A DNA stretch of 64,000 bases from Pelagibacteraceae bacterium AG-426-G09 (lineage in GTDB: Bacteria > Pseudomonadota > Alphaproteobacteria > Pelagibacterales > Pelagibacteraceae). The position numbers were made by a program, and so were the translations under genes. Positions 1 through 64,000 of the stretch are shown here, piece after piece (positions within the stretch are counted from its first letter, which is position 1; each line of letters starts with the position of its first letter). The stretch is from assembly GCA_003210075.1 (NCBI GenBank), contig QCNR01000002.1:19811-83810 (forward strand). Reading direction: 5' to 3'. The notes under the pieces were generated by a model. The model worked only from the letters and a program-made list of their open reading frames with translations, did not search any database and was not told where the DNA came from.

Positions 1-793
1 TAACGTTTTAAGAAACGCTGATAGACTATCAACTTACAGACAGATATGTGCGCAAGTTGCTAGAGAGCATAACTTAATAGCTTGTTTCATGACAAAGCCT
101 TTTATGGGAGTTTCTGCGAGTGGATGTCATACGAATATGTCTTTATGGAAAGGTGGAAAAATTTCAGTAAATAAATTGGGTAACAAAAATTTACCAGGGG
201 TAGAAGAAGTCTTTAGCTATGTCTCAGGTGGGACAAATACATTTATGCCAGATACGAAAGATATGCAGCTACCAGGAAAAATTGGTTTACAATCAATTGC
301 TGGTATCATGAAACATTTGCCTGCATTAACAGCATTAGGATCTTCAACGGTGAACTCATACAGAAGATTATGGGATCAAGGTTTCTGGGCACCTGTTTAT
401 GCTGACTGGGGATATCAAAATAGAACTTGTGGATTAAGAGTATCTGCACCAGGTCGTTTTGAATATAGATCAGTTGACTCAATGCATAATCCTTATTTGT
501 TAGGTGCGGCATTACTTAAAGCTTGTGATGAGGGAATTACTAAAAAAATGGTTCCTGCAAAACCTGAGTCTCGAAATATTTATGAAGCTCAGAAAGCTGG
601 AAAAGATGTTAAGAAACTCCCACTAAGTTTAGGAGAGGCTTTGGAAAGACTGTCAGAGGATGAGGTTATAAAATCAGCTATGCCAGATGAAATGTATAAA
701 GTGTTTCATTGGTATAAAAATGATGAGTGGGAAAGATTCCTTGGTGCAACAACACAATGGGATCTAGATACTTATCTTGACTGTTTACCTTAA
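1..793 (+). CDS. gmaS: gamma-glutamylmethylamide synthetase (glutamine synthetase family), C-terminal part
   Basis: Truncated by the window edge: the frame is open from base 2, ahead of the ATG at 89 used in the track, so about 263 C-terminal residues are visible of a usual 430-450. The glutamine-synthetase catalytic fold is clear: GCHTNMSLW (metal/glutamate-binding HxN-type segment), then NSYRRLW and the substrate-binding segment PGRFEYRSVD. GmaS joins methylamine to glutamate using ATP, giving gamma-glutamylmethylamide, in the cytoplasm. The GmaS assignment rather than an ammonia-using glutamine synthetase rests on the three mgs-like genes that follow at short spacing, which is the known indirect methylamine pathway arrangement. 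A type III glutamine synthetase remains the alternative; the two families are close relatives. Confidence 0.82.
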   Translation, partial: NVLRNADRLSTYRQICAQVAREHNLIACFMTKPFMGVSASGCHTNMSLWKGGKISVNKLGNKNLPGVEEVFSYVSGGTNTFMPDTKDMQLPGKIGLQSIAGIMKHLPALTALGSSTVNSYRRLWDQGFWAPVYADWGYQNRTCGLRVSAPGRFEYRSVDSMHNPYLLGAALLKACDEGITKKMVPAKPESRNIYEAQKAGKDVKKLPLSLGEALERLSEDEVIKSAMPDEMYKVFHWYKNDEWERFLGATTQWDLDTYLDCLP

Positions 794-813
794 AAATATA
801 AAAGGGGAAATAT

Positions 814-1755
814 ATGTGCGGAATAGCTGGATTAATTCACAGAGGTAAGTCTTCAAACGTTGGAAGCGAATTGCAACAAATGCTTCAAGCATTGAAGCAT
901 AGAGGGCCGGACTCAACTGGTTATGCTTTATATGCAGAAAATGATGGTAAGAATTTCATTATGAGATTTAAAGTAGGAGAAAATGTTGGCGAAGGTAGTA
1001 CTTCAGTAAACGAGGACGCTAGTGTTTACGATGAAAGAAAAAAACTAGTAGATCATATGTTAAAAGAATTAGGAGCAAATATAGTAAAAGATGAAAAGTT
1101 GACTCCATATTCCTATAGATATGAAATGCAATTTGATAAGGACTTGATGGAGTTTTCAAAAAAAATTGAAAGTATTAATGGAGTGGAAATTTTATCAATA
1201 GGAAAATCTTTAGAATTAATTAAAGATTTAGGCGATGCTGCTGCAGTTTCAGAAAGATATGGATTGGGTGATGTTAAAGGCACACATGCTATTGGACATG
1301 CAAGAATGGCAACTGAATCTGGTGTCGATATTAAATCTGCCCACCCTTTTTGGGGATACCCATTTAGCGATGTTTCTGTGGTTCATAACGGACAATTAAC
1401 TAATTATTGGAATAATAGAAGAGTTCTAGAAAATAAAGGCATGAGATTTATGTCTGAATGTGATTCAGAGTTAATCGCAGTGTATCTTGCTGAAAAAATG
1501 AGAAATGGTGCAACTTTAGAAGAAGGTATGAAAGACTCGTTAACTGGTTTAGATGGAGTGTTCACGTATTTTGTTGCAACTAAAGACTCTTTAGGTATGG
1601 CTAAAGATACTATGGCTGCAAAACCCTTAGTTCTTTATGAGTCAGATGATTTAGTGGCAATGGGATCAGAGGAAATTGCAATACGATCAATTCTTCCTCA
1701 AGAAATAGATACTTATGATCCATTCGATGGAGAGGTAAAGGTATGGCGAATTTAA
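814..1755 (+). CDS. mgsA: N-methylglutamate synthase subunit A (class II glutamine amidotransferase)
   Basis: 313 aa. The protein starts MCGIAGL, so Cys2 becomes the N-terminal Ntn-hydrolase nucleophile after Met removal. Further class II amidotransferase signatures follow: KHRGPDSTGYA, GHARMAT and VHNGQLTNYW. It corresponds to the amidotransferase domain of glutamate synthase as a free subunit. With the next two genes it forms the three-subunit enzyme known as N-methylglutamate synthase, which exchanges methylamine onto glutamate. An AGGGG ribosome site precedes the ATG, and the stop overlaps the start of mgsB by 13 bases, implying coupled translation. A stand-alone glutamate synthase-like (GlxB) role is the alternative name for the same family. 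Confidence 0.85.
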   Translation: MCGIAGLIHRGKSSNVGSELQQMLQALKHRGPDSTGYALYAENDGKNFIMRFKVGENVGEGSTSVNEDASVYDERKKLVDHMLKELGANIVKDEKLTPYSYRYEMQFDKDLMEFSKKIESINGVEILSIGKSLELIKDLGDAAAVSERYGLGDVKGTHAIGHARMATESGVDIKSAHPFWGYPFSDVSVVHNGQLTNYWNNRRVLENKGMRFMSECDSELIAVYLAEKMRNGATLEEGMKDSLTGLDGVFTYFVATKDSLGMAKDTMAAKPLVLYESDDLVAMGSEEIAIRSILPQEIDTYDPFDGEVKVWRI

Positions 1756-2597
1756 AAACTTCAGAAAAAAAAACAAAAGCCCAATCAATGGGACTTCATA
1801 CTGAAGTCTTAACTGGGAAAACTCAACAAAAATTCTTTAATCCTGATGAGGCTGAAAATTTCTACTATTGGGGAACATATGATGTAGATTTTAATAAAAG
1901 AACTGATCTTGATGTTAAAAATTTAGATTGTAAAGAAGCGAACAGAAAAATTGATGATTTAATGAGTCAAGGTTATGGGACTATAGTAATTAAAAATCCA
2001 CAAGGAAAACACAGCTTAGGCGTAGGGATACTTAATAAACTAAATTTAATCTTTGAGGGTAGCTTAGGATATTTTGGTGTTGGCTCGATTGATGGACCTA
2101 CTGTAAGAATAAATGGCAGAGTCGGTTGGTCTTGTGCAGAAAACATGATGGCAGGAAAAGTAGTTATTGAAAAAAATGCAGGATCTTGCTTTGGGGCGGC
2201 TATAAGAGGTGGTGACCTTATTTGTAAAGGAAGTGTTGGTGCAAGAACAGGGATCGACCAAAAAGGCGGGACAATAATTATTGGTGGAGATGCAGGCGCA
2301 TTTACGGGTTTCATGATGCAAAGAGGAAGAATAATAATTTTGGGTGACGTAGGCATAAACCTTGGAGACTCTATGTATGATGGGACTATTTATGTAGGTG
2401 GAAAAATAGGTTCATTTGGAAGTGATGCCGTAGAGTCGCCTATGACAAAAAGTGATATGGATTGGTTAAAAAGAAAACTTAAAGTAGCAGAGATCGGTGA
2501 AAATTTTGATATGTCTAAAATGACAAAAGTAGTAGCTGGTAAAAAATTATGGAATTACGACGCATTAGAACCAACTGAGAAAAAAGGAGCTATATAA
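1743..2597 (+). CDS. mgsB: N-methylglutamate synthase subunit B (GXGXG domain protein)
   Basis: 284 aa. The C-terminal two thirds is the right-handed beta-helix GXGXG domain found at the end of large-subunit glutamate synthase: repeated glycine turns such as GSVGARTG, IIIGGDAG and IIILGDVG, each spaced by about 18-20 residues. This domain is structural and holds the other two activities together. It starts inside the end of mgsA and is followed one base later by mgsC, so the three are one translational unit. The N-terminal 30 residues are Lys/Thr rich and poorly conserved-looking. Confidence 0.84.
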   Translation: MANLKTSEKKTKAQSMGLHTEVLTGKTQQKFFNPDEAENFYYWGTYDVDFNKRTDLDVKNLDCKEANRKIDDLMSQGYGTIVIKNPQGKHSLGVGILNKLNLIFEGSLGYFGVGSIDGPTVRINGRVGWSCAENMMAGKVVIEKNAGSCFGAAIRGGDLICKGSVGARTGIDQKGGTIIIGGDAGAFTGFMMQRGRIIILGDVGINLGDSMYDGTIYVGGKIGSFGSDAVESPMTKSDMDWLKRKLKVAEIGENFDMSKMTKVVAGKKLWNYDALEPTEKKGAI

Positions 2598-2598
2598 A

Positions 2599-3996
2599 AT
2601 GGCAAAAAAAAAGAAAAATGGAAAATCAAACGGTCACTCTAACGGAAATGGCAAGAGTGAGTTCTCAAAAAGAAATAAAAGTTTACTGGGTTATAATTCA
2701 ATTTTTACACCTGAAGTAATTGATGACATCCATATAAAAGCTCAGCTAGGAAGATATAGAATGAGAGGAATGGCTTTAATGAAAAAAATTCCTACATTTG
2801 ATGATCTTGTGTTTTTACCTGGAACTTTAACAAGATTTGTAATTGAAGGTTACAGAGAAAAGTGTGAAACAAAAACTGTTATTGGGCCAAGATGTGAAAA
2901 TCCAATTGAATTAGATATACCAGTTTATATTACTGGAATGAGTTTCGGTGCATTATCTTATGAGGCAAAAACTGCTTTAGCAAGAGGTGCTACGATGGCT
3001 GGAAGTGCCACATGTTCAGGTGAAGGCGGAATGATACCAGATGAGAGAAGATATTCGGAAAAATGGTACTATCAATGTATTCAATCTAGATATGGTTTTA
3101 ATCCACATCACGCTCAACTTGCGGATGGTATAGAGGTATTTATAGGACAAGGTCAAAAAGTTGGTATGGGAGGACATTTAATGGGTCAGAAAGTTACTGA
3201 CCAAGTTGCTGAAATGAGATCACTTCCAGCTGGTATTGACCAAAGATCACCAGCAAGACACCCTGATTGGCTAGGACCAGATGATCTTGCATTAAAAGTT
3301 CAAGAGCTAAGAGAATTAACTAAAAATAAAGTACCAATCCAATTGAAACTTGGGGCTGCAAAAGTATATGACGATGTGCGTATGGCAGCTAAGTGTGATC
3401 CTGACTCGATTTACCTTGATGGAATGGAAGGATCAACTGGTGCTGGACCGCATATCGCTGCGGCTAATACAGGTATACCAGGAATTGCCGCTATAAGAGA
3501 AGCAAGAAGAGCAATAGATGATGTTGGAAAAACTGGAAAAGTTACGTTGATCTATGCAGGCGGAGTTAGAGATGGTGCAGATATGGCAAAAGCACTTGCT
3601 TTAGGTGCAGATGCAATTGCAATAGGAACTGGAGCTATGGTAGCTTTAAATTGTAATAAAGAAATACCTGAGTCAAATTTTGAAAAAGAAATGGGTGTTC
3701 CGGCTGGACATTGTTATCATTGTCATACTGGCAGATGCCCAGTTGGTGTTGCAACGCAAGATCCAAAATTAAGAAAAAGATTAAATCCAGATGAAGCAGC
3801 ATTAAGAGTATACAACTATTTACATGCAATGACTTTAGAAGCGCAACTTCTTGCAAGAGCTTGTGGTAAAACAAATATACACTCTTTAGAACCTGAGGAT
3901 ATGGCAGCTTTAACAATGGAAGCTTCTGCGCTTGCAAAAGTTCCATTATCAGGAACTAATCATACTGTTGGAGTTGATGACTTCCACAAAATATAG
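2599..3996 (+). CDS. mgsC: N-methylglutamate synthase subunit C (FMN-binding glutamate synthase domain)
   Basis: 465 aa. It matches the FMN/iron-sulfur central domain of glutamate synthase: the TIM-barrel segments ITGMSFGALSYEAK and IQLKLGAAK, the FMN phosphate-binding LIYAGGVRDGADMAKALALG, and a Cys cluster HCYHCHTGRCPVG like the glutamate synthase [3Fe-4S] motif. It should carry the N-methylglutamate-forming reductive chemistry. The first 25 residues are a low-complexity Lys/Asn/Ser/Gly tail (MAKKKKNGKS...). The gene is one base after mgsB and nine before the next gene. A bona fide ammonia-forming glutamate synthase fragment is the alternative reading. Confidence 0.86.
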   Translation: MAKKKKNGKSNGHSNGNGKSEFSKRNKSLLGYNSIFTPEVIDDIHIKAQLGRYRMRGMALMKKIPTFDDLVFLPGTLTRFVIEGYREKCETKTVIGPRCENPIELDIPVYITGMSFGALSYEAKTALARGATMAGSATCSGEGGMIPDERRYSEKWYYQCIQSRYGFNPHHAQLADGIEVFIGQGQKVGMGGHLMGQKVTDQVAEMRSLPAGIDQRSPARHPDWLGPDDLALKVQELRELTKNKVPIQLKLGAAKVYDDVRMAAKCDPDSIYLDGMEGSTGAGPHIAAANTGIPGIAAIREARRAIDDVGKTGKVTLIYAGGVRDGADMAKALALGADAIAIGTGAMVALNCNKEIPESNFEKEMGVPAGHCYHCHTGRCPVGVATQDPKLRKRLNPDEAALRVYNYLHAMTLEAQLLARACGKTNIHSLEPEDMAALTMEASALAKVPLSGTNHTVGVDDFHKI

Positions 3997-4004
3997 GAAA
4001 TTAA

Positions 4005-4415
4005 ATGGCAAAGAAAAAAAATAAATCAAAGAAAAAAGAAAAAGAAGTAAAAGGTCAATTAGGAAAGAAAAAAGAGACTGCTAGAGAAAAAATGATTGGT
4101 CAAACTATTGGTTATCGTTACGATGTTAACCTGTTGCCTGATTACGCTAGATTAACTCCTTTCTTGAAAAAATATATAGAAGCAATGGGTTGGGATGATC
4201 TCAACTGGTTAGAAGACGTACATATGGGATATGAAGAGGACAGGCCAGCAGTATTTGATAGAAATGCAAATGGTTGGGTAACAATACCTAAAAAAATTAA
4301 ATTACCTAATAATCAGCAAGACAGAGACATGATTGCTAGAGAATTGTTGGTAAAATTTCAAATGTCTCCAAATCATCCTTTGGTAGATCTAAAAAAAGCA
4401 TATAGAAAATTTTAA
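4005..4415 (+). CDS. conserved protein of unknown function linked to mgsABC
   Basis: 136 aa and not recognised. The first 35 residues are almost all Lys/Glu/Gly (MAKKKNKSKKKEKEVK), resembling the N-terminal tail of MgsC just upstream. The rest is a soluble alpha-rich domain with aromatic and acidic patches (GWDDLNWLEDVHMGYEEDRP) and no Cys or membrane segment. It follows mgsC by eight bases, so it is probably co-transcribed and may assist N-methylglutamate synthase. That role is inference from position only. Confidence 0.7.
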   Translation: MAKKKNKSKKKEKEVKGQLGKKKETAREKMIGQTIGYRYDVNLLPDYARLTPFLKKYIEAMGWDDLNWLEDVHMGYEEDRPAVFDRNANGWVTIPKKIKLPNNQQDRDMIARELLVKFQMSPNHPLVDLKKAYRKF

Positions 4416-4444
4416 AATCAAAAAATTATTTAGTTCTAGTATTG

Positions 4445-4461
4445 GTTGATTAATAATCAAC
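4445..4461 (+). terminator. weak hairpin after the mgs operon
   Basis: GTTGATT-AAT-AATCAAC, a 7-bp stem with a 3-base loop, followed by CTTTATC. It is A/T-rich with only a short U-run, so it is a weak candidate end of the gmaS-mgs transcript. Confidence 0.35.
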
Positions 4462-4593
4462 TTTATCAACTAAAATGTAGCTTTTTACTGTTGTTATTAG
4501 TTTTTCAATAAAATAAATTTAATAAAAAGTTTAGGTGTGCTGAAATATTCTGAAAGCATTCTTAAATTTGTAAATTAAAGGGAGGAAAGCACG
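4462..4593 (+). promoter_or_regulatory. amt upstream leader
   Basis: This gene-free stretch must hold the amt promoter. A strong ribosome site, AAAGGGAGG, sits at 4577-4585. The element GTGCT (4537-4541) can pair either with AGCA (4555-4558) or with AGCAC (4588-4592), which lies between the ribosome site and the ATG. That would give two exclusive folds. The pairings are only 4-5 bp, so a regulatory role is speculative. No confident -35/-10 pair was chosen. Confidence 0.3.
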
Positions 4594-5994
4594 ATGACTG
4601 ATCAACTTAGTGCATTGACGACCATATTTACTGAATTCTACTATTGGGTAACTGTAGTACTTATGTTCCTAATTCACGTAGGTTTCTGTATGTATGAGGT
4701 TGGAGCCTCTAGATATAAACATCACCAACATACATTGATGAAGAATACAATGTTAATACCATTGGTTACAATAACATGGTTCTTTTTTGGTTGGTGGATA
4801 TATTGGGCGTTTCCAACAGGACCGGGTTTAGCACCTTCTATCATGAACGAAAGTGCAGCATTAATTACGGACGAGTCCGCATTTAGTGCAACTTGGTATA
4901 CTGCTACAAGTGATTTAATGGCAATAAACCTTAACGACCACATAAGTGGTGTGTTCTGGGCAGCATTTCTATTATTTTCATGGACAGCAGCTTCAATCGT
5001 TTCAGGTGCTGTAATTGAAAGAATTACAACATTTGCATTTGGTATCTTGGCAATAGCTATTGGTTCGGTATTCTGGACAATAGATGCTGCGTGGGGATGG
5101 CATTTCGACGGTTGGATGTTAAAAATATTAGGTTATCACGATGCTTATGCATCGGGAGTAATTCACGCAATAGCAGGAGGATTTGCTCTTGGAATTCTAT
5201 GTGTATTAGGACCAAGAATAGGAAAATTCTCATCTAGCGGAGAACCTAGAAATATAGGACCAAGAAATCCTTGGTTAGTAACAGTAGGATTATTTTTAAT
5301 TTATACTGGTTTCTGGGGTTTTTATGCAGCGTGTAATATTCCAATCTATGATTTAGGACCTGAATATGGAATGGAAGGAGTAACATTCTGGACTGCAACA
5401 AACATATATGTAACACCAACTACTTTAAGTGGTATTACATTTAACTTCTTGATGTCACTATCAGGAGGATTGTTGGCCGGATATGTTATATCTAAAGGTG
5501 ATCCTTTCTGGACATATTCAAGTGGACTAGCAGGAGTAATAACAGCTTCGGCAGGTAACGACTTATATCACCCAATACAAGCAATGATAATTGCAATGAT
5601 TGGTGTGTGGGTTGCTTACAAACTGCATTATTGGGTTGAACGTAAGTTCAAAATTGATGATGCTGTTGGAGCAGTTGCTGTTCACGGTTATGCTGGTTTC
5701 GTAGGACTAGTTATTTGTGGGTTTGTTCTAAATGGTTATCCATCATCTGGTTACAGTGTTGGAGCTATGTGGGATGGATCAACTTATGCTGCAATAAATC
5801 CATTAGGAATGTTTATTGGGGCAATAATTATGTTCTTCGTTCTAGGGTTTTTCCCTGGCTACATAATTGCTAGAGTACTTCACGGTATGGGCAAATTAAG
5901 AATCCCAAGAGAAGTAGAATTAGCAGGTCTAGATTATCAAATATTAGAGGATGCGAGTAGTGATGAAAAAGCCGTCGCATCATCTTCAAGGTAA
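4594..5994 (+). CDS. amt: ammonium transporter (Amt/Mep/Rh family)
   Basis: 466 aa, about eleven hydrophobic segments, inner membrane. The two pore histidines of the family are present in GVIHAIAGG and GAVAVHGYAG, and an N-terminal FLIHVGFCMYEVG segment corresponds to the first conserved helix. It imports ammonium or methylammonium, fitting its place after the methylamine genes and before a second glutamine synthetase-like gene. The hydrophilic C-terminal tail (about 30 residues) is where GlnK-type proteins act in related transporters; no glnK is in the window. A strong Shine-Dalgarno decides the start. Confidence 0.93.
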   Translation: MTDQLSALTTIFTEFYYWVTVVLMFLIHVGFCMYEVGASRYKHHQHTLMKNTMLIPLVTITWFFFGWWIYWAFPTGPGLAPSIMNESAALITDESAFSATWYTATSDLMAINLNDHISGVFWAAFLLFSWTAASIVSGAVIERITTFAFGILAIAIGSVFWTIDAAWGWHFDGWMLKILGYHDAYASGVIHAIAGGFALGILCVLGPRIGKFSSSGEPRNIGPRNPWLVTVGLFLIYTGFWGFYAACNIPIYDLGPEYGMEGVTFWTATNIYVTPTTLSGITFNFLMSLSGGLLAGYVISKGDPFWTYSSGLAGVITASAGNDLYHPIQAMIIAMIGVWVAYKLHYWVERKFKIDDAVGAVAVHGYAGFVGLVICGFVLNGYPSSGYSVGAMWDGSTYAAINPLGMFIGAIIMFFVLGFFPGYIIARVLHGMGKLRIPREVELAGLDYQILEDASSDEKAVASSSR

Positions 5995-6006
5995 AGGAGG
6001 TTAACT

Positions 6007-6228
6007 ATGGCTACAGTAAGTAACTGGATAGATCATCTGAGTGCCTCTGAAGTTGCAGGGGCAGTTTACCCGGGCGTTGGATCCGAGGGTATTCTTGTTA
6101 TTGTTGGTATTGTGATTTGGATAGGCTGGCATGTTGTTTCAAGCATGCAAGAGTCTGACAAAATGAATGATATCGCAAGAAGAAGACCTGGAAAAGATGA
6201 CTGGAAAAGCAACACACCTGACTGGTAA
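6007..6228 (+). CDS. small single-span membrane protein downstream of amt
   Basis: 73 aa. A clear ribosome site (AAAGGAGG) lies a few bases before the ATG, and the gene follows amt by 12 bases, so it is co-expressed. One membrane helix spans roughly residues 28-46 (GILVIVGIVIWIGWHVV), followed by a charged cytoplasmic tail ending KSNTPDW. Function is unknown; a small accessory subunit of the ammonium transporter is inference from position. The strong ribosome site and terminator after it support real translation. Confidence 0.7.
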   Translation: MATVSNWIDHLSASEVAGAVYPGVGSEGILVIVGIVIWIGWHVVSSMQESDKMNDIARRRPGKDDWKSNTPDW

Positions 6229-6240
6229 ATAATAGGTCTT

Positions 6241-6268
6241 GAGGGCGCATTAAAATGCGCCCTCTTTA
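6241..6268 (+). terminator. intrinsic terminator after amt operon
   Basis: Perfect 10-bp stem GAGGGCGCAT / ATGCGCCCTC with a TAAA loop, followed by TTTAAAA. It is much more G+C-rich than its surroundings. It ends the amt plus small-protein transcript and lies only eight bases before the next possible start codon. Confidence 0.85.
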
Positions 6269-6272
6269 AAAG

Positions 6273-6431
6273 ATGGAAGAAAACAATCAAAAAGAACAAG
6301 AAAATAAAACACCAAGTAAAATGGCTAGGCTAGCATGGCCTAAAGCCAAGTATGGTGTTATAATTGCAATAATAATAATTGTGGTGGTAAATTTAATATA
6401 TTACAAAGACTTAATAAAAAGTTTTTTTTAA
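6273..6431 (+). CDS. 52-aa putative membrane microprotein
   Basis: Too short for the ORF track. Reading from ATG 6273 gives 52 residues: a polar N-terminus (MEENNQKEQE), a basic patch (KMARLAWPKAK), then one strongly hydrophobic helix (VIIAIIIIVVV) and a short Lys-containing tail. It ends two bases before the next gene. No Shine-Dalgarno is visible, since the preceding bases are the terminator stem. The basic-then-hydrophobic pattern suits an inner-membrane, N-in topology. Translation is plausible but unproven. Confidence 0.45.
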   Translation: MEENNQKEQENKTPSKMARLAWPKAKYGVIIAIIIIVVVNLIYYKDLIKSFF

Positions 6432-6433
6432 AA

Positions 6434-7759
6434 ATGTCAAAAAATCTTTCAAGAATTGCAAAACAAAAAAAAATAAAATACTTTCTTATTAGTTTTGTAG
6501 ATTTATTTGGAGTTTTAAGATCTAAACTTGTTCCGGCAAGAGCAATTGGTGAAATGCAAAAAAATGGAGCTGGTTTTGCTGGTTTCGCTACTTGGTTAGA
6601 TATGACTCCAGCAGACACTGATATGTTTGCGATTCCTGATCCAGATAGTTTAATTATTTTACCTTGGAATAGAGAGGTGGGATGGTTAGCTTCTGATTTA
6701 TGGATGGATGGAAAACCCGTAGATGCATCTCCAAGAATAATGCTTAAAAGACAAATAGAAAAATTATCTAAAAGAAATTTAAAAATGAAATCAGGTGTAG
6801 AATGTGAATATTTTTTATTGTCTGAAGATGGAAAATCAATATCAGATCCAAAAGATATACAGTCAAAACCTTGCTATGATCAATCTGCGTTAATGAGAAG
6901 ATATGAATTAATTAAAGAAATTTGCGATTGTATGATTGAACTTGGATGGAACCCATATCAAAATGATCATGAGGATGCTAATGGGCAATTTGAGATGAAT
7001 TGGGATTATTCAGATAGTTTAATAACAGCCGATAGACATACATTTTTTAAATTTATGGTTAAATCTTTAGCTGAAAAACACGGATTAAGAGCAACTTTTA
7101 TGCCTAAACCATTCACAAACTTAACAGGAAACGGTTGTCATGCTCACATTTCTTTATGGGATGGGAAATCAAATAAATTTTTAGAAAAAGGAGATAGGTT
7201 AGGTTTAAGTAAGTTAGCTTATAATTTTTTAGGTGGAATAATTAAAAATGCCACTTCTCTAGCAGCATTCTTTAATCCAACAATTAATAGTTACAGAAGG
7301 ATAAATGCACCACCAACAAAATCAGGTGCAAGCTGGTCTCCAAGCAGTATTTCTTATACTGGAAACAATAGAACTCATATGATTAGAGTCCCAGATCCAG
7401 GAAGATTTGAGCTTAGATTGATGGATGGATCATCAAATCCATATTTACTACAAGCAGGAGTTATGGCTGCAGGTCTAGATGGCATAAATAATAAAACTGA
7501 TCCAGGAGAACCATTGTTTTGTAATATGTATACAGATCATAAAAATTATCCAAACTTAGAAAGGCTTCCAAATGAACTTGAGGAGTCTTTAGAAAATCTA
7601 GAGAATAACAAAATATTACGTGAGGCTTTTGGAGAAAAAGTAATTTCAAGCTATGTAAAACTTAAAAAACAAGAGATTGAGTCTTTTGATAATGAAGAAA
7701 GATTCGACAAAAGGTCCCCGATAACATCTTGGGAAAGAAACAATAGTCTAGACTGCTAA
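6434..7759 (+). CDS. glnT: type III glutamine synthetase-like ligase (GlnT family)
   Basis: 441 aa, near full family length. N-terminal beta-grasp region, then the catalytic domain with EYFL, NGCHAHISLWDG (ATP/metal-binding), INSYRR and the glutamate-binding PDPGRFELRLMDGSSNPYL. The family ligates ammonia or an amine to glutamate with ATP. It is a paralogue of the truncated gmaS at the window start, sharing the (N/S)GCHxxxSLW and NSYRR blocks. It lies downstream of amt and six bases before a PLP ammonia-lyase, so it may re-assimilate released ammonia. It could instead make a gamma-glutamyl amide; the sequence alone does not fix the amine. Confidence 0.82.
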   Translation: MSKNLSRIAKQKKIKYFLISFVDLFGVLRSKLVPARAIGEMQKNGAGFAGFATWLDMTPADTDMFAIPDPDSLIILPWNREVGWLASDLWMDGKPVDASPRIMLKRQIEKLSKRNLKMKSGVECEYFLLSEDGKSISDPKDIQSKPCYDQSALMRRYELIKEICDCMIELGWNPYQNDHEDANGQFEMNWDYSDSLITADRHTFFKFMVKSLAEKHGLRATFMPKPFTNLTGNGCHAHISLWDGKSNKFLEKGDRLGLSKLAYNFLGGIIKNATSLAAFFNPTINSYRRINAPPTKSGASWSPSSISYTGNNRTHMIRVPDPGRFELRLMDGSSNPYLLQAGVMAAGLDGINNKTDPGEPLFCNMYTDHKNYPNLERLPNELEESLENLENNKILREAFGEKVISSYVKLKKQEIESFDNEERFDKRSPITSWERNNSLDC

Positions 7760-7765
7760 TAACTA

Positions 7766-8905
7766 ATGAGTAATACTGAAGTATTCGGTTGGAAATTTTC
7801 TAAATTTATAAATAATAAAAATTACGATTTTAATAGGGATAAAATTCTTGATGTATGTGGAGAAGATAATGTAATTGATGCCCATGATTCAATATCTGGT
7901 TGGAAAAATTATAATCCAACACCGTTAGTAAAATTAAATAAACTTTCAAAAAAGTTCATTTTAAATAATATTTTTTACAAGGATGAGTCAAAAAGATTCC
8001 ATCTAAAATCGTTTAAAGCTTTAGGGGGTGCGTATGCTGTCCAAAAAATTACAAAAGGAAATAAATCTATCACTGTTGCAACTGCTACAGCAGGTAACCA
8101 TGGTAGATCAGTATCTTGGGGAGCACAGAGACTTGGTTTAAATTGTAAAATATTTATTAGTGAGTATGTAAGCGAAGCACGAGCTGATGTAATGAGAAAT
8201 CTTGGTGCTGACGTTATAAGGGTAAAAGGTAATTATGAAGCATCTTTAAAAGAATGTATTAAACAATCAAAAATGAATGGTTGGGAAATAATACAAGATG
8301 TTGCATGGGAAGGTTATGAAGAAGTTCCAAAATTAACGATGGCTGGATATTCTGTTATGATAAAAGAAATTTCAAATCAAACAGACCAATATATAACCCA
8401 TGTTTTTTTACAGGCAGGTGTAGGTGGAATGGCTTCAGGTGCAATTGCAGGTATTGCTAAATATTTTGAAAGGATACCAAAAATTATTGTTGTTGAGCCT
8501 GAAACAGCTGATTGTGTTTTACAAAGTATAGAAGCAGGTGAAATGCAAAAAATAGATATCAAAAAAGAAAGTATTTTGGGCGGAATGTCATGTGGAGAAG
8601 TTTCAGTAGTTCCTTGGAGAATATTAAAGCATGCAGTAAATAATTGTATAAGTATAACAGATGAAAATATAGCTGAAACAATTGCTATGCTTAAAGAAAA
8701 ATATTTTAGTGATGAACCAATTATTGGAGGAGAGTGCGCAACTCCTGGTATAATTAGTTTAATAGCAGCCACTGAGAATAAAAATATTAAAGATAAATTA
8801 GAGTTAAACGAAAAATCAAATGTTCTTTTAATAGGTTGTGAAGGAGATGCAGATGAAAATCTTTACAAAAAATTATTTAATGAAGGTATTGAAAAATTAA
8901 TTTAA
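7766..8905 (+). CDS. dpaL: diaminopropionate ammonia-lyase (PLP fold type II)
   Basis: 379 aa, close to the 390-400 of DpaL/YgeX. The PLP-lysine segment is DESKRFHLKSFKALGGAYAV, whose SFK lysine forms the Schiff base. The phosphate-binding glycines appear as AGVGGMASGAI and the substrate loop as TATAGNHGRSVSWGA. The enzyme converts 2,3-diaminopropionate to pyruvate plus two ammonia in the cytoplasm. It sits in an operon with a glutamine synthetase-like gene upstream and a Trp-rich unknown five bases downstream. A threonine dehydratase/EutB-like activity on another amino acid is the main alternative. Confidence 0.82.
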   Translation: MSNTEVFGWKFSKFINNKNYDFNRDKILDVCGEDNVIDAHDSISGWKNYNPTPLVKLNKLSKKFILNNIFYKDESKRFHLKSFKALGGAYAVQKITKGNKSITVATATAGNHGRSVSWGAQRLGLNCKIFISEYVSEARADVMRNLGADVIRVKGNYEASLKECIKQSKMNGWEIIQDVAWEGYEEVPKLTMAGYSVMIKEISNQTDQYITHVFLQAGVGGMASGAIAGIAKYFERIPKIIVVEPETADCVLQSIEAGEMQKIDIKKESILGGMSCGEVSVVPWRILKHAVNNCISITDENIAETIAMLKEKYFSDEPIIGGECATPGIISLIAATENKNIKDKLELNEKSNVLLIGCEGDADENLYKKLFNEGIEKLI

Positions 8906-8909
8906 ATTT

Positions 8910-9356
8910 ATGAAAAAATTAGAAGAAGAGGATATATATAAAATATTTAAACCGGAATTAACTCCAAAAAGAATGCTAGAAATGGGGGTTTTTGGTGGAT
9001 CATATTTTGGAAATAATGTTAAAGAATATCCAAAAAAATGGTTTACGAATGTTAAATTAAGTAAAAATTTTGATGTAAGTTTAAATAGATTTAAAATAAG
9101 AGCAGGACTTTCAAGAGAACATTGGATAGAAAAAGGATGGATATTTAAAGAGGATCCACTAGGTTGGTTTCAATGGTACTGTAGATTTACAATGGGAAGA
9201 CGTTTGCCTAATGTTGACGTAACTCAAATAAAAAGATGGAAAAATTTTAGAAGGCATGTCACTGCAATTGAAAAAAATTGTGAAAAAGGAAATTTAGATT
9301 GCAGAAAAAGGCAGAGACAGGCAATTCTGCAATGGGCTTATAATCCATATAGGTAA
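8910..9356 (+). CDS. conserved Trp-rich protein of unknown function
   Basis: 148 aa, not assignable. It is unusually aromatic and basic, with repeated Trp (KKWF, EHWIEKGW, GWFQWYCRF, QWAYNPYR) and an Arg/Lys-rich C-terminal half. There is no signal peptide or membrane helix. The regular Trp/Arg spacing suggests a compact conserved domain rather than random sequence. It is the last gene of the glnT-dpaL unit and meets the minus-strand cupin gene three bases later with no terminator between. No function is proposed. Confidence 0.7.
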   Translation: MKKLEEEDIYKIFKPELTPKRMLEMGVFGGSYFGNNVKEYPKKWFTNVKLSKNFDVSLNRFKIRAGLSREHWIEKGWIFKEDPLGWFQWYCRFTMGRRLPNVDVTQIKRWKNFRRHVTAIEKNCEKGNLDCRKRQRQAILQWAYNPYR

Positions 9357-9359
9357 AAA

Positions 9360-9791
9360 TTATTTTATTTTAGTTTTAAAATCTATACCATATTCTGATC
9401 TTGGCCCGTTTCTTAATCCAAAAGGTCCAGGAAAAAATATTGTCATTGGTCTAGTGCCTGGTTTTAAATCGACTCTATGAAATGTATTTGCCGACCTAAA
9501 CCCTATATATCCAGGTGGTCTCCAATGTTTTCCATCTTTTAGAGTTTCATAATAACCACCTCTCAATATTATTGTCATAAAAGGACATAAATGGTTGTGC
9601 ACACCATCACCATGATCATCATCTAGCATTTCGTGAATTAAAATATTAAAGGGAAACCACTTTGGCCTATTTCTAAACAAAACATAATATCTATTCATCC
9701 AAGGTTTAGCCTCGTCAAATCTAGGATGAGAAGGACCTCTATCCAAAACTACTTTTTTTCTTCCAATAAGCTCTAAAAATTTAAGTATCAT
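9360..9791 (-). CDS. cupin-fold protein
   Basis: 143 aa. A cupin motif is visible: HNHLCPFMTIILRGGYYE (HxH...E type), then GYIGFRSANTFHRVDL carrying the second-motif histidine, so a metal-binding beta-barrel is likely. The substrate is unknown. The start overlaps the bamB stop by one base, making it the last gene of the acnA-bamB operon. Confidence 0.7.
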   Translation of the reverse strand: MILKFLELIGRKKVVLDRGPSHPRFDEAKPWMNRYYVLFRNRPKWFPFNILIHEMLDDDHGDGVHNHLCPFMTIILRGGYYETLKDGKHWRPPGYIGFRSANTFHRVDLKPGTRPMTIFFPGPFGLRNGPRSEYGIDFKTKIK

Positions 9792-11086
9792 TATTCAATT
9801 TTAATGATTGCATTATTTTTTAAAATATACATCTGTTTACCAAGAACATAAGGTCTGGAAATTTTTTCACCATTAATTTTTATAATTTTCTTTACCTTTC
9901 CATCTTCAATGTTTGCTTTTAATAATCTACCATTACTTAAACTTACATATATATAATTTTTGGCAGCAATAAACCCAGTTGGATAAATATTTTTATTTTT
10001 TTTAAAATTTAATAGATTTGTAGATCTCAAAATATTTCCATTTGTTTTATTTAATACAAAGAAATAACCTTCCTCTGAAACTGTTAAGAGAAGGTCCCCA
10101 ATAATTAAGGGATCAGTATAAGAATTAATAGTTTGTTCCCATTTAATTATGCCATTTCTAACATCGATAGCAAAAAATTTATTTTGATTATTTGATATAA
10201 ATATAGTTTCATTATCAGATACTAATTTTGAATTTTTTAATAAAAATGTATTTTCAAATATATCTTCACTGACTGTTTGTGATTGCCAAATTAAATTACC
10301 GCTATTTATATCTAAAGCGTTTATGTCTCCTAAAGTATCAATGAATATAACTAATCCATTTTGTATAATTAAAGATAATTTCCTCTGAGATTTAATAAAA
10401 GATTTTTCTGTACCAAATTGCCAAATTTCCTTACCATTTTGCAAAGAAATGCATCTAATTATATTTTCATAATCAATCAAAAATATTTTATTATCATAAA
10501 TTTTAATTTCAGAATTAAAAGCAGTAGTATTTTTTTTTTTCCAAATCAGATTCCCATTAGAAAAATCTATTCCATATAAATTTGTAATTGTGTCGGCTGC
10601 AACTAAAATTTTATTGTTTGTTGCGAAATATATTGAAGGTTTTTGTTTTATCTCCCTTTTTGTATAATGATTTTTTGCCCAAATAATTTCTGAATCTCTG
10701 CTAAATTTAATTATTTTACCCTTATCATCAAAAAAAGTTAATGAATTATCATCGCTTAGTAATAGATCTGGGTAAATTTGATCAAAATTTTTAATTTTTT
10801 TAAATTTAAATTTTGAAATTTCTTTAAAATCACTTTCAAAATTAAGATATCCTGTATTATTTGTTAAATTATTTATAAATGATTTTTTATTATATGAAGT
10901 ATCAATTTTTATTTTTAAATTTGAATTAAATTCTTTGTTTAGAATTCTTTTGCTTTTAAATATTTCCTCAGGATCCTGACTTCTATCTTGTTCTATTTTA
11001 CTTTTAGTCCAAAATCCTGTTTTGTTATCTAAAGAGCAGTGACTCAATAGTATAAATGCTAATATTGAAATAAAATATTTATACAC
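9791..11086 (-). CDS. bamB: outer-membrane assembly lipoprotein BamB-like (PQQ-type beta-propeller)
   Basis: 431 aa. Lipoprotein signal with lipobox LLSHC at residues about 14-18, then blade repeats typical of PQQ-propellers (GNLIWKKK, GKEIWQFG, GNLIWQSQ, GIIKWEQT). It is therefore a periplasmic, membrane-anchored propeller like the BAM accessory subunit BamB. A TPR-type membrane protein gene lies immediately upstream with eight bases of overlap, as is common for bamB. The usual der (engA) neighbour is not here; acnA sits upstream instead. Confidence 0.82.
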   Translation of the reverse strand: MYKYFISILAFILLSHCSLDNKTGFWTKSKIEQDRSQDPEEIFKSKRILNKEFNSNLKIKIDTSYNKKSFINNLTNNTGYLNFESDFKEISKFKFKKIKNFDQIYPDLLLSDDNSLTFFDDKGKIIKFSRDSEIIWAKNHYTKREIKQKPSIYFATNNKILVAADTITNLYGIDFSNGNLIWKKKNTTAFNSEIKIYDNKIFLIDYENIIRCISLQNGKEIWQFGTEKSFIKSQRKLSLIIQNGLVIFIDTLGDINALDINSGNLIWQSQTVSEDIFENTFLLKNSKLVSDNETIFISNNQNKFFAIDVRNGIIKWEQTINSYTDPLIIGDLLLTVSEEGYFFVLNKTNGNILRSTNLLNFKKNKNIYPTGFIAAKNYIYVSLSNGRLLKANIEDGKVKKIIKINGEKISRPYVLGKQMYILKNNAIIKIE

Positions 11087-11723
11087 TAAAATCTCTTTGT
11101 AGCCTTTTTTGAGTCTCTAATCTTATTTGAGGATTGGGATTATTCATCTCTAAGATTTTTTCAAAAAATTCTTTAGATTTTTGTTTTTCATTTTTGGAAA
11201 AAAAGTATTCTGCCATTACATATAAAGCATGGGATTTCCACAAGTTTTCATTATTTATCAATGGTTTAAATATCTCTAAAAGTTCTTCTTCGCTCGCAGT
11301 ATCTGAGTTAAATAAACCTTTTTTATAAATTATTAAGTTTTTTATTTCATCGTCTAAATCAACTTCATAAATTAATATATCAAAATATTTATTAATTTTA
11401 TTTTTATCAGTCAGAAGATTATTATCTAATAGAAAATACAATGCCAATGGAGAGTAAGTTGAGTCTTTCTTGTTAATTATATTATTCATCTTTTCTATAG
11501 ATGATTGTGGATTGCTTTTGTCGTAGTTATTTATAGCTAGATTATATTTTTCTGAGATTTGTGATTTTATATTTTTCTTGTAATCAGAATAAAAAAAGTA
11601 ACTAAACAAAGACAAAAAAATAATTATAAAGAATGAAATTACAGATTTTTTATTATTAAAAATGAAACTTTTTAAATTATTATTTTGTGTATCATTTGGT
11701 ACTATTTGATTTTCTTCAGTCAT
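11079..11723 (-). CDS. membrane-anchored tetratricopeptide-type protein (YfgM-like)
   Basis: 214 aa. One membrane helix at about residues 26-48 follows a polar N-terminus; the rest is helical with TPR-like units (YNLAINNYDKSNPQSSIEKM, LYVMAEYFFSKNEKQKSKEFFEK), and ends QIRLETQKRL, where proteobacterial homologues often end. The YfgM-like family works with periplasmic folding and outer-membrane assembly. It overlaps bamB by eight bases and abuts acnA with no gap, so it is translationally coupled to both. Confidence 0.72.
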   Translation of the reverse strand: MTEENQIVPNDTQNNNLKSFIFNNKKSVISFFIIIFLSLFSYFFYSDYKKNIKSQISEKYNLAINNYDKSNPQSSIEKMNNIINKKDSTYSPLALYFLLDNNLLTDKNKINKYFDILIYEVDLDDEIKNLIIYKKGLFNSDTASEEELLEIFKPLINNENLWKSHALYVMAEYFFSKNEKQKSKEFFEKILEMNNPNPQIRLETQKRLQRDFSV

Positions 11724-14393
11724 TTAAATCATGTTTCTTAAAACGTATTGCAAAATTCCACCATGTCTATAATACTCCAACTCGTTCATAGTGTCTATTC
11801 TTGCTAAAACTTTAATTTTTTTTATATCACCATTATTATATTTAATCTCTAATTCTAGATCTTCAGCTGGTTTAATGCCATTTTCTAATTTTTTTACCGT
11901 AAATAATTCCGATCCATTCAAATCAAGACTTTTTCTATTTGCTCCATTTATAAACTGTAATGGCAATACTCCCATTCCAATCAAATTAGATCTGTGAATC
12001 CTTTCGAAACTTTCAGCTATAACAGCCTTGATCCCTAACAGTTTGGTACCTTTAGCTGCCCAATCTCTTGAAGAGCCAGTACCATATTCTTTGCCACCAA
12101 TAACTACTAAATCTGTCCCCCTTTTTTTATATTCAACAACCGCATCATATATAGCCATAACCTTATTTTCTGGATATAATTTAGTTAAACCACCTTCTGT
12201 GCCTGGTGCAATTTCATTTCTTATTCTTATATTTGCAAATGTTCCTCGCATCATAACCTCATGATTTCCTCTTCTCGAACCATATGAATTATAATCTTTG
12301 GGTAGAATTTGATGTTTCATAAAATATTCTCCTGTAGGACTTTCTTTTTGTATACTGCCAGCTGGAGATATATGATCGGTTGTTACGCTATCACCTAAAA
12401 TTAATAATGGTCTTGCATCATTAATAGATTTAAATCCCTCTGGTTCAGTAGAAAGATTTTCAAAAAATGGCGGTTTTTTCACATAGGTTGAATTATCATC
12501 CCAATCATAAATACTACTTTTCTTTGTTTTAATTTGTTGCCATTGCTGTGGTCCTTTTGAAACATTTGAATATCTCTCTCTAAACATTTCAGGATTTAAA
12601 GATTTTAATAAAACTTCTTCAATTTCTTTATTACTTGGCCAAATATCCTTTAGATAAACCTCTTTACCATTTTCATCTTTTCCTAAAGGATCATTGTATA
12701 AATCTACTAGCATAGATCCAGCTAAAGAGTATGCTACTACTAATGGAGGTGAGGCTAAATAATTGGCTTTCACTAAAGGAGATATTCTTCCTTCAAAATT
12801 TCTATTACCTGATAAAATAGATACAGCATATATTTCTTTATCTTTTATTGAGTTAGAAATATTTTCTGGTAACGGGCCTGAATTACCAATACATGTAGTA
12901 CATCCATATCCTACTAAATTAAAACCTAATTCATCTAAGTATTTATTTAGACCAGCCTTATTTAAGTAATCTGTTACTACTTGAGATCCTGGAGCTAAGG
13001 AAGTTTTAACCCATGGTTTAGTTTTTAAACCTTTTTCGATAGCTTTTTTTGCAAGGAGCCCTGCTCCAATAAGAACATTTGGATTAGATGTATTTGTACA
13101 TGATGTTATTGCAGCTATTACTATTGAACCATCTTGTAATTCAAAATCTTCACCGGAAACTTTGGAATTATTTATATTTTCTCTTTTAGTTATTTCTTTA
13201 AAGCTTTTTTCAAATGAATTTTTTGCTTGAGTAAGTGGTACTTTATCTTGAGGTCTTTTAGGTCCAGAAATAGTTGTAACAACAGATGACATGTCTAATT
13301 TTACAATATCGGTAAATTCAATATTTTCGCTAGCCCATAATCCTTGATCTTTAGCGTACTTTTCTACTATTTTAATTGTTTGATCATCTCTTCCTGAAAA
13401 CTTTAAATACTTTATTGTTTCATCGTCTATAGGAAAAAAACCACACGTAGCTCCATACTCTGGTGCCATATTTGCAATTGTTGCTCTGTCAGCTAAACTT
13501 AAATTTTTTAATCCTGAACCATAAAATTCTACAAATTTGCCAACAACTCCCTTGTCTCTTAAAATTTTTACCACCGTTAAAACTAAATCAGTTGCGGTAG
13601 TTCCTTCGGGAAGTTTATTAGTTAATTCAAATCCTATAACCTCTGGTATTAACATTGAAATTGGTTGCCCCAGCATCCCTGCTTCTGCTTCTATACCTCC
13701 TACTCCCCAGCCCAAGACTGACAAACCATTAACCATAGTTGTATGGCTATCTGTACCAACAAGAGTATCGGGAAAGATATATTCTTCATTTTCTGATTTT
13801 GCACTCCAAACAACTTTTGATAGATATTCTAAGTTTACTTGATGGCAAATACCAGTTCCTGGGGGAACAATTCTAAAATTATCAAATGCTTGTTGTCCCC
13901 ATTTTAAAAAAGAATATCTCTCTCCATTTCTATTAAATTCAATATCAACATTTTTTTTTAAAGAGGATGTGTTAGCGAAATCATCAACTTGAACTGAGTG
14001 ATCGATAACTAAATCTACAGGAGATAAAGGATTTATTTTTTTTGGATCTTTATTTTTTTCCTTTACAGCTTCTCTCATTGCTGCAAGATCTGCCACGGCA
14101 GGTATGCCTGTATAATCTTGTAGCAATACTCTTGTAGGTCTAAAAGCAATTTCAGTATTGGATTTTTTCGACTTTAACCAATTTTTAATTGCATCAATTT
14201 GATTTATAGTAACTGTTTCACCATCTTCGAATCTCAATAAATTTTCTAATAATACTAATAATGATTTAGGAAGTTTGGATATACCATCTAATCCATTTTT
14301 TTCTGCAATCTTTAATGAAAAATACTTATAAACCTTCCCATTAACATCTAGTGATTTTAAACAATTGTAAGAGTTTTTTTTTCCAGGTTTCAT
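11724..14393 (-). CDS. acnA: aconitate hydratase A
   Basis: 889 aa, full AcnA length. The three [4Fe-4S] ligand cysteines lie in AAITSCTNTSNP and GYGCTTCIGNSGPL, and the C-terminal swivel domain carries GGKEYGTGSSRDWAAKG with the substrate-binding serine/arginine. It isomerises citrate to isocitrate in the TCA cycle, cytoplasm. It is embedded between a LysE exporter gene (three bases upstream) and the TPR/bamB genes, so a core metabolic enzyme shares a transcript with envelope-assembly genes. Confidence 0.96.
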   Translation of the reverse strand: MKPGKKNSYNCLKSLDVNGKVYKYFSLKIAEKNGLDGISKLPKSLLVLLENLLRFEDGETVTINQIDAIKNWLKSKKSNTEIAFRPTRVLLQDYTGIPAVADLAAMREAVKEKNKDPKKINPLSPVDLVIDHSVQVDDFANTSSLKKNVDIEFNRNGERYSFLKWGQQAFDNFRIVPPGTGICHQVNLEYLSKVVWSAKSENEEYIFPDTLVGTDSHTTMVNGLSVLGWGVGGIEAEAGMLGQPISMLIPEVIGFELTNKLPEGTTATDLVLTVVKILRDKGVVGKFVEFYGSGLKNLSLADRATIANMAPEYGATCGFFPIDDETIKYLKFSGRDDQTIKIVEKYAKDQGLWASENIEFTDIVKLDMSSVVTTISGPKRPQDKVPLTQAKNSFEKSFKEITKRENINNSKVSGEDFELQDGSIVIAAITSCTNTSNPNVLIGAGLLAKKAIEKGLKTKPWVKTSLAPGSQVVTDYLNKAGLNKYLDELGFNLVGYGCTTCIGNSGPLPENISNSIKDKEIYAVSILSGNRNFEGRISPLVKANYLASPPLVVAYSLAGSMLVDLYNDPLGKDENGKEVYLKDIWPSNKEIEEVLLKSLNPEMFRERYSNVSKGPQQWQQIKTKKSSIYDWDDNSTYVKKPPFFENLSTEPEGFKSINDARPLLILGDSVTTDHISPAGSIQKESPTGEYFMKHQILPKDYNSYGSRRGNHEVMMRGTFANIRIRNEIAPGTEGGLTKLYPENKVMAIYDAVVEYKKRGTDLVVIGGKEYGTGSSRDWAAKGTKLLGIKAVIAESFERIHRSNLIGMGVLPLQFINGANRKSLDLNGSELFTVKKLENGIKPAEDLELEIKYNNGDIKKIKVLARIDTMNELEYYRHGGILQYVLRNMI

Positions 14394-14396
14394 ATC

Positions 14397-14987
14397 TTAT
14401 ATATAAAATGTAATTATGCTCAAAAGAAGAAGGCAGGACATAGCATAATTGAAGTATTTAATAAATTTCTCATTTGTCGCAAATTTTCTTAAAAATTTAC
14501 CAATAAATGTCCACAATGTTATACTAGTTGAAGAAAATAAGAGAGCCAACAAAACAACTTGAGTCGCATAATTTATATAATTCTCGCCAAGCTCAACGTA
14601 AGTTGATACAACAATTATAGCTACAGTCACACCCTTAGGATTCAAATATTGAAAGAAAAATGTTTCGATAAACTTTACTGGATTTTCTTTTTTCGTATCA
14701 TCTGATGTAGTTGATGTTGCGATTTTATAAGCTAAATAAATTAAGAATAATGTTCCAAGGTATTTCATTAAAATTTGAATAACTGGGAATAATTTAAATA
14801 CATTAATTAATCCTATTGTTAAAAACAGAACCAAAGATGTAAATCCAAGTGTAACACCAAGAATATGTGGTATCGTTTTTATTATTCCAAAGTTGAAGCC
14901 TGAGTAAGAAGCTACAACATTATTAGGACCAGGAGTATAAGCTGTGACAAACCAGAATAAAGCAATTGAAAATATTTCTGGATGCAT
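14397..14987 (-). CDS. LysE/RhtB-family amino-acid exporter
   Basis: 196 aa, about six membrane helices. The family's N-terminal signature is visible: FVTAYTPGPNNVVASYSGFNFG, with the PGPN motif in the first loop. It probably exports an amino acid or related metabolite across the inner membrane; the substrate cannot be read. It lies three bases after the CsaA-like gene and before acnA. Confidence 0.82.
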   Translation of the reverse strand: MHPEIFSIALFWFVTAYTPGPNNVVASYSGFNFGIIKTIPHILGVTLGFTSLVLFLTIGLINVFKLFPVIQILMKYLGTLFLIYLAYKIATSTTSDDTKKENPVKFIETFFFQYLNPKGVTVAIIVVSTYVELGENYINYATQVVLLALLFSSTSITLWTFIGKFLRKFATNEKFIKYFNYAMSCLLLLSIITFYI

Positions 14988-14990
14988 GTT

Positions 14991-15332
14991 TTATGCTATT
15001 GGCAATCCATTTTCCGCTTTATGGGATGGATGGACTAATGTAACTTTTCCTTCTTTGTCAATTGAACCTAAAATCAAAACTTGAGACTTAACTCCAGCAA
15101 TATTTTTTTCCGGAAAATTACAAACTCCAATAACTTGTTTTCCAACTAAATTCTCTGCATTGTAATAATGTGTTATTTGTGCTGAAGACTGTCTTATTCC
15201 TATTTCTTCACCAAAGTCAACTTCGACTACTAAGGATGGTTTTCTAGCTTTTTCGTTTTGTTTTACGCTTAAAACTGTTCCTAATCTAATATCTGCTTTA
15301 TCAAAAATGTCGTAGGTTATTTGTTCTTTCAT
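14991..15332 (-). CDS. tRNA-binding domain protein (CsaA-like)
   Basis: 113 aa, a single OB-fold tRNA-binding domain as in CsaA and the C-terminus of MetRS: DKADIRLGTVLSV, KPSLVVEVDFG, GIRQSSAQI, VIGVCNFP. CsaA proteins have been described as export chaperones and tRNA binders. First gene of the acnA-bamB operon. No Shine-Dalgarno lies before its ATG and only 23 bp separate it from divergent argE. Confidence 0.82.
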   Translation of the reverse strand: MKEQITYDIFDKADIRLGTVLSVKQNEKARKPSLVVEVDFGEEIGIRQSSAQITHYYNAENLVGKQVIGVCNFPEKNIAGVKSQVLILGSIDKEGKVTLVHPSHKAENGLPIA

Positions 15333-15348
15333 AATAATAATATATAAT
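15321..15348 (+). promoter_or_regulatory. candidate argE promoter in a 23-bp divergent gap
   Basis: TTGTTC (15321-15326, inside the csaA-like gene) and TATAAT (15343-15348) are separated by 16 bases. The -10 ends seven bases before the argE ATG at 15356, so the transcript would begin at or next to the start codon. No ribosome site is present for argE. This fits a leaderless message, but it is inferred from consensus only. Confidence 0.4.
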
Positions 15349-15355
15349 TAAGTTT

Positions 15356-16534
15356 ATGAGTTTAGACAGCAATTTATATGAAAAATCAATCAAGATTTTG
15401 ACTGATCTTATAAGTTTTAAAACAATATCTGGAAAAGATAATGGTCCTTTGATTAATTATTGTGATGAAATATTAAAAAAAAATGGTGTGTCGACCTTTC
15501 GTGTATTTGATGACAATAAAGAAAGAGTAAACCTCTTTGGGACTATTAAGGCCAAAAATCCTAATACGAAAAAACCTATAATCCTTTCAGGACATACAGA
15601 TGTTGTTCCAGTTTCAAAAGGATGGTCTACAGATCCATTTATAGCAACAGTAAAAGGTGATAAGCTTTTTGGAAGAGGTTCATGTGATATGAAAGGTTTT
15701 ATAGCGTGTGTTCTTGCATTTGTTCCAACATTATCTAAAACTAATTTAGATCGAGATGTACACTTTTCATTTACATTTGATGAGGAGACAGCTTGTATAG
15801 GAGCTCCACTTTTAATTAAAGAATTAAAAAAGAGAAATATTAAAGATGGTATTTGTATAATTGGGGAACCAACAAAAATGAAAATTATAGATGCACATAA
15901 AGGAATGAATGAGTATACAATTCATTTCGAAGGCCTGGCTGGACATAGCTCACAACCTCACAAAGGTGTTAATGCTATAGAATATGCAACAAGATATATA
16001 AATAAACTTTTAGAATTAAGAAAAGAATTGATAAAGAGGGCTCCTAAAGATTGTATTTTTGATCCACCTCATTCTACCCTTTCAGTAGGTGGAATTTTTG
16101 GAGGTATAGCTCACAATGTAATAGCTGATAAATGTAAAGTAGAGTGGGAAACAAGGCCAGTTATAAAAGAAGATGGAATATTTGTTACAGATCAAATAGA
16201 TAAATATGTTAGTGAAGAACTTTTACCACAAATGAAAAAGGTTTTTCCTAATTCAAACATTCGTAAAGAAACTATCGGGGAAGTTATCGGATTTAACAGA
16301 ATAAAAGATTCTGAAGCATGTGAGTTTGTGTCTAGTATTACAGGAGACAATTCAAGAGAAGTTGTTTCTTTTGGAACTGAGGCTGGTCTTTTCCAGGAAA
16401 TAGGAATAAGCACTGTTGTTTGTGGACCAGGATCAATTGAACAGGCTCATAAGATTGATGAATTTATTGAACTAAATGAGATCAAAAGGTGTTTAACTTT
16501 TCTTGAAGGTATTAAAAATAAATCAATTAATTAA
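15356..16534 (+). CDS. argE: acetylornithine deacetylase (M20 peptidase family)
   Basis: 392 aa, ArgE length. M20 metal-site motifs occur in order: LSGHTDVVPV, FGRGSCDMKGF, the catalytic DEETACIGA, GEPT, and the C-terminal GPGSIEQAHKIDEF histidine. The reaction gives ornithine and acetate in arginine synthesis; the family also includes succinyl-diaminopimelate desuccinylase, but the length and the CDMKGF segment favour ArgE. It is a lone gene between a divergent CsaA-like gene and a convergent NCS1 gene, with no Shine-Dalgarno. Confidence 0.85.
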   Translation: MSLDSNLYEKSIKILTDLISFKTISGKDNGPLINYCDEILKKNGVSTFRVFDDNKERVNLFGTIKAKNPNTKKPIILSGHTDVVPVSKGWSTDPFIATVKGDKLFGRGSCDMKGFIACVLAFVPTLSKTNLDRDVHFSFTFDEETACIGAPLLIKELKKRNIKDGICIIGEPTKMKIIDAHKGMNEYTIHFEGLAGHSSQPHKGVNAIEYATRYINKLLELRKELIKRAPKDCIFDPPHSTLSVGGIFGGIAHNVIADKCKVEWETRPVIKEDGIFVTDQIDKYVSEELLPQMKKVFPNSNIRKETIGEVIGFNRIKDSEACEFVSSITGDNSREVVSFGTEAGLFQEIGISTVVCGPGSIEQAHKIDEFIELNEIKRCLTFLEGIKNKSIN

Positions 16535-16540
16535 AAAAAA

Positions 16541-16567
16541 TCCTGCCACGTATTAAACGTGACAGGA
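16541..16567 (-). terminator. intrinsic terminator of the NCS1 transporter gene
   Basis: TCCTGCCACGT-ATTAA-ACGTGACAGGA, an 11-bp stem with one mismatch. Read on the minus strand it is followed by eight U residues, so it ends the NCS1 transcript. argE converges on its other side. Confidence 0.85.
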
Positions 16568-16592
16568 TATTTAACCTTTGAGAGAGTTTTAT

Positions 16593-18047
16593 TTACTTAC
16601 TTCTACTAGATATAGCTAGGTGAATGATAGCACCTAAAGCAGCACCAATCATCCAAGCATATCCTCCTCCACCACCAAGGTTAGCAAAGAAGTCATCTAA
16701 ACCAAATACTAAAATATTTGGCCAAACTGTTCCAACAGCAATGTATCCTGAAAGCACCCAAGCTAACATTCCCTTACCATTGAAACCATTGTTGTAGTGA
16801 TACTTTCCACTCGTACTGTCCGAGAAAAGATCATCTACATCAATTTTTTGCTTTTTAATGATGTAGTAGTCAGTAATCATTATACCAAACACTGGAGCTA
16901 ATATTGCACCCAATGTATTTACAAACGGGAATAATCCCATCTTAGTAATCGTTGATACCCATAGACCACCAATTATAAAACCAAATATCGCCGTAATTAA
17001 TCCACCAACTCTAAAATTAATTTTGCTTGGTATTAAATTAGCTAAGTCATACGCAGGTGGTACAAAATTGGCAACCATGTTTATACCAACAGTTGCCGCA
17101 AAGAATGCAAACGCTGCGATGATTGTAAGTAGTAAATTGTCTACTTTTGCAACCATATCAGTTGGTGAAGCAATATATTCACCAAATATAGCAATCGTTC
17201 CACCAGTAATCATTAATGTAATGAATGAGAAGAAAACAACGTTACCTACAAGGCCCCATAAATTTCCTTTTTTCATTTCGTCTTCATTTTTAACAAATCT
17301 TGCGAAGTCACCGAAGTTAATCACAACTGCCGCAAAGTATCCAACCATAATTGAAAATACTGCTAGGAATGCACCAAATGAACCTAATCCTTCAAAACCA
17401 CCTGATCTTTCACCACCAGAAAATATATTTCCAACCTCTGTTAGTAAGCCTCCTCCAGCTTTTGCCCATATTGCAATCATTAAAACGACCATCACAACAT
17501 AAACTGCTGGACCAGCAAAGTTTAAAAACTTTCTAACTAAATCTATCCCTTGCCAGAACAGATAAACTTGGAAAACTGAAACAAATATAAATGAAATCCA
17601 CATTACTCCTGACATTCCAAGAAGCATTGGCTCACCTTCTATTCCAGTTAAACCTGTAATCAATAATGCAACTGCAGTTGAGGCTGCATAAGTTTGAGCA
17701 CCGTACCAAAACATTGCAACAATACCTCTGGCCATAGCCGGGAAGTTTGCCCCAAATACACCCATACTTACTCGAGCAAATACGGGGTATGGAATACCAT
17801 GTTTAACACTTGGTTTTCCTGAAAGGTTAACGAGCCACATTATAAAAAATCCTGCAAGAACTAACGCAAGCATAACTGCCCAACCATTTAAGCCTGAGGC
17901 TAAGAATAGTGATGCAGCCAAAGTATATCCAAATAAACTTTGAACATCGTTAGCCCAAACGTTAAAGATTTCAAACCATCCCCATTTTTTGTCGCTACTT
18001 GGGGTAGGAGCTAAATCTTTATTATATAATTTAGAAGATCTTGACAT
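16593..18047 (-). CDS. NCS1-family nucleobase/hydantoin/allantoin-type permease
   Basis: About 484 aa with roughly twelve membrane helices. It shows the NCS1 N-terminal signature FNVWANDVQSLFGYTLAASLFL. I place the start at the internal ATG (18047) rather than the track's 18074 because AAAGGAGGGAGAT lies directly before it. The family imports nucleobases, hydantoins, allantoin or thiamine with sodium or protons. It follows the ureohydrolase and aldehyde dehydrogenase genes on the same strand, but a gap of about 195 bp with its own repeat element suggests a separate promoter. Substrate unknown; a guanidino- or ureido-compound would suit the neighbours. Confidence 0.83.
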   Translation of the reverse strand: MSRSSKLYNKDLAPTPSSDKKWGWFEIFNVWANDVQSLFGYTLAASLFLASGLNGWAVMLALVLAGFFIMWLVNLSGKPSVKHGIPYPVFARVSMGVFGANFPAMARGIVAMFWYGAQTYAASTAVALLITGLTGIEGEPMLLGMSGVMWISFIFVSVFQVYLFWQGIDLVRKFLNFAGPAVYVVMVVLMIAIWAKAGGGLLTEVGNIFSGGERSGGFEGLGSFGAFLAVFSIMVGYFAAVVINFGDFARFVKNEDEMKKGNLWGLVGNVVFFSFITLMITGGTIAIFGEYIASPTDMVAKVDNLLLTIIAAFAFFAATVGINMVANFVPPAYDLANLIPSKINFRVGGLITAIFGFIIGGLWVSTITKMGLFPFVNTLGAILAPVFGIMITDYYIIKKQKIDVDDLFSDSTSGKYHYNNGFNGKGMLAWVLSGYIAVGTVWPNILVFGLDDFFANLGGGGGYAWMIGAALGAIIHLAISSRSK

Positions 18048-18134
18048 ATCTCCCTCCTTTGTTTTGAAGAACAATAAGTTTTTAGTTAATTAATAAAATG
18101 AAAAAATTTATAAGTATTTATAAGTGTTGATTTA

Positions 18135-18212
18135 GAACATATATTAAACCCATTATGTTCATAAAAACAAAAAACCCATTATGTTCGTAAAAATAAAAAA
18201 CCCAAAATGAAT
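18135..18212 (-). repeat. 26-bp-period repeat / operator-like array upstream of NCS1 gene
   Basis: AAACCC starts recur at 18146, 18172 and 18198, an exact 26-base period. The first two units are near-identical (AAACCCATTATGTTC...) and each holds the pseudo-palindrome TTATGTTCATAA or TTATGTTCGTAA. A further half-site GAACATA (18135-18141) forms an inverted repeat with the first TATGTTC. The array lies about 90-165 bases before the NCS1 start. Equal spacing of palindromes suggests a regulator binding site. The rest of 18048-18242 is A/T-rich with no gene. Confidence 0.55.
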
Positions 18213-18242
18213 TTTAGTCTCGTTAAATTAATTTTAAAATTA

Positions 18243-19676
18243 TTAACTCCAACCGCCAACTGATTTAACTTCTAGAAATTCTATTAATCCTTCTTTCCCT
18301 GCTTCTCTTCCAATTCCAGAATGTTTATAACCACCAAATGGTGCATCAACAGCAATTCCTGCACCATTAACATCAACCATTCCTGACCTTAATTTTCTTG
18401 CTACTCTTTGAACCTTTTTCCCATCCTGAGTTTGTATATAATTTGTTAAACCATAATCAGTATCATTTGCTATTTCTATTGCTTCTTCCTCAGTTTCAAA
18501 AGGTATAACTGATAAAACAGGGCCGAAAATTTCTGTTCTAGCAATATTCATACTATTGTTAACGTCTGCAAATACTGTTGGTTTTACATAGTAACCATCT
18601 TTTAAACCATCAGGTTTTCCTGGACCTCCTGAAACTAGTTTGGCACCTTCATCAATCCCTTTTTGAATTAGTCCCTGAATTTTGTTGAATTGAGTTTCAG
18701 AAATGACCGGTCCTATGTGCTCTCCTTCTTTATTTGGATCATCAACCTTAAAATCATCAGCATATTTTTTTAATCTTTGAACAGCCTCATCATACATAGA
18801 TTTTTCCACCAACATTCTAGTTGGAGCGTTACATGATTGACCAGAATTTCTAAAACATCTCAAAGCACCTCTTTCAATGGCCTCTGGATCTGCATCTTTA
18901 AATATTATGTTGGCCCCTTTTCCACCCAGTTCTAAGCTTACACGCTTAAAGTCCTTTGCAGCATTTTGAGATATTAAAGCTCCTGCTCTTGTTGATCCAG
19001 TAAATGAAATCATATTTACATCAGGATGACTAGTCAGAGCATCACCAGTAATAGCTCCATCTCCATTTACCAAATTAAAAACACCCTTTGGAAATCCCGC
19101 TTCATCAATTAATTCTGCAATAATAATTGCTGATAGTGGTGCAAGTTCTGAAGGCTTTAAAACCATTGTGCATCCAGCTGCAAGTGCTGGTATAACTTTT
19201 AAACAAACTTGATTTATAGGCCAATTCCAGGGAGTTATTAATGCACAAACACCTTTCGGCTCATATAAAATTCTTTGATTTTTTGCATGATCTCCTAATC
19301 CTTTTTCAAATTCAAAATCTTTTAGATATCTAATAAACGATTTAATATGACTTGCTCCAGTTCCAGTTTGGAGTTTAGTTGAAAAGTCCTTTGGTGCTCC
19401 CATTTCTAAAGTAATTGCTTCAGAAATATCGTTCCATCTTTTTTTATATAAAACATAAAGTTTTTCTAATAACTCAATTCTCTCTTCCTTAGTTGAAAAT
19501 CCCCAGTTATTAAATGCTTCTTTCGCAGCAACAACAGCATCATGAATATCTTCTTTTCCACCTAAAGAGATTACCGCACATGCTTTTTCTGTTGCAGGAT
19601 TAATAACTTCAATATTTTGTTTATTTTTTGGTGCTACCCAGGCACCATTAATATAAAAATTTTTCTTTTCTAACAT
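18243..19676 (-). CDS. NAD(P)-dependent aldehyde dehydrogenase
   Basis: 477 aa. The catalytic Cys is in NSGQSCNAPTR, the general base Glu in SLELGGKGAN, and the cofactor-site residues in ITPWNWPINQ and FTGSTRAG. It oxidises an aldehyde to a carboxylate in the cytoplasm. The gene follows the agmatinase-family gene by 20 bases, so its substrate may be an amino- or guanidino-aldehyde such as 4-guanidinobutyraldehyde; that is inference from context. The exact substrate cannot be read. Confidence 0.87.
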   Translation of the reverse strand: MLEKKNFYINGAWVAPKNKQNIEVINPATEKACAVISLGGKEDIHDAVVAAKEAFNNWGFSTKEERIELLEKLYVLYKKRWNDISEAITLEMGAPKDFSTKLQTGTGASHIKSFIRYLKDFEFEKGLGDHAKNQRILYEPKGVCALITPWNWPINQVCLKVIPALAAGCTMVLKPSELAPLSAIIIAELIDEAGFPKGVFNLVNGDGAITGDALTSHPDVNMISFTGSTRAGALISQNAAKDFKRVSLELGGKGANIIFKDADPEAIERGALRCFRNSGQSCNAPTRMLVEKSMYDEAVQRLKKYADDFKVDDPNKEGEHIGPVISETQFNKIQGLIQKGIDEGAKLVSGGPGKPDGLKDGYYVKPTVFADVNNSMNIARTEIFGPVLSVIPFETEEEAIEIANDTDYGLTNYIQTQDGKKVQRVARKLRSGMVDVNGAGIAVDAPFGGYKHSGIGREAGKEGLIEFLEVKSVGGWS

Positions 19677-19696
19677 ATTTAAAAATTATCCTTTCT

Positions 19697-20656
19697 TTAT
19701 TTTTTTGCAAATAAATTTGTTAATTCATATACTATAGTTGCCGCTGCTAATGACGTAACCTCAGCATGATCATATGCTGGAGCTACCTCAACTACATCTG
19801 CTGAAATTAAATTCATACCTGAAAGACCTCTTATAACATTTACAATTTCTCTTGTAGTCATTCCAGCAATTTCAGGTGTACCAGTTCCAGGTGCAAAAGC
19901 TGGATCTAAAACATCTATATCTATTGATAAATATAAAGCATTATTGCCTACTCTCTTCTTAATTCTATCAACTATTTTATCAATACCTTCAGTTTGAAAA
20001 TCATCACAATGAATAATTTTAAATCCAAAACTTTCGTCATTTTTAATATCGTCTCTACTATAAAGTGGACCTCTTATTCCAACATGCATTGAGGCATCAT
20101 CTAAAAATAATCTTTCCTCTCTTGCTCTTCTGAATGGGGTTCCATGAGTATAAGGCGCTCCAAAATAAGTATCCCAAGTATCTAAATGTGCATCGAAATG
20201 AACTAACGCTACAGGCCCTTCATTAATTTTATTAATTGCTCTTAAAAGTGGAAATGCAATCGTGTGATCTCCGCCCATACTAATTATTCCTCCAGTTTTT
20301 TGTAAAAGATCATAAGCGCCATCCTCGATTTGTTTTATTGCTTCATCAATATTGAATGGATTACATGTGATGTCACCAGCATCTGCAACTTGCTGAACTT
20401 TAAATGGTTCAACATCATAATTTGGATGGTAGTTTGTTCTTAAGTGTCTTGATGCTTGTCTAATACTTTGAGGACCGAATCTTGCTCCAGGCCTGTAACT
20501 TGTCCCAGCATCAAATGGTATACCTACAATTGCTACATCACAACTTTCAACGTCTCTTAGTTCTGGTAATCTTGCAAAAGTTGATGGACCTGCGAATCTT
20601 GGAACTTTAGTTCCACTTACTGGTTGAATTGGATTTTTATTTTTTTCTTTTTTCAT
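19697..20656 (-). CDS. agmatinase-family ureohydrolase
   Basis: 319 aa. All ureohydrolase metal-ligand motifs are present: GGDHTIAFP, HFDAHLDTWD and SIDIDVLDPAFAPGTGTPE. The enzyme splits urea from a guanidino compound using two Mn ions. PRFAGPSTFARLP near the N-terminus is typical of the agmatinase/guanidinobutyrase branch rather than arginase. Operon partner of the aldehyde dehydrogenase and NCS1 permease. Agmatine, 4-guanidinobutyrate or guanidine-like substrates are all possible, so no symbol is given. Confidence 0.87.
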   Translation of the reverse strand: MKKEKNKNPIQPVSGTKVPRFAGPSTFARLPELRDVESCDVAIVGIPFDAGTSYRPGARFGPQSIRQASRHLRTNYHPNYDVEPFKVQQVADAGDITCNPFNIDEAIKQIEDGAYDLLQKTGGIISMGGDHTIAFPLLRAINKINEGPVALVHFDAHLDTWDTYFGAPYTHGTPFRRAREERLFLDDASMHVGIRGPLYSRDDIKNDESFGFKIIHCDDFQTEGIDKIVDRIKKRVGNNALYLSIDIDVLDPAFAPGTGTPEIAGMTTREIVNVIRGLSGMNLISADVVEVAPAYDHAEVTSLAAATIVYELTNLFAKK

Positions 20657-20708
20657 TTATAAAAATGTAAGTTAATATAATCTTATACAATTCGTCTATA
20701 ACTATTTA

Positions 20709-21440
20709 ATGAGAATACTATTAATTTTAATTTCAATTGCCTTTATTACACCTGTTAAAGCTGATGAAATATATAATTTAATTAAAATACCTAATTTGGA
20801 TATATATAAAATCGATACAAAAAATAAAATTAGATATTTAAATACAAGTAATGATTTTAGAATTGGTTTAGAGAAAAATATAACTTGTGCCAGAACTGAT
20901 TCGAATAACCTTAGTAATAAGTTTTTGATAATAGAAAAAAACTTAAACAGTTACAGCCCTAGTTTTTTAAAAAAAAACAATATTAGATATTTAGTGATGT
21001 GTGAAAATTTATTTATTTCTAGTATCAACACTGGTGGAATACCTGATACTAAGAAAAGAACACTTATTATTGATATTAATTTTAATCCAAAATATTTTGA
21101 AAGAATGATACATCATGAAATTTTTCATATGATACAAAAGAGTAATTCTAAATATTTTGACGAGGAAAAATGGGTTTCATTAAATACAGAAGACTTTGAA
21201 TATGCGAAATGTTCTACTTGTTCAGATCGTTTAAATTTGGATCTTTATAAAAATACAGAAGGTTTTTTGACAGAGTACTCTAAATCAATTCCATCTGAGG
21301 ATATGGCTGAAGTATTTTCATTTTTAATGACGGATAAAGCTAAGGTTGAGGATAAATCGGACAATGATATAATTTTAAAAAATAAGATAAATTTTATTAA
21401 ATCTAGCTTATCAAAAATAGATAGTTCATTTAAATTTTAA
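20709..21440 (+). CDS. secreted zincin-type metallopeptidase-like protein
   Basis: 243 aa. Cleavable signal peptide (MRILLILISIAFITPVKA). A zinc-binding HEXXH motif lies in HHEIFHMIQ near residue 140, followed about 55 residues later by EDMAEVFSFLM, whose Glu is a likely third ligand as in gluzincins. A Cys pair (KCSTCSD) sits between them. A periplasmic peptidase is likely; the family was not recognised. It is divergent from the ureohydrolase (52-bp gap) and its stop overlaps the next start by one base. Confidence 0.62.
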   Translation: MRILLILISIAFITPVKADEIYNLIKIPNLDIYKIDTKNKIRYLNTSNDFRIGLEKNITCARTDSNNLSNKFLIIEKNLNSYSPSFLKKNNIRYLVMCENLFISSINTGGIPDTKKRTLIIDINFNPKYFERMIHHEIFHMIQKSNSKYFDEEKWVSLNTEDFEYAKCSTCSDRLNLDLYKNTEGFLTEYSKSIPSEDMAEVFSFLMTDKAKVEDKSDNDIILKNKINFIKSSLSKIDSSFKF

Positions 21441-22084
21441 TGATCAACAAAGTTAAGGTCTCATTTTCTGAAAAAATATTATTTGTTTTTCTTATTTTAC
21501 TATTTCTGATCACTTTTGGCTCATATTTTTTATTGAAAGATAAATGTTTATTTGTAAAAAAAATTAATCTGAATGAAGTAAATTTTGCAAATAAAGAAAA
21601 TATTGTTGTTATGAATGTAGAATGTGGAAATGTTATAATAGAATTAGATCCTGCTATCTCTCCAAATTCAGTGGAACGTTTTAAATCATTAATAAAAAAT
21701 GGATCCTATGATGGCTCAACATTTTATAGAGTTATTAAAGATACTTTGATTCAAGCAGGTGATTTAGAGTACGGTAATATTGATGATATTAACTATACAA
21801 AAATAGGAACAGGTAAATCAGGTCTGGGATTATTGAAATCTGAACTTAGCGATGAATTTGAATTTAAAAAAGGTAGTGTGGCGTTTGCAAGAAAAGATAA
21901 TTTTGATACAGAAGACAGTGAATTTTTTATTACTTTGAAAGATATTCCTATATATCAAGGAGAATATACACCGTTAGGTAAAGTTATTTATGGAATTGAC
22001 GCTTTAGAAAAAATTAAATCAGGAAATAAGTCAGCATATGTTTTAAGGCCTGACTATATAAATTATTTTAAATTGTTAGACTAA
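21440..22084 (+). CDS. membrane-anchored cyclophilin-type peptidyl-prolyl isomerase
   Basis: 214 aa. One N-terminal membrane helix at about residues 13-32, then a cyclophilin domain: PNSVERFKSLIKNGSYDGSTFYRVI, the QAGDLEYG segment, GSVAFARK and DSEFFITL. It probably acts in the periplasm on prolyl bonds of exported proteins. It is translationally coupled (TAATG) to the zincin-like gene, suggesting joint periplasmic quality control. Its stop overlaps the convergent fadJ-like stop by four bases. Confidence 0.85.
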   Translation: MINKVKVSFSEKILFVFLILLFLITFGSYFLLKDKCLFVKKINLNEVNFANKENIVVMNVECGNVIIELDPAISPNSVERFKSLIKNGSYDGSTFYRVIKDTLIQAGDLEYGNIDDINYTKIGTGKSGLGLLKSELSDEFEFKKGSVAFARKDNFDTEDSEFFITLKDIPIYQGEYTPLGKVIYGIDALEKIKSGNKSAYVLRPDYINYFKLLD

Positions 22085-24303
22085 TTTACTAATGGTTTTC
22101 CAGTAGCTAATGTATGTTTAATTCTTTCTTGAGTTTTTTTATTTTCAATTAATTTCATAAAAGCATCTAATTCTAATTTAAAAAATTCATCCTCTGAAAT
22201 TGTTTTATCTAAAGTTGTATCTCCACCACTCAAAACATTTGCTAGCTCCATTCCAACAACCATACCATGATCTAAAATAACTTTTTCGTTGTATAATTTT
22301 TCTAATATTTTAACCATTTTTTCCTTCAAAGGTTTTCCTGAAAGTTTAAACTTACATTGAGCAGGAGGTATGAAATTTTTATTTTCATCTAGCAGTTTTT
22401 TTGATGCAGAAAATAAGCTATTTCTATTCATAATTTTTTTGTCCTCAGGCTTTAAATATTTTAAAGGTTCGGCTTCAACTGGTGAGGTTGCTGTCTTAGC
22501 ATAACCAATTATATCGAACACTTTTAATGGTGCATAATCTGGGTCTTTCTTTGCCTCATCTGTTTGTGACCATCTCCACAACATTTCTTTACAACCTCCT
22601 CCTGCGGGAATTAAACCTACGATGGTTTCAACTAAACCAATTACTATGTTTGTATGTGATGCAACAAAATTACTTTGAACTAATACCTCAAAACCTCCAC
22701 CCAAAGTTAAACCTGATGGGGCCGAGACAACAGGATATTTTGAATATTTTAGTTCTTTACAAGTATCTTGAAAATATTTAATAAATTTTTCTACAGATTT
22801 TAAATCTCTGTTATCTACAAAATTCATTGTATAAGTTAAATTTACACCAGCAGAAAATTGCATACTTTCATTCATAATTATTAAAGGTTTATCTGTTGCT
22901 GCCTTTAGTGCATCCATCGAATCATAATCGAGAGCATTAGCTTTAGTTGTAAATTCAACAATATTGAAATCTTTAAATCTATGAGTAATCGCAGATTTGT
23001 TTTTTTCTAATTTTAAAGCCTGAGGTCGAATTTTACCAAGTGTTTCAATATTTGTATAAAGCTGTCTTTCACCATAAAAATTTTCATTTTTAGATTTTGA
23101 TAAATCTTCAAGAAATTTATTTCCTTCAAATTCATCTACTCTTTCAAAAAAATTTTTTACACCTATTTCTTTTAACATTTCAAATGGACCCATTGCCCAA
23201 TTGAAACCAAGTCTCATTGCTTCATCTATGTCGTTAAATTTATCTGTTATTCCTGGAACTAATGAAGATGCGTATTTTATTATTTTAGAGATCACTGACC
23301 ATGCATAATCTCCATACTTATCTTTTCGACTTATCAAGTTATTGATATCTGTAATTTCAATTTTAAGATCAATTTTTTTTGATGGTGAGTACTCGCCACT
23401 ATCTAAATTTATTGCCTCTAAAATCTTTTGATTATTTTCTTTATTCATCCGATAAAATCCACCTTTACCTTTTCTTCCAGTATAACCATTCTCAATTAAT
23501 TTATTTATTAGTGGAATATTTTTTGCAACTGGTTGGAAAGGATCGTTTTCAGGAAGTTCTTTAATAAAACTTTTCAATACATCTGCCATTAGATCAATTC
23601 CAATCAAATCATAGAGACCAAAAACACCTGTTTTGGGGACTCCCATTGGTCTACCAAATACTGCATCGGCTTCCTCTATAGATAATTTCATTTTAAATGC
23701 TTCGGTCATTGCGACTTGCATCGCATATACGCCAATTCTATTTCCTAAAAATCCTGGTGTATCATTACAAACTATAGCTCCTTTACCAAGTTCTTCCTCA
23801 CAAAAATTTTTAAGTGAATTAATTTTATTAAGATCATTATTTTCATTTTTCACAATTTCTAATAAACCCATGTATCTAACGGGGTTAAAGAAATGAGTTA
23901 TACAAAAATCTTTCTTTTCTTCATTTGTTAATTTTTCAGATAAAACTTTAATAGGAATAGATGAAGTGTTAGATGAAACTATCGCTCCATCTTTTCTATT
24001 TTTAAATATTTTTTCATAAATATTATGTTTAATATCTATTCTTTCAACAACTGCCTCAACTATCCAATCGGCTTCTTTAACAACATCGAAGTTGTCATTA
24101 ATGTTTCCAACTTTGATATTTTCTATTTTTGATTTATCTATTAAAAGAGGCGGTCTTGATTTATAAATCCTATCTCTAGCTTTTTCACTTATTTCAGTTT
24201 TAAGATCTAAAAGTGTAACTGGGACATTTGCGTTGCACAAATGAGCAGCTATACCACTTCCCATTGTACCCGATCCAATAATTACTACTTTTTTTATATC
24301 CAT
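22081..24303 (-). CDS. fused 3-hydroxyacyl-CoA dehydrogenase / enoyl-CoA hydratase
   Basis: 740 aa. The N-terminal NAD-binding domain carries VVIIGSGTMGSGIAAHL and the HFFNPVRYMGLLEIV catalytic-His region, followed by the C-terminal HADH helices (GFLGNR, GRKGKGGFY). The crotonase domain is at residues about 440-740 (SAGVNLTY, GLTLGGGFE, GLIPAGGG). The domain order is dehydrogenase first, hydratase last, the reverse of classical FadB/FadJ. It catalyses two successive beta-oxidation steps. It is a lone minus-strand gene before the pot genes. Confidence 0.88.
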   Translation of the reverse strand: MDIKKVVIIGSGTMGSGIAAHLCNANVPVTLLDLKTEISEKARDRIYKSRPPLLIDKSKIENIKVGNINDNFDVVKEADWIVEAVVERIDIKHNIYEKIFKNRKDGAIVSSNTSSIPIKVLSEKLTNEEKKDFCITHFFNPVRYMGLLEIVKNENNDLNKINSLKNFCEEELGKGAIVCNDTPGFLGNRIGVYAMQVAMTEAFKMKLSIEEADAVFGRPMGVPKTGVFGLYDLIGIDLMADVLKSFIKELPENDPFQPVAKNIPLINKLIENGYTGRKGKGGFYRMNKENNQKILEAINLDSGEYSPSKKIDLKIEITDINNLISRKDKYGDYAWSVISKIIKYASSLVPGITDKFNDIDEAMRLGFNWAMGPFEMLKEIGVKNFFERVDEFEGNKFLEDLSKSKNENFYGERQLYTNIETLGKIRPQALKLEKNKSAITHRFKDFNIVEFTTKANALDYDSMDALKAATDKPLIIMNESMQFSAGVNLTYTMNFVDNRDLKSVEKFIKYFQDTCKELKYSKYPVVSAPSGLTLGGGFEVLVQSNFVASHTNIVIGLVETIVGLIPAGGGCKEMLWRWSQTDEAKKDPDYAPLKVFDIIGYAKTATSPVEAEPLKYLKPEDKKIMNRNSLFSASKKLLDENKNFIPPAQCKFKLSGKPLKEKMVKILEKLYNEKVILDHGMVVGMELANVLSGGDTTLDKTISEDEFFKLELDAFMKLIENKKTQERIKHTLATGKPLVN

Positions 24304-24340
24304 TTTAAGATTGTATATATCAATAGACTATTTAGGTAAA

Positions 24341-25195
24341 TTATCTATTTATTCCTCTTAACCTCTCAGATCTTCTTCTAAGAAGCTCGGCGCTCACCAG
24401 AATTAAAACTGACAAAACAATTAAACAAGTCGCGACTGCTAAGATTGTTGGGCTTAGCTGTTCTCTTAAACCTGTCCACATTTGAATTGGAATTGTTGTA
24501 TTATCTAATCCTGCTAAAAATAGGACAACTACAACCTCATCAAAAGATGTAACAAAAGCAAATAATCCCCCAGAGATAACTCCTGGCAAAATTAATGGAA
24601 GAGTAATTTTCATAAAAGTATTAACTGGATTGCTGCCCAAACTAGCTGCAGCTCTAGTTACACTATGATCAAATCCGGAAAGTGTTGCTGTAACTGTTAT
24701 TACAACAAAAGGTGTTCCCAAAATAATATGAGCAATTACAATTCCAAGATGTGTTGCTGCCAATCCAACTTTTGCTATAAAGAAAAAAATTGCAACACCT
24801 GAAATAATTAGTGGAACTATCATTGGCGATATCAATGTAGCCATAATCAAACCCTTGTAAGGCATATGTCTACTACTTAAACCTAATGCAGCAACTGTAC
24901 CTAAAATTACTGATCCAAGAGTTGCGAAAATCGCAATTATGAAACTATTTTTAGCCGCAAGTCCCCATGGGTTTTTTGTTCCGTAAATCATATCTTCATA
25001 CCATCTTAATGAAAATGCATCTGGATCAAGTCTTTTCATGCCATCTGAGAATACTAAAAATTCCTCAGCATTAAATGATAAAGGAAATATTACAAACAAT
25101 GGTGCAATTAAAAAGAAAAATACAAAAGTACAAATTCCTATATAGAAATAATGCCAAACTCTATATCGTGTCTCTGTATACTTCGGTAGTGCCAT
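24341..25195 (-). CDS. potC: polyamine-type ABC transporter permease PotC
   Basis: 284 aa, six membrane helices, with the EAA loop (RAAASLGSNPVNTFMKITLPLILPG) that contacts the ATPase. Second inner-membrane permease of the PotABCD-like importer. It follows potB by two bases and is the last gene of the operon. Substrate could be putrescine/spermidine or another small cation; see the EutA/DoeA-like genes upstream. Confidence 0.88.
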   Translation of the reverse strand: MALPKYTETRYRVWHYFYIGICTFVFFFLIAPLFVIFPLSFNAEEFLVFSDGMKRLDPDAFSLRWYEDMIYGTKNPWGLAAKNSFIIAIFATLGSVILGTVAALGLSSRHMPYKGLIMATLISPMIVPLIISGVAIFFFIAKVGLAATHLGIVIAHIILGTPFVVITVTATLSGFDHSVTRAAASLGSNPVNTFMKITLPLILPGVISGGLFAFVTSFDEVVVVLFLAGLDNTTIPIQMWTGLREQLSPTILAVATCLIVLSVLILVSAELLRRRSERLRGINR

Positions 25196-25197
25196 AT

Positions 25198-26460
25198 TTA
25201 TCCTAATTTAATATTATCGACTCCAACTAATTTATTATAAATCCAATAAACAACTAAAACTCCGGTTAATAACATTAATCCCATCGCTGATGCAAAGCTC
25301 CAGTCTAATGTTGTTTTCATATGATATGCTATTTGGTTACTAATCAAGGTTCCTGAAGCACCTCCAACTAATGCTGGTGTAATGTAATATCCAATTGCTA
25401 AAATAAAAACTAATAAACATCCAGCACCGATTCCAGGAATTGTGAGTGGAAAGTAAACTTTCCAAAATGCTACAAACGGTGTTCCTCCTAAAGATTTTCC
25501 TGCTCTCATCAGGCTAGGAGATATTGTTTTCATAACACTATAAAGAGGTAGCACCATAAAAGGTAATAAAATCTGGGTCATTGCAACATATGTGCCTACT
25601 TTGTTATACATCATCTCAGGCCTATTATCGTCTGATACCAAGCCAATCATGACAAAAAAGTCATTCACAATTCCCTGCTGTTGTAGCAAGATCATCCAAC
25701 TAGCAGTTCTTACAAGTAATGAAGTCCAAAAAGGAAGAAGCACACAAATCATTAATAAGTTACTATATTTCATCGGTAGTGTTGCCAATAAATGTGCGAT
25801 TGGATAACCCATTAAAAAACAAAATACAGTTACAAAAAATGCAATTTCTAAAGTTCTCAGCCACAAAATTCTATGAATACGTCTATCTTCTTCTACTTGA
25901 GCAATTCCACCATTTTCATCAATGAATAAATCCATCCCTTTTAAATACTTTGCCATCGTATAAGGTGGTGCAGTTCTTTTTATTGCACGCCAATATTCTA
26001 CGTCATTGAATCGTTTATGAAGTGATGTGATTTGTTCTTTAAAACTTCCATTCTCATCAATTTTGTTTCTTTGAATTTGTCTAAATAATTTTTTTAAAAT
26101 TGTATTAAAACCATTTTTTTCTTTGTTTAATCTTTGTGCAAGCTTTCCATGTTCTTTATTTTCAACTAATTTTTTAAAATCTATATAAAAATTTTCAAAA
26201 ACACTCTCCTCTGGCATGTCTTGACCATCCCAGCTTTCCATCGATTTAAATGTATTTGGAAGCATATTGGTGATCATTTTATCATCAATACTTCTTGTAA
26301 ACATTTCCCCTATTGGAAAAACGTAAGTAATAATTAAGAATAATAATAATGGGCAAACAAGTAAAAAGGCTTTAATTTTATTCTTTCTTTCAGCCTTCTT
26401 TAGACTTTCCTCTAACGGTATGCCGTCGGTTGTTAATATTTTATTAGTTTCGCTGCTCAT
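25198..26460 (-). CDS. potB: polyamine-type ABC transporter permease PotB with long periplasmic insert
   Basis: 420 aa, longer than typical PotB (about 280-310). The extra length is a hydrophilic, charged segment of about 140 residues between the first (LLVCPLLLFLIITYVF) and second membrane helix. The EAA loop is RAGKSLGGTPFVAFWKVYFPLTIPG. The ATG lies immediately after the U-tract of the hairpin between potD and potB, leaving no Shine-Dalgarno sequence. It is overlapped in function with potC (two-base gap). Confidence 0.87.
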   Translation of the reverse strand: MSSETNKILTTDGIPLEESLKKAERKNKIKAFLLVCPLLLFLIITYVFPIGEMFTRSIDDKMITNMLPNTFKSMESWDGQDMPEESVFENFYIDFKKLVENKEHGKLAQRLNKEKNGFNTILKKLFRQIQRNKIDENGSFKEQITSLHKRFNDVEYWRAIKRTAPPYTMAKYLKGMDLFIDENGGIAQVEEDRRIHRILWLRTLEIAFFVTVFCFLMGYPIAHLLATLPMKYSNLLMICVLLPFWTSLLVRTASWMILLQQQGIVNDFFVMIGLVSDDNRPEMMYNKVGTYVAMTQILLPFMVLPLYSVMKTISPSLMRAGKSLGGTPFVAFWKVYFPLTIPGIGAGCLLVFILAIGYYITPALVGGASGTLISNQIAYHMKTTLDWSFASAMGLMLLTGVLVVYWIYNKLVGVDNIKLG

Positions 26461-26466
26461 AAAAAA

Positions 26467-26490
26467 AAGGGCGGTTAAACAACCGCCCTT
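26467..26490 (-). terminator. hairpin between potD and potB
   Basis: AAGGGCGGTT-AAAC-AACCGCCCTT, a 10-bp stem. On the minus strand it is followed by eight U residues that run directly into the potB ATG. It is a canonical intrinsic terminator placed inside the operon, so it probably limits permease expression relative to the binding protein. Confidence 0.85.
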
Positions 26491-26528
26491 TAAATATAGT
26501 ATATAATTAAAGTCTTTGAAACTTTAAA

Positions 26529-27644
26529 TTATAGTCCTGCTTTCATTGCTTCCCATTTTTCACCAAGTTCTGTGCCATTGTCTGCCCAGAAAAATGGATC
26601 TACTAAGAAGTAATTTTTAGTGTTATTTGGAGCTGTTGGCATTTGCGGCATCATTTCCGTTTTACCGTCTTTGTACCAAGGCTCATTCTTTTTGATAACA
26701 TCTAAAGATGATATTCTGTATGGTGCGTAAGCAATATACTTAGCACTACCAGCTAACATTTCTGTATTTGTCATCATAGCAAGAGCTTTCTTAGCATCAG
26801 CTTCGTTTGGTCCACCTTTTACAAGTGCAAAATATTCGTAGTCAAGACCTTGACCATCCCATACTTGTACAAGCGGTGCACCTTCGCCAACGATTGCATT
26901 AAAGAATCTTCCGTTCCAACCAGTTGCCATTACAACTTCACCACTCATTAAAAGTTCTGGTGGTTGAGCACCTGCTGACCAGAATACACATCCACCTTTT
27001 GGATCTGTACATAATGCTTTGATTTTATCCATAGCTCTTTGAACACCTTTTTCAGTTTCTAAAGCTTTGTAAATTTTCTCTCCACCTTTTCCTGGTTTAA
27101 TACCATCTGCTGCTAAAGCAATTTCTAAGTTTGTAAGAGCACTTTTGTAAATTGCTCTTTTACCTGGAAACTTTTTAGTGTTGAAAAAATCTTTGATAGT
27201 TTTTGGAGTACCTTTAACATTGTTTTTGTTATAAGCGTAGTTCCAAGAATATAAGATGTTTCCTACAGCACATTTACTTGGCATTGGTGCAAAGAAATCT
27301 TTGCTTGCAGGAGTTCCATCTGGAGCTGCTGGAAAGTCTTTGTCGAAATCAAATTCTACAAATATTCCTTCGTCACATCCATTGATGGTATCAAATGCAA
27401 ACACGTCAATAATATCCCACGTAATTGCACCTGCTTCTTTTTGAGCTTTAATTTCTGATAAACCACCTGAGTAGTCAACCCAATTAATCTCAATACCCAA
27501 TTTTGATGCAGTTGGGTCTCCATAACCTAACTTTTGCGACTCTGTGTATGCTCCACCCCATGACGCAACCGTAACTGCGAATGCTGAAGTAGTGATAGAC
27601 AATGCAAAAGATAAAGCTAGGAAAAGCTTTGTTAATTTTTTCAT
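26529..27644 (-). CDS. potD: polyamine-type periplasmic solute-binding protein PotD
   Basis: 371 aa. Signal peptide (about residues 1-23, cut near SAFAVTVASWGG). It is a cluster D-type binding protein with ASWGGAYTESQ at the N-terminus, as in PotD/PotF relatives. It binds the substrate in the periplasm for PotABC. A good ribosome site (GGAGG) precedes the ATG, and the codons look well optimised compared with potB. It lies between potA and the hairpin. The ligand may be a polyamine, choline-like or ectoine-like compound. Confidence 0.87.
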   Translation of the reverse strand: MKKLTKLFLALSFALSITTSAFAVTVASWGGAYTESQKLGYGDPTASKLGIEINWVDYSGGLSEIKAQKEAGAITWDIIDVFAFDTINGCDEGIFVEFDFDKDFPAAPDGTPASKDFFAPMPSKCAVGNILYSWNYAYNKNNVKGTPKTIKDFFNTKKFPGKRAIYKSALTNLEIALAADGIKPGKGGEKIYKALETEKGVQRAMDKIKALCTDPKGGCVFWSAGAQPPELLMSGEVVMATGWNGRFFNAIVGEGAPLVQVWDGQGLDYEYFALVKGGPNEADAKKALAMMTNTEMLAGSAKYIAYAPYRISSLDVIKKNEPWYKDGKTEMMPQMPTAPNNTKNYFLVDPFFWADNGTELGEKWEAMKAGL

Positions 27645-27751
27645 TTATCCTCCGTTTAAACGTTTTTTTAAAAGAATAATTACAACAATTTACAATTCAT
27701 AAGTCAACAGCTCAAAAATACTAAATGTGGATAATTTTAGAGTGATATTTG

Positions 27752-28840
27752 TTACTTTGGGTCTAATGCTCTAGCATCAGTGCTATTCCAGCCAATATTA
27801 ATTTCGTTTCCTAGTTTAATATCCAAATTTGCTGAACTATTAGGAACTTTTAAAATAAATTCATTATTACCAAGTAGATTCAATCTAACTCTTGTATGGT
27901 CACCATGATAAATAACTTCTTCTATTTTGCCTTTATGACTGTTGTCCATTTTCTCATCAGGGTTTATAAGTGCTCTTTCAGGTCTTAATGAAACGGTAGT
28001 TTTTTCTCCTTTGGATTTAACTGTTATGGGATTAGCAAAAATTTCACCACCACTGTTTAGCTTAACCTTGCACTTACCATTAGTAACATCAATAACTTCA
28101 CCTGCAAAAGTATTATTTTCCCCAATGAATTTTGCAACAAAAGAATTAACTGGTGACTCGTATAATTGGTCTGGTGAAGAAAGTTGTTGAACTTTACCAT
28201 CGTTAAATACTGCAATTCTATTAGACATTGTTAAAGCTTCACCTTGGTCATGTGTAACATAAACAACTGTAACACCAATACTTTCATGTATATGTTTAAT
28301 TTCGTACTGCATGCTTTCTCTTAAATTTTTATCTAGCGCTCCAAGTGGTTCATCCATCAAAACAACGGCTGGATCAAATACTAATGCTCTAGCAACAGCA
28401 ACTCTTTGTTGTTGGCCTCCTGAGAGCTGTCCTGGCATTCTTGACTCATATCCTGCTAATGAAACCATAGATAAAGCTTTATCTACTTTTTTATCTATTT
28501 CATCTTTGGGAATTTTTCTTACTCTTAATGGAAAAGCTAAATTTTCATATACCGTCATATGTGGGAACAAAGCATAATTTTGGAATACCATTCCAATTCC
28601 TCTTTTATGTGGAGGTATATTTGAAATAGGATTTCCATCTAAATAAATTTCACCGTTTGTAGGTGTTTCGAAACCAGCCAACATCATTAAGCAAGTTGTT
28701 TTTCCTGACCCAGATGGTCCAAGCATCGTAATGAATTCACCTTCAGCAATATCTAAGTTTAAATCTTTGACGACAAGAACTTTTCCGTCATAACTTTTAT
28801 CAACTTTTGCGAATTTAACGAATTCTTTGTTATTGGGCAT
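27752..28840 (-). CDS. potA: polyamine-type ABC transporter ATPase PotA
   Basis: 362 aa. Walker A GPSGSGKTT, signature LSGGQQQRVAVARAL, Walker B VVLMDEPLGALD, switch His in THDQGEALT, and a C-terminal TOBE regulatory domain. It energises the PotBC permease at the inner membrane. The gap of about 107 bp before potD is A/T-rich, contains CGTTTAAACG and may hold a potD promoter. Confidence 0.92.
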   Translation of the reverse strand: MPNNKEFVKFAKVDKSYDGKVLVVKDLNLDIAEGEFITMLGPSGSGKTTCLMMLAGFETPTNGEIYLDGNPISNIPPHKRGIGMVFQNYALFPHMTVYENLAFPLRVRKIPKDEIDKKVDKALSMVSLAGYESRMPGQLSGGQQQRVAVARALVFDPAVVLMDEPLGALDKNLRESMQYEIKHIHESIGVTVVYVTHDQGEALTMSNRIAVFNDGKVQQLSSPDQLYESPVNSFVAKFIGENNTFAGEVIDVTNGKCKVKLNSGGEIFANPITVKSKGEKTTVSLRPERALINPDEKMDNSHKGKIEEVIYHGDHTRVRLNLLGNNEFILKVPNSSANLDIKLGNEINIGWNSTDARALDPK

Positions 28841-28886
28841 CGGATGAATTTAAAACATTTGTGAAGAAGATTATCAATAGTTAATT

Positions 28887-30056
28887 TTAGCTCTTTATAT
28901 GCAGTTCTTTTGAAAGATTACAAAATAATTCTGATCCAGTTTCAGTAACTCTAACAGACTCTGAGGCTTCTACTCCCCACTCACCAAACTGCATTACAGC
29001 AATCATATGAAAACAAATATTTTTTTCTAATACTGTTTTGTCTCCTTTAGAAATATTTAATGTGTGCTCTCCCCAATCTGGTGGATAACCAATTCCAATT
29101 GAATAACCAGTTCTCGATTTTTTTTCGATACCATACTTATCTAAAACTTTCCAAAATGCTTGCGCAACATCATCAGCAGTATTTCCTGGTTTAGTTACAT
29201 CTATACCTGCATGAAGTGCTTCTATAGTTTTTTTCATTGTATCTATTTTTTTTTGATCAGGTTTCCCAAGAAGAACGGTTCTAGCCATAGGACAGTGATA
29301 TCTTCTATAAACTCCAGATAATTCAATAATAGTTGCCTCCCCTTCTACAAACTTGTTATCGCTCCATGTTAAATGAGATGCAGATGTACCTTTTCCAGTT
29401 GGTAAGAGTGGAACTATTGCGGAATAGTCTCCACCATATTCATTTGTCCCTTTTATTAATGTACTCGCAATCTCTGAAACCAAATCATTTTGTCTAACAC
29501 CGGGTTTAATAAATTCAAAAGCTTTTTTCATTCCAAGCTCAGTAATCTTACTTGCTTTCTTCATTAAATTTATCTCTGCATCAGATTTAACTACTCTTGC
29601 CCAATTGACTAATCTTTCGCTGTCAATTAGTTTTGCGTTAGGTAAGCCATCTAATAATTTTTTATACGAATATGCTGTAAAATAATGGGCGTCCATTTCT
29701 AATCCAATATTTAAACTTTCCCATTTCCTTTTCTTTATTAATTCTACAATTGCGTCATAAGGATGAGTTGGCCATGTATGAATATATTTTTCATCATAAG
29801 AAATTATATTTTCATGTTTTATATAACAGTTAATATATGCGCCTCCTGCATCTTGAGCTCTAACAAATAATAATGGTTCATCAGCATCTATATGTATTAT
29901 TGCACATTGGGCGTAATAAAATGACCAAGCATCATAGCCAGTAAGATAGTTTATATTTGGAGTGTCTTGTGAAATTAAAAGATCAATACCTTTTTCTTGC
30001 ATAGATTTTTTAACTTTATCTAGCCTCTCTTTATATTCCTCTTTTGAAAATAACAT
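28887..30056 (-). CDS. M24-family hydrolase, ectoine hydrolase (DoeA/EutD)-like
   Basis: About 389 aa. Pita-bread creatinase/aminopeptidase P fold: an N-terminal creatinase domain (GIDLLISQDTPNINYLTGYDAWSFYYAQ, very like DoeA) and a C-terminal domain with family histidines and acidic residues (GIGYPPDWGEHTLN). The track starts at a TTG (30080); I prefer the ATG at 30056, one base after the preceding stop. Ectoine hydrolase opens the ectoine ring. The canonical doe/eut partners eutBC or doeBD are absent from the window, so the substrate may differ (for example creatine- or peptide-like). Confidence 0.72.
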   Translation of the reverse strand: MLFSKEEYKERLDKVKKSMQEKGIDLLISQDTPNINYLTGYDAWSFYYAQCAIIHIDADEPLLFVRAQDAGGAYINCYIKHENIISYDEKYIHTWPTHPYDAIVELIKKRKWESLNIGLEMDAHYFTAYSYKKLLDGLPNAKLIDSERLVNWARVVKSDAEINLMKKASKITELGMKKAFEFIKPGVRQNDLVSEIASTLIKGTNEYGGDYSAIVPLLPTGKGTSASHLTWSDNKFVEGEATIIELSGVYRRYHCPMARTVLLGKPDQKKIDTMKKTIEALHAGIDVTKPGNTADDVAQAFWKVLDKYGIEKKSRTGYSIGIGYPPDWGEHTLNISKGDKTVLEKNICFHMIAVMQFGEWGVEASESVRVTETGSELFCNLSKELHIKS

Positions 30057-30057
30057 T

Positions 30058-30801
30058 TTAATTTGAGAATAATTTTCCAAATCCAGTAACAGATTTATTC
30101 ATTCCTATTTTTTCTAAAGTTTCCCAAATTAAAGCCTGGTTACTAGATAAAACCATTTTTTTATGTTTTTTTTCTAACCTATCTATTATCGCTAAAGCTG
30201 GAAGAGCTGTACAAGAAATAAATAAAGCATCAGCATCATTTAGTTTAATATTAGACAACACCTCATACAAATATTCTGGATCAACTTTTCCAATATCTAT
30301 ATCTGATTCTATATCAAAATAGGAATTAGATGTTATTTCAAATCCTTCTTTTTTAAAAAATTCAATTACTTCATCATTTAATTTTTTTGGGTACGGAGTA
30401 AATAAATAAATTTTTTTTATATCTAATTTTTTTAACGCATTTACAGCTGCTGTGCTTGGAGTTGTTACACTTGTGTTTGGTTTTGCTTTTTTAATTTTTT
30501 CTTCAATTGAATTATATCCAGCTGCTATTGTTCCTGAAGTACATCCATAAGCGACACAGTCTATTTTTTCATCAGGCAATATATCTTTGGTAACTTCAGT
30601 AATTTTCTCAGACATTTTAATTAGATTTTCAGATGTTAGAGGATTAAAGGTTTCTATTCTATTTACAAAAAAATCAATCTTCTTATCTTTAATAACGCTA
30701 ATGAAATCTTTTTCGATCATATAATCGCTGGATAGCGCAATTAAACCTATTTTTGGATTTAATTCCTTTAAAAATTTAGGTAGTATTTTTTTTGTTTCCA
30801 T
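30058..30801 (-). CDS. Asp/Glu racemase-superfamily protein (EutA / arylmalonate decarboxylase / maleate isomerase-like)
   Basis: 247 aa. Two catalytic cysteines of the superfamily are in the expected places: VAYGCTSGT (about residue 85) and LFISCTALPA (about residue 195), with the TPSTAAVNAL and YLFTPYPKKLN segments typical of maleate isomerase/EutA. It acts on a small dicarboxylate or amino acid. It is coupled to the DoeA-like gene (stop-start almost touching), which is the eutA-eutD pairing seen in ectoine-use clusters. The real substrate is unproven. Confidence 0.75.
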   Translation of the reverse strand: METKKILPKFLKELNPKIGLIALSSDYMIEKDFISVIKDKKIDFFVNRIETFNPLTSENLIKMSEKITEVTKDILPDEKIDCVAYGCTSGTIAAGYNSIEEKIKKAKPNTSVTTPSTAAVNALKKLDIKKIYLFTPYPKKLNDEVIEFFKKEGFEITSNSYFDIESDIDIGKVDPEYLYEVLSNIKLNDADALFISCTALPALAIIDRLEKKHKKMVLSSNQALIWETLEKIGMNKSVTGFGKLFSN

Positions 30802-30839
30802 ATTTTTTTAAATATATCCTAAAGTTATATTTTGTGATA

Positions 30840-30936
30840 TAAATAACGCAAGCGATACATAACTCGTCGTTTTAACTTCATAAGCTAAACGAAAGTGGGA
30901 TCGGTCGTCTTTAAATTAGTTTTTAAAGGAGGCTTA
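30840..30936 (+). promoter_or_regulatory. candidate structured leader / riboswitch-like element
   Basis: A G+C-richer stretch in an otherwise A/T-rich gap. Hairpin 1 (30867-30892) folds UCGUUUUA with UAAACGA (one bulged U), plus CUU/AAG around a CAU loop. Hairpin 2 (30909-30928) is CUUUAAA-UUAGUU-UUUAAAG, and its 3' arm overlaps the ribosome site AAAGGAGG (30925-30932) of the ATG at 30937. Such a fold would hide the ribosome site. The conserved-looking core AAGCUAAACGAAAGUGGGAUCGG lies between them. No known riboswitch class was recognised. Confidence 0.45.
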
Positions 30937-32103
30937 ATGAACTTTGGCTATTTTTGTAATACCACCAATTGGAATAAAAAATCTTATACGCAATTATTAG
31001 AAGAAGCTAGGGAGATAGCAATTTATTGTGATCAAAGTAATTGGAATTCAATTTGGTTTACTGAACATCATTTTAATCATGAAGGAATGGAAGTTTGTAC
31101 AAATCCATTAATGATGTGTACCGATGCTGCCGCAAGAACAAATCAAATTAGATTGGGACAAGCTTGTAATGTAATTACATTTCATAATCCAATTAGACTA
31201 GCTGAAGATATTGCTACTTTAGATCAAATGTCAAAAGGTAGAGTAGAAGTTGGTATTGGAAGAGGCGTTTACGGAAGAGAAGCTGTACACATGAACAAAG
31301 AAGCTGATCTAAAAGATCAAGCAAAAAACTTTAGATTATTTTCAGAAACACTTGAAATAATGAAAAAGGCTTGGACAGAAGATTTTTTTTCTCATAAAGG
31401 AGAATTTTACAACTACCCATCAGATAATTTTGTATGGCAACATGATATGAGCCCACCGATTGATGGTGTAGTGGAAAAACAAACAAACGTATTAAAAAAA
31501 ATAAGTGTTCTTCCAAAACCATATCAACAACCTCATCCACCTATTTCTCAAGTGGTTGATGGTGAAAGATCAATTCAGTGGGCCGCAGAAAATGGAATTA
31601 AAACAATAATGTGGATCCCTACAGTTAAAGCTCTCAAGAAAAGATTTGAAATTTATAGAGATGCAAAATCAAAAGCTGAAAATAGAGATGTTCCATTAGG
31701 AGAGGGAATTTCTTTAGTAAGAGATATGTTTGTTGCTGAAACAATGGAAGACGCAAAAAAGATGGCTGGAGAACATATTGTAAATTATATGAGATGGGTG
31801 TGTCACTGGAGAGGTTTGGGTAATCATATGGATCCAGATGAAAAGTTACCAGAAACAAAAAATAAATTAGATCTTTTAAATTATGAGTTTTTACATGGTA
31901 GAAATCTTTTATTTGGGACACCAGATTATGTAGTAAGTAAAATTAAAGAACTTCAACAAGAATTAAATCTTCAAAATTTACAGGTGTGGTCAAATTTTCC
32001 TGGAGTAAAACATGAAGATAGTATGAGAAGTATTAAATTATTTACAGAAGAAGTTATGCCAAAAATAAACGCTTTGGATGCAAATATCCAAAGAGCAAGC
32101 TAA
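30937..32103 (+). CDS. luciferase-like (LLM-class) flavin-dependent monooxygenase
   Basis: 388 aa. I reject the track's GTG start at 30895 and use the ATG at 30937, which has AAAGGAGG five bases before it and matches family N-termini (MNFGYFCNTTNW). TIM-barrel luciferase family signatures include SIWFTEHHF, AARTNQIRLG, RLAEDIATLDQMSKGRVEVGIGRG and PPISQVVDG. Such enzymes use reduced FMN and oxygen to cleave C-N, C-S or C-C bonds. First gene of a five-gene unit, overlapping the next by one base. No flavin reductase lies nearby. Confidence 0.85.
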   Translation: MNFGYFCNTTNWNKKSYTQLLEEAREIAIYCDQSNWNSIWFTEHHFNHEGMEVCTNPLMMCTDAAARTNQIRLGQACNVITFHNPIRLAEDIATLDQMSKGRVEVGIGRGVYGREAVHMNKEADLKDQAKNFRLFSETLEIMKKAWTEDFFSHKGEFYNYPSDNFVWQHDMSPPIDGVVEKQTNVLKKISVLPKPYQQPHPPISQVVDGERSIQWAAENGIKTIMWIPTVKALKKRFEIYRDAKSKAENRDVPLGEGISLVRDMFVAETMEDAKKMAGEHIVNYMRWVCHWRGLGNHMDPDEKLPETKNKLDLLNYEFLHGRNLLFGTPDYVVSKIKELQQELNLQNLQVWSNFPGVKHEDSMRSIKLFTEEVMPKINALDANIQRAS

Positions 32104-32687
32104 TGGATTTAAAATTAAGAAAATTTACAAAATTTGTAGATAAAACTTTTATTGAAGGTGGAAAGAAAGCTAAAGAACCAGTTCTACTAGTTTCTGTTGC
32201 AGCAGTAATTCAAAATCCTTGGGCAGGAAAAGGTTTTGTTGAAAATTTAAAACCAGAAATTTTAGATCTTGCACCACAGTTAGGTGATTTATTAGTTCCA
32301 GAACTTGTGAAAGAGATTGGATCAGGTGATAAAATTTTAGCTTATGGAAAAGCAGCAATGGTTGGTTTAAATGGTGAAATTGAACATGCTTCTGCATTTA
32401 TACACACATTAAGATTTGGAAATAAGTTCAGGGATGCGGTTGGAGGAACTGCTTATTTAAGTTTTACAAACACAAGAGGTCCAGCGGGATCAAAGATTTC
32501 TATTCCAATGATGCATAAAACGGATGCTGGTTTGAGACCATTTTATTTAACTCATGAATTTACTATTCATGATGCACCAAACGAAGATGAGATAGTGGTT
32601 GCAATAGGTGGTGCACCATTTGGAAGAGCTCATGCAAGAACAGGTGATAGATATCAAGATATGAAAGAGATGGGTCTTTCAAAATAA
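32103..32687 (+). CDS. DUF1185 / amino acid synthesis family protein
   Basis: 194 aa. It matches the DUF1185 (PF06684, 'amino acid synthesis') family known mainly from genome context: VSVAAVIQNPWAGKG, the GKAAMVGLNGEIEHASAFIHT segment, and VVAIGGAPFGRAHARTGDR. The reaction is not established; structures in this family resemble YjgF/chorismate-mutase-like trimers. Its start overlaps the monooxygenase stop (TAATG), so the two are made together and probably act in consecutive steps. Confidence 0.8.
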   Translation: MDLKLRKFTKFVDKTFIEGGKKAKEPVLLVSVAAVIQNPWAGKGFVENLKPEILDLAPQLGDLLVPELVKEIGSGDKILAYGKAAMVGLNGEIEHASAFIHTLRFGNKFRDAVGGTAYLSFTNTRGPAGSKISIPMMHKTDAGLRPFYLTHEFTIHDAPNEDEIVVAIGGAPFGRAHARTGDRYQDMKEMGLSK

Positions 32688-32690
32688 TTA

Positions 32691-33476
32691 ATGTTATATA
32701 ATTTTGACAAAGATCAAAATCACTATTTTTTTAAAAATAATAAGTCAATTCCATTAGTTTTTATTCATGGTGTTGGACTTAATCAGGGTATGTGGCAACC
32801 ACAAATCAATTATTTTAAAGATGAAACTATACTTACTTATGACTTATTAGGACATGGCAAAACAAAGTATAATAAAAATACTATAAAAATTGAAGATTTT
32901 AGATCTCAATTAAAAAATTTATTAGTAAATTTAAATATTCAAAAAATTAACCTTGTAGGTTTTTCCATAGGTGCTTTAATAGCTATTGATTTTGTTTCTG
33001 AATATAAAAAATACTTTAACTCTTTAACCTTGATTGCGACTACATATAAAAGAACTGATGAAGAAAGGAAGAAAGTTATTGATAGATTAAATCTTGCAAA
33101 GAAAAATATGCCATTATCTAAACTTGCAATGAAAAGATGGTTTAGTGACAAATATCTAGAAAATAATCCTGCAGTATATAAAGAGTTTATGAATATTTTA
33201 AATAAATCGGGAGAAGACCATGAAAACTTTATTAAAGCATACGATTTATTTGCAAATTATATAGATGATGAAATAAAGGTAAAAAAAATAGATGTTAATA
33301 CTCTTATAATTACAGGATCAGATGATCCTGGCTCAACTTCTAAAATGTCCAGAGAATTAAATAACGATATACCTAATTCTAAATTTATTGAGATAAAAGG
33401 TGGAAAACATCTATGTAGTATTGAATGTTCAGATGATGTAAATATTGCAATAAAAGACCATATTAATAATGCCTGA
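32691..33476 (+). CDS. alpha/beta hydrolase
   Basis: 261 aa. Oxyanion segment FIHGVGLNQGMW, nucleophile elbow VGFSIGAL (Ser), acid loop TGSDDPGS, and His in GGKHLCSIE. The fold resembles PcaD/RutD-type ring-cleavage hydrolases. It lies between the DUF1185 gene (three-base gap) and an aldehyde dehydrogenase (eight-base overlap), consistent with hydrolysing the monooxygenase product. Substrate unknown. Confidence 0.85.
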   Translation: MLYNFDKDQNHYFFKNNKSIPLVFIHGVGLNQGMWQPQINYFKDETILTYDLLGHGKTKYNKNTIKIEDFRSQLKNLLVNLNIQKINLVGFSIGALIAIDFVSEYKKYFNSLTLIATTYKRTDEERKKVIDRLNLAKKNMPLSKLAMKRWFSDKYLENNPAVYKEFMNILNKSGEDHENFIKAYDLFANYIDDEIKVKKIDVNTLIITGSDDPGSTSKMSRELNNDIPNSKFIEIKGGKHLCSIECSDDVNIAIKDHINNA

Positions 33477-34950
33477 ATTAAAAAAATATAAAATGTTTAT
33501 TAATGGGGAGTGGGTTGACTCTGAAAGTAAAAAAACATTTGAAACTTTAAATCCAGAAAATAATAAACCATGGGCTGTAGTTCCTGAAGCAAGCGCTAAA
33601 GATGTTGATAAAGCAGTCAAATCTGCTCAAAAAGCTTTTGAAGGGGAATGGTCTAAAATATTGCCTAGAGAAAGAGCAAAATATTTAAGAGCTATCGGGA
33701 GCAAACTTAGAGAGAATGCTGAGCTATTAGGCAAAGTTGAAACAGTTGATACAGGTAAACTTTATAGAGAAACTTATAAACAAGCTAATTACATTGCTGA
33801 GTACTATGACTACTACGCAGGACTTGCAGATAAAATTGAAGGTACAGTTCTTCCAATTGATAAACCAAATATTCAAGCTATTACAACTAGAATTCCAATT
33901 GGAGTAATTGCAGCTATCGTTCCTTGGAATTCACAAATGTTTTTAACAGCAACTAAACTTGCACCTGCGCTTGCCATGGGAAATACTGTTGTAATTAAAG
34001 CATCAGAACTTGCGCCAGCTACGATGTTTGAATTTGCAAAATTAATTGAAGAAACAGGAATTCCTAAAGGAGTAGTAAATGTTATTACAGGTTTTGGAGA
34101 TCCATGCGGTAAAGCTTTAACAACTCATAATTTAGTTGAAAAGGTTGCATTCACAGGTGGTCCTGAAACAGCAAGGCATATAATAAGAAATTCTGCAGAA
34201 AATTTATCTGAAGTAAGTTTAGAACTTGGTGGAAAGAGTCCAGTTGCAGTATTCAACGATGCACATCAGGAAAATGCAGTTAATGGAATTACTGCTGGAA
34301 TTTTTGGTGCATCTGGACAAAGTTGTATTGCTGGTTCAAGATTATATTTACAAAAAGAAATTTATAATGAATTTTTAGATAAACTTACAGCTAGAGCAGA
34401 AAAAATAAAAATAGGAGCGCCAATGGATCCAGATACAGAAATGGGACCATTAAGTAATTTTAAACAATTAGAAGTTATTGAGAAAAACATAAAATTAACT
34501 TTAGAGCAAGGTGGAAAAATTAAATGTGGTGGCAAAAGACATTCATATTCAAATGAAGGATATTATTTTCCTCCAACAATTATTGAATGTGATAATCACA
34601 ACTTGCCAGTTGCAGAAAATGAATTATTTGGTCCTGTTTTGTCAGTTATGAAATTCGAAAACGAAAAAGAAGTAATTGAAAAGATGAATGATAATCAATT
34701 TGGATTATCCTCTGGAGTTTATACTAGCGATCTGGCTAGAGGATTAAGAGTTTCAAACGCAATCAGAGCAGGAATTACATTTGTAAATACATACAGATTA
34801 ATTTCACCATCTGCACCATTTGGAGGGATTAAAGATAGTGGATATGGAAAAGAAGCAGGCATCGACTCAATTAAAGACTACACAAGAGTTAAAACTATTT
34901 GGTACTACACATCTGACGAACCAACCCTCGATCCCTTTGCAATTAGATAG
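33469..34950 (+). CDS. aldehyde dehydrogenase
   Basis: 493 aa. Catalytic Cys in ASGQSCIAGSR, Glu in SLELGGKSPV, cofactor segment IVPWNSQMF and FTGGPETAR. It is closest in look to the betaine/hydroxymuconic-semialdehyde group of dehydrogenases. It should oxidise the aldehyde product of the preceding monooxygenase and hydrolase steps. It overlaps the hydrolase gene by eight bases and shares one base with the GTG start of the next gene. Confidence 0.87.
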   Translation: MPELKKYKMFINGEWVDSESKKTFETLNPENNKPWAVVPEASAKDVDKAVKSAQKAFEGEWSKILPRERAKYLRAIGSKLRENAELLGKVETVDTGKLYRETYKQANYIAEYYDYYAGLADKIEGTVLPIDKPNIQAITTRIPIGVIAAIVPWNSQMFLTATKLAPALAMGNTVVIKASELAPATMFEFAKLIEETGIPKGVVNVITGFGDPCGKALTTHNLVEKVAFTGGPETARHIIRNSAENLSEVSLELGGKSPVAVFNDAHQENAVNGITAGIFGASGQSCIAGSRLYLQKEIYNEFLDKLTARAEKIKIGAPMDPDTEMGPLSNFKQLEVIEKNIKLTLEQGGKIKCGGKRHSYSNEGYYFPPTIIECDNHNLPVAENELFGPVLSVMKFENEKEVIEKMNDNQFGLSSGVYTSDLARGLRVSNAIRAGITFVNTYRLISPSAPFGGIKDSGYGKEAGIDSIKDYTRVKTIWYYTSDEPTLDPFAIR

Positions 34951-35807
34951 TGCCACTTAAACATATATTAGTTTTACTTTTTATAATGGCTACACATGGA
35001 AGTGCCTTTCCAATAGCAAAACTTGCTCTTAACAATAATGTTCCACCAATTCTTATGGCCTCTCTAAGGATGGGCATGGTAATGCTACTATTAATTCCTT
35101 TTTGGAAATTTAAAATTCCAGACAAAAAATATCTTAAATCACTTATTTTATTTTCAATTTCTATGGGTGTAATGGTATATGTTTTTATGAATCTATCTTT
35201 AAAACATTCTTCATTTATTTCTCCAATAATAATTGGTGCTCAGTTAGCTGTCCCCTTTGCTGTTTTATTAAGCGCAAAAATGATTGGGGAAAGTATTAGT
35301 GCTAAGAAATGGATGTATGTTATTTTAGCTTTTGTAGGAATTATTATTGTTTTCTTTGATCCTGAATTAAAAAATAACTTACTTGGATTATTTTTTGCAT
35401 CATTGATGGCTTTATTTTTTGCTATAGCTCAGGTCTACTCAAGACAATTGAAAGAATTAAGTCTTACATTATTAAATGTTTATACTGGCTTTTTTGGCTT
35501 CTTTGTTCTTATTGTGGTGTCTTTTTTTGTAGAAGGTGAAGTGATTATCAATATAAAAAATATTAATTTTGAGTCTTGGATTTTAATTAGTTATCAGGCT
35601 GTAATTGTTTCATTGTTTGCTCACATGTCTATGTTTTATTTGTATAAATTTTATACAGTAGGACAGATTTTTCCCTTCTACTCTTTATTTCCAATATTTG
35701 GGATCATTTTGACTTTTTTGATATTTGGTGAAATTCCAAGCCTATTATTTTTTATAGGGAGCTTTATCGTTATAAGTTCAGTAATTTTACTGCAGAAAAC
35801 CAAATAA
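34950..35807 (+). CDS. DMT-superfamily (EamA) transporter
   Basis: 285 aa, ten predicted membrane helices in two EamA halves (ATHGSAFPIAKLAL and VIVSLFAHMSMFYLYKF). The GTG start shares its G with the stop of the aldehyde dehydrogenase, so it is translationally coupled. Inner-membrane carrier, possibly importing the pathway substrate or exporting a product. Direction and ligand cannot be read. Confidence 0.78.
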   Translation: MPLKHILVLLFIMATHGSAFPIAKLALNNNVPPILMASLRMGMVMLLLIPFWKFKIPDKKYLKSLILFSISMGVMVYVFMNLSLKHSSFISPIIIGAQLAVPFAVLLSAKMIGESISAKKWMYVILAFVGIIIVFFDPELKNNLLGLFFASLMALFFAIAQVYSRQLKELSLTLLNVYTGFFGFFVLIVVSFFVEGEVIINIKNINFESWILISYQAVIVSLFAHMSMFYLYKFYTVGQIFPFYSLFPIFGIILTFLIFGEIPSLLFFIGSFIVISSVILLQKTK

Positions 35808-35856
35808 AATAACCTATTGATATTATTTACAGATCATATTTAATTTTATTTTTATA

Positions 35857-35870
35857 AATTGTTAACAATT
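35857..35870. promoter_or_regulatory. palindrome AATTGTTAACAATT before livK1
   Basis: A perfect 14-base palindrome ending eleven bases before the livK ATG, just upstream of the AGAGGA ribosome site. Position suits a repressor operator or a 5'-UTR hairpin. A/T-rich palindromes arise by chance at this composition, so support is modest. Confidence 0.35.
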
Positions 35871-35881
35871 AGAGGATATAT

Positions 35882-37063
35882 ATGAAAAAATTAATTTTAG
35901 CTGCTTTTCTATTTGTTTCGACTATGTCGACAAATACTTTGGCAGATATTAAAATGGGGATCATATTAGGATTTACAGGTCCTATTGAATCTCTTACTCC
36001 AGCTATGGCAGCTTCTGCTGAGCTTGCTTTTAACGAAGCATCAGACTCAGGTAAATTGCTTGGTGGACAAAAAATATCAGTAGAAAGAGCTGACTCGACT
36101 TGTGTTGACTCTGCTGCTGCTACAACTGCTGCTGAAGGTTTAGTTTCAAACGGAGTAGTTGCTATTATGGGTGCAGACTGTTCTGGAGTTACTGGTGCTA
36201 TCGCAACTAATGTTGCAGTACCAAACGGAGTAGTGATGATTTCACCATCTGCTACATCTCCTGGATTAACTGATCTAAATGATAATGGATATTTCTTTAG
36301 AACAGCTCCATCAGATGCTAGAGGTGGACAAATCTTAGCTGATATTACAAAAGATAGAAAAGTTAAGAGTGTTGCTATAACATACACAAACAATGACTAC
36401 GGTAAAGGTTTAGCAGATGTTTATAAAGCTGCTGTAGAGGCTCACGGTATTAAAGTAACAACTGTTGCTGCTCACGAAGATGGTAAAGCAGACTATTCAG
36501 CAGAAGTTGCTACACTTGCTTCAGCAGGCGGTGATGCAGTTGCTGTTATTGGTTACATTGACCAAGGTGGAAAAGGAATAATCCAAGCATCTCTAGATTC
36601 TGGTGCATTTGATAAATTTATTTTATCAGATGGTATGATCGGAGATTCTTTAACAGATAACTTTGGTAAAGCTTTAAACAAATCATTTGGTTCTTTACCA
36701 GGTTCAACTGGAAAAGGTGCAGGAGTATTTGCTGATGTTGCAAAAGCAGCAGGTATAGACTCTTCAGGACCTTACACAGGTGAATCATATGATGCTGCTG
36801 CTTTAATTACCTTGGCTATGCAAGCTGGTGGTAAAGCTGATAGAGCAACAATTCAACAAAATGTAATGGCAGTTGCTAATGCTCCTGGAAAAAAGATTTA
36901 CCCAGGTGAATTAGGAAAAGCTTTAGATTTACTTGCAAAAGGTAAAGCTGTTAACTACGAAGGTGCTACTGGAGTAGAAATGACAGATGTTGGTGAAGCT
37001 TTTGGTTCTTTCTTAGAAAAAGAAATCAAAGGTGGAAAATTTAAAACAAAAAAACAAAGATAA
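35882..37063 (+). CDS. livK: branched-chain amino-acid-type ABC solute-binding protein (system 1)
   Basis: 393 aa. Signal peptide cut near NTLADIKMG. It shows the Leu/Ile/Val-binding family opening IKMGIILGFTGPIESL and SADSTCVDSAAAT-type lobe segments, with the AVAITYTNNDYGKG hinge region. Periplasmic. Codon use (rich in GCT, GGT, GAT) suggests strong expression. It is encoded convergently with the livMHFG genes that probably serve it, instead of in their operon. A tight terminator follows. The ligand may be an amino acid or another small acid. Confidence 0.86.
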   Translation: MKKLILAAFLFVSTMSTNTLADIKMGIILGFTGPIESLTPAMAASAELAFNEASDSGKLLGGQKISVERADSTCVDSAAATTAAEGLVSNGVVAIMGADCSGVTGAIATNVAVPNGVVMISPSATSPGLTDLNDNGYFFRTAPSDARGGQILADITKDRKVKSVAITYTNNDYGKGLADVYKAAVEAHGIKVTTVAAHEDGKADYSAEVATLASAGGDAVAVIGYIDQGGKGIIQASLDSGAFDKFILSDGMIGDSLTDNFGKALNKSFGSLPGSTGKGAGVFADVAKAAGIDSSGPYTGESYDAAALITLAMQAGGKADRATIQQNVMAVANAPGKKIYPGELGKALDLLAKGKAVNYEGATGVEMTDVGEAFGSFLEKEIKGGKFKTKKQR

Positions 37064-37074
37064 TTTTTAAGTTT

Positions 37075-37110
37075 AAAACCCCAGCGAATTAAATCGCTGG
37101 GGTTTTTTTT
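37075..37110 (+). terminator. strong intrinsic terminator after livK1
   Basis: AAAACCCCAGCGA-ATTAAA-TCGCTGGGGTTTT, a perfect 13-bp stem followed by a further run of U (eight T in total). One of the best hairpins in the window. Confidence 0.93.
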
Positions 37111-37117
37111 ATTCACA

Positions 37118-37186
37118 TTAAAAAATATATTTGTCTGCTAAATAAATAATAAGACCGGCAGCAATTCCAAGAAGAATATAGTGCAA
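37118..37186 (-). CDS. possible 22-aa membrane peptide, TTG start
   Basis: Below the ORF-track limit. From TTG 37186 the frame reads 22 residues, almost entirely one hydrophobic helix (YILLGIAAGLIIYL) with charged ends (ADKYIF). AAGGA lies seven bases before the TTG, inside the last codons of the thioredoxin gene, so coupling is possible. It fills most of the space between two real genes. No homologue is recognised, and chance is a serious alternative. Confidence 0.25.
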   Translation of the reverse strand: MHYILLGIAAGLIIYLADKYIF

Positions 37187-37187
37187 T

Positions 37188-37562
37188 TTAAATTCCTTTT
37201 TTTATTAAATCGTAAATTTTATTTTTATTAGTTATACCCATTTCCCGAGCAATTTCTTTATTGTTTTTATATACTGCTATAGTTGTCCAATAATCTATTT
37301 TTAAAAACTCAGCTATTTCTGGGTTCTCGGTTTGTTCATAAAAATAAAATAACACGTCATTAAAATCATTTATTGCACTCTTAAATACTTTGGTTTGAGC
37401 TTTACAAGTCGAACAATATTTATTCCATGAATTAACAACAATAGTTTTTCCATCTTTTTGGGCTTTTTTAAAATCTTCTATGGTGAAATTAGTATCTTTT
37501 TCAAATGCCAATAAATTTGTTGATGTTATTATAAATATAAAAGTTAATAATATTTTTTTCAT
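37188..37562 (-). CDS. periplasmic thioredoxin-fold protein
   Basis: 124 aa. Signal peptide (MKKILLTFIFIITSTNLLA), then a minimal thioredoxin fold with the redox site NKYCSTCKAQ (CSTC, rather than CGPC) and a cis-Pro-like region replaced by YWTTIAVY. Probably a periplasmic thiol oxidoreductase. It is the last gene of the proC-like/livGFHM operon, three bases after livM. Loss of a clear cis-proline makes ordinary disulfide reductase activity uncertain. Confidence 0.75.
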   Translation of the reverse strand: MKKILLTFIFIITSTNLLAFEKDTNFTIEDFKKAQKDGKTIVVNSWNKYCSTCKAQTKVFKSAINDFNDVLFYFYEQTENPEIAEFLKIDYWTTIAVYKNNKEIAREMGITNKNKIYDLIKKGI

Positions 37563-37565
37563 TCT

Positions 37566-38936
37566 TTATTGCTTTATAATTTTTTCAGGTAAAATTCCCT
37601 GTGGTCTATATCGCATGATAAGTAATACCCCAATTCCAATCATCAAAAATCTAAAGTAAGAAGCGCTTTCAATTAAATGAACTTTTAAAGCATTTGTTTC
37701 TGGTAAGTGAGCAGTAAAGAAATTTATTAAAAATAAAGCTATAGGCGCAGCTTCTACCCATAAAAACCAAACCACAAAACCGCCTAGTATAGCTCCGAAA
37801 TTATTTCCTGTACCACCTACTATAACCATTACCCAAATAACAAATGTGTATCTCATTGGTCGATAGCTTCCTGGAGTAAACAAACCGTCATTTGTTACCA
37901 TCATAGCACCTGCTAAACCAACAACCGCAGATCCTAATATAAAAATTAAAAGATGTTCTTTGACAACATTTTTACCCATGGCACTTGCCGCTTCTTCATT
38001 GTCTCTTATTGCTCTCATTTTTCTTCCCCAAGGTGAATAAAGGGCTTTTTGAGTGATAATTAATAAAATTATAACAACAGTTAAAAAAAGTCCTGCCATA
38101 CATAGTTTTACATAAACTGATGACGCATCAATTACCAATTGTTTTAAAACATCTTGTCGTTCTGAAAGAGTATCAATTACTTTTAATTTACCTGAATTAA
38201 ATTTTTCTACTAAACTAATAAACCAAGGTGAAGTTTGAAGGTCAATTTCATACGGAACAGGTCTTTTTAAACCTATTACGTTCTTTACTCCTCTAGCTAA
38301 CCAATCCTCATGTTTAATTATAGAAACCACAATTTCAGCAATTAACAATGTTGCAATTGCTAAATAGTCTGCTCTTAAACCAAGTGCGATTTTTCCAATA
38401 ATATAAGCTAATCCACCAGCAAAAAATGCTCCAACTATCCAAGAAAATAGTATTGGCATTCCTAAGCCACCTAAGAAGCCGGTTTTAGCAGGATCGACTG
38501 CTTCAATACTTTCAATTCCTGGGCCTGCTAATAATCTAATTAAAAGCAAACCAATTACAATAATACCTGCTATTAAATAATTTCTTTTTTTTGATTTTTG
38601 AATTTTTTTTAAAACATAACGAATTGAAACAATCATAGCTACCACTACACCTAACGAGCCTATCATATTAATTCCACCTGCTTTCCATGCTTCAGGTACT
38701 GGAGCAACAGAAACAAGAACTACAGCTAATCCACCTAATGCAGTGTACCCCATAATTCCAAAATTAATTAAACCTGCGTATCCCCATTGAATATTTGCGC
38801 CAATGGTCATAACTGCTGAAATTAAACAATAATTTAAAATAGAAAGAGCTTGCGACCATGATTGAAGTATTCCCACTAAAATAATTAGTGTAAACATTAT
38901 CATATAAGCTGTTACTACATTTAGATATTGCTTCAT
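37566..38936 (-). CDS. livM: branched-chain amino-acid ABC permease LivM (system 1)
   Basis: 456 aa. It has the LivM core with GLINFGIMGYTALGG near the N-terminus and the C-terminal GSAVVGLAGAMMV / GGTGNNFGAILGG segments. It is longer than the second LivM in this window (349 aa) because of an extra membrane and linker region at about residues 95-170. Inner membrane. It overlaps livH by four bases. Confidence 0.87.
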   Translation of the reverse strand: MKQYLNVVTAYMIMFTLIILVGILQSWSQALSILNYCLISAVMTIGANIQWGYAGLINFGIMGYTALGGLAVVLVSVAPVPEAWKAGGINMIGSLGVVVAMIVSIRYVLKKIQKSKKRNYLIAGIIVIGLLLIRLLAGPGIESIEAVDPAKTGFLGGLGMPILFSWIVGAFFAGGLAYIIGKIALGLRADYLAIATLLIAEIVVSIIKHEDWLARGVKNVIGLKRPVPYEIDLQTSPWFISLVEKFNSGKLKVIDTLSERQDVLKQLVIDASSVYVKLCMAGLFLTVVIILLIITQKALYSPWGRKMRAIRDNEEAASAMGKNVVKEHLLIFILGSAVVGLAGAMMVTNDGLFTPGSYRPMRYTFVIWVMVIVGGTGNNFGAILGGFVVWFLWVEAAPIALFLINFFTAHLPETNALKVHLIESASYFRFLMIGIGVLLIMRYRPQGILPEKIIKQ

Positions 38937-39943
38937 AATCTTAGTCCTTTAAATATTCCTGATGGTCTAAATAGTAATACAATTACTAAAAGAGAGAACG
39001 ATACAGCAAATTTATAATCTGTAGAAAGTAGCTGCATTAATGAATTTGGTTCAAGACTTTCTGGAAGTATATAAGTAAAAAACTTTTTATAAGCGTAGGT
39101 TATAAATATTTCTCCAAAAGCTACTACATAGCCACCTAAAAATGCTCCTAATGGATTTCCAATTCCTCCGACAATTGCTGCAGCAAATATTGGTAACATA
39201 TTATTAAAATACACAAATGGTTTATAGCTTTTGTCCAAACCATACAAAACTCCACCAACAGTAGCTAAGATACCAGCTATTACCCAAGTTAATAGTACAA
39301 CCTTTTTTGGATCTATTCCTGATAATAAAGCAAGGTCTTCATTGTCAGAATAGGCTCTCATACTTGTTCCAGTTTTAGTTTTGTTTAAAAACCAAAACAT
39401 TATTGAAACAACAATTACAGTTACAACTATTGTAATTGCTTGAGTTGACTTAATTGTTAAACCCTCATTTAATCCTGTCATTTCTTTAAACTCTGTAGCT
39501 TTCAAAATAAACTTTTCACCATCTAGAAATCTTCTATCAAAAGGTCCAATAATAATTCTTATAATTGCTTGCGTAACAAACATTACACCAACACTCACCA
39601 TAGCAAGTACTACTGGTGGGCTTTTTTTTATCCTATAATAACTAAAAACAAATTTATCTATAGATAGCATGTATAAAATCATCATAATTACTGCAAAGGG
39701 AATAGTTAATAATGCTGTGGGCAAAAAACCAAAATTTATTCCAAGTGATTGAAAGTAAAATGTTAGCAATACAGCAAACATAGTTCCAAAAGACATCATG
39801 TCTCCTGTTGCAAAATTTGCGAACCTTAAAACACCATAAATTAATGTTACAAAAATTGCTCCTAATGCAAGTTGAGAGCCATAACTAAGTGCTGGAATTA
39901 TTGTATAGTTAAGAAGTAAAATTATTGCGTTCAAAAAATCCAT
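38933..39943 (-). CDS. livH: branched-chain amino-acid ABC permease LivH (system 1)
   Basis: 336 aa, about eight helices, with the family segments FANFATGDMMSFGTMFAV, MRAYSDNEDLALLSGIDPKKV (ATPase-contacting loop) and GGIGNPLGAFLGG. Partner of LivM in the inner membrane. It lies one base after livF and overlaps livM. Confidence 0.88.
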   Translation of the reverse strand: MDFLNAIILLLNYTIIPALSYGSQLALGAIFVTLIYGVLRFANFATGDMMSFGTMFAVLLTFYFQSLGINFGFLPTALLTIPFAVIMMILYMLSIDKFVFSYYRIKKSPPVVLAMVSVGVMFVTQAIIRIIIGPFDRRFLDGEKFILKATEFKEMTGLNEGLTIKSTQAITIVVTVIVVSIMFWFLNKTKTGTSMRAYSDNEDLALLSGIDPKKVVLLTWVIAGILATVGGVLYGLDKSYKPFVYFNNMLPIFAAAIVGGIGNPLGAFLGGYVVAFGEIFITYAYKKFFTYILPESLEPNSLMQLLSTDYKFAVSFSLLVIVLLFRPSGIFKGLRL

Positions 39944-39944
39944 A

Positions 39945-40652
39945 TTATCCTCCTAAAAAAGACCTCCTTACTTCTGGGTCTTGGAGTAGCTCGTTTCCAG
40001 ATCCTTCAAATTTATTTTGTCCAGTAACTAAAACATATCCTCTATCTGATATACTTAAAGCTTGTTTTGCGTTTTGTTCTACCATTATAATTGCAACATT
40101 ATTTTTTTTTACTTTGATTATATGTTGAAACAACTCATCCATTACGATTGGTGAGACCCCAGCCGTAGGTTCATCTAACATTAAAACTGAAGGTCTAATC
40201 ATTAAAGCTCTTCCCAAAGCTACTTGCTGTCTTTGTCCTCCAGATAATTCTCCAACAACTTGAGATTTTTTTTCATTTAGTATTGGAAATAATTCATAGA
40301 TTTCATCAATAACTTTATTTACATCATCTTCTCTTAAGAATGCCCCAACTTCTAAATTTTCTTTAACCGTCAAGTCAGCAAAAACGTTTCTTGTTTGAGG
40401 AACAAAAGAAATTCCTGCTTTAACTCTATCTTGTGGTGATAAACTTGTGATATCTTTGCCATCAATTGATATTGAGCCGGCCTTGAGTTTCAATAAACCT
40501 AACATTGCTTTCATAGCTGTAGATTTTCCAGCACCATTAGGTCCTAATATTGCAACAATCTCACCTCTATTAACATTTATTGAACAAGAGCTAATGATAT
40601 CAGGGCCATTGCCATAGCCTGCTGTCATCTTGCTTCCCTCAAAAAATGCCAT
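39945..40652 (-). CDS. livF: branched-chain amino-acid ABC ATPase LivF (system 1)
   Basis: 235 aa. Walker A GPNGAGKST, signature LSGGQRQQVALGRAL, Walker B VLMLDEPTAGVSP, and the LivF-typical MVEQNAKQAL switch region. Cytoplasmic ATPase subunit. Shares one base with livG. Confidence 0.92.
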   Translation of the reverse strand: MAFFEGSKMTAGYGNGPDIISSCSINVNRGEIVAILGPNGAGKSTAMKAMLGLLKLKAGSISIDGKDITSLSPQDRVKAGISFVPQTRNVFADLTVKENLEVGAFLREDDVNKVIDEIYELFPILNEKKSQVVGELSGGQRQQVALGRALMIRPSVLMLDEPTAGVSPIVMDELFQHIIKVKKNNVAIIMVEQNAKQALSISDRGYVLVTGQNKFEGSGNELLQDPEVRRSFLGG

Positions 40653-41449
40653 TAATTTTTTTCTCCATTATTTTCATTTCCTCTTCCAAGATAACTTTCA
40701 ATTACCTTTTCATTTTTTTTAACTTCTTCAGGACTCCCTTCAAATAAAACAGTGCCATCAGACATTACAATTACTGGGTCACACATTCTGCTTATAAAAT
40801 CCATATCATGTTCAATCATACAAAAAGTATAGTTTTTCTCCTTATTTAATCTCAATATTGCCGTACCAAGATCTTTTAAAAGAGTTCTATTGACGCCAGC
40901 TCCTACTTCATCTAGTAAAACAATTTTGGCATCAACCATCATAGTTCTCCCGAGTTCTAACAGTTTTTTTTGTCCACCAGATAAATTTCCAGCCAATTCA
41001 TTTGCCAAATGTTTAAGATTTAAAAAATCAATAACTTCATAGGCTTTAGCTCTAATAACTTCTTCTTCCCTTTTAATTAATGTGGGTTTTATTAAAGCAT
41101 TGATTAAATTTTCGCCAGATTGATTTCCTGGTACCATCATTAAATTCTCTAAAACAGTTAAATTTGAAAATTCATGGGCAATTTGAAAAGTTCTTAATAA
41201 TCCTTTTGTAAATAATTCATAAGACGGAACCTCAGTAATATTCTCATTATTAAATATAACTTGACCAGAATTTGGTTTTAAATTTCCAGCAATTAGATTA
41301 AATAAAGTTGATTTTCCTGAACCATTTGGTCCAATAATACCAGTTATAGATCCCTGTTTAATATTTAACGAACAATTTGATACAGCTGCTAGACCTCCAA
41401 AGTATTTAGTTAACTTTTCAACTTTCAAGATATTGGAATTTGAGTCCAT
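40652..41449 (-). CDS. livG: branched-chain amino-acid ABC ATPase LivG (system 1)
   Basis: 265 aa. Walker A GPNGSGKST, signature LSGGQKKLLELGRTM, Walker B IVLLDEVGAGVN, and MIEHDMDFI. Note that Walker B ends DEVGAG, where the paralogue at 45473 has DEPTAG. Second ATPase of system 1, directly following the ProC-like gene. Confidence 0.92.
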   Translation of the reverse strand: MDSNSNILKVEKLTKYFGGLAAVSNCSLNIKQGSITGIIGPNGSGKSTLFNLIAGNLKPNSGQVIFNNENITEVPSYELFTKGLLRTFQIAHEFSNLTVLENLMMVPGNQSGENLINALIKPTLIKREEEVIRAKAYEVIDFLNLKHLANELAGNLSGGQKKLLELGRTMMVDAKIVLLDEVGAGVNRTLLKDLGTAILRLNKEKNYTFCMIEHDMDFISRMCDPVIVMSDGTVLFEGSPEEVKKNEKVIESYLGRGNENNGEKN

Positions 41450-42220
41450 TTATTTGCCTTTAAGTCTTTTAAGTATTTTATAAGAGGTTATATTTAATTT
41501 TTTATAAAAGTTTGTCTTTTTTAATTCTCTTAACGCATGTTCATTTAATCCTCTTGGAGTTTGAGATTTAGCTATTAGTTCTTTTAAATCCTTATAACTA
41601 TTTTCACTTGCGTTTTTTGATAAACCTAAAAAAAGAGAAGTAATATAGTTTTCAGCCTTTATTTTATTCAAACCATTTTTTACTAACCAATTTGATAAAA
41701 TATTAAGCATTTCATAATATGGTGCCATCATCGAAGACATAGCCCAAAAATTTAGTGATAGATTTTCATTTTTAATTTCTATTGTTTTTCCTATTTTATC
41801 AAAAAATTTTTTTACCTTTGTATTAGGTGGATATATTGGAATTGGTCCTACACCTAATGAAATCGGCGGCAGTGGAATGGCACGTACAATAATACACTTA
41901 GTTTTGATATATGTTTTCAAATTATTATATTTTATTGTTGAAATAAAACTTATTATTGTTTGCGATTTCTTAAATTTAAATTTTTTAATTATCTTATTAC
42001 CTACTTCAGGTGTTATACTTAAAAAAACCCAGTTCGATTTATCTATTATTTTTTGATTATCGTCTAAAACTATTATTTTATTACTTTTCCGACTAAGATA
42101 TTTTGATATATTTTTATTTCTTCTTGATAAATAAATTTTTTTGTATTTTATTTCAGAATTTAATATACCTTTTACAACTGCTTTTGTAATTTCTCCTGTT
42201 CCAATAAAACCAAGGTTCAT
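41450..42220 (-). CDS. pyrroline-5-carboxylate reductase-like NAD(P)-dependent protein
   Basis: 256 aa. An N-terminal Rossmann segment MNLGFIGTGEITKAVVKGIL and a central SFISTI region match ProC. However the substrate loop that is normally MPNTP reads RAIPLPP, and the family's SPGGTT block is QTPRGLNEHAL, so the proline-synthesis residues are altered. It may reduce another imine or dehydroamino acid. The gene opens the livGFHM operon with no gap, suggesting that it acts on the imported amino acid. Very Lys/Asn/Ile-rich. Confidence 0.68.
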   Translation of the reverse strand: MNLGFIGTGEITKAVVKGILNSEIKYKKIYLSRRNKNISKYLSRKSNKIIVLDDNQKIIDKSNWVFLSITPEVGNKIIKKFKFKKSQTIISFISTIKYNNLKTYIKTKCIIVRAIPLPPISLGVGPIPIYPPNTKVKKFFDKIGKTIEIKNENLSLNFWAMSSMMAPYYEMLNILSNWLVKNGLNKIKAENYITSLFLGLSKNASENSYKDLKELIAKSQTPRGLNEHALRELKKTNFYKKLNITSYKILKRLKGK

Positions 42221-42262
42221 AATATGAATTATAATGTTAAATGTCTAAAATAATACATAAAA

Positions 42263-42290
42263 AAAAAGCCCCTTTGAAAAGGGGCTTTTT
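42263..42290 (-). terminator. intrinsic terminator of the outer-membrane barrel gene
   Basis: AAAAAGCCCCTT-TGAA-AAGGGGCTTTTT. Both strands carry U-tracts; read on the minus strand it ends the barrel gene just before the ProC-like gene. Confidence 0.9.
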
Positions 42291-42320
42291 TAATTATTAC
42301 GAAAATAAAAAAATTATTCT

Positions 42321-42965
42321 CTAAAATTGCTTACCTAGTGAGATACTTCCAGTAAGACCGTCTAAGCTTCTCAAAGAAACACTGTTGTCGCTGTTTGATG
42401 AGTTAACAGTTGCTCCGTCAAATTCTAGATACTTTCCTTCAAGTCTTACAAAGAAAGCGTCCATATCAACATCGTAACCGAAACCTAACATAGTACCATC
42501 CAGAGATGTATCTCCGTATGAACCACCAGTTCCTAAGTCTTCTTGAGTTAGAACGTCTACACTCATAACACCAGCTTTGATGTAAGCATTATCAGTAATG
42601 TTAAATGCTACATAACCAGTTGTTAATTTGTCGAACTCAACTTTTAATTTGTTGGTCTTTGAAGTTCTTGTCGCTGTTGTAGTATGGTCTAATTTAGTTG
42701 TTTCAACTGTATCAGATTCCAACCCTTCAGTAACAATATCAAAACCTACTGCAAATTTACCAAAATCTACTTCAGCAAATATTGAAGTGTAACCAACACC
42801 AGCTATTTCAGTATCTTCTGCAGATTGTGTCTCTGTAGATGATTCACGAGCTGTCGCAGCAAATAAACCTCCATTAGCTGAAACTCCAGCTGAGAAGTCC
42901 ATCGCCATTGAGCTAGGTGCGAAGGCAAAAAGAGCAAGTATAATTGCACAAAAAGTTTTTTTCAT
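42321..42965 (-). CDS. outer-membrane beta-barrel-like protein
   Basis: 214 aa. Signal peptide (MKKTFCAIILALFAFAPSSMA), then alternating amphipathic strands rich in Gly, Thr and Ser with a terminal aromatic (GSISLGKQF), the usual C-terminal Phe signal for outer-membrane insertion. The middle segment has a Thr-rich loop (TTTATRTSKTNK). Optimised codons and a strong terminator suggest an abundant protein. A porin or OmpA-like small barrel; the exact family is not recognised. Confidence 0.72.
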   Translation of the reverse strand: MKKTFCAIILALFAFAPSSMAMDFSAGVSANGGLFAATARESSTETQSAEDTEIAGVGYTSIFAEVDFGKFAVGFDIVTEGLESDTVETTKLDHTTTATRTSKTNKLKVEFDKLTTGYVAFNITDNAYIKAGVMSVDVLTQEDLGTGGSYGDTSLDGTMLGFGYDVDMDAFFVRLEGKYLEFDGATVNSSNSDNSVSLRSLDGLTGSISLGKQF

Positions 42966-43167
42966 TTTTTTTCCTTTATATTAAGTATTTATATATAAAA
43001 ACTGCTATTTCTTAACAATCATTCGACTTTATTGCACTCTATAAATTTAATTAAAATGTAGTTTTTTTTTCTATGTGATAATAATACAACAAAAAAACAT
43101 TGTATTATATGGCTTATTTAACATGTGGGTTATATCAACTTTAAATTGAAATTTATCTTTTTTAAAT
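42966..43167 (-). promoter_or_regulatory. gene-free region between pentapeptide and barrel genes
   Basis: No ORF of note. It must hold the barrel-gene promoter. A hairpin UAAUACAA / UUGUAUUA (43082-43107, 8-bp stem, ten-base A-rich loop) sits about 60 bases after the pentapeptide gene stop and may act as its weak terminator. Nothing else is supportable. Confidence 0.3.
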
Positions 43168-43674
43168 TTACTTACAAATACCAATCGATTCTGCTGCACA
43201 AATTTTTCCATCTGTCCATATTGCTTTGTTTAAATTAGCCCCCTCAAATTTAGCATCATTTATATTTGAGTCGGTAAAATTTGCTTCCATTAAATTGGCA
43301 TTTGTAAAATTTACACCCAACAATGTTGCTCCTGTAAAATTTACCCTTATAAGATTGGAGCTTGTGAAATTTGACTTTTCTAGATTAGCCCCCTGAAGAT
43401 TGGCCTCATATAAATTTGCCCTTATAAATGAAGACTCAGAAAAAGTTCCAAAAGCAAGAATAGAATTCATCATTATACTTTTATCAAAATTAACTTTTAT
43501 AAAGCTTGAAAATGAAAGATTAGAATTTGGTAAATAACTACCTGCTAAATTTTGTTCTTCCGAAAATCTACAATTAGTATAATCAACACTGTCTCCAATT
43601 GGATCGTCGCAACCTGCATAAGCTTTAAATGAAAATAATGCAAAAATAATTACAAATAGTATTTTTTTTATCAT
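43168..43674 (-). CDS. secreted pentapeptide-repeat protein
   Basis: 168 aa. Signal peptide (MIKKILFVIIFALFSFKAYA), then about 18 A(N/D)LXX-type repeats (ANLYEANLQGANLEKSNF...ANFTDSNINDAKFEGANL) predicted to form a right-handed quadrilateral beta-helix. Cys pairs flank the helix (CDDP, NCRF, ICAA, GICK) and may form disulfides. A periplasmic scaffold of unknown role; last gene of the liv2-azlCD operon. Confidence 0.8.
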   Translation of the reverse strand: MIKKILFVIIFALFSFKAYAGCDDPIGDSVDYTNCRFSEEQNLAGSYLPNSNLSFSSFIKVNFDKSIMMNSILAFGTFSESSFIRANLYEANLQGANLEKSNFTSSNLIRVNFTGATLLGVNFTNANLMEANFTDSNINDAKFEGANLNKAIWTDGKICAAESIGICK

Positions 43675-43994
43675 ATATAACTATTAATTATAGTTAATAT
43701 GATAGCAGAAAAAATGGTAGGATAAACTAAGTTTTTTTTTGTTATGTAATAAATCAATATTGCAAAAATTATAACAATAATTCGTGATAAATAAGTAGTA
43801 TCAATAAGGTCCCCATTTGGAAATATAACAACTCTGGAAATTAATGCCGCCAAAGTTGAATAAGCTAAACAATTAAACCATCTGTATATTTTTGAATTTT
43901 CATTAATCTTCATTGATGTAATAACACCAAGAAATCTAGATATATAAGTTGCAAATGATGTTACTATAATTGCTAGAACTATTTCAATTGACAT
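43671..43994 (-). CDS. azlD: AzlD-family branched-chain amino-acid exporter subunit
   Basis: 107 aa, three or four helices, with the AzlD-like YISRFLG and CLAYSTLAALISRVVIFP segments. It pairs with AzlC in the inner membrane to export branched-chain amino acids. Overlaps azlC by 11 bases and the pentapeptide gene by four. Confidence 0.82.
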   Translation of the reverse strand: MSIEIVLAIIVTSFATYISRFLGVITSMKINENSKIYRWFNCLAYSTLAALISRVVIFPNGDLIDTTYLSRIIVIIFAILIYYITKKNLVYPTIFSAIILTIINSYI

Positions 43995-44688
43995 TTTTCT
44001 CTCCTAAAAAAAATCCTATTGTACCTGCAGTAGTGCCCCCTATCAAAATACACCATTCTGGAGAGATTAAATAAAATATTGGACTTAAAATGAAACCTAA
44101 GATAATTGCAATTGAAACACTTTTAGATTTCATAACTCCGATCATGACACACATGAAGTAGATAGGATTAACTATTGCTAATCCAATCATCATATCTTTA
44201 TTCAAATAGTCAGATAAACAATATCCAATTATGGTAGCAAATATTCCAATCAACCAATTTGCTGTACCTATTCCAATCCAAAAATCAATTCTATCTTCTT
44301 TATCAATTTTTTTATAATTATTTTTCATAATTAGCCAAGGAGAAACGGCTACAAAAAAACAAGATATGAAATATTTCCATCTAGGTTGGTTTTTTGTAAT
44401 CAATAATGGCATTAAAGACACTGTCATTGGATACAATCTTGTATTAACCAACCAAACAGCTAAAAAAATATTTAAAAGGGACGCGCCTATTAACATTGAT
44501 TCTACTAATACTAAAGATCCTGGCAGTGCATAAATTAAAAAAGTAGAAAATGCACTTTCTTGTATTGTAAATCCAATATTTTTTAACAAAGCACCTATTG
44601 CAATAAAACTAGCACCTAATGCTATTGCTGGGCTATCTAAACGTTTAATTGAAAATAAACCTTTTAAAAAAATTTTAGAATTGATCAT
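43984..44688 (-). CDS. azlC: AzlC-family branched-chain amino-acid exporter subunit
   Basis: 234 aa. Family segments include GASFIAIGALLKNIGFTIQESAFSTFLIYALPGS and the NTRLYPMTVSLMPLL motif. Permease subunit working with AzlD. It shares one base with livF2, so an exporter is translated directly after a complete importer of the same general substrate class. Confidence 0.85.
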   Translation of the reverse strand: MINSKIFLKGLFSIKRLDSPAIALGASFIAIGALLKNIGFTIQESAFSTFLIYALPGSLVLVESMLIGASLLNIFLAVWLVNTRLYPMTVSLMPLLITKNQPRWKYFISCFFVAVSPWLIMKNNYKKIDKEDRIDFWIGIGTANWLIGIFATIIGYCLSDYLNKDMMIGLAIVNPIYFMCVMIGVMKSKSVSIAIILGFILSPIFYLISPEWCILIGGTTAGTIGFFLGEKNVN

Positions 44689-45473
44689 TACCCACCAAGG
44701 AAAAGTCTACCCACATCTTGATTTTTAAGTAGATCCTCACCTGTGCCTGCTATCGCTGTTTGACCAGACACAAGTACATAACCAATGTCAGCAAACTCCA
44801 ATCCTTTTTTGGCATTTTGTTCAACTAAAATAATAGTCTTTTTTTCGTTTTGTTGTAAATCTCCTAAAATTTCAAAAACCATATCAATATATTTGGGCTC
44901 TAAACCGATTGACGGTTCGTCAACTAAAAGTACCGATGGTTTCATCACCAGAGCTCTAGATATTTCTAATAATCTTCTTTCTCCACCAGATAAAACTTTT
45001 GCAGGTTGATTTCTTCTATTATTAAGTCGCTCATACTTTTGCAAAACTTTCTCTGCTTCCTCAAAAGACTCTTCAGTTTTGTCCTTAATAAAGCCTCCCA
45101 TTAATAAATTTTCTTCAACTGTCATGTCTGGAAAAACTGAATTATCTTGCAAAATATAAGCTATTCCCTCTGATTTAAGTTTTTCTGCAGGTGTTAAATT
45201 TGTAATTTCTCTTCCATCAATCTCTATTTCTCCAGAAAAAATATTTGTAAATCCATAAATTGAATGAAGTATTGTTGATTTACCTGCTCCATTCGGTCCA
45301 ATTAGACATAAAGATTGAGCCCTACTTACAAATAAATCCAAATTATGTAAAATTTCCATTTTACCATAACCAGCTGATAAATTTTTAATTTTTAAATGTA
45401 CATCAGCAGGTGATAACTTTTTCAAATCATCTGCTTTAGGTGCTGCTCCAAGAACCTCATATTGGTTAGACAT
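44688..45473 (-). CDS. livF: amino-acid ABC ATPase LivF (system 2)
   Basis: 261 aa. It has an N-terminal extension of about 28 residues before the ATPase domain. Walker A GPNGAGKST, signature LSGGERRLLEISRAL, Walker B LLVDEPSIGLEP, and LVEQNAKKGL. Shares one base with livG2. Confidence 0.9.
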   Translation of the reverse strand: MSNQYEVLGAAPKADDLKKLSPADVHLKIKNLSAGYGKMEILHNLDLFVSRAQSLCLIGPNGAGKSTILHSIYGFTNIFSGEIEIDGREITNLTPAEKLKSEGIAYILQDNSVFPDMTVEENLLMGGFIKDKTEESFEEAEKVLQKYERLNNRRNQPAKVLSGGERRLLEISRALVMKPSVLLVDEPSIGLEPKYIDMVFEILGDLQQNEKKTIILVEQNAKKGLEFADIGYVLVSGQTAIAGTGEDLLKNQDVGRLFLGG

Positions 45474-46213
45474 TATTGAGCCCCCAAGTATGCATCAATA
45501 ACTCTTTTATCATTTTTAATTTCTTCTGGAGAGCCATTAGCAAGTAATTTACCATGGGCTAAACAGAAAATATTTTCTGCTAATTGCATTATAACTCTCA
45601 TATTATGTTCTATAACTAGAAGAGTAATTCCAAAATCTTGATTAACCTTAATCAATCTATCAATTATACCATTAATTAATGTTGGATTAATTCCTGCTGT
45701 AGGTTCATCAAGGAGCAACATCTCAGGCTCATTCATCAAGGCCATGGCAAGCTCTAATAATTTTTGTTGACCAAACGATAGATCTCCGGCTCTTAACTTT
45801 CTTTTTTGATATAAACCTACAAAGTTAAGTAAATTTTCTGCTTTCTCAATTAATTCTTTAGGTATTTTAGAAAATATCTTTAAAAGACTGTCGTCGCTTC
45901 CTTTATGGCTTATAAGCATATTATCTACACAATTTAATTTTCCATAAATTCTTGTTTGTTGAAATGTTCTGAGTAATCCAAGTTTTGCAATTACTGGAAC
46001 TGGCAATTCAGAAACTTCTTTTCCATTAAATCTTATTGAACCTTTGTCTATTGGATAGGTTCCAACTATAGAATTAAATAATGTAGTTTTACCAGACCCA
46101 TTAGGACCGATTAGTCCAACTATTTTCCCTTTTTCTACAGACATTGAAATATCTACATTGGCCTTTACTCCTCCAAAAGCTTTACTCACATTATTTACCT
46201 CCAAAATACTCAT
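45473..46213 (-). CDS. livG: amino-acid ABC ATPase LivG (system 2)
   Basis: 246 aa. Walker A GPNGSGKTT, signature LSFGQQKLLELAMALM, Walker B LLLDEPTAGINP, and VIEHNMRVI. Overlaps livM2 by four bases. Confidence 0.91.
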   Translation of the reverse strand: MSILEVNNVSKAFGGVKANVDISMSVEKGKIVGLIGPNGSGKTTLFNSIVGTYPIDKGSIRFNGKEVSELPVPVIAKLGLLRTFQQTRIYGKLNCVDNMLISHKGSDDSLLKIFSKIPKELIEKAENLLNFVGLYQKRKLRAGDLSFGQQKLLELAMALMNEPEMLLLDEPTAGINPTLINGIIDRLIKVNQDFGITLLVIEHNMRVIMQLAENIFCLAHGKLLANGSPEEIKNDKRVIDAYLGAQ

Positions 46214-47259
46214 TTTAATTCTACCTGCGCTTTTCGATCTTTTTCATCAACTACTTCTCCAAATTTTTCAGGATATTTTTCTCTCAACCATCCCATAATT
46301 CCTTCGGGGAAATAAATTACTATAATTACAATTAAAACTCCTAATGCAACATATTGCCAACCCAAGAAAAAAGTCCAAAACCCTTCTTTAAAAATATGAA
46401 AGATTGTTGCTCCAATTATTGGTCCCCATAAAGTTCCTTTTCCTCCAAGTATGGCCATCAACACCATGAACACTCCCATTTCTCTTCCATCGAAAGCAAC
46501 ATCGGTTGAGTCTATATACCCAACTAATCCACCCATAATTCCACCGGCTAAACCACAAAAAAAAGCAGATACCATCCAACCAATAATTTTATATTTCATG
46601 GTTTGAATCCCCATCGCCTCAGCTTTATCTTCATTGTCTCTAATTGCGTTCAGGATTAATTTAAATCTTGTTGAATAAATAGCTCTCACTGTAATAAATG
46701 TAAATACAAGTGCAAAAAAACTTAAAAAATAAAAAAATTCTCCTCTAGCTTCTAAACCTCCAACATCAGGAAATGGAGGAGTTGTGAAACCTTGTCCTGC
46801 TCCTATAATTTCTATGCCACCTGAAATTTCTCCAGCGGCAACTCCTAAACCTAAAGTACAAATTGCAAAATAATGACCTCTTAATCCTAGAATTGAATAA
46901 CCAATTAAACCTGCAACAATTGTGGGTACTACTGCTGCAATGACAAGGCCTGCCGCCATACCCTGAAAGAATTGAACTGGAGTATGTACAAAGGTTTTTT
47001 CTCCACCACTTTCTGTCCACTCAGCTAACGGAAAAAACATTCCTACTTGTACAGATGCACACAAGTACATTCCAAGACCATAAAATAATATATTACCAAA
47101 AGTATTGTATCCCATTTCACCACCTTGAATATTCCAGGTAGTAGCTAGAACTATAAGAATACAAAGAATCGATAATTGAACTTTAAATGCAGGAAAAACA
47201 AAGGGGGCAGCTAATCCAAAAATCAATATTCCTAAATATAAGATTAAATTCTTATTCAT
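46210..47259 (-). CDS. livM: amino-acid ABC permease LivM (system 2)
   Basis: 349 aa, eight or more helices. It shows the family's GGEMGYNTFGNILFYGLG region, IRDNEDKAEAMGIQTMKYK (ATPase contact) and GGKGTLWGPIIGA. Shares one base with livH2. Confidence 0.87.
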   Translation of the reverse strand: MNKNLILYLGILIFGLAAPFVFPAFKVQLSILCILIVLATTWNIQGGEMGYNTFGNILFYGLGMYLCASVQVGMFFPLAEWTESGGEKTFVHTPVQFFQGMAAGLVIAAVVPTIVAGLIGYSILGLRGHYFAICTLGLGVAAGEISGGIEIIGAGQGFTTPPFPDVGGLEARGEFFYFLSFFALVFTFITVRAIYSTRFKLILNAIRDNEDKAEAMGIQTMKYKIIGWMVSAFFCGLAGGIMGGLVGYIDSTDVAFDGREMGVFMVLMAILGGKGTLWGPIIGATIFHIFKEGFWTFFLGWQYVALGVLIVIIVIYFPEGIMGWLREKYPEKFGEVVDEKDRKAQVELK

Positions 47260-48152
47260 TATTTCAAATATTCCCGTTTTCTGGATAATTTAAATCTTCT
47301 ATAAACTAAAATTATAACTAACAATAAGAAAACTGACCCAATTCTAAATTCTGTTCCAAGAATATAATCTGCAAATTCTTCAAAAATTCCTAATCCCATT
47401 CCTGATAAGGCTACACCAGGTAAATTTCCTAAACCTGCTACAATTACAATCATAAAAGATCTAATTGTATAAGGTAAACCCATATATGGATGAATAGTAA
47501 AAGTTATTGATATTAATGCACCAGCAACACCACATAACGCTGCATTTATTCCAAATGTTGCCGCATAAACTTTTTCCGTGTCTACACCTAAAATCTTTGC
47601 TGCTCGTGCATTTTGGGCAGTAGCTCTAATAGCGCGACCTAGTTTAGATCTTTTCATGTAAATTACTAAACCAACAGCAAAAACTATACTTACTACTGCT
47701 GAAAATATTTTTGAATTTGGCAATGTTACTGAATTATTAAATAACATAGTCGTACCATAGCCTGAATTTGCAAGAACAACATCTGCACCAAATGCAAAGT
47801 TCATTAATTGCATAAATAAAATGCTAATTCCAAAGGTAGCTAAGATTGAGATGAATAAATCTCTATCAACAACTTTATTAATTACTAATTTATAAATTCC
47901 TATTCCGACAAAATACATTATGATTGGAGAAACAATTACTCCCCACCCCGGATGAATTCCATATAAATACATAAAATAAGCAATGTATCCACCAAGTATT
48001 ACTAGATCACCTTGAGCAATATTAATAATATTCATCACGCCCCATTGAAGAGCCATTCCGTATGCTATAAGTGCAAATAATATTCCTAATAATAAACCAT
48101 CAAGCAATGCTTGAACAGTTAACATTGGAACTTGAAAAACTAAAAAATCCAT
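47259..48152 (-). CDS. livH: amino-acid ABC permease LivH (system 2)
   Basis: 297 aa. Segments NIAQGDLVILGGYIAY, IRATAQNARAAKILGVDTEKVYA and AGLGNLPGVALSG are typical of LivH. It is separated from livK2 by a perfect palindromic terminator, suggesting a lower level than the binding protein. Confidence 0.88.
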   Translation of the reverse strand: MDFLVFQVPMLTVQALLDGLLLGILFALIAYGMALQWGVMNIINIAQGDLVILGGYIAYFMYLYGIHPGWGVIVSPIIMYFVGIGIYKLVINKVVDRDLFISILATFGISILFMQLMNFAFGADVVLANSGYGTTMLFNNSVTLPNSKIFSAVVSIVFAVGLVIYMKRSKLGRAIRATAQNARAAKILGVDTEKVYAATFGINAALCGVAGALISITFTIHPYMGLPYTIRSFMIVIVAGLGNLPGVALSGMGLGIFEEFADYILGTEFRIGSVFLLLVIILVYRRFKLSRKREYLK

Positions 48153-48176
48153 CTTTAGATATTACTTGTAAAAAAA

Positions 48177-48202
48177 ATGCCCCCATAGATCTATGGGGGC
48201 AT
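48177..48202 (-). terminator. palindromic hairpin between livK2 and livH2
   Basis: ATGCCCCCATAGATCTATGGGGGCAT is a perfect 26-base palindrome. On the minus strand it is followed by seven U residues, so it works as an intrinsic terminator with read-through into livH2. Confidence 0.9.
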
Positions 48203-48215
48203 AAGTTAATTATTT

Positions 48216-49454
48216 TTATCTTTCAGACCACTTAGGAATTGGGTGAATTAATTCTGCTGAAGCCCATTTTAATGGAGCTACAACTTTATTTTCACATTTT
48301 CCTGCATCATCACACATTACTTGGAAAAGTACCATAGGCTTATCGACATTCTGACCTCCTGGTGCAAACTTGATATTTCCATAAAATGTTTGCATGTTAG
48401 TTGCTGCAAGTGCATCTCTTACTTTTTTTTGGTCAAAAGAATTAGCTCTTTCAAAAGCATCTTTAAAAACCAATAGTGCAGCTGAAGATTCTGCTGATTG
48501 ATATGGTGGATCATATCCAAATTCTTTTTCAAAATCTGCGGCATATGTCATTCCATCTTTAAAGAAATCATCTTTATAAGTTAGCGTCTTATGCCATTGG
48601 GATGCACATAAAGCATATTGAGAATTCTTACCATGTTGTTTGGAAAGTTTAGCAGCATCACAATGAGTCATTGCTAACATTGGAACATCAACTTTCATTT
48701 CAGCTATTTGCCTAATCGCTGTCAATGCACCTTTGGTATGACCTGAAACCACTAAAACATCAGGCTTAACAGCTTTAACTTTTGCTAAAGTTGCAGCCAT
48801 ATCGTTAAGTTCTTTTGGTAGTTTATCATCTATTACGATTTCAGAACCAGTTCTTTCCGCTGCATCTAAAATACCTAATCTAACATCTTGTGAAAAGGCA
48901 TCTTGCTCAAAAGCTTGAGCAATTCTTACACCTTTGCCTCCATTTAGTTCTACGGCTGTCTCAATAGCTACATCAAGATATAAATTAGCCGGAGCTAAAA
49001 CGGCAAAAAGATATTTATAACCTTTTGTAAACAAAGATCTTGAAGCACCATTTGCTTCTACCATTGGAACTCCATATTTTTCTGTCACAGGTGCAATTGC
49101 TTTAGTTAATCCTGAACTATATGGTCCAAGCATAAACTCAACACCGTCTTGTGAAATTAATCTTTCCGCAAGTTGTGCAGCTCTTTTAGGATTTGATTCA
49201 TCATCATAATAAATAATGTCAAATTTGTAAGTTTTTCCTCCAACTTTAATACCGCCCATGCTGTTAATTCTATCAACGGCCATATTATAACCGTTTTGAG
49301 TATGAACACCATTAGATGAATATTTTCCTGTTAAAGAAATTGCGGCACCTAATATAATCTTATCACCTACTACTTTTGCTAATGAAACAACAGAAGTTGA
49401 AAATAAAATTGCTATCGCAGAAAAAAATGTAATTAAAATGTTTCTTATTTTCAT
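48216..49454 (-). CDS. livK: amino-acid-type ABC solute-binding protein (system 2)
   Basis: 412 aa. Signal peptide (cut near VVSLAKVVGDK), then the LivK-like fold: DKIILGAAISLTGKYSSNG, YYDDESNPKRAAQLAERLI, and GPYSSGLTKAI. Four Cys (CDAA, CASQ, CDDAGKC) near the second lobe could form disulfides in the periplasm. First gene of the livKHMGF-azlCD operon. It is more divergent from livK1 than an ortholog would be, so the ligand is probably different. Confidence 0.87.
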   Translation of the reverse strand: MKIRNILITFFSAIAILFSTSVVSLAKVVGDKIILGAAISLTGKYSSNGVHTQNGYNMAVDRINSMGGIKVGGKTYKFDIIYYDDESNPKRAAQLAERLISQDGVEFMLGPYSSGLTKAIAPVTEKYGVPMVEANGASRSLFTKGYKYLFAVLAPANLYLDVAIETAVELNGGKGVRIAQAFEQDAFSQDVRLGILDAAERTGSEIVIDDKLPKELNDMAATLAKVKAVKPDVLVVSGHTKGALTAIRQIAEMKVDVPMLAMTHCDAAKLSKQHGKNSQYALCASQWHKTLTYKDDFFKDGMTYAADFEKEFGYDPPYQSAESSAALLVFKDAFERANSFDQKKVRDALAATNMQTFYGNIKFAPGGQNVDKPMVLFQVMCDDAGKCENKVVAPLKWASAELIHPIPKWSER

Positions 49455-49545
49455 TTTTTTTTCTCCTCTTAATAAATTTATTAATTAATACATTTAATAT
49501 AAAAATTATTTTTTTTTCAAGTATGCGTAATGTGTAAACAATAAG

Positions 49546-50160
49546 TTAATACTGTTCGGTAACTGCGATAATAATTGCTATAATGATTAATACACACGCT
49601 GAAATTGAATTTATTACCCTAGGGTTTGTTTTTATCCATGATATTAATTTATTTGCAAGTAAAGCGTACCCTACTAAAGAAATAAAATCTAAAAGCATAT
49701 AAGTTAAAATTAAAATAAAAAATTGAATAATAAAATTCCCAGAGAAATCAATAAACTGTGGAAAGATAAATGGAAAAAACATCCAAGCCTTTGGGCTAGT
49801 TCCTGCAACTAGAAAACCGTCTTTAAAAAAGGAAAAAAAACTTTTTGATATAAAATTTTTTGAATTTATTTCCCTTGGTCTACTTTTATAAATATCATAA
49901 GCTAAATAACTTAAATATATTACCCCTATCCATTTAAAAGTTTTTAGAAACAACGGGTTATCAGAAAAAAAAGATCCAATTACAAAAATAACCAAAGTTG
50001 CTTGTATAAAATTCGCAGTTACATCACCTAAGGCAGTCCAAATACAATTTCTTACACCGTAATTCATAGAATAAGAAATAATAACTATTCTTGGAGTGCC
50101 AGGTGTAATGAATAAGAAAATTATAATTTGTAAAAAAAGTATAAAATCTAGGGGAAGCAT
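49546..50160 (-). CDS. LysE/RhtB-family exporter
   Basis: 204 aa, about six helices, with the family TPGTPRIVIISYSMNYG replacing the usual PGPN (here PGTP), then the GDVTANFIQ segment. Inner-membrane exporter of an unidentified amino acid. A large inverted repeat ends eight bases before its ATG. Second LysE-type gene of the window. Confidence 0.8.
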   Translation of the reverse strand: MLPLDFILFLQIIIFLFITPGTPRIVIISYSMNYGVRNCIWTALGDVTANFIQATLVIFVIGSFFSDNPLFLKTFKWIGVIYLSYLAYDIYKSRPREINSKNFISKSFFSFFKDGFLVAGTSPKAWMFFPFIFPQFIDFSGNFIIQFFILILTYMLLDFISLVGYALLANKLISWIKTNPRVINSISACVLIIIAIIIAVTEQY

Positions 50161-50167
50161 TTTTCAC

Positions 50168-50216
50168 AGATAGTCCTAATTAACCGGGAGCTAAAAATGG
50201 CTTAGTAGGACTATCT
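50168..50216. repeat. 11-bp inverted repeat in lysE/TIGR03643 divergent gap
   Basis: AGATAGTCCTA (50168-50178) and TAGGACTATCT (50206-50216) are perfect inverses around a 27-base centre that is G+C-richer than its surroundings (CCGGGAGC). On the minus strand the transcript could fold an 11-bp stem, an internal loop, then AGCC/GGUU, with a 13-base loop, ending seven bases before the lysE start codon. It is either a regulatory RNA hairpin or a protein operator for one or both divergent genes. The remaining gap up to 50273 shows nothing more. Confidence 0.6.
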
Positions 50217-50273
50217 ATAAATCATAATAACACAATATTATAAAATTTGCATTATTGATTTTTTTAAGATTTA

Positions 50274-50576
50274 TTGAATTTTATGAAAAAATCTAAGACC
50301 CCAGAGACCCGCGTCAAAAATCCAGAGCCAAATAATAAGAGTCCCGATTGGGTGATTTGGGCTGCCTGGGCAGACCGAATTACTTTTGAGGAAATCAAGA
50401 AAAAAACTGGAAAGTCAGAATCTGATGTTATTAAAATAATGAGAAGGAGTCTCAAGCCGTCATCATTTAGACTTTGGAGAGAGAGAGCAAAAAGAAAAAG
50501 TATAAAGCATCGAAAAAAATTTATTTTACAAAGGAAAAATCTAAGAAAAAAAATTAATAAAAACGATTTTATTTAA
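50274..50576 (+). CDS. TIGR03643 family protein
   Basis: 100 aa. Small basic protein with the conserved core KSPDWVIWAAWADRITFEEIKKKTGKSESDVIKIMR, which looks like a helix-turn-helix, then SFRLWRERAK and a Lys/Arg tail. Probable nucleic-acid contact, function unknown. The last eight bases overlap the convergent TlpA-like gene. Confidence 0.78.
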   Translation: MNFMKKSKTPETRVKNPEPNNKSPDWVIWAAWADRITFEEIKKKTGKSESDVIKIMRRSLKPSSFRLWRERAKRKSIKHRKKFILQRKNLRKKINKNDFI

Positions 50577-51099
50577 TAGAGTTTAACCAAGAAATAAATT
50601 TTTTGTCTGAAAAATCTAAACTTCCAGAAATTCTTGCAATCATTTCTTTATTTTTATTAAAAATAATAGTTGTAGGAACACCTCTTAATGCAAATACTTT
50701 AACTAATTTTAATCCTTCATCAAAATATGTATTTAAATTTTTAATATTTAGCTCTTTATAAAATTTATCAGTATTAATAAGATTTTTTTCCTCCATATTT
50801 ATTGGAAAAATAAAAATTCCTTCTTTTGCTTGAAGTTTGTCTAAAGATGGCATTTCATCTCTGCAAGGAGCACACCAAGTTGCCCAAAAATTTAATATAT
50901 AAATTTGATCGGTGTTAATTAAATTTAAGTCTAATTTATTACCGTTTCTATCTTGAAAAATAATTTCTTTATAAATTTTTGGTTTTTCTAGAACTAAAAT
51001 GTTTTTAAATGGTGGTTTTTCTTTACTTAATGCGACATTGAAGAATAAAATATTAAGTATTATTAAATAGTTTATTAATTTCATAAATTTTAATAGCAC
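50569..51099 (-). CDS. TlpA-like thiol:disulfide oxidoreductase
   Basis: 176 aa. N-terminal signal/anchor helix (LINYLIILNILFFNVALS), then a thioredoxin fold with FWATWCAPCRDEMP redox site and the cis-Pro segment RGVPTTIIFN. Periplasmic, typical of TlpA/ResA proteins that keep cytochrome or copper-site cysteines reduced. Divergent from the glutaredoxin gene (53-bp gap). Confidence 0.87.
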   Translation of the reverse strand: MLLKFMKLINYLIILNILFFNVALSKEKPPFKNILVLEKPKIYKEIIFQDRNGNKLDLNLINTDQIYILNFWATWCAPCRDEMPSLDKLQAKEGIFIFPINMEEKNLINTDKFYKELNIKNLNTYFDEGLKLVKVFALRGVPTTIIFNKNKEMIARISGSLDFSDKKFISWLNSIK

Positions 51100-51152
51100 T
51101 AATAAGATAAAAATATAGTGGAAAAAAAATATTTTATAATTTTATAAGTTAC

Positions 51153-51407
51153 ATGAAAACTATTACAGTTTATTCAGGCCCATTGTGTAATTTTTGTGAG
51201 GCAGCAAAAAGATTATTAGCAAGAAATAACCTATCATATAAAGAAATAGATATATCAAAAGAGATTGGATTAAGAGATGAAATGATAAAAAAAGCCAATG
51301 GTATGAGAACTATTCCCCAAATATTTTTTGATGATCATCATGTTGGTGGTTATGTTGAATTAAGAGAGCTTGAAAAAAATGGAGAGCTTAATAATCTTCT
51401 TAAATAA
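51153..51407 (+). CDS. grxC: glutaredoxin (GrxC type)
   Basis: 84 aa, complete. Redox site GPLCNFCEAA (CNFC where CPYC is common), TIPQIFFDDHHVGGYVEL carrying the cis-Pro and glutathione-binding GG. Cytoplasmic glutathione-dependent reductase. Ends one base before the convergent msrB. Confidence 0.88.
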   Translation: MKTITVYSGPLCNFCEAAKRLLARNNLSYKEIDISKEIGLRDEMIKKANGMRTIPQIFFDDHHVGGYVELRELEKNGELNNLLK

Positions 51408-51779
51408 CTAATTCTTTGGTTTAAAAATTAAGCACACACCGTTGTTACAATATCTTTTGCCAGTAGGTTTAGGCCCGTCGTCAAATATATGGCCATGATG
51501 ACCACCACAATTTTTGCAATGATATTCTGTTCTTGCATAACCTAATAAATAATCTGTTTTAGTTTCAAATACTTTAGGTAAGGATTGATAAAAAGATGGC
51601 CATCCAGATCCACTTTCATATTTAGTATTTGACTCAAATAGTTTTGCATCACAATTTGCACAATAATACGAGCCTTCCCGTTTCTCATGATTTAATTCAC
51701 TAGTACCAGGTGGTTCTGTGCCTTCCTCAAAAAAAACTAGTTTTTGTTCTGGAGTTAAATTTGGATTTTTTTTAGTCAT
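51408..51779 (-). CDS. msrB: peptide-methionine (R)-S-oxide reductase
   Basis: 123 aa. The two zinc-binding CxxC pairs are in YYCANCDAKL and YHCKNCGGHHGH. SGSGWPSF and the catalytic Cys in KRYCNNGVCLIF are in place. Repairs oxidised methionine. Last gene of the dadA-to-HDAC unit, four bases after the HDAC-like gene. Confidence 0.93.
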   Translation of the reverse strand: MTKKNPNLTPEQKLVFFEEGTEPPGTSELNHEKREGSYYCANCDAKLFESNTKYESGSGWPSFYQSLPKVFETKTDYLLGYARTEYHCKNCGGHHGHIFDDGPKPTGKRYCNNGVCLIFKPKN

Positions 51780-51783
51780 AAAA

Positions 51784-52677
51784 TTATATTATTTCAGCAC
51801 ATGATTTATGCAACATAGAATGTAATTCAATTAATTTATTAAAATCTTTATTATATCCTCCTCCTAATACTCCACATAAGGGTACTCTTTTTTGATAAAA
51901 ATTATTAATTACAATTTGGTCTCTAGTTTTTATTCCTTCATCAGTGATTTTCAATTTTCCTAATCTATCTTCATGATGAATATCAACTCCTGCTATGTAG
52001 TATACAAAATCAAAATTTTCTTCATTCAAATAAAATATATATTTCTTTAAAATTTCTAGATATTTTTTATCCTCAAGATTATCCTCTAATTCTACATCTA
52101 GATCACTTTGTGTCTTTTTTGCTGGATAGTTAGATTTACAATGCATGCTAAAAGTAAAAACAGAATTATCATCCTTAAAAATGTCTGCAGTTCCATTCCC
52201 TTGATGAACATCCAAATCTAAAATTAATATTTTTCTTGCGTATCCTTTATTTTGTAAATATCTAGCACCGACAGCAACATCATTAAAAACACAAAAACCT
52301 GCACCTTCGTTATAACTTGCATGGTGACTTCCTCCAGCTGTATTACATGCAAGCCCTGAATTGATTGCAAGTTTACTGGCAAGAACTGTACCACCTGTTG
52401 CAACAAATGATCGTTGAACAACACTATCATTTAATGGAAATCCAATTTTCTTTTGACTTGAATGATCTAAAGTTTTGTTTTGAACACTTGTGATGTAATC
52501 TTTAGAATGAGCCCGATTTAATGTTTCAAAAGAACATGGTTTTGGCACAAAAAACTTTTTTACAATATTTTTTTCCTTAAGATGATTAGCTAATTTGCCA
52601 AATTTTTTTATAGGAAATTTACTGTCTTCATTTATTTGAGCAACATACTTGGGATGGTTGACTATTGGTAACTCCAT
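51784..52677 (-). CDS. histone deacetylase/acetoin-utilisation family deacetylase
   Basis: 297 aa. Zinc/active-site motifs in order: AGGSHHASYNEGAGFCVFND, DLDVHQGNGT, FSMHCKSNYP, AGVDIHHEDRLG and GVLGGGYN, so all key His/Asp/Tyr residues are kept. Bacterial members remove acyl groups from polyamines or other amines. It shares one base with the hydroxyacid dehydrogenase gene. Its genuine substrate is unknown. Confidence 0.9.
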   Translation of the reverse strand: MELPIVNHPKYVAQINEDSKFPIKKFGKLANHLKEKNIVKKFFVPKPCSFETLNRAHSKDYITSVQNKTLDHSSQKKIGFPLNDSVVQRSFVATGGTVLASKLAINSGLACNTAGGSHHASYNEGAGFCVFNDVAVGARYLQNKGYARKILILDLDVHQGNGTADIFKDDNSVFTFSMHCKSNYPAKKTQSDLDVELEDNLEDKKYLEILKKYIFYLNEENFDFVYYIAGVDIHHEDRLGKLKITDEGIKTRDQIVINNFYQKRVPLCGVLGGGYNKDFNKLIELHSMLHKSCAEII

Positions 52678-53630
52678 TAATTTTCTATTAATCTAATTGG
52701 TTGACCTTGAATACAAGCCTCTAGATTTTCTATCATTTGTGTATAAAAAATTGAATAGTTTTCTGCTGTTACATAACCAATATGCGGAAGTATTAAAGCG
52801 TTTTGAACAAATCTTAATTTATGTCCTTCAGGTAAAGGTTCTTTTTCATAAACGTCAACTCCAGCACCTGCGATTACATTTGTTGATAGTGCAATAATTA
52901 GATCGTCTTCGTTAACAATTGGTCCGCGAGATGTATTTATTAAGAAAGATGTTTTTTTCATTTTATCAAATTCTTTTATAGTAATACAATCTTTATATCT
53001 TTCCCCTCCTTGAACATGTATTGAAATGAAATCTGAGTTTTTAATTAAATCTTCTTTAGAAGATGGCAAAACATCTAACTCGGTACATTTGTTTAAATCT
53101 AAATTTTCACTCCATGCTATAACTTGCATTCCAAATGCTTTTGCTATTTTTGAAACTTGAGAACCTACTCTACCTAATCCTATTAAACCTAATACTTTTC
53201 CCTTTAGCTCTATTCCAACAGTTGTTTGCCAATAACCTTGATACATATTATCTATTTCTGTTTTAAAATTTCTAGCCAATCCCAATATTAATGCCCATGT
53301 TAGTTCACATGTTGGATTAATGTTTATATCAGTTCCACAAACGATAATATTATTTTTTTTTGCAGTATTTAAGTCTATCGCTTTATTCCTCATTCCGCTG
53401 GTAATGATATATTTTAAACTTTTAAGACCATTAATTAGATTTGACGTAATCTTTGTTCTTTCTCTCATAATTAATAAAGCTTCAAAATCTTTTAATTGCT
53501 CTATAGCATCATTTTCATCTGTAAATGGTTCACTAAAAACCTTAATTTCATATTTTCCAGATAATTTTTTTAGATCTACGAATTCTTGTGAAACATTTTG
53601 GTAATCATCTAATATTGCAACTTTAAACAT
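52677..53630 (-). CDS. D-2-hydroxyacid dehydrogenase
   Basis: 317 aa. Rossmann motif GLIGLGRVGSQV, catalytic Arg in INTSRGPIVNE, Glu in DVYEKEPLPEGH, His in ILPHIGYVT. NAD(P)-linked reduction of a 2-oxoacid. It overlaps the upstream DMT transporter gene by eight bases. Candidate substrates are 2-oxoacids from the adjacent D-amino-acid dehydrogenase. Confidence 0.88.
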   Translation of the reverse strand: MFKVAILDDYQNVSQEFVDLKKLSGKYEIKVFSEPFTDENDAIEQLKDFEALLIMRERTKITSNLINGLKSLKYIITSGMRNKAIDLNTAKKNNIIVCGTDININPTCELTWALILGLARNFKTEIDNMYQGYWQTTVGIELKGKVLGLIGLGRVGSQVSKIAKAFGMQVIAWSENLDLNKCTELDVLPSSKEDLIKNSDFISIHVQGGERYKDCITIKEFDKMKKTSFLINTSRGPIVNEDDLIIALSTNVIAGAGVDVYEKEPLPEGHKLRFVQNALILPHIGYVTAENYSIFYTQMIENLEACIQGQPIRLIEN

Positions 53631-54525
53631 TTTTTTTTATTTTTTTATTTGAAAGTGTTATACCTGCAATAATAAATATTGCTCCTAGTAAATGATAAAT
53701 CATAAATTTTTCATCAAAAAGAAAAATTGCCATTATCGAACCAAATACCGGCATTAAATGTAAAAAAACACCTGCTCTATTTGCTCCAATAATTCCGATT
53801 CCTTTAATCCAAAAAAAAAACGAAGCTAAACCGGGAAATAAAACAACATATGACAAAGTTAAAATAAATGGTTTATCTAATATAATTTGATTACCTAAAT
53901 TCATTTCTAAAATATAAATTGGTATCAAAAATACCAATCCAGATATAATTACTACTTCAAGTAATGTAATTTGAGTAATTTCGTATTTTTTTTTTTTAAG
54001 TAATGCAGAATAAAGAGCCCAGGAAAACATTCCTATTGCCATTATTAAATCCCCTCTATTGAAAGCTAGATTTTTTATTACTTCTAAGTCTGTTTTGGTT
54101 ATAATAAATAGAACGCCTAAAAGAGATAAAATCACTCCAAAAATTTGAAACTTATTTGTTTTTTCAATACCTAAAATAGAAGATATAAACATTATCCATA
54201 CTGGAATAGTAGAAATCATTAATACACCGCTTATTACTTGCATGTAATATAAAGAATAATAAACTGTTGAATTAAAAATAGTTATACTTGTTATTCCTAA
54301 AATAATAAAAAAACCAATGTTGTGTAAAATATAATTTTTTTTTGATAAGATCTCTTTGAAAGTAAACGGAAATAAGATCAATCCAGCAAACAACCATCTA
54401 TAAAAATTTAATGAAAATGGTGGGATTTCATAAATGCTAGCTGCTTTTCCAACAATAAAATTTCCTGACCAAAAAAGCGTAGTTAAAACTAATAAAATAT
54501 AAGCTAAGTTATTTTTATTCGTCAC
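53623..54525 (-). CDS. DMT-superfamily (EamA) transporter
   Basis: 300 aa, ten helices in two halves (LFWSGNFIVGKAASIYEIPPF; MFSWALYSALLKKKKYE). Inner-membrane carrier in the dadA operon; ligand unknown. A basic, Lys-rich C-terminus ends NKKIKKN. Confidence 0.83.
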   Translation of the reverse strand: MTNKNNLAYILLVLTTLFWSGNFIVGKAASIYEIPPFSLNFYRWLFAGLILFPFTFKEILSKKNYILHNIGFFIILGITSITIFNSTVYYSLYYMQVISGVLMISTIPVWIMFISSILGIEKTNKFQIFGVILSLLGVLFIITKTDLEVIKNLAFNRGDLIMAIGMFSWALYSALLKKKKYEITQITLLEVVIISGLVFLIPIYILEMNLGNQIILDKPFILTLSYVVLFPGLASFFFWIKGIGIIGANRAGVFLHLMPVFGSIMAIFLFDEKFMIYHLLGAIFIIAGITLSNKKIKKNV

Positions 54526-54529
54526 AAAA

Positions 54530-55777
54530 TTAAGAAAATCTTATTGAGCTATAAGGTTGTAAATCTAAATTTGTTTTTTCGTTTGAAATCATTTTTGATA
54601 TTATTTTGCCTGAAATTGCACCCAATGTCCAGCCAAGATGATGATGACCAAATGAATAGTATACATTTTCATAATTTTTAGAAGGTCCAATTACAGGTAA
54701 AAAGTCTGGCAAAGTTGGTCGAAAACCCAACCACTCATCTTCATGGTCCTCTTCTTCAGGTATTCCATTAATCATATCTTTTGCATTTAAAATCAAATTC
54801 TTAACTCTAGATTTTGATAATGGATTATTTAATCCACCAAACTCAACTGTTCCAACAACTCTTAAACCCTGCTCCATTGGAGTTATTCCAAACCCTCTAT
54901 CTGACCAAACTACTGGTCTTGATAACAAATTTTCATAATTTTTAAAATGAACATGGTAGCCTCTTTCTGTATCTAAAGGAATATTTTCATGCAATTGGTC
55001 GGTTAATCTTTTAGAAAAAGCTCCACAAGCTATAATTAATTTATCGAATAAGAAACGTTGAGCTTCAGATCTTAAAACTGGCTTTTTTTCATCAAAATCT
55101 AAGTCTTGAATATTTAATTTTAAAAATTTTCCATTATTGTTTATAAAGCTTTCAAATAATTTTATTAGTATTTTTTTTGGATTTCTTGCATGTCTTGCGT
55201 ATTTGTAAAAAACACCACCATGATAAAATGGTTTTATATTTGGTTCAAGATCATGAATATCTTTGGTAGATAATATTTGTTGATCGATCCCTAATTCTTT
55301 TCTTATATTAATTTCAAGGTCTCTACTTTTAAGTCCTTTTTTTTCCCATACATAAATGATACCTTTATTAACTATTAGATCATCTAAAACTATATCTTCA
55401 AATAATTCATCAAAAGCATCTAGGGATAAACTAAGAATTTGATGCATATATTTTGCTGTATGCATCATTTTGGTTTTTGATGAATTAAAAATAAATTTTG
55501 TAAACCAGGGTATCATTTTAGGAATATAATTCCATTTTAGTGCAAGTGGGCCACGATTACTTAAAAGCATAGCGGGGACATCAGCCAAAATATCAGTTCT
55601 ATTTAATTGAAGTGATGCATAAGGTGAGAAATGTCCAGCATTGCCGTATGAGGCAGCGTTTCCCGGTTCATCTCTATCGAATAAAGTTACATTAAATCCT
55701 TTTTTCTGAAGAAATATCGCTGTACAAACTCCCTGTATGCCTGCTCCGACAATACCAATCCTCTCTTTTCTTTGCAT
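54530..55777 (-). CDS. dadA: FAD-dependent D-amino-acid dehydrogenase-like oxidoreductase
   Basis: 415 aa, DadA length. N-terminal FAD-binding GIVGAGIQGVCTAIFL, NAASYGNAGHFSPYA, and the C-terminal GFRPTLPDFLPVIGPS and GHHHLGWTLG signatures. It oxidises a D-amino acid or an imino acid (hydroxyproline-type substrates are possible) at the membrane. First gene of the five-gene unit down to msrB. Confidence 0.85.
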   Translation of the reverse strand: MQRKERIGIVGAGIQGVCTAIFLQKKGFNVTLFDRDEPGNAASYGNAGHFSPYASLQLNRTDILADVPAMLLSNRGPLALKWNYIPKMIPWFTKFIFNSSKTKMMHTAKYMHQILSLSLDAFDELFEDIVLDDLIVNKGIIYVWEKKGLKSRDLEINIRKELGIDQQILSTKDIHDLEPNIKPFYHGGVFYKYARHARNPKKILIKLFESFINNNGKFLKLNIQDLDFDEKKPVLRSEAQRFLFDKLIIACGAFSKRLTDQLHENIPLDTERGYHVHFKNYENLLSRPVVWSDRGFGITPMEQGLRVVGTVEFGGLNNPLSKSRVKNLILNAKDMINGIPEEEDHEDEWLGFRPTLPDFLPVIGPSKNYENVYYSFGHHHLGWTLGAISGKIISKMISNEKTNLDLQPYSSIRFS

Positions 55778-55854
55778 GTTATAATCTATTAAAATTCAAT
55801 TATTTGTATCAGGTGACAAATTGATCCTGTATGCCATTAAAATTGACAGTTATA

Positions 55855-56979
55855 TTAATTAATTATTTCTCTTGAATATATTCTGGTACTCATGACAATT
55901 CCAAGTGCAATCATCATTGATAACATTGATGATCCACCATATGACATGATTGGAAGAGGTGAACCTACTATAGGTAGCATTCCTAAAACCATCAACATGT
56001 TTACAGAAATATAAAAAAACATTGAAATTGCAAATCCATAACAAAAAAATTTACCAAAGTAATTCCTAGAATTTGAACCAATAACTAAAATTCGAAAAAT
56101 TATAAATGCATATAGAATTAAAAGCAAAACAGATCCAACGAAACCAAATTCCTCTGAAAACAATGTAAAAATAAAGTCTGTATGTTTTTCCGGCAAAAAA
56201 TCTAAATAACCCTGGGTGCCTTTTAAGAAACCTTTGCCAGTTAGCCCCCCTGATCCAACTGCAATTTTTGATTGAATAATTTGGTAGCCAGCACCTAAAG
56301 GATCTCTGTCTGGATTAACAAATGTCAAAATTCTTAATTTTTGATACGGTTTTAACATTGAAATCACAAACGGAAATGAAATAACCAAACCCAAGAAAGA
56401 ATATATTATATATTTTATATTAATTCCTGCTAACCAGATAACTGCGATACCACTTAAAGCAATTAAAACAGATGTTCCTAAATCAGGCTGACTTAAAACT
56501 AATAAAATAGGAACAATTAATATTATAAAAGGAATTATGAACTTTTTAATAGTGTTTACAGCATCTGGTTGAACCCTATGATAATATCTGGCAAGGAAAA
56601 TAATTATTGCAATCTTCATTAATTCAGATGGCTGAAGATTTATAAAATATAAGTTAATCCATCTTTGAGATCCTTGAACAGTTGTTCCAAAAAAAGTTGC
56701 ACCGATAAGTAATAACAAAACTAATATATAGAAAATGATACTAAGTGAATAATAATATTTTATATTAATAAATGACATAAGCATCATTAAACTAAAAAAT
56801 ATTCCAAATCTTAAAGCATGATTAAAGCTATGATAAAAATTTCCATCACTTATATCAGTAGAATACATTGCTATTATACTTATCAAGCCCAAAAGAATTA
56901 TCGAAATTAACAAAAAAAAATCGATAGATTTTACTTTCTGAAAAAAAGATACTTCTCCAAATGTACTATAGTTTTTCAT
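55855..56979 (-). CDS. rodA: peptidoglycan glycosyltransferase RodA (SEDS family)
   Basis: 374 aa, about ten helices. Typical SEDS segments: LQPSELMKIAIIIFLARYYH, LSQPDLGTSVL, GAGYQIIQSKIAVGSGGLTGKG, LPEKHTDFIFTLFSEEFGF and SPLPIMSYGGSSML. Lipid II polymerase of the elongasome, paired with PBP2 (mrdA, sharing one base). Last gene of the shape operon. Confidence 0.95.
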   Translation of the reverse strand: MKNYSTFGEVSFFQKVKSIDFFLLISIILLGLISIIAMYSTDISDGNFYHSFNHALRFGIFFSLMMLMSFINIKYYYSLSIIFYILVLLLLIGATFFGTTVQGSQRWINLYFINLQPSELMKIAIIIFLARYYHRVQPDAVNTIKKFIIPFIILIVPILLVLSQPDLGTSVLIALSGIAVIWLAGINIKYIIYSFLGLVISFPFVISMLKPYQKLRILTFVNPDRDPLGAGYQIIQSKIAVGSGGLTGKGFLKGTQGYLDFLPEKHTDFIFTLFSEEFGFVGSVLLLILYAFIIFRILVIGSNSRNYFGKFFCYGFAISMFFYISVNMLMVLGMLPIVGSPLPIMSYGGSSMLSMMIALGIVMSTRIYSREIIN

Positions 56980-58889
56980 TAGATTGCTAATTTATTATTT
57001 CTGATTTTTTCTCTTTCTTCGTGTCTATCAATAATTTTTTTAAATAATTTTTTTGCTATTGGGGCTGCAGCTGAACTTCCTGATCCTCCATGTTCAATTA
57101 ACACAGTCATTGCATATCTTGGATTTTTGTAAGGACCAAATGCTATGTACCAAGCATGATCTCTTTCTTTGTAAGGAATTTGCTCCAACTTTCTATCTAA
57201 TTCTCTTTCTTCCTCGGTAATTCTTTTTACTTGGGCAGTCCCAGTTTTTCCTGCAAATTGATATTTTGGGTCATCAATTCTTGAGGAGTATGAAGTTCCA
57301 TATACCTCATTGGTTGATTTAAACATAGCATCTAATACAAATTTTACATTTTCCTTATTTCTTACAAGAGGTGGATTGCTGGAAGGAAGATCATAATCCT
57401 CATTCAATTCCATTTCTTTTTTTATCTCTTCTAAATTTTTATTATTTGGAATTAGTGTTGGATAAATTTTATTACCTCCGTTTGCTAATTGTGCGGTCAT
57501 TAAAGTTAATTGAAGTGGAGTAGTTTGAATATACCCTTGTCCAATTCCTGTAATTAAGGTTTCTCCTAAATACCAATTTTGTCCAACTGCTTCCTTTTTC
57601 CATTTAGTAGATGGAAAAACTCCTTTTTTTTCATTTGCAAAGAAGTTTTTTAGAACAATGTCCCCAAGTCCAAATCTTCTAGCTGTTTCGTTGAGTCTAT
57701 CAACTCCAAGTAGTCTGGCTACCTCGTAAAAATAAATATCGCAAGATTGCTTGATGGCGTTTTTTAGTTGCATGTATCCATGACCCTTCTTTTTCCAACA
57801 GTGAAACTTTTGCTCATAAAAATCTATACTATCACTACAAAATACCTGCATGCTGGGTTTAATAACATCATTCTCAAGTGCAGACAGAGCAACTATGGGT
57901 TTTATAGTTGATCCTGGTGAGTAAAGTCCTGAAATAGTTTTATTAATTAGAGGCTTAAATGGATTTGAATTTAAATCTTTCCATTCTTTTGACCCAATTC
58001 CATATAAAAAATCATTTGGATTAAAAGATGGAGAAGAATTCATAGCAATAATTTCTCCGGTATAGATATCCATCACACTTATAGAGCCAGCCTCACCAGC
58101 TAGCAAATCATTTGTATAATTTTGGATTTCTGTATCAATTGTAATCCTCAGTGAGTTGCCTTGGTCACCATTCTGAACTTCGAGTTGATTTATCCTTTTT
58201 CCATAAGCATTGACTTCAAATCTCTGAATTGTATTAGTTCCAATTAGTTGATTTTCATAAGTTTTTTCTAACCCATTTTTTCCAACTCTTAAACCTGGAA
58301 CATGCCTTTGATTAATTATTTCACTTGAAGATAGATCTTCTTTGCTTGCATAAGCAACATAACCAAGGACATGCGAATAGCTTTCATTAAATGGATAATT
58401 TCTACCTACTGAAATTACTGGTTTTAAACCTGGCAAGTCATATAAATAATAATTAATTTTTGAAAATTCATCCCAAGATAAATTATCAGATATAATGATT
58501 GTTTCCCATGGTTTTTGTTTTTTTTTGGTTTTAAATATTTTATCAACATCTTTATCTGATAATTCTAGAATTTGTTTTACCCTTGTTATTAATACTCTGA
58601 AATCTTCAACTTGCTCAGGAATGACATGAAGTTCATAAACATCTAAATTTCCAGCTATAATTTTTCCAAAATAATCTTTGAATTCACCTCTTATAGGCGG
58701 TAGCTTATTTTCTCTAATTCTGTTCTTATCTGAAAGAGTTAAATATTTTTTATTCTGTTCTACTTGTAAATAGAATAAACGACCAATAATTCCAAAAAAA
58801 ACAACAGCTTTAGCCGCAGACGCTAAAAACATTCTTCTGTTGATTAACTTTGATTTCCTTACACTAGATCCTATTCCATCACCTAACAT
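56979..58889 (-). CDS. mrdA: penicillin-binding protein 2 (D,D-transpeptidase)
   Basis: 636 aa. One N-terminal membrane helix at about residues 20-42. Transpeptidase motifs: SPGSTIKP (SxxK), KQSCD (SxN position; the variant D is usual for PBP2), and AGKTGTAQV (KTG). Crosslinks peptidoglycan during elongation in the periplasm. Shares one base with both mreD and rodA. Confidence 0.95.
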   Translation of the reverse strand: MLGDGIGSSVRKSKLINRRMFLASAAKAVVFFGIIGRLFYLQVEQNKKYLTLSDKNRIRENKLPPIRGEFKDYFGKIIAGNLDVYELHVIPEQVEDFRVLITRVKQILELSDKDVDKIFKTKKKQKPWETIIISDNLSWDEFSKINYYLYDLPGLKPVISVGRNYPFNESYSHVLGYVAYASKEDLSSSEIINQRHVPGLRVGKNGLEKTYENQLIGTNTIQRFEVNAYGKRINQLEVQNGDQGNSLRITIDTEIQNYTNDLLAGEAGSISVMDIYTGEIIAMNSSPSFNPNDFLYGIGSKEWKDLNSNPFKPLINKTISGLYSPGSTIKPIVALSALENDVIKPSMQVFCSDSIDFYEQKFHCWKKKGHGYMQLKNAIKQSCDIYFYEVARLLGVDRLNETARRFGLGDIVLKNFFANEKKGVFPSTKWKKEAVGQNWYLGETLITGIGQGYIQTTPLQLTLMTAQLANGGNKIYPTLIPNNKNLEEIKKEMELNEDYDLPSSNPPLVRNKENVKFVLDAMFKSTNEVYGTSYSSRIDDPKYQFAGKTGTAQVKRITEEERELDRKLEQIPYKERDHAWYIAFGPYKNPRYAMTVLIEHGGSGSSAAAPIAKKLFKKIIDRHEEREKIRNNKLAI

Positions 58890-59392
58890 TACAAACCTAT
58901 GGGTTTTAAATAATTAAAAATTCTAGCAAATAAAAAATACAACAAAAAAGTAAAAGTAATATTTGCAATAATTTCAAAATAATTAATTTCGATAGAGAAT
59001 ACAAAACTTAAAATTAATGAGTTAACTGAATTTGCAAATAAAATTGCTACAAGAAATACAAGAGAATCTTTATAAATATTTGGTCTTAATGTTATATTTC
59101 TTAAGTAAGAAGCAAATGCTATTATAGTTAAGTATATAAAAGAACTTACACCGATTGGATAACCTAGTGTAACATCATTTAAAATTCCAGAAAAGAATAT
59201 TAAACCATTTCCAATTTGGTCTGGATCTTTTAAGCTCCAATAGAAAATAATAATAAATGGTAGGTTAAAAGATAGCAAACCAATATTAGCAACATCAAAG
59301 TCAAATTCATTTAAAACAGAAAAATATAATAAAATAAGAGGAAAATATTTTAATACTTTATTTTTTAGATTTATTTTTTTTTGAACCATCAA
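58889..59392 (-). CDS. mreD: rod-shape protein MreD
   Basis: 167 aa, five helices (FPLILLYFSVLNEFDF, GNGLIFFSGILNDVTLGYPIGV typical of MreD). Membrane partner of MreC. Overlaps mreC by four bases and mrdA by one. Confidence 0.87.
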   Translation of the reverse strand: MMVQKKINLKNKVLKYFPLILLYFSVLNEFDFDVANIGLLSFNLPFIIIFYWSLKDPDQIGNGLIFFSGILNDVTLGYPIGVSSFIYLTIIAFASYLRNITLRPNIYKDSLVFLVAILFANSVNSLILSFVFSIEINYFEIIANITFTFLLYFLFARIFNYLKPIGL

Positions 59393-60231
59393 TCCCCTTT
59401 AACTTCAATTGATTGAATTTTTACGTAAGATAATTGAGAAAGATCGGAAAAAAATTGAACTGCTAAGTTTTCAATTTGATCATTTATTTTTCCAATTGGC
59501 ACGCCTGCCCTAAAATTTCCACCTGAACCTGAAGTATAAACAATAGAATTATCATCTAAGTTTAACTCTTTTTTTGAATATTTAATTAATCCATAATCCT
59601 TTCCACTGCCACTTAGAATAGACTGGAAACTACCGGGCTCTATCACTACTGGAATATTGCTATTTAAATCTGAAATAAGAATTGCTCTTGAGGTAGTATA
59701 ATTTACCTCAATAATCTGTCCAACAAGATAGTTCTTTTCTAAAACTACCATTCCAATTTTTATTCCATCTTTGGATCCTTTATTTAAAATGATTGATTTT
59801 AAAAATTTTCCATCTTTATCAATTAATACTCTTGAAATGATTCCTTCAGAAATGCTGGTATTTTCTCCGACAATTTCTTTTAATCTTTTATTTTCATTTT
59901 CAAGATAAATATAATTTAAATTGTTATTATTTAATTTATCAATTTTGATTTTAAGATTTTGATTTTCTTTATAAGCATTAAAATAATCAGAGAAAAATAT
60001 AATAGTATCATTTATTTTTTTTTCTGGATAACTTACTAAAGCCGAAATTCTATAGGTGGCCTCATTAATTCCAGTTTTTAGATATTTGATACCAACAAAA
60101 TTTAGATTTGATAAAAAAATCAATATAATTGAAAATATAATTAAAGCTAACAAAGAAAATTGTTGCTTATTACTTTTTTTAAGAAAGGCAGATCTTACGG
60201 CAATTATAAAGTCATCTCTGCCCGATGCCAT
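59389..60231 (-). CDS. mreC: rod-shape protein MreC
   Basis: 280 aa. Membrane helix at about residues 24-44, coiled coil at about 80-120 (ENQNLKIKIDKL, ENKRLKEIV), then the MreC beta-barrel domain (VGQIIEVNYTTSRAILISD, GSGKDYGLIKY). Periplasmic scaffold linking MreB to PBP2/RodA. Five bases after mreB. Confidence 0.93.
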   Translation of the reverse strand: MASGRDDFIIAVRSAFLKKSNKQQFSLLALIIFSIILIFLSNLNFVGIKYLKTGINEATYRISALVSYPEKKINDTIIFFSDYFNAYKENQNLKIKIDKLNNNNLNYIYLENENKRLKEIVGENTSISEGIISRVLIDKDGKFLKSIILNKGSKDGIKIGMVVLEKNYLVGQIIEVNYTTSRAILISDLNSNIPVVIEPGSFQSILSGSGKDYGLIKYSKKELNLDDNSIVYTSGSGGNFRAGVPIGKINDQIENLAVQFFSDLSQLSYVKIQSIEVKGD

Positions 60232-60236
60232 TTATT

Positions 60237-61271
60237 TTAATACTCTGTAAGCATTGAAGAAAAAGTTTCTTCTTGGTCTAAAGCCTTTCCAGTTCCTATC
60301 GCAACACATGCTAATGGATCTTCGGCAATATGCACGGGCAAACCAGTTTCCTTAGAAAATCTTCTATCAATATTTTTTAATAGAGCACCACCTCCTGTTA
60401 ATGTTAATCCCATGTCTACTAAATCAGCTGAAAGTTCTGGTGGAGTGTTTTCTAATGCCATTTTAATTCCACCTATCATTTCTTTTAAAATTGGATTTAA
60501 AGCAGCGGCTGTATCCTCTTCGGTAACATTAATTTCTTTTGGAGTACCAGATCTAATATCTCTTCCTTTTACTGGATACTTGTTATTATTTGTTGGAATA
60601 GCAGTTCCAACTTCTTTTTTAATTTTTTCAGCAGTACTATCTCCAATTAGAAGATTATATTCTTCTCTCATATAATTTTGTAATGCAACATCCATTGCGT
60701 CACCTGCGATTCTTAGTGATCTTGAATATACCACTCCCCCCAATGACATTACCGCAATCTCAGTAGTTCCACCGCCAATATCGATTACCATAGAACCTGT
60801 TGCTTCTGAAATTGGTAGACCTGCACCAATTGCAGCTGCAATTGGTTCTTCAATCAATTGAACTTTTCTTGCACCAGCAGCAAGCGCACTATCTTGTATC
60901 GCTTTTCTTTCGACAGGCGTAGAACCTGTGGGAACACAAATTAAAATTCTTGGATTTGCAAAAGTACTTCCTTTATGTACTTTTTTAATAAAGTGTTTAA
61001 TCATTTCTTCGGTTACAATAAAATCCGCAATAACACCATCTCTTAAAGGTCTGATCGCTTGTATATTTCCAGGAGTTCTTCCCAACATAGTTTTTGCCTC
61101 ATCGCCAACTGCTAAAACTGTTTTTTTTCCTTTATTATCGGCAACTGCAACTACAGAAGGTTCGTTTAAAACTACTCCTTTAGCTTTTAATACTACTAAT
61201 GTATTCGCAGTTCCTAAATCGATTGCCATATCTTGTGACCAAATTCCTGTAATTTTGTCTAACATTCCCAT
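60237..61271 (-). CDS. mreB: rod-shape actin homologue MreB
   Basis: 344 aa, standard length. Actin-fold ATP motifs: AIDLGTANTLV, VIDIGGGTTEIAVMSLGG, and LTGGGALLKN; the membrane-binding loop and PSVVAV are in place. Forms filaments directing lateral wall synthesis. Its ATG follows the leuA stop by one base and its ribosome site (AGAGGA) lies in the last codons of leuA, so translation is coupled to leucine biosynthesis. Confidence 0.96.
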   Translation of the reverse strand: MGMLDKITGIWSQDMAIDLGTANTLVVLKAKGVVLNEPSVVAVADNKGKKTVLAVGDEAKTMLGRTPGNIQAIRPLRDGVIADFIVTEEMIKHFIKKVHKGSTFANPRILICVPTGSTPVERKAIQDSALAAGARKVQLIEEPIAAAIGAGLPISEATGSMVIDIGGGTTEIAVMSLGGVVYSRSLRIAGDAMDVALQNYMREEYNLLIGDSTAEKIKKEVGTAIPTNNNKYPVKGRDIRSGTPKEINVTEEDTAAALNPILKEMIGGIKMALENTPPELSADLVDMGLTLTGGGALLKNIDRRFSKETGLPVHIAEDPLACVAIGTGKALDQEETFSSMLTEY

Positions 61272-61272
61272 A

Positions 61273-62859
61273 TTATATTCCTCTCACTTTATTATCATAC
61301 TCAGCGGCAACTTTAAGGTTATCCGGAGCTGTTTTATCTCTTTTTATAATCATTTTATTTAATGCATTAATGTATGCATTTGCTGAAGCAACTAATGTAT
61401 CAGTATCTGCGGCTTGACCAACAGTAGTTTTTCCATTTTCCTCAATACGGACGCTTACAGTTGCCTGTGCGTCAGTTCCTTCGGTCACAGCATGGACTTG
61501 ATATAATTGTAAATTAATATCGTGTGGATATAAAGTTTTTATACATTTAAATATTGCATCAACAGGACCGTCACCTATTTCAGTTGCTTGTTTCATTTCC
61601 CCAAATACATTTAAAGTCATATCTGCTTTTTGAGGTTCTCCAGTTCCAGCAAATACCTTCAAAGATTTTAAATTTATTGCACTTGCTTTATTATCAACAA
61701 TCAAACTATCATCTACCAATGCAATGATATCTTCATCATAAATGTGTTTTTTCTTATCAGCTAATATTTTAAATTTACCAAATGCATTTTCAACAATATC
61801 ATCCGTAACATCAACATAACCTAAGCTTGTTAATTTATCTTTAAATGCATGTCTTCCAGAATGTTTGCCCATTACAAGAGATGTTTGTTTAACTCCTACA
61901 CTTTCAGGAGTCATGATTTCATATGTTTGTCTATTTTTAAGCATGCCATCTTGATGAATTCCAGATTCATGTGCAAAAGCATTTTTTCCAACGATAGCTT
62001 TGTTATACTGAACAGGAAAACCAGTAGCATTTGAAACTATTTTTGATGCTTTGCTTATAAGTTTAGTGTTAATTCCTGTTTCGAAAGGCATTAGGTCAGG
62101 TCTGGTCTTCATCGCCATTACTACTTCTTCAAGTGCCGCATTACCTGCTCTTTCACCAATTCCATTAATAGTACATTCAATTTGTCTAGCTCCAGCTTGA
62201 ACACCGGCTAAAGAATTTGCCACAGCTAAACCTAAATCATTATGGCAATGTGTAGATAATATTGCTTTATCGATGTTTGGTACTTTGTTTAAAAGAGTTT
62301 GAATTATTTTTGTAAACTCTGATGGAACAGTATAACCAACAGTATCAGGAATATTTATTGTTTTTGCACCACAACTAATTGCGAGCTCAACTGTTTTACA
62401 CATATAATCCATATCTGTCCTTGTTCCGTCTTCGCATGACCATTCAACATCATCTGTGAATTTTCTTGCATAAGTAACGTGTTCCTTAATCGATTCATAA
62501 ACTTGTTCAGGACTTTTATTTAACTTGTGCTTCATATGTAATGGACTTGTCGAAATAAAAGTATGAATTCTGAATCTAGGAGCATGTTTAAGTGCTTCAT
62601 AGCATCTATCTATATCTTTTTTAGAATGTCTTGCTAAACCTGCGGGTATAGAATTTTTTAAAATTTTACTTACCTCAGTTACAGCTTCAAAATCCCCAGG
62701 AGAAGCAATGGGAAATCCTGCCTCTATAATATCAATTCCAAGCTCATCAAATACTCTAGCTATTTGGACTTTTTCCTCCAAACTCATAGATGCACCGGGT
62801 GATTGCTCTCCATCACGCATAGTTGTGTCAAATATAAATACTCTATTTTTATCGCTCAT
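61273..62859 (-). CDS. leuA: 2-isopropylmalate synthase
   Basis: 528 aa. N-terminal TIM barrel with FDTTMRDGEQSPGASM, the metal His pair in STHCHNDLGLAVANSLAG and QIECTINGIGERAGNA; C-terminal LeuA regulatory domain (residues about 390-520, leucine feedback site). First step of leucine synthesis. It is between ilvC and mreB on the same strand. No Shine-Dalgarno is obvious; the upstream 90 bp hold a small perfect hairpin. Confidence 0.94.
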   Translation of the reverse strand: MSDKNRVFIFDTTMRDGEQSPGASMSLEEKVQIARVFDELGIDIIEAGFPIASPGDFEAVTEVSKILKNSIPAGLARHSKKDIDRCYEALKHAPRFRIHTFISTSPLHMKHKLNKSPEQVYESIKEHVTYARKFTDDVEWSCEDGTRTDMDYMCKTVELAISCGAKTINIPDTVGYTVPSEFTKIIQTLLNKVPNIDKAILSTHCHNDLGLAVANSLAGVQAGARQIECTINGIGERAGNAALEEVVMAMKTRPDLMPFETGINTKLISKASKIVSNATGFPVQYNKAIVGKNAFAHESGIHQDGMLKNRQTYEIMTPESVGVKQTSLVMGKHSGRHAFKDKLTSLGYVDVTDDIVENAFGKFKILADKKKHIYDEDIIALVDDSLIVDNKASAINLKSLKVFAGTGEPQKADMTLNVFGEMKQATEIGDGPVDAIFKCIKTLYPHDINLQLYQVHAVTEGTDAQATVSVRIEENGKTTVGQAADTDTLVASANAYINALNKMIIKRDKTAPDNLKVAAEYDNKVRGI

Positions 62860-62889
62860 TTTTTTTATTTTTTAAGGCTCTGCATAATA

Positions 62890-62908
62890 CAATCTCTAAT
62901 AGAGATTG
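62890..62908 (-). promoter_or_regulatory. small perfect hairpin between ilvC and leuA
   Basis: CAATCTCT-AAT-AGAGATTG, an 8-bp stem with a 3-base loop and no following U-run. It may be an mRNA stability or leader element for leuA, or a weak transcript end of ilvC. The rest of the 90-bp gap is A/T-rich with no ORF. Confidence 0.35.
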
Positions 62909-62949
62909 CAAAATAAATTGCAAATATAAATGTAAATTTGACTTTAAAT

Positions 62950-63990
<1,041 letters not shown>

Positions 63991-64000
63991 TTAAATATTT

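Follow-up and report, generated by a model that had tools for sequence, protein, structure and literature searches.

We describe an RNA leader that precedes a catabolic operon of SAR11 bacteria and that is almost certainly a real, conserved and structured regulatory element. The leader probably acts as a riboswitch that controls translation and belongs to no described class, its sensing of a small molecule being suggested by its architecture. Few cells in the ocean are as abundant as SAR11 bacteria, which possess few regulators. If the riboswitch reading is correct, a new RNA sensor of this lineage would offer both a regulatory mechanism and, via its ligand, a way to name the substrate of an operon that is widespread and catabolic. 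The short aptamer would also be tractable in vitro. The leader was analyzed within a stretch of 64,000 nucleotides from Pelagibacteraceae bacterium AG-426-G09 (the window); coordinates are those of the window and refer to the plus strand unless stated otherwise.

The leader lies in a gap of 135 bases that separates a divergent gene (30058-30801, minus strand) from the gene of an LLM-class (luciferase-like) flavin monooxygenase, which starts at 30937, and it takes up about 85-87 bases of that gap (30850-30936). A -10-like promoter hexamer, TATAAA, is predicted at 30838-30843, and from its position the transcript would start near 30850, the first base of helix P1. Across 116 distinct upstream regions, -10-like hexamers are concentrated 14-22 nt before ACATAACTC and conservation rises sharply at P1; the transcript therefore probably begins with the leader. 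The Shine-Dalgarno sequence predicted for the LLM gene, AAAGGAGG, occupies 30925-30932. On the other side of the gap, the divergent genes (28887-30801, minus strand) are related to the ectoine utilisation genes EutD/DoeA and EutA at scores below the NCBIfam cut-offs, and a EutA-like gene divergently adjoins the leader in many further SAR11 genomes.

The leader adopts one joint fold in which P1 is followed by a two-strand internal loop, hairpin P2 and then hairpin P3, with P1 joining both hairpins. P1 is a long-range helix that encloses P2 and had been overlooked in the first-pass annotation of this DNA. Its 5' arm, AAGCGAU (30850-30856), consists of an outer AAG (30850-30852) and an inner CGAU (30853-30856), and pairs with the 3' arm GUCG-U-CUU (30904-30911), which contains one bulged U and whose CUU is common to P1 and P3. 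An alternative P1 register, CGAU/AUCG, is present in the minimum-energy fold and was rejected because leaders L005/L166, L024 and L150 co-vary in step with the UCG register. The first strand of the internal loop, J1/2 (ACAUAACUC-R, 30857-30866), is almost invariant. It displays no variation in the 62 leaders of alignment A1, nearly all of which were picked by the J1/2 motif itself, and in alignment A3, whose 85 distinct leaders include about 30 found without that motif, C30858 is the sole differing position, in one leader. The second strand, J2/1 (AAGYGGGAUCR, 30893-30903), is invariant or nearly so in both alignments except for the Y and the last R. P2 (30867-30892) pairs UCGUUU (30867-30872) with AAACGA (30887-30892) beneath a variable apical loop, and P3 (30909-30928), the putative expression-platform hairpin, pairs CUUUAAA (30909-30915) with UUUAAAG (30922-30928), its 3' arm covering the AAAG of AAAGGAGG. 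These are the two hairpins that had been drawn in the first-pass annotation, one bulged and the other with its 3' arm over the ribosome site, and both were recovered exactly where it had placed them. The leader had also been called unusually structured, which the single sequence fails to show, since the folding energy of the window leader is unexceptional relative to dinucleotide shuffles (z = -0.65 to -1.73). Energy by itself is weak evidence for the leader structure, and the case for it is comparative.

Covariation was computed on the 62 distinct leaders of A1 and the 85 of A3. In the 85-leader set, standard pairs fill 93.6% of the cells of P1, P2 and P3, compared with 29-58% for slid structures, and 73 double-change cells were observed versus 25.2 in shuffles. 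None of 500 shuffles equalled the observed covariation values, and RNAalifold finds P1 and P2 unaided. Compensatory changes, which had been proposed as the support to look for in both hairpins, are present in each of them: UA to CG, GC to AU, and UA to CG or AU in P2, and double changes in P3. Inner P1 also has compensatory changes, with weaker support for outer P1, and the U.G pair closing P1 is replaced by UA in 19 leaders and by CG in a single one.

Because kinship of the sequences inflates covariation counts, a tree-based null was used, in which each column was simulated along the tree with as many changes as that column itself shows. Under this null, low p values were obtained for the whole structure (p = 0.001), for P3 (p = 0.001-0.004) and for inner P1 jointly with P2 (p = 0.001-0.004); outer P1 gave p = 0.034 in one test and 0.004 on the larger alignment. 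P2 alone gave p = 0.010 and then 0.057 on A3, and inner P1 alone gave p = 0.055 on the larger alignment, the weaker single-helix values on the larger set arising partly because the aligner misplaces one-base deletions. Slid control structures reached no significance on percentage paired. An all-pairs version of the test returned no significant pair (1.55 expected false positives at best), as the core varies too little, and the helix-level tests took its place. Compensatory changes in three helices under the tree-based null indicate single-stranded RNA, and they make it very unlikely that the conserved block is instead a DNA element, i.e. an operator or extended promoter for a transcription factor in which pairing is incidental. 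The location of the block just 3' of a promoter-like hexamer would suit such an element, but the internal-loop strands contain neither palindrome nor repeat, and the window genes listed near the operon include no linked regulator.

A covariance model detects the element in 136 of 397 genomes of the order. The exact core pattern is present in 103 of the same 397 genomes, with no match for the reversed control, and in at least 118 stretches of the GTDB collection. Conservation of the leader in relatives that retain the operon, on which the first-pass annotation had staked its proposal, holds in every SAR11 orthologue locus fetched (30 of 30), the leader standing directly upstream of the LLM gene. 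Likewise, 145 of 150 pattern matches are situated 16-39 nt before an LLM orthologue, and for genomes added by the covariance model only, the LLM gene adjoins the leader in 34 of the 35 loci fetched with them. Upstream neighbours differ among loci; leader and operon remain together. At E <= 0.001, the LLM gene was scored as present in 38 of 101 relatives, one of these being a weak match to a different protein. Besides the window's own genome, strong LLM homologues were found in only three of 385 genomes sampled across the class, and the leader is absent at all five LLM loci of these distant genomes. The element occupies the 5' UTR of a metabolic gene, as expected of a riboswitch. Its gene association is exclusive: it was not found before several genes of one pathway, occurring only at the LLM operon and as decayed copies (L067, L073 and L216). 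This restriction counts against a riboswitch, since control of several pathway genes is common among riboswitch classes, although usual rather than required. The spread of leaders also bears on whether the sequence is coding, as an N-terminal LLM extension from GTG 30895 or a leader peptide. In the window, this GTG shares the frame of the annotated ATG with no stop between them, but among 76 distinct leaders it is in frame and open in 23, out of frame or stopped in 40 and missing in 13; the extension is refuted by this lack of a conserved frame, and a coding role is hardly credible.

Several individual loci are of note. L073 contains a second leader copy (1150-1260), 1.5 kb upstream of the functional one, in which the aptamer core is intact, P3 is missing and no LLM gene lies behind. 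In L067 (7543-7921, minus strand), a leader is joined to what is left of the C-terminal part of the operon's aldehyde dehydrogenase, apparently through an internal operon deletion. The decayed leader of L216 (1365-1468, minus strand; 30.4 bits) adjoins a EutA-like gene and has lost P3, and the LLM gene is missing. On a contig labelled Gammaproteobacteria (MED641; L048), the leader is of SAR11 type and the LLM gene shares 73% identity with that of the window; the assignment of this contig is possibly a binning error. A Pelagibacteraceae genome of deep Lake Baikal (L121) likewise has the leader, which is therefore not strictly marine. Matches in Paenibacillus (L057) and in a viral contig (L149) were dismissed as chance, both being devoid of the LLM gene and of P1/P3, and no similarity to the leader was found in phages or plasmids.

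The operon opens with the LLM gene (30937-32103; PF00296, E = 4e-44), followed by genes for an AA_synth (DUF1185) protein (32103-32687; PF06684, E = 2e-64), a PcaD-like alpha/beta hydrolase (32691-33476; PF00561) and an aldehyde dehydrogenase (33469-34950; PF00171). The leader and these four genes occur together in all 43 long loci. An EamA transporter gene (34950-35807; PF00892), present in 16 of the 43, is a likely member in the window, and the operon often also encodes a Liv-type binding protein. In L073, a 565-aa protein (3929-5626) that by eye resembles a thiamine-diphosphate-dependent synthase is inserted between LLM and DUF1185. Nothing was found on the operon's chemistry in a mostly openly available literature; gene sets of this kind presumably degrade N-methylated or heterocyclic compounds. 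In one distant alphaproteobacterium (L224), the same four genes lie downstream of flavin reductase, Rieske oxygenase and LysR regulator genes, and in another (L225) a TetR gene adjoins the LLM gene; at the third distant locus (L226), no clear counterpart was seen on quick reading. A LysR or TetR gene is near the operon, with the leader absent, in two of the three distant loci examined.

The same bases of the leader are claimed by P1 and by P3. The CUUU after P1 pairs either with the AAAG at the 5' end, as outer P1, or with the AAAG of the ribosome site, as P3, and at least two of these four shared bases are able to pair both ways in 74 of the 85 leaders. In the window, P3 can be extended through GUC/GGC across the whole ribosome site at the expense of the inner P1 arm. 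In model ensembles of 62 leaders, the median accessibility of the ribosome site was 0.19 unforced, 0.62 when inner P1 and P2 were forced in silico (an increase in 49 of 62 leaders) and 0.68 when full P1 and P2 were forced (an increase in 57 of 62). When the linker from P1 to the ribosome site was shuffled, the median share of shuffles that matched natural sequestration was 6%, and for the natural gain it was 3%. The aptamer fold lies about 3.5 kcal/mol above the free fold, a gap that a ligand could bridge. As computed, an expression platform competes with the aptamer, which is characteristic of riboswitches. The layout of a translational switch, which had been proposed from the window alone, is borne out by the alignment insofar as an aptamer-like core is followed by a ribosome-site sequester; ligand binding we infer, and the term riboswitch is therefore an interpretation of this architecture. 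Were P3 alone to matter, as an RNA thermometer melting with temperature or a passive ribosome-site hairpin, its A/U-rich and well-supported stem would be accounted for, but the most conserved part of the leader, namely the internal loop with P1 and P2, would be left functionless, and we regard such a role as highly improbable.

In the riboswitch mechanism that we propose, the aptamer would consist of P1 and P2 together with the conserved internal loop that separates these helices. When ligand is absent, the P3 hairpin would take up the P1 3' arm and bury AAAGGAGG, leaving the operon poorly translated. A ligand in the internal loop would stabilize P1, whereupon P3 would be shortened or lost, the ribosome site would open and the operon would be translated. 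Such an ON switch would be sensible for a catabolic operon. The putative ligand is probably the operon substrate or an early intermediate, and an N-methylated or heterocyclic compound would fit because of the operon content and the distant homologues. Some leaders (e.g. L048, L116 and L150) have only a weak outer P1, the part that gives rise to the P3 overlap, or none at all, and a ligand-bound OFF state in which P1 is stacked on P3 is therefore possible.

The main rival to a riboswitch is a protein-binding autoregulatory leader, in which a cellular protein, perhaps encoded by the operon, would bind the internal loop and set the balance between P1 and P3. Such a leader would yield equal conservation and covariation, and the restriction of the element to one operon is consistent with it. 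We nevertheless consider it unlikely, as the operon genes include no known RNA-binding protein, and RNA-binding autoregulation is unusual for catabolic enzymes, which counts against it. Extending the riboswitch reading, we tentatively suggest, as a real possibility that falls a little short of probable, that the leader is a new class restricted for the most part to SAR11 and certain other marine alphaproteobacteria, that it reads a substrate for which no RNA sensor is yet known (e.g. a homarine- or trigonelline-type N-methylated heterocycle), and that it replaced the protein regulators of homologous operons in larger genomes. This apparent exchange of protein for RNA regulation among related lineages would be a concrete case of genome streamlining.

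The initial impression that the core matches no familiar riboswitch class is supported. A search of Rfam 15 with the window leader gave no plausible family even at E = 10 with lax filters, and eleven diverse leaders gave no match. The sole overlap, of the A/U-rich P3 with a fly (insect) localisation element (E = 1.9; 15.3 bits, cut-off 43), is at chance level. Elsewhere in the window, far from the leader, an rhtB sRNA (RF01814; 50155-50233, minus strand; 65.9 bits, E = 1.2e-10) is the sole gathering-level Rfam match. No riboswitch at LLM genes was found in a literature made up mostly of openly available papers other than preprints, and an earlier listing (e.g. in candidate-RNA lists) is possible. 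Among the candidate structured RNAs that a comparison of intergenic regions had yielded in SAR11, i.e. the rpsB, rpsL, ffh, rhtB, pntA, bablM and SAR11_0636 motifs, none is named for or located at a monooxygenase operon (Meyer et al. 2009; PMC2704228). SAM-V, first described in SAR11 (PMC2704228), and SAM-II resemble the leader in being short translational switches; both are H-type pseudoknots that precede methionine genes, whereas the leader is a hairpin with an internal loop before a monooxygenase operon, and their Rfam models do not match it.

The nearest known class in plan, though not in junction sequence, is xanthine-I (the NMT1 motif). Like the leader, it is a small two-stem aptamer whose P1/P2 junction holds most of the conserved bases, with a U.G pair extending P1 and with sequestration of the ribosome site in place of a terminator (PMC7373994, PMC8266621). 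The shared plan of P1, conserved junction, P2 and ribosome-site sequester would favour a diverged member of a described class, too distant for the Rfam models. Such an origin is quite unlikely given the Rfam results for the window leader and the eleven others and given the NMT1 junction residues, U5 A6 G7 A8 A9 G10 C11 G12 U13 and A38 A39 U40 U41 G42 (PMC8266621), which, compared by eye, do not fit ACAUAACUC and AAGYGGGAUCR. The leader further differs in that its P2 is without the small dividing bulge and its genes are not purine genes, and xanthine-I is reported to be an OFF switch, whereas the leader is predicted to be an ON switch.

Follow-up and report, generated by a model that had tools for sequence, protein, structure and literature searches.

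A tgn-type operon behind a structured RNA leader in SAR11, possibly for an N-methylated pyridinium carboxylate

SAR11 are the most abundant bacteria in the ocean. In a 64,000-nucleotide stretch of Pelagibacteraceae bacterium AG-426-G09 (contig QCNR01000002.1; the whole stretch is called the window here), an operon joins members of the trigonelline degradation (tgn) module to a different oxygenase, behind a conserved and structured RNA leader (Table 1). With somewhat better than even confidence, we read it as a SAR11 tgn-type module for an N-methylated pyridinium carboxylate, switched at translation by the leader. The substrate class is most likely homarine, a pyridinium betaine of plankton, or trigonelline (N-methylnicotinate). 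Should the operon open these betaines, SAR11 would gain a route to carbon and nitrogen that escapes TgnB-based marker genes, because the oxygenase has been replaced.

Table 1. Positions of the operon, its leader and the neighbouring genes in the window
Feature	Position	Strand	Basis
Divergent DoeA-like M24 hydrolase and EutA/AMDase-like pair, outside the operon	28887..30801	-	Profile scores below cut-off
Structured 5' leader, 95 nt, candidate translational riboswitch	30845..30939	+	Covariance model R1, E=2.3e-14 (training sequence)
LLM-class FMNH2-dependent monooxygenase (LLM)	30937..32103	+	PF00296 Bac_luciferase, 152 bits, above cut-off
DUF1185/AA_synth, TgnF-type	32103..32687	+	PF06684, 216.8 bits, above cut-off
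Alpha/beta hydrolase (ABH), PcaD/TgnD-like	32691..33476	+	PF00561 Abhydrolase_1, 73 bits, above cut-off
Aldehyde dehydrogenase (ALDH), TgnC-like	33469..34950	+	PF00171 Aldedh, 538 bits, above cut-off
EamA/DMT carrier, optional last gene	34950..35807	+	PF00892 EamA, 81 bits, above cut-off
Liv-type periplasmic binding protein, possible importer component	35882..37063	+	PF13458
LivM/LivH/LivF/LivG ABC transporter genes, convergent	37566..41449	-	Reading frames, named by resemblance

The operon is compact and conserved beyond the source strain. Its five reading frames lie where an earlier note on this DNA had placed them, all on the forward strand, with neighbours that either share 1 to 8 bases or leave a gap of 3, and Pfam bears out the families proposed there. 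The LLM start at 30937 is consistent with the start in its relatives. The order LLM-DUF1185-ABH-ALDH is kept in many Pelagibacter genomes and was found in 80 named Pelagibacteraceae loci wherever the contig was long enough; these loci are the closest LLM matches, and the sample thus favours the window's variant of the operon. PF06684 is present in 72 of 200 relatives. Many related genomes bear a different cassette, which the earlier note had overlooked, as it had the RNA leader immediately before the LLM gene. A catabolic operon combining flavin- and oxygen-dependent chemistry, hydrolysis and aldehyde oxidation is supported. The description "uncharacterised" in the earlier note was too strong. 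That note had named two findings that would speak against it: gene order proved to be conserved outside the strain, and its DUF1185 partner does belong to an assigned pathway, since DUF1185 is TgnF of trigonelline degradation (as cited in PMC7913881) and recurs in tgn-like clusters. The carrier is present as claimed, and its role in transport is weak because the gene is optional: it is missing from several homologous loci (L037, L039, L050, L051 and L052), and we rejected it as the pathway importer on this ground.

By sequence comparison, the DUF1185 protein and the ALDH of SAR11 are members of the tgn module and the LLM is not. Perchat and colleagues reportedly described the trigonelline pathway, tgnABCDEF, in Acinetobacter baylyi ADP1 in 2018. 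Like that pathway, the SAR11 operon unites an LLM oxygenase, an ALDH, an ABH and DUF1185 in one cluster. The SAR11 DUF1185 is 56% identical to that of the annotated tgn cluster of Acinetobacter sp. PK01, 63% to that of cluster L151 and 54–58% to those of nine tgn-like clusters, compared with about 37% to other DUF1185 outgroups; structures 2qtp and 3byq go with it. The ALDH is 51% identical to the annotated TgnC, and the SAR11, TgnC, L151 and L152 enzymes form one clade (99 SH-aLRT) apart from type II and the outgroups. The LLM, in contrast, is only 24% identical to TgnB and falls in a separate LLM clade (53% to the LLM of L151), so the ring-opening oxygenase was exchanged; the LLM would be the ring-cleaving enzyme here. 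The ABH is about 27% identical over 255 aa to the ABH of the tgn cluster, both sharing PcaD-like best families. It is a putative hydrolase of the ring-opened N-formyl intermediate, although its reaction may differ given the low identity. Further differences from the trigonelline pathway are the RNA leader, the lack of a TgnA-type reductase in the operon or among the genes found in the genome, and the lack of an SSADH or GntR gene alongside. The trigonelline-type pathway itself is known, and the SAR11 operon looks like a rebuilt version of it with another oxygenase and a leader absent from Rfam.

For this rebuilt pathway we infer a substrate, a reaction order and a leader ligand as follows. The two-component LLM would open the ring of homarine (N-methylpicolinate) or its isomer trigonelline with FMNH2 from an unlinked reductase, and the TgnC-like ALDH would oxidise the resulting aldehyde. 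The ABH would then cleave the N-formyl enamide to formate and an N-methylamine or N-methylamino acid, assisted by the TgnF-type DUF1185 protein. The leader RNA would mask the ribosome-binding site, probably as a riboswitch that responds to the substrate or to an intermediate. The LLM is the sole Bac_luciferase protein found in the source genome, which is 87% complete. As the earlier note held, no flavin reductase adjoins the operon; PF01613 has no match in this 87% complete genome and is almost always lacking in Pelagibacter, and one FMN_red gene lies away from the operon. The missing reductase counts against the reading.

Outside SAR11, an operon of DUF1185, ABH, flavin reductase, LLM and ALDH recurs in Leisingera, Thioclava, S. 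meliloti and R. phaseoli as well as in Pantoea, Caballeronia, Ruegeria and Acinetobacter, and the tgn-type module is carried on plasmids of Acinetobacter, Leisingera, Sinorhizobium and others. One copy is annotated tgnA/tgnB/tgnC, names that on L177 are homology annotation, and adjoins sarcosine-oxidase-type genes and SSADH. A BCCT carrier or ProXWV adjoins two module copies, which fits betaines. Related clusters lie beside a formate-THF ligase (L193) or beside a DAO/GCV_T demethylase and MttB (L198), neighbours that agree with formate and N-methyl products. Outside Pelagibacterales only 14 of 385 genomes of the class encode a SAR11-type LLM, few of them along with DUF1185, and this rarity speaks against the reading. 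A plasmid search with the SAR11 LLM returned unrelated contexts only. L151 is a bridge cluster that holds a flavin reductase, a SAR11-type LLM, DUF1185, ABH and ALDH.

The oxygenase end of the operon exists in two alleles. Between two near-identical genomes the swap is confined to LLM, DUF1185 and ABH and has sharp edges, and ABH and LLM change together from allele A to allele B. This clean exchange illustrates how SAR11 strains may move to another substrate through a single locus. Allele B carries an extra ThDP enzyme, which has no place in the trigonelline scheme and counts against it. The nearest named relatives of this enzyme sit in a Ruegeria MttB/aminotransferase/FAD operon, and it was rejected as a substrate clue for that reason. 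Alphaproteobacterial ALDH-LLM-(DUF1185)-ABH-ThDP clusters (L193, L194, L195 and L198) encode a ThDP enzyme 56–61% identical to that of allele B and share the ALDH/ABH set, with DUF1185 in two of the four. Unlike the SAR11 operon, L193, L194 and L198 have an LLM of the TgnB/Rhizobium type and L195 has none, a LysR gene adjoins three of the four, and no match to the leader was found in these genomes.

The leader looks, from its sequence and predicted fold, like a candidate riboswitch. Its match extends into the LLM start codon. Both alleles have the leader upstream of the LLM, and so does a second family. Among 170 relatives it occurs in 58, normally as one copy per genome, and the LLM follows 144 of the 145 copies examined. 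The conserved cores are ACATAACTC and GAAAG[T/C]GGGATC, and the terminal hairpin CUUUAAA/UUUAAAG pairs with the Shine-Dalgarno sequence AAAGGAGG; for 36 of 41 leaders the pairing of this sequence reaches at least 0.7. The fold energy itself is not unusual (mean z -0.9). Covariation is modest, with several invariant pairs and a weak P1; seven pairs changed on both sides, a number reached in 0 of 500 shuffles, and slid controls gave 0–4. In 27 rows columns 24 and 67 form G-U; another 5 have A-C there, which is an isosteric wobble. None of 4227 Rfam models matched the leader, no copy of the motif was found in viral contigs, and sigma-70 promoter scans gave matches no more often than chance. Like the translational SAM-V and other leader RNAs of Ca. 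Pelagibacter (PMC2704228), the leader is a short cis-regulatory element in a streamlined SAR11 genome, but it differs from them in sequence. That study mentions no monooxygenase, DUF1185 or aldehyde dehydrogenase.

A leader bound by a protein or an sRNA, or acting as a thermosensor, in place of a metabolite riboswitch is a serious contender to which we give slightly less than even weight. Copies of the leader are confined to this one operon, as a rule a single copy in each genome, which is consistent with it. Two families share invariant nucleotides although their LLMs are just 54% identical, which argues for a metabolite riboswitch instead, as do the riboswitch-like conserved internal bulges and Shine-Dalgarno-masking hairpin and the lack of a regulator gene within the SAR11 operon. 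The ligand of such a riboswitch, if there is one, should be a substrate or intermediate of the pathway, and the leader thus offers an unbiased route to the substrate. We hold it rather doubtful that the full picture applies. In it the leader would represent a new class of riboswitch, sensing a pyridinium betaine (e.g., homarine) or the ring-opened product of that betaine and thereby switching on translation of the operon. An LLM of another clade would have taken the place of the tgn-type oxygenase, and the substrate-specific half of the operon (LLM, with or without the ThDP enzyme, DUF1185 and ABH) would be exchanged between strains as an allelic cassette.

As to the substrate, a narrower form of the pyridinium carboxylate reading sees in the operon the SAR11 counterpart of the homarine operon already published, in which LLM, ALDH and hydrolase would turn homarine into N-methylglutamate and N-methylglutamate dehydrogenase would yield glutamate; we regard it tentatively, as possible at well below even probability. 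The abstract of Ferrer-Gonzalez et al. on homarine catabolism (Nat Microbiol 11:1531, 2026) is said to name SAR11 among the carriers, and Rhodobacterales reportedly carry the published operon, whereas the SAR11-type LLM is nearly absent from the Rhodobacterales plasmids searched. SoxD is needed by sarcosine- or N-methylglutamate-dehydrogenase-type complexes. The two SoxD genes of the source genome would suit homarine catabolism, which likewise concerns a marine N-methylpyridinium carboxylate; SoxD also occurs in sarcosine oxidase, however, and its presence among relatives does not track the operon. Because SoxD is found in genomes with and without the operon, its co-occurrence was uninformative as a homarine test. 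The published pathway uses Mgd, as cited in PMC13390433. Homarine is abundant in the sea, being the most abundant metabolite measured in PMC8269262, and is chemically close to trigonelline; the same study argued that TgnA/B cannot open it for steric reasons. A different oxygenase on the same chassis, as in SAR11, therefore fits homarine. It is unlikely, to a degree that still deserves attention, that the operon serves another class of substrate (a different N-heterocycle, or else a lactam or aromatic) and shares only downstream ALDH/DUF1185 chemistry with tgn. The low identities of LLM (24%) and ABH (27%) to their tgn counterparts, the additional ThDP enzyme of allele B and the occurrence of DUF1185 in coumarin degradation (HcdD) point that way, whereas both DUF1185 and ALDH belong to the tgn sub-type and not merely to their families, other DUF1185 outgroups being about 37% identical, and L151 keeps the whole module around a SAR11-type LLM. 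The Rut pyrimidine pathway, to which the earlier note likened the operon, shares with it an LLM-class enzyme and an ABH in one operon. The likeness failed on the scores, as the ABH reaches 69.9 bits where the RutD cut-off stands at 238.5 and RutA is outside the 25 best families of the LLM. With no RutA/RutD equivalogs, no RutB, RutC or RutF gene in the operon and a better-matching module in tgn, the analogy was rejected, and a Rut-like pathway built from other proteins is very improbable.

The genes flanking the operon differ in how closely they follow it. The upstream DoeA-like protein scores 480 bits against a cut-off of 613 and the EutA-like protein 206 against 318, and other loci, L037 and L052 among them, lack this pair next to the operon. 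The divergent DoeA, EutA and Pot genes were rejected as pathway members, their linkage being found in some strains only. Downstream, most Pelagibacter loci have the Liv-type binding protein next to the operon, as does one locus of family f2 (L040), and the LivM/LivH/LivF/LivG genes stand at the same place in many loci.

The SAR11 operon is a variant of a known pathway type, not a pathway of unknown type. The five open reading frames agree with the position claimed in the earlier note (30937–35807), and all five claimed families, i.e., LLM monooxygenase, DUF1185 (PF06684), alpha/beta hydrolase (ABH), aldehyde dehydrogenase (ALDH), and EamA carrier, score above Pfam cut-offs. As an observation, the finding holds up. 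The order LLM-DUF1185-ABH-ALDH also extends beyond the strain, being kept wherever the contig reaches far enough among 80 named loci, which are the closest LLM matches and thus over-represent the window-type variant; the EamA gene is optional among the compared loci. The genome containing the window comprises 1.16 Mb in 38 contigs, its named relatives are Pelagibacteraceae, and PF06684 is present in 72 of 200 relatives. To call the operon uncharacterised is too strong; a role is already on record for the DUF1185 family, TgnF in the trigonelline pathway of Acinetobacter baylyi (cited in PMC7913881).

Related modules occur on plasmids. With the window DUF1185 and then a related LLM as queries against plasmids, operons with precisely five parts (DUF1185, ABH, flavin reductase, LLM, and ALDH) were found in Leisingera, Thioclava, Sinorhizobium meliloti pSymA, Rhizobium phaseoli, Pantoea, Caballeronia, Ruegeria, and Acinetobacter. 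A GntR gene adjoins most of these operons, and betaine carriers (BCCT or ProXWV) adjoin two of the clusters. On the Acinetobacter sp. PK01 plasmid, three genes are annotated tgnA, tgnB, and tgnC, by homology and not by test, with sarcosine-oxidase-type genes and succinate-semialdehyde dehydrogenase (SSADH) as neighbours. Rhizobium and Agrobacterium carry a second arrangement (LLM, 41–43%). The pSymA locus near noeB (L167) holds a complete tgn-like cluster with SSADH adjoining a nodulation gene; legume-associated trigonelline catabolism is on record for rhizobia, and this cluster is a likely gene set for it.

DUF1185 and ALDH of the window share 56% and 51% identity with their counterparts in the annotated PK01 cluster, whereas ABH and LLM reach only 27% and 24%. 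In quick maximum-likelihood trees, SAR11 ALDHs form a single clade with TgnC and two comparison loci, L151 and L152 (support 99), whereas SAR11 LLMs fall in a clade that includes neither TgnB nor the Rhizobium type. In L151, which belongs to a different alphaproteobacterial family, a SAR11-type LLM (53%) is united with a small flavin reductase, DUF1185 (63%), ABH, and a TgnC-like ALDH (60%). Judged from these identities, trees, and the L151 gene set, the SAR11 operon is a tgn-like chassis with an exchanged oxygenase.

Homarine is a natural candidate for its putative substrate, because Heal et al. argued on steric grounds that TgnA/B would not open this ring, and homarine was the most abundant compound that they measured, with trigonelline far lower (PMC8269262). 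A passage of PMC13390433 cites a homarine pathway paper (Nat Microbiol 2026). Modelled beyond gene identity on the tgn scheme, the mechanism would begin with an unlinked reductase supplying FMNH2; the LLM would then open the ring, ALDH would carry out an oxidation, and ABH would take off the N-formyl group, with a possible assisting role for DUF1185. The template scheme reportedly comes from the Perchat paper. The window's genome encodes one FMN_red protein, and among the relatives searched within its genus, just 2 have a PF01613 flavin reductase. Nearly all Pelagibacter genomes (the window's own and its genus) lack PF01613 yet encode an LLM monooxygenase; most genomes of the order's second family possess PF01613.

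Two features look new: the leader RNA and the exchange of the cassette. Aligned from DNA upstream of the LLM at 94 loci, the leader is strikingly conserved and consists of GATACATAACTCGTCG, a variable hairpin, ACGAAAGTGGGATCGGTCG, and a terminal hairpin, in which CUUUAAA pairs with UUUAAAG around the Shine-Dalgarno site. Of 41 leaders, 36 have the Shine-Dalgarno paired. Across 32 leaders of two families, whose LLMs are 54% identical, nineteen columns do not vary. A hand-drawn structure has 19 pairs (89% standard), and seven pairs changed on both sides, a count reached by 0 of 500 shuffles (slid controls, 0–4). Compensatory changes include U-A to C-G and G-C to A-U, and five rows swap G-U to A-C, a known isosteric exchange. 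Structural support is uneven, as P1 is weak in several rows and the leaders as a whole do not fold with unusual energy (mean z −0.9).

Coordinates and setting of the leader, its relic, and the adjoining gene pair
Feature	Location	Strand	Remarks
Conserved structured leader RNA	window 30845-30939	+	before LLM gene; without Rfam match
Leader relic, genome G028	L239:2945-3060	-	without LLM or Shine-Dalgarno site; AMDase neighbour as in window
DoeA-like M24 hydrolase and EutA/AMDase-like pair	window 28887-30801	-	both below ectoine cut-offs

Covariance-model matches occurred in 58 of 170 relatives, one per genome bar one genome; the training sequences come mostly from the same loci, so E-values of Pelagibacter copies are not independent evidence, which is instead provided by LLM linkage and covariation. 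The leader lies directly before the LLM in 144 of 145 copies in the compared loci (143 by script, L133 by eye), not all independent since some loci overlap. The sole exception, a decayed copy adjoining an AMDase gene without LLM, is apparently a trace of an operon lost or moved. Three genomes have the leader without a DUF1185 match and two have both on different contigs; these contigs stop inside LLM or ThDP genes. The leader matched no Rfam family, and none was found in viral contigs or ten other alphaproteobacterial genomes.

The operon exists as two alleles, A (window) and B (L034 of genome G112). Flanks adjoining the operon are ~92–96% identical between the two, and identity drops to 59–84% over the interval between LLM start (30937) and ABH end (~33470). 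L034 carries a 1.7-kb ThDP-enzyme gene between LLM and DUF1185, and its LLM (74%) and ABH (50%) differ far more from the window than its DUF1185 (93%) and ALDH (96%). The ABH tree sets A and B apart (support 99 and 90), and in the LLM tree only B is supported (99, against 26 for A). In the DUF1185 and ALDH trees, by contrast, the two alleles are intermixed, with L034 ALDH sister to window ALDH (98). The LLM-DUF1185-ABH swap (window 30937–33470 versus L034) has sharp edges. Allele B is also carried by the order's second family (L040–L042).

Close relatives of the allele B ThDP enzyme (56–61%) occur in four alphaproteobacterial clusters (L193, L194, L195, and L198) laid out, with varying parts, as LysR-[flavin reductase]-ALDH-LLM-DUF1185-ABH-ThDP. 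ALDH and ABH are present, LysR is usual, flavin reductase is variable, two of the four have DUF1185, and three have an LLM of the TgnB/Rhizobium type; pathways of one kind therefore seem to operate with either type of LLM. Formate-THF ligase lies near one cluster, and a THF-type (DAO/GCV_T) demethylase with MttB near another. On a Ruegeria pomeroyi megaplasmid (L191:4351-13671), an operon of MttB, class III aminotransferase, two FAD oxidoreductases, and an Xsc-like ThDP enzyme likely serves betaine catabolism. In the window, the DoeA-like/EutA-like pair adjoins a Pot-type ABC transporter and possibly represents another, putative pathway for an N-compound.
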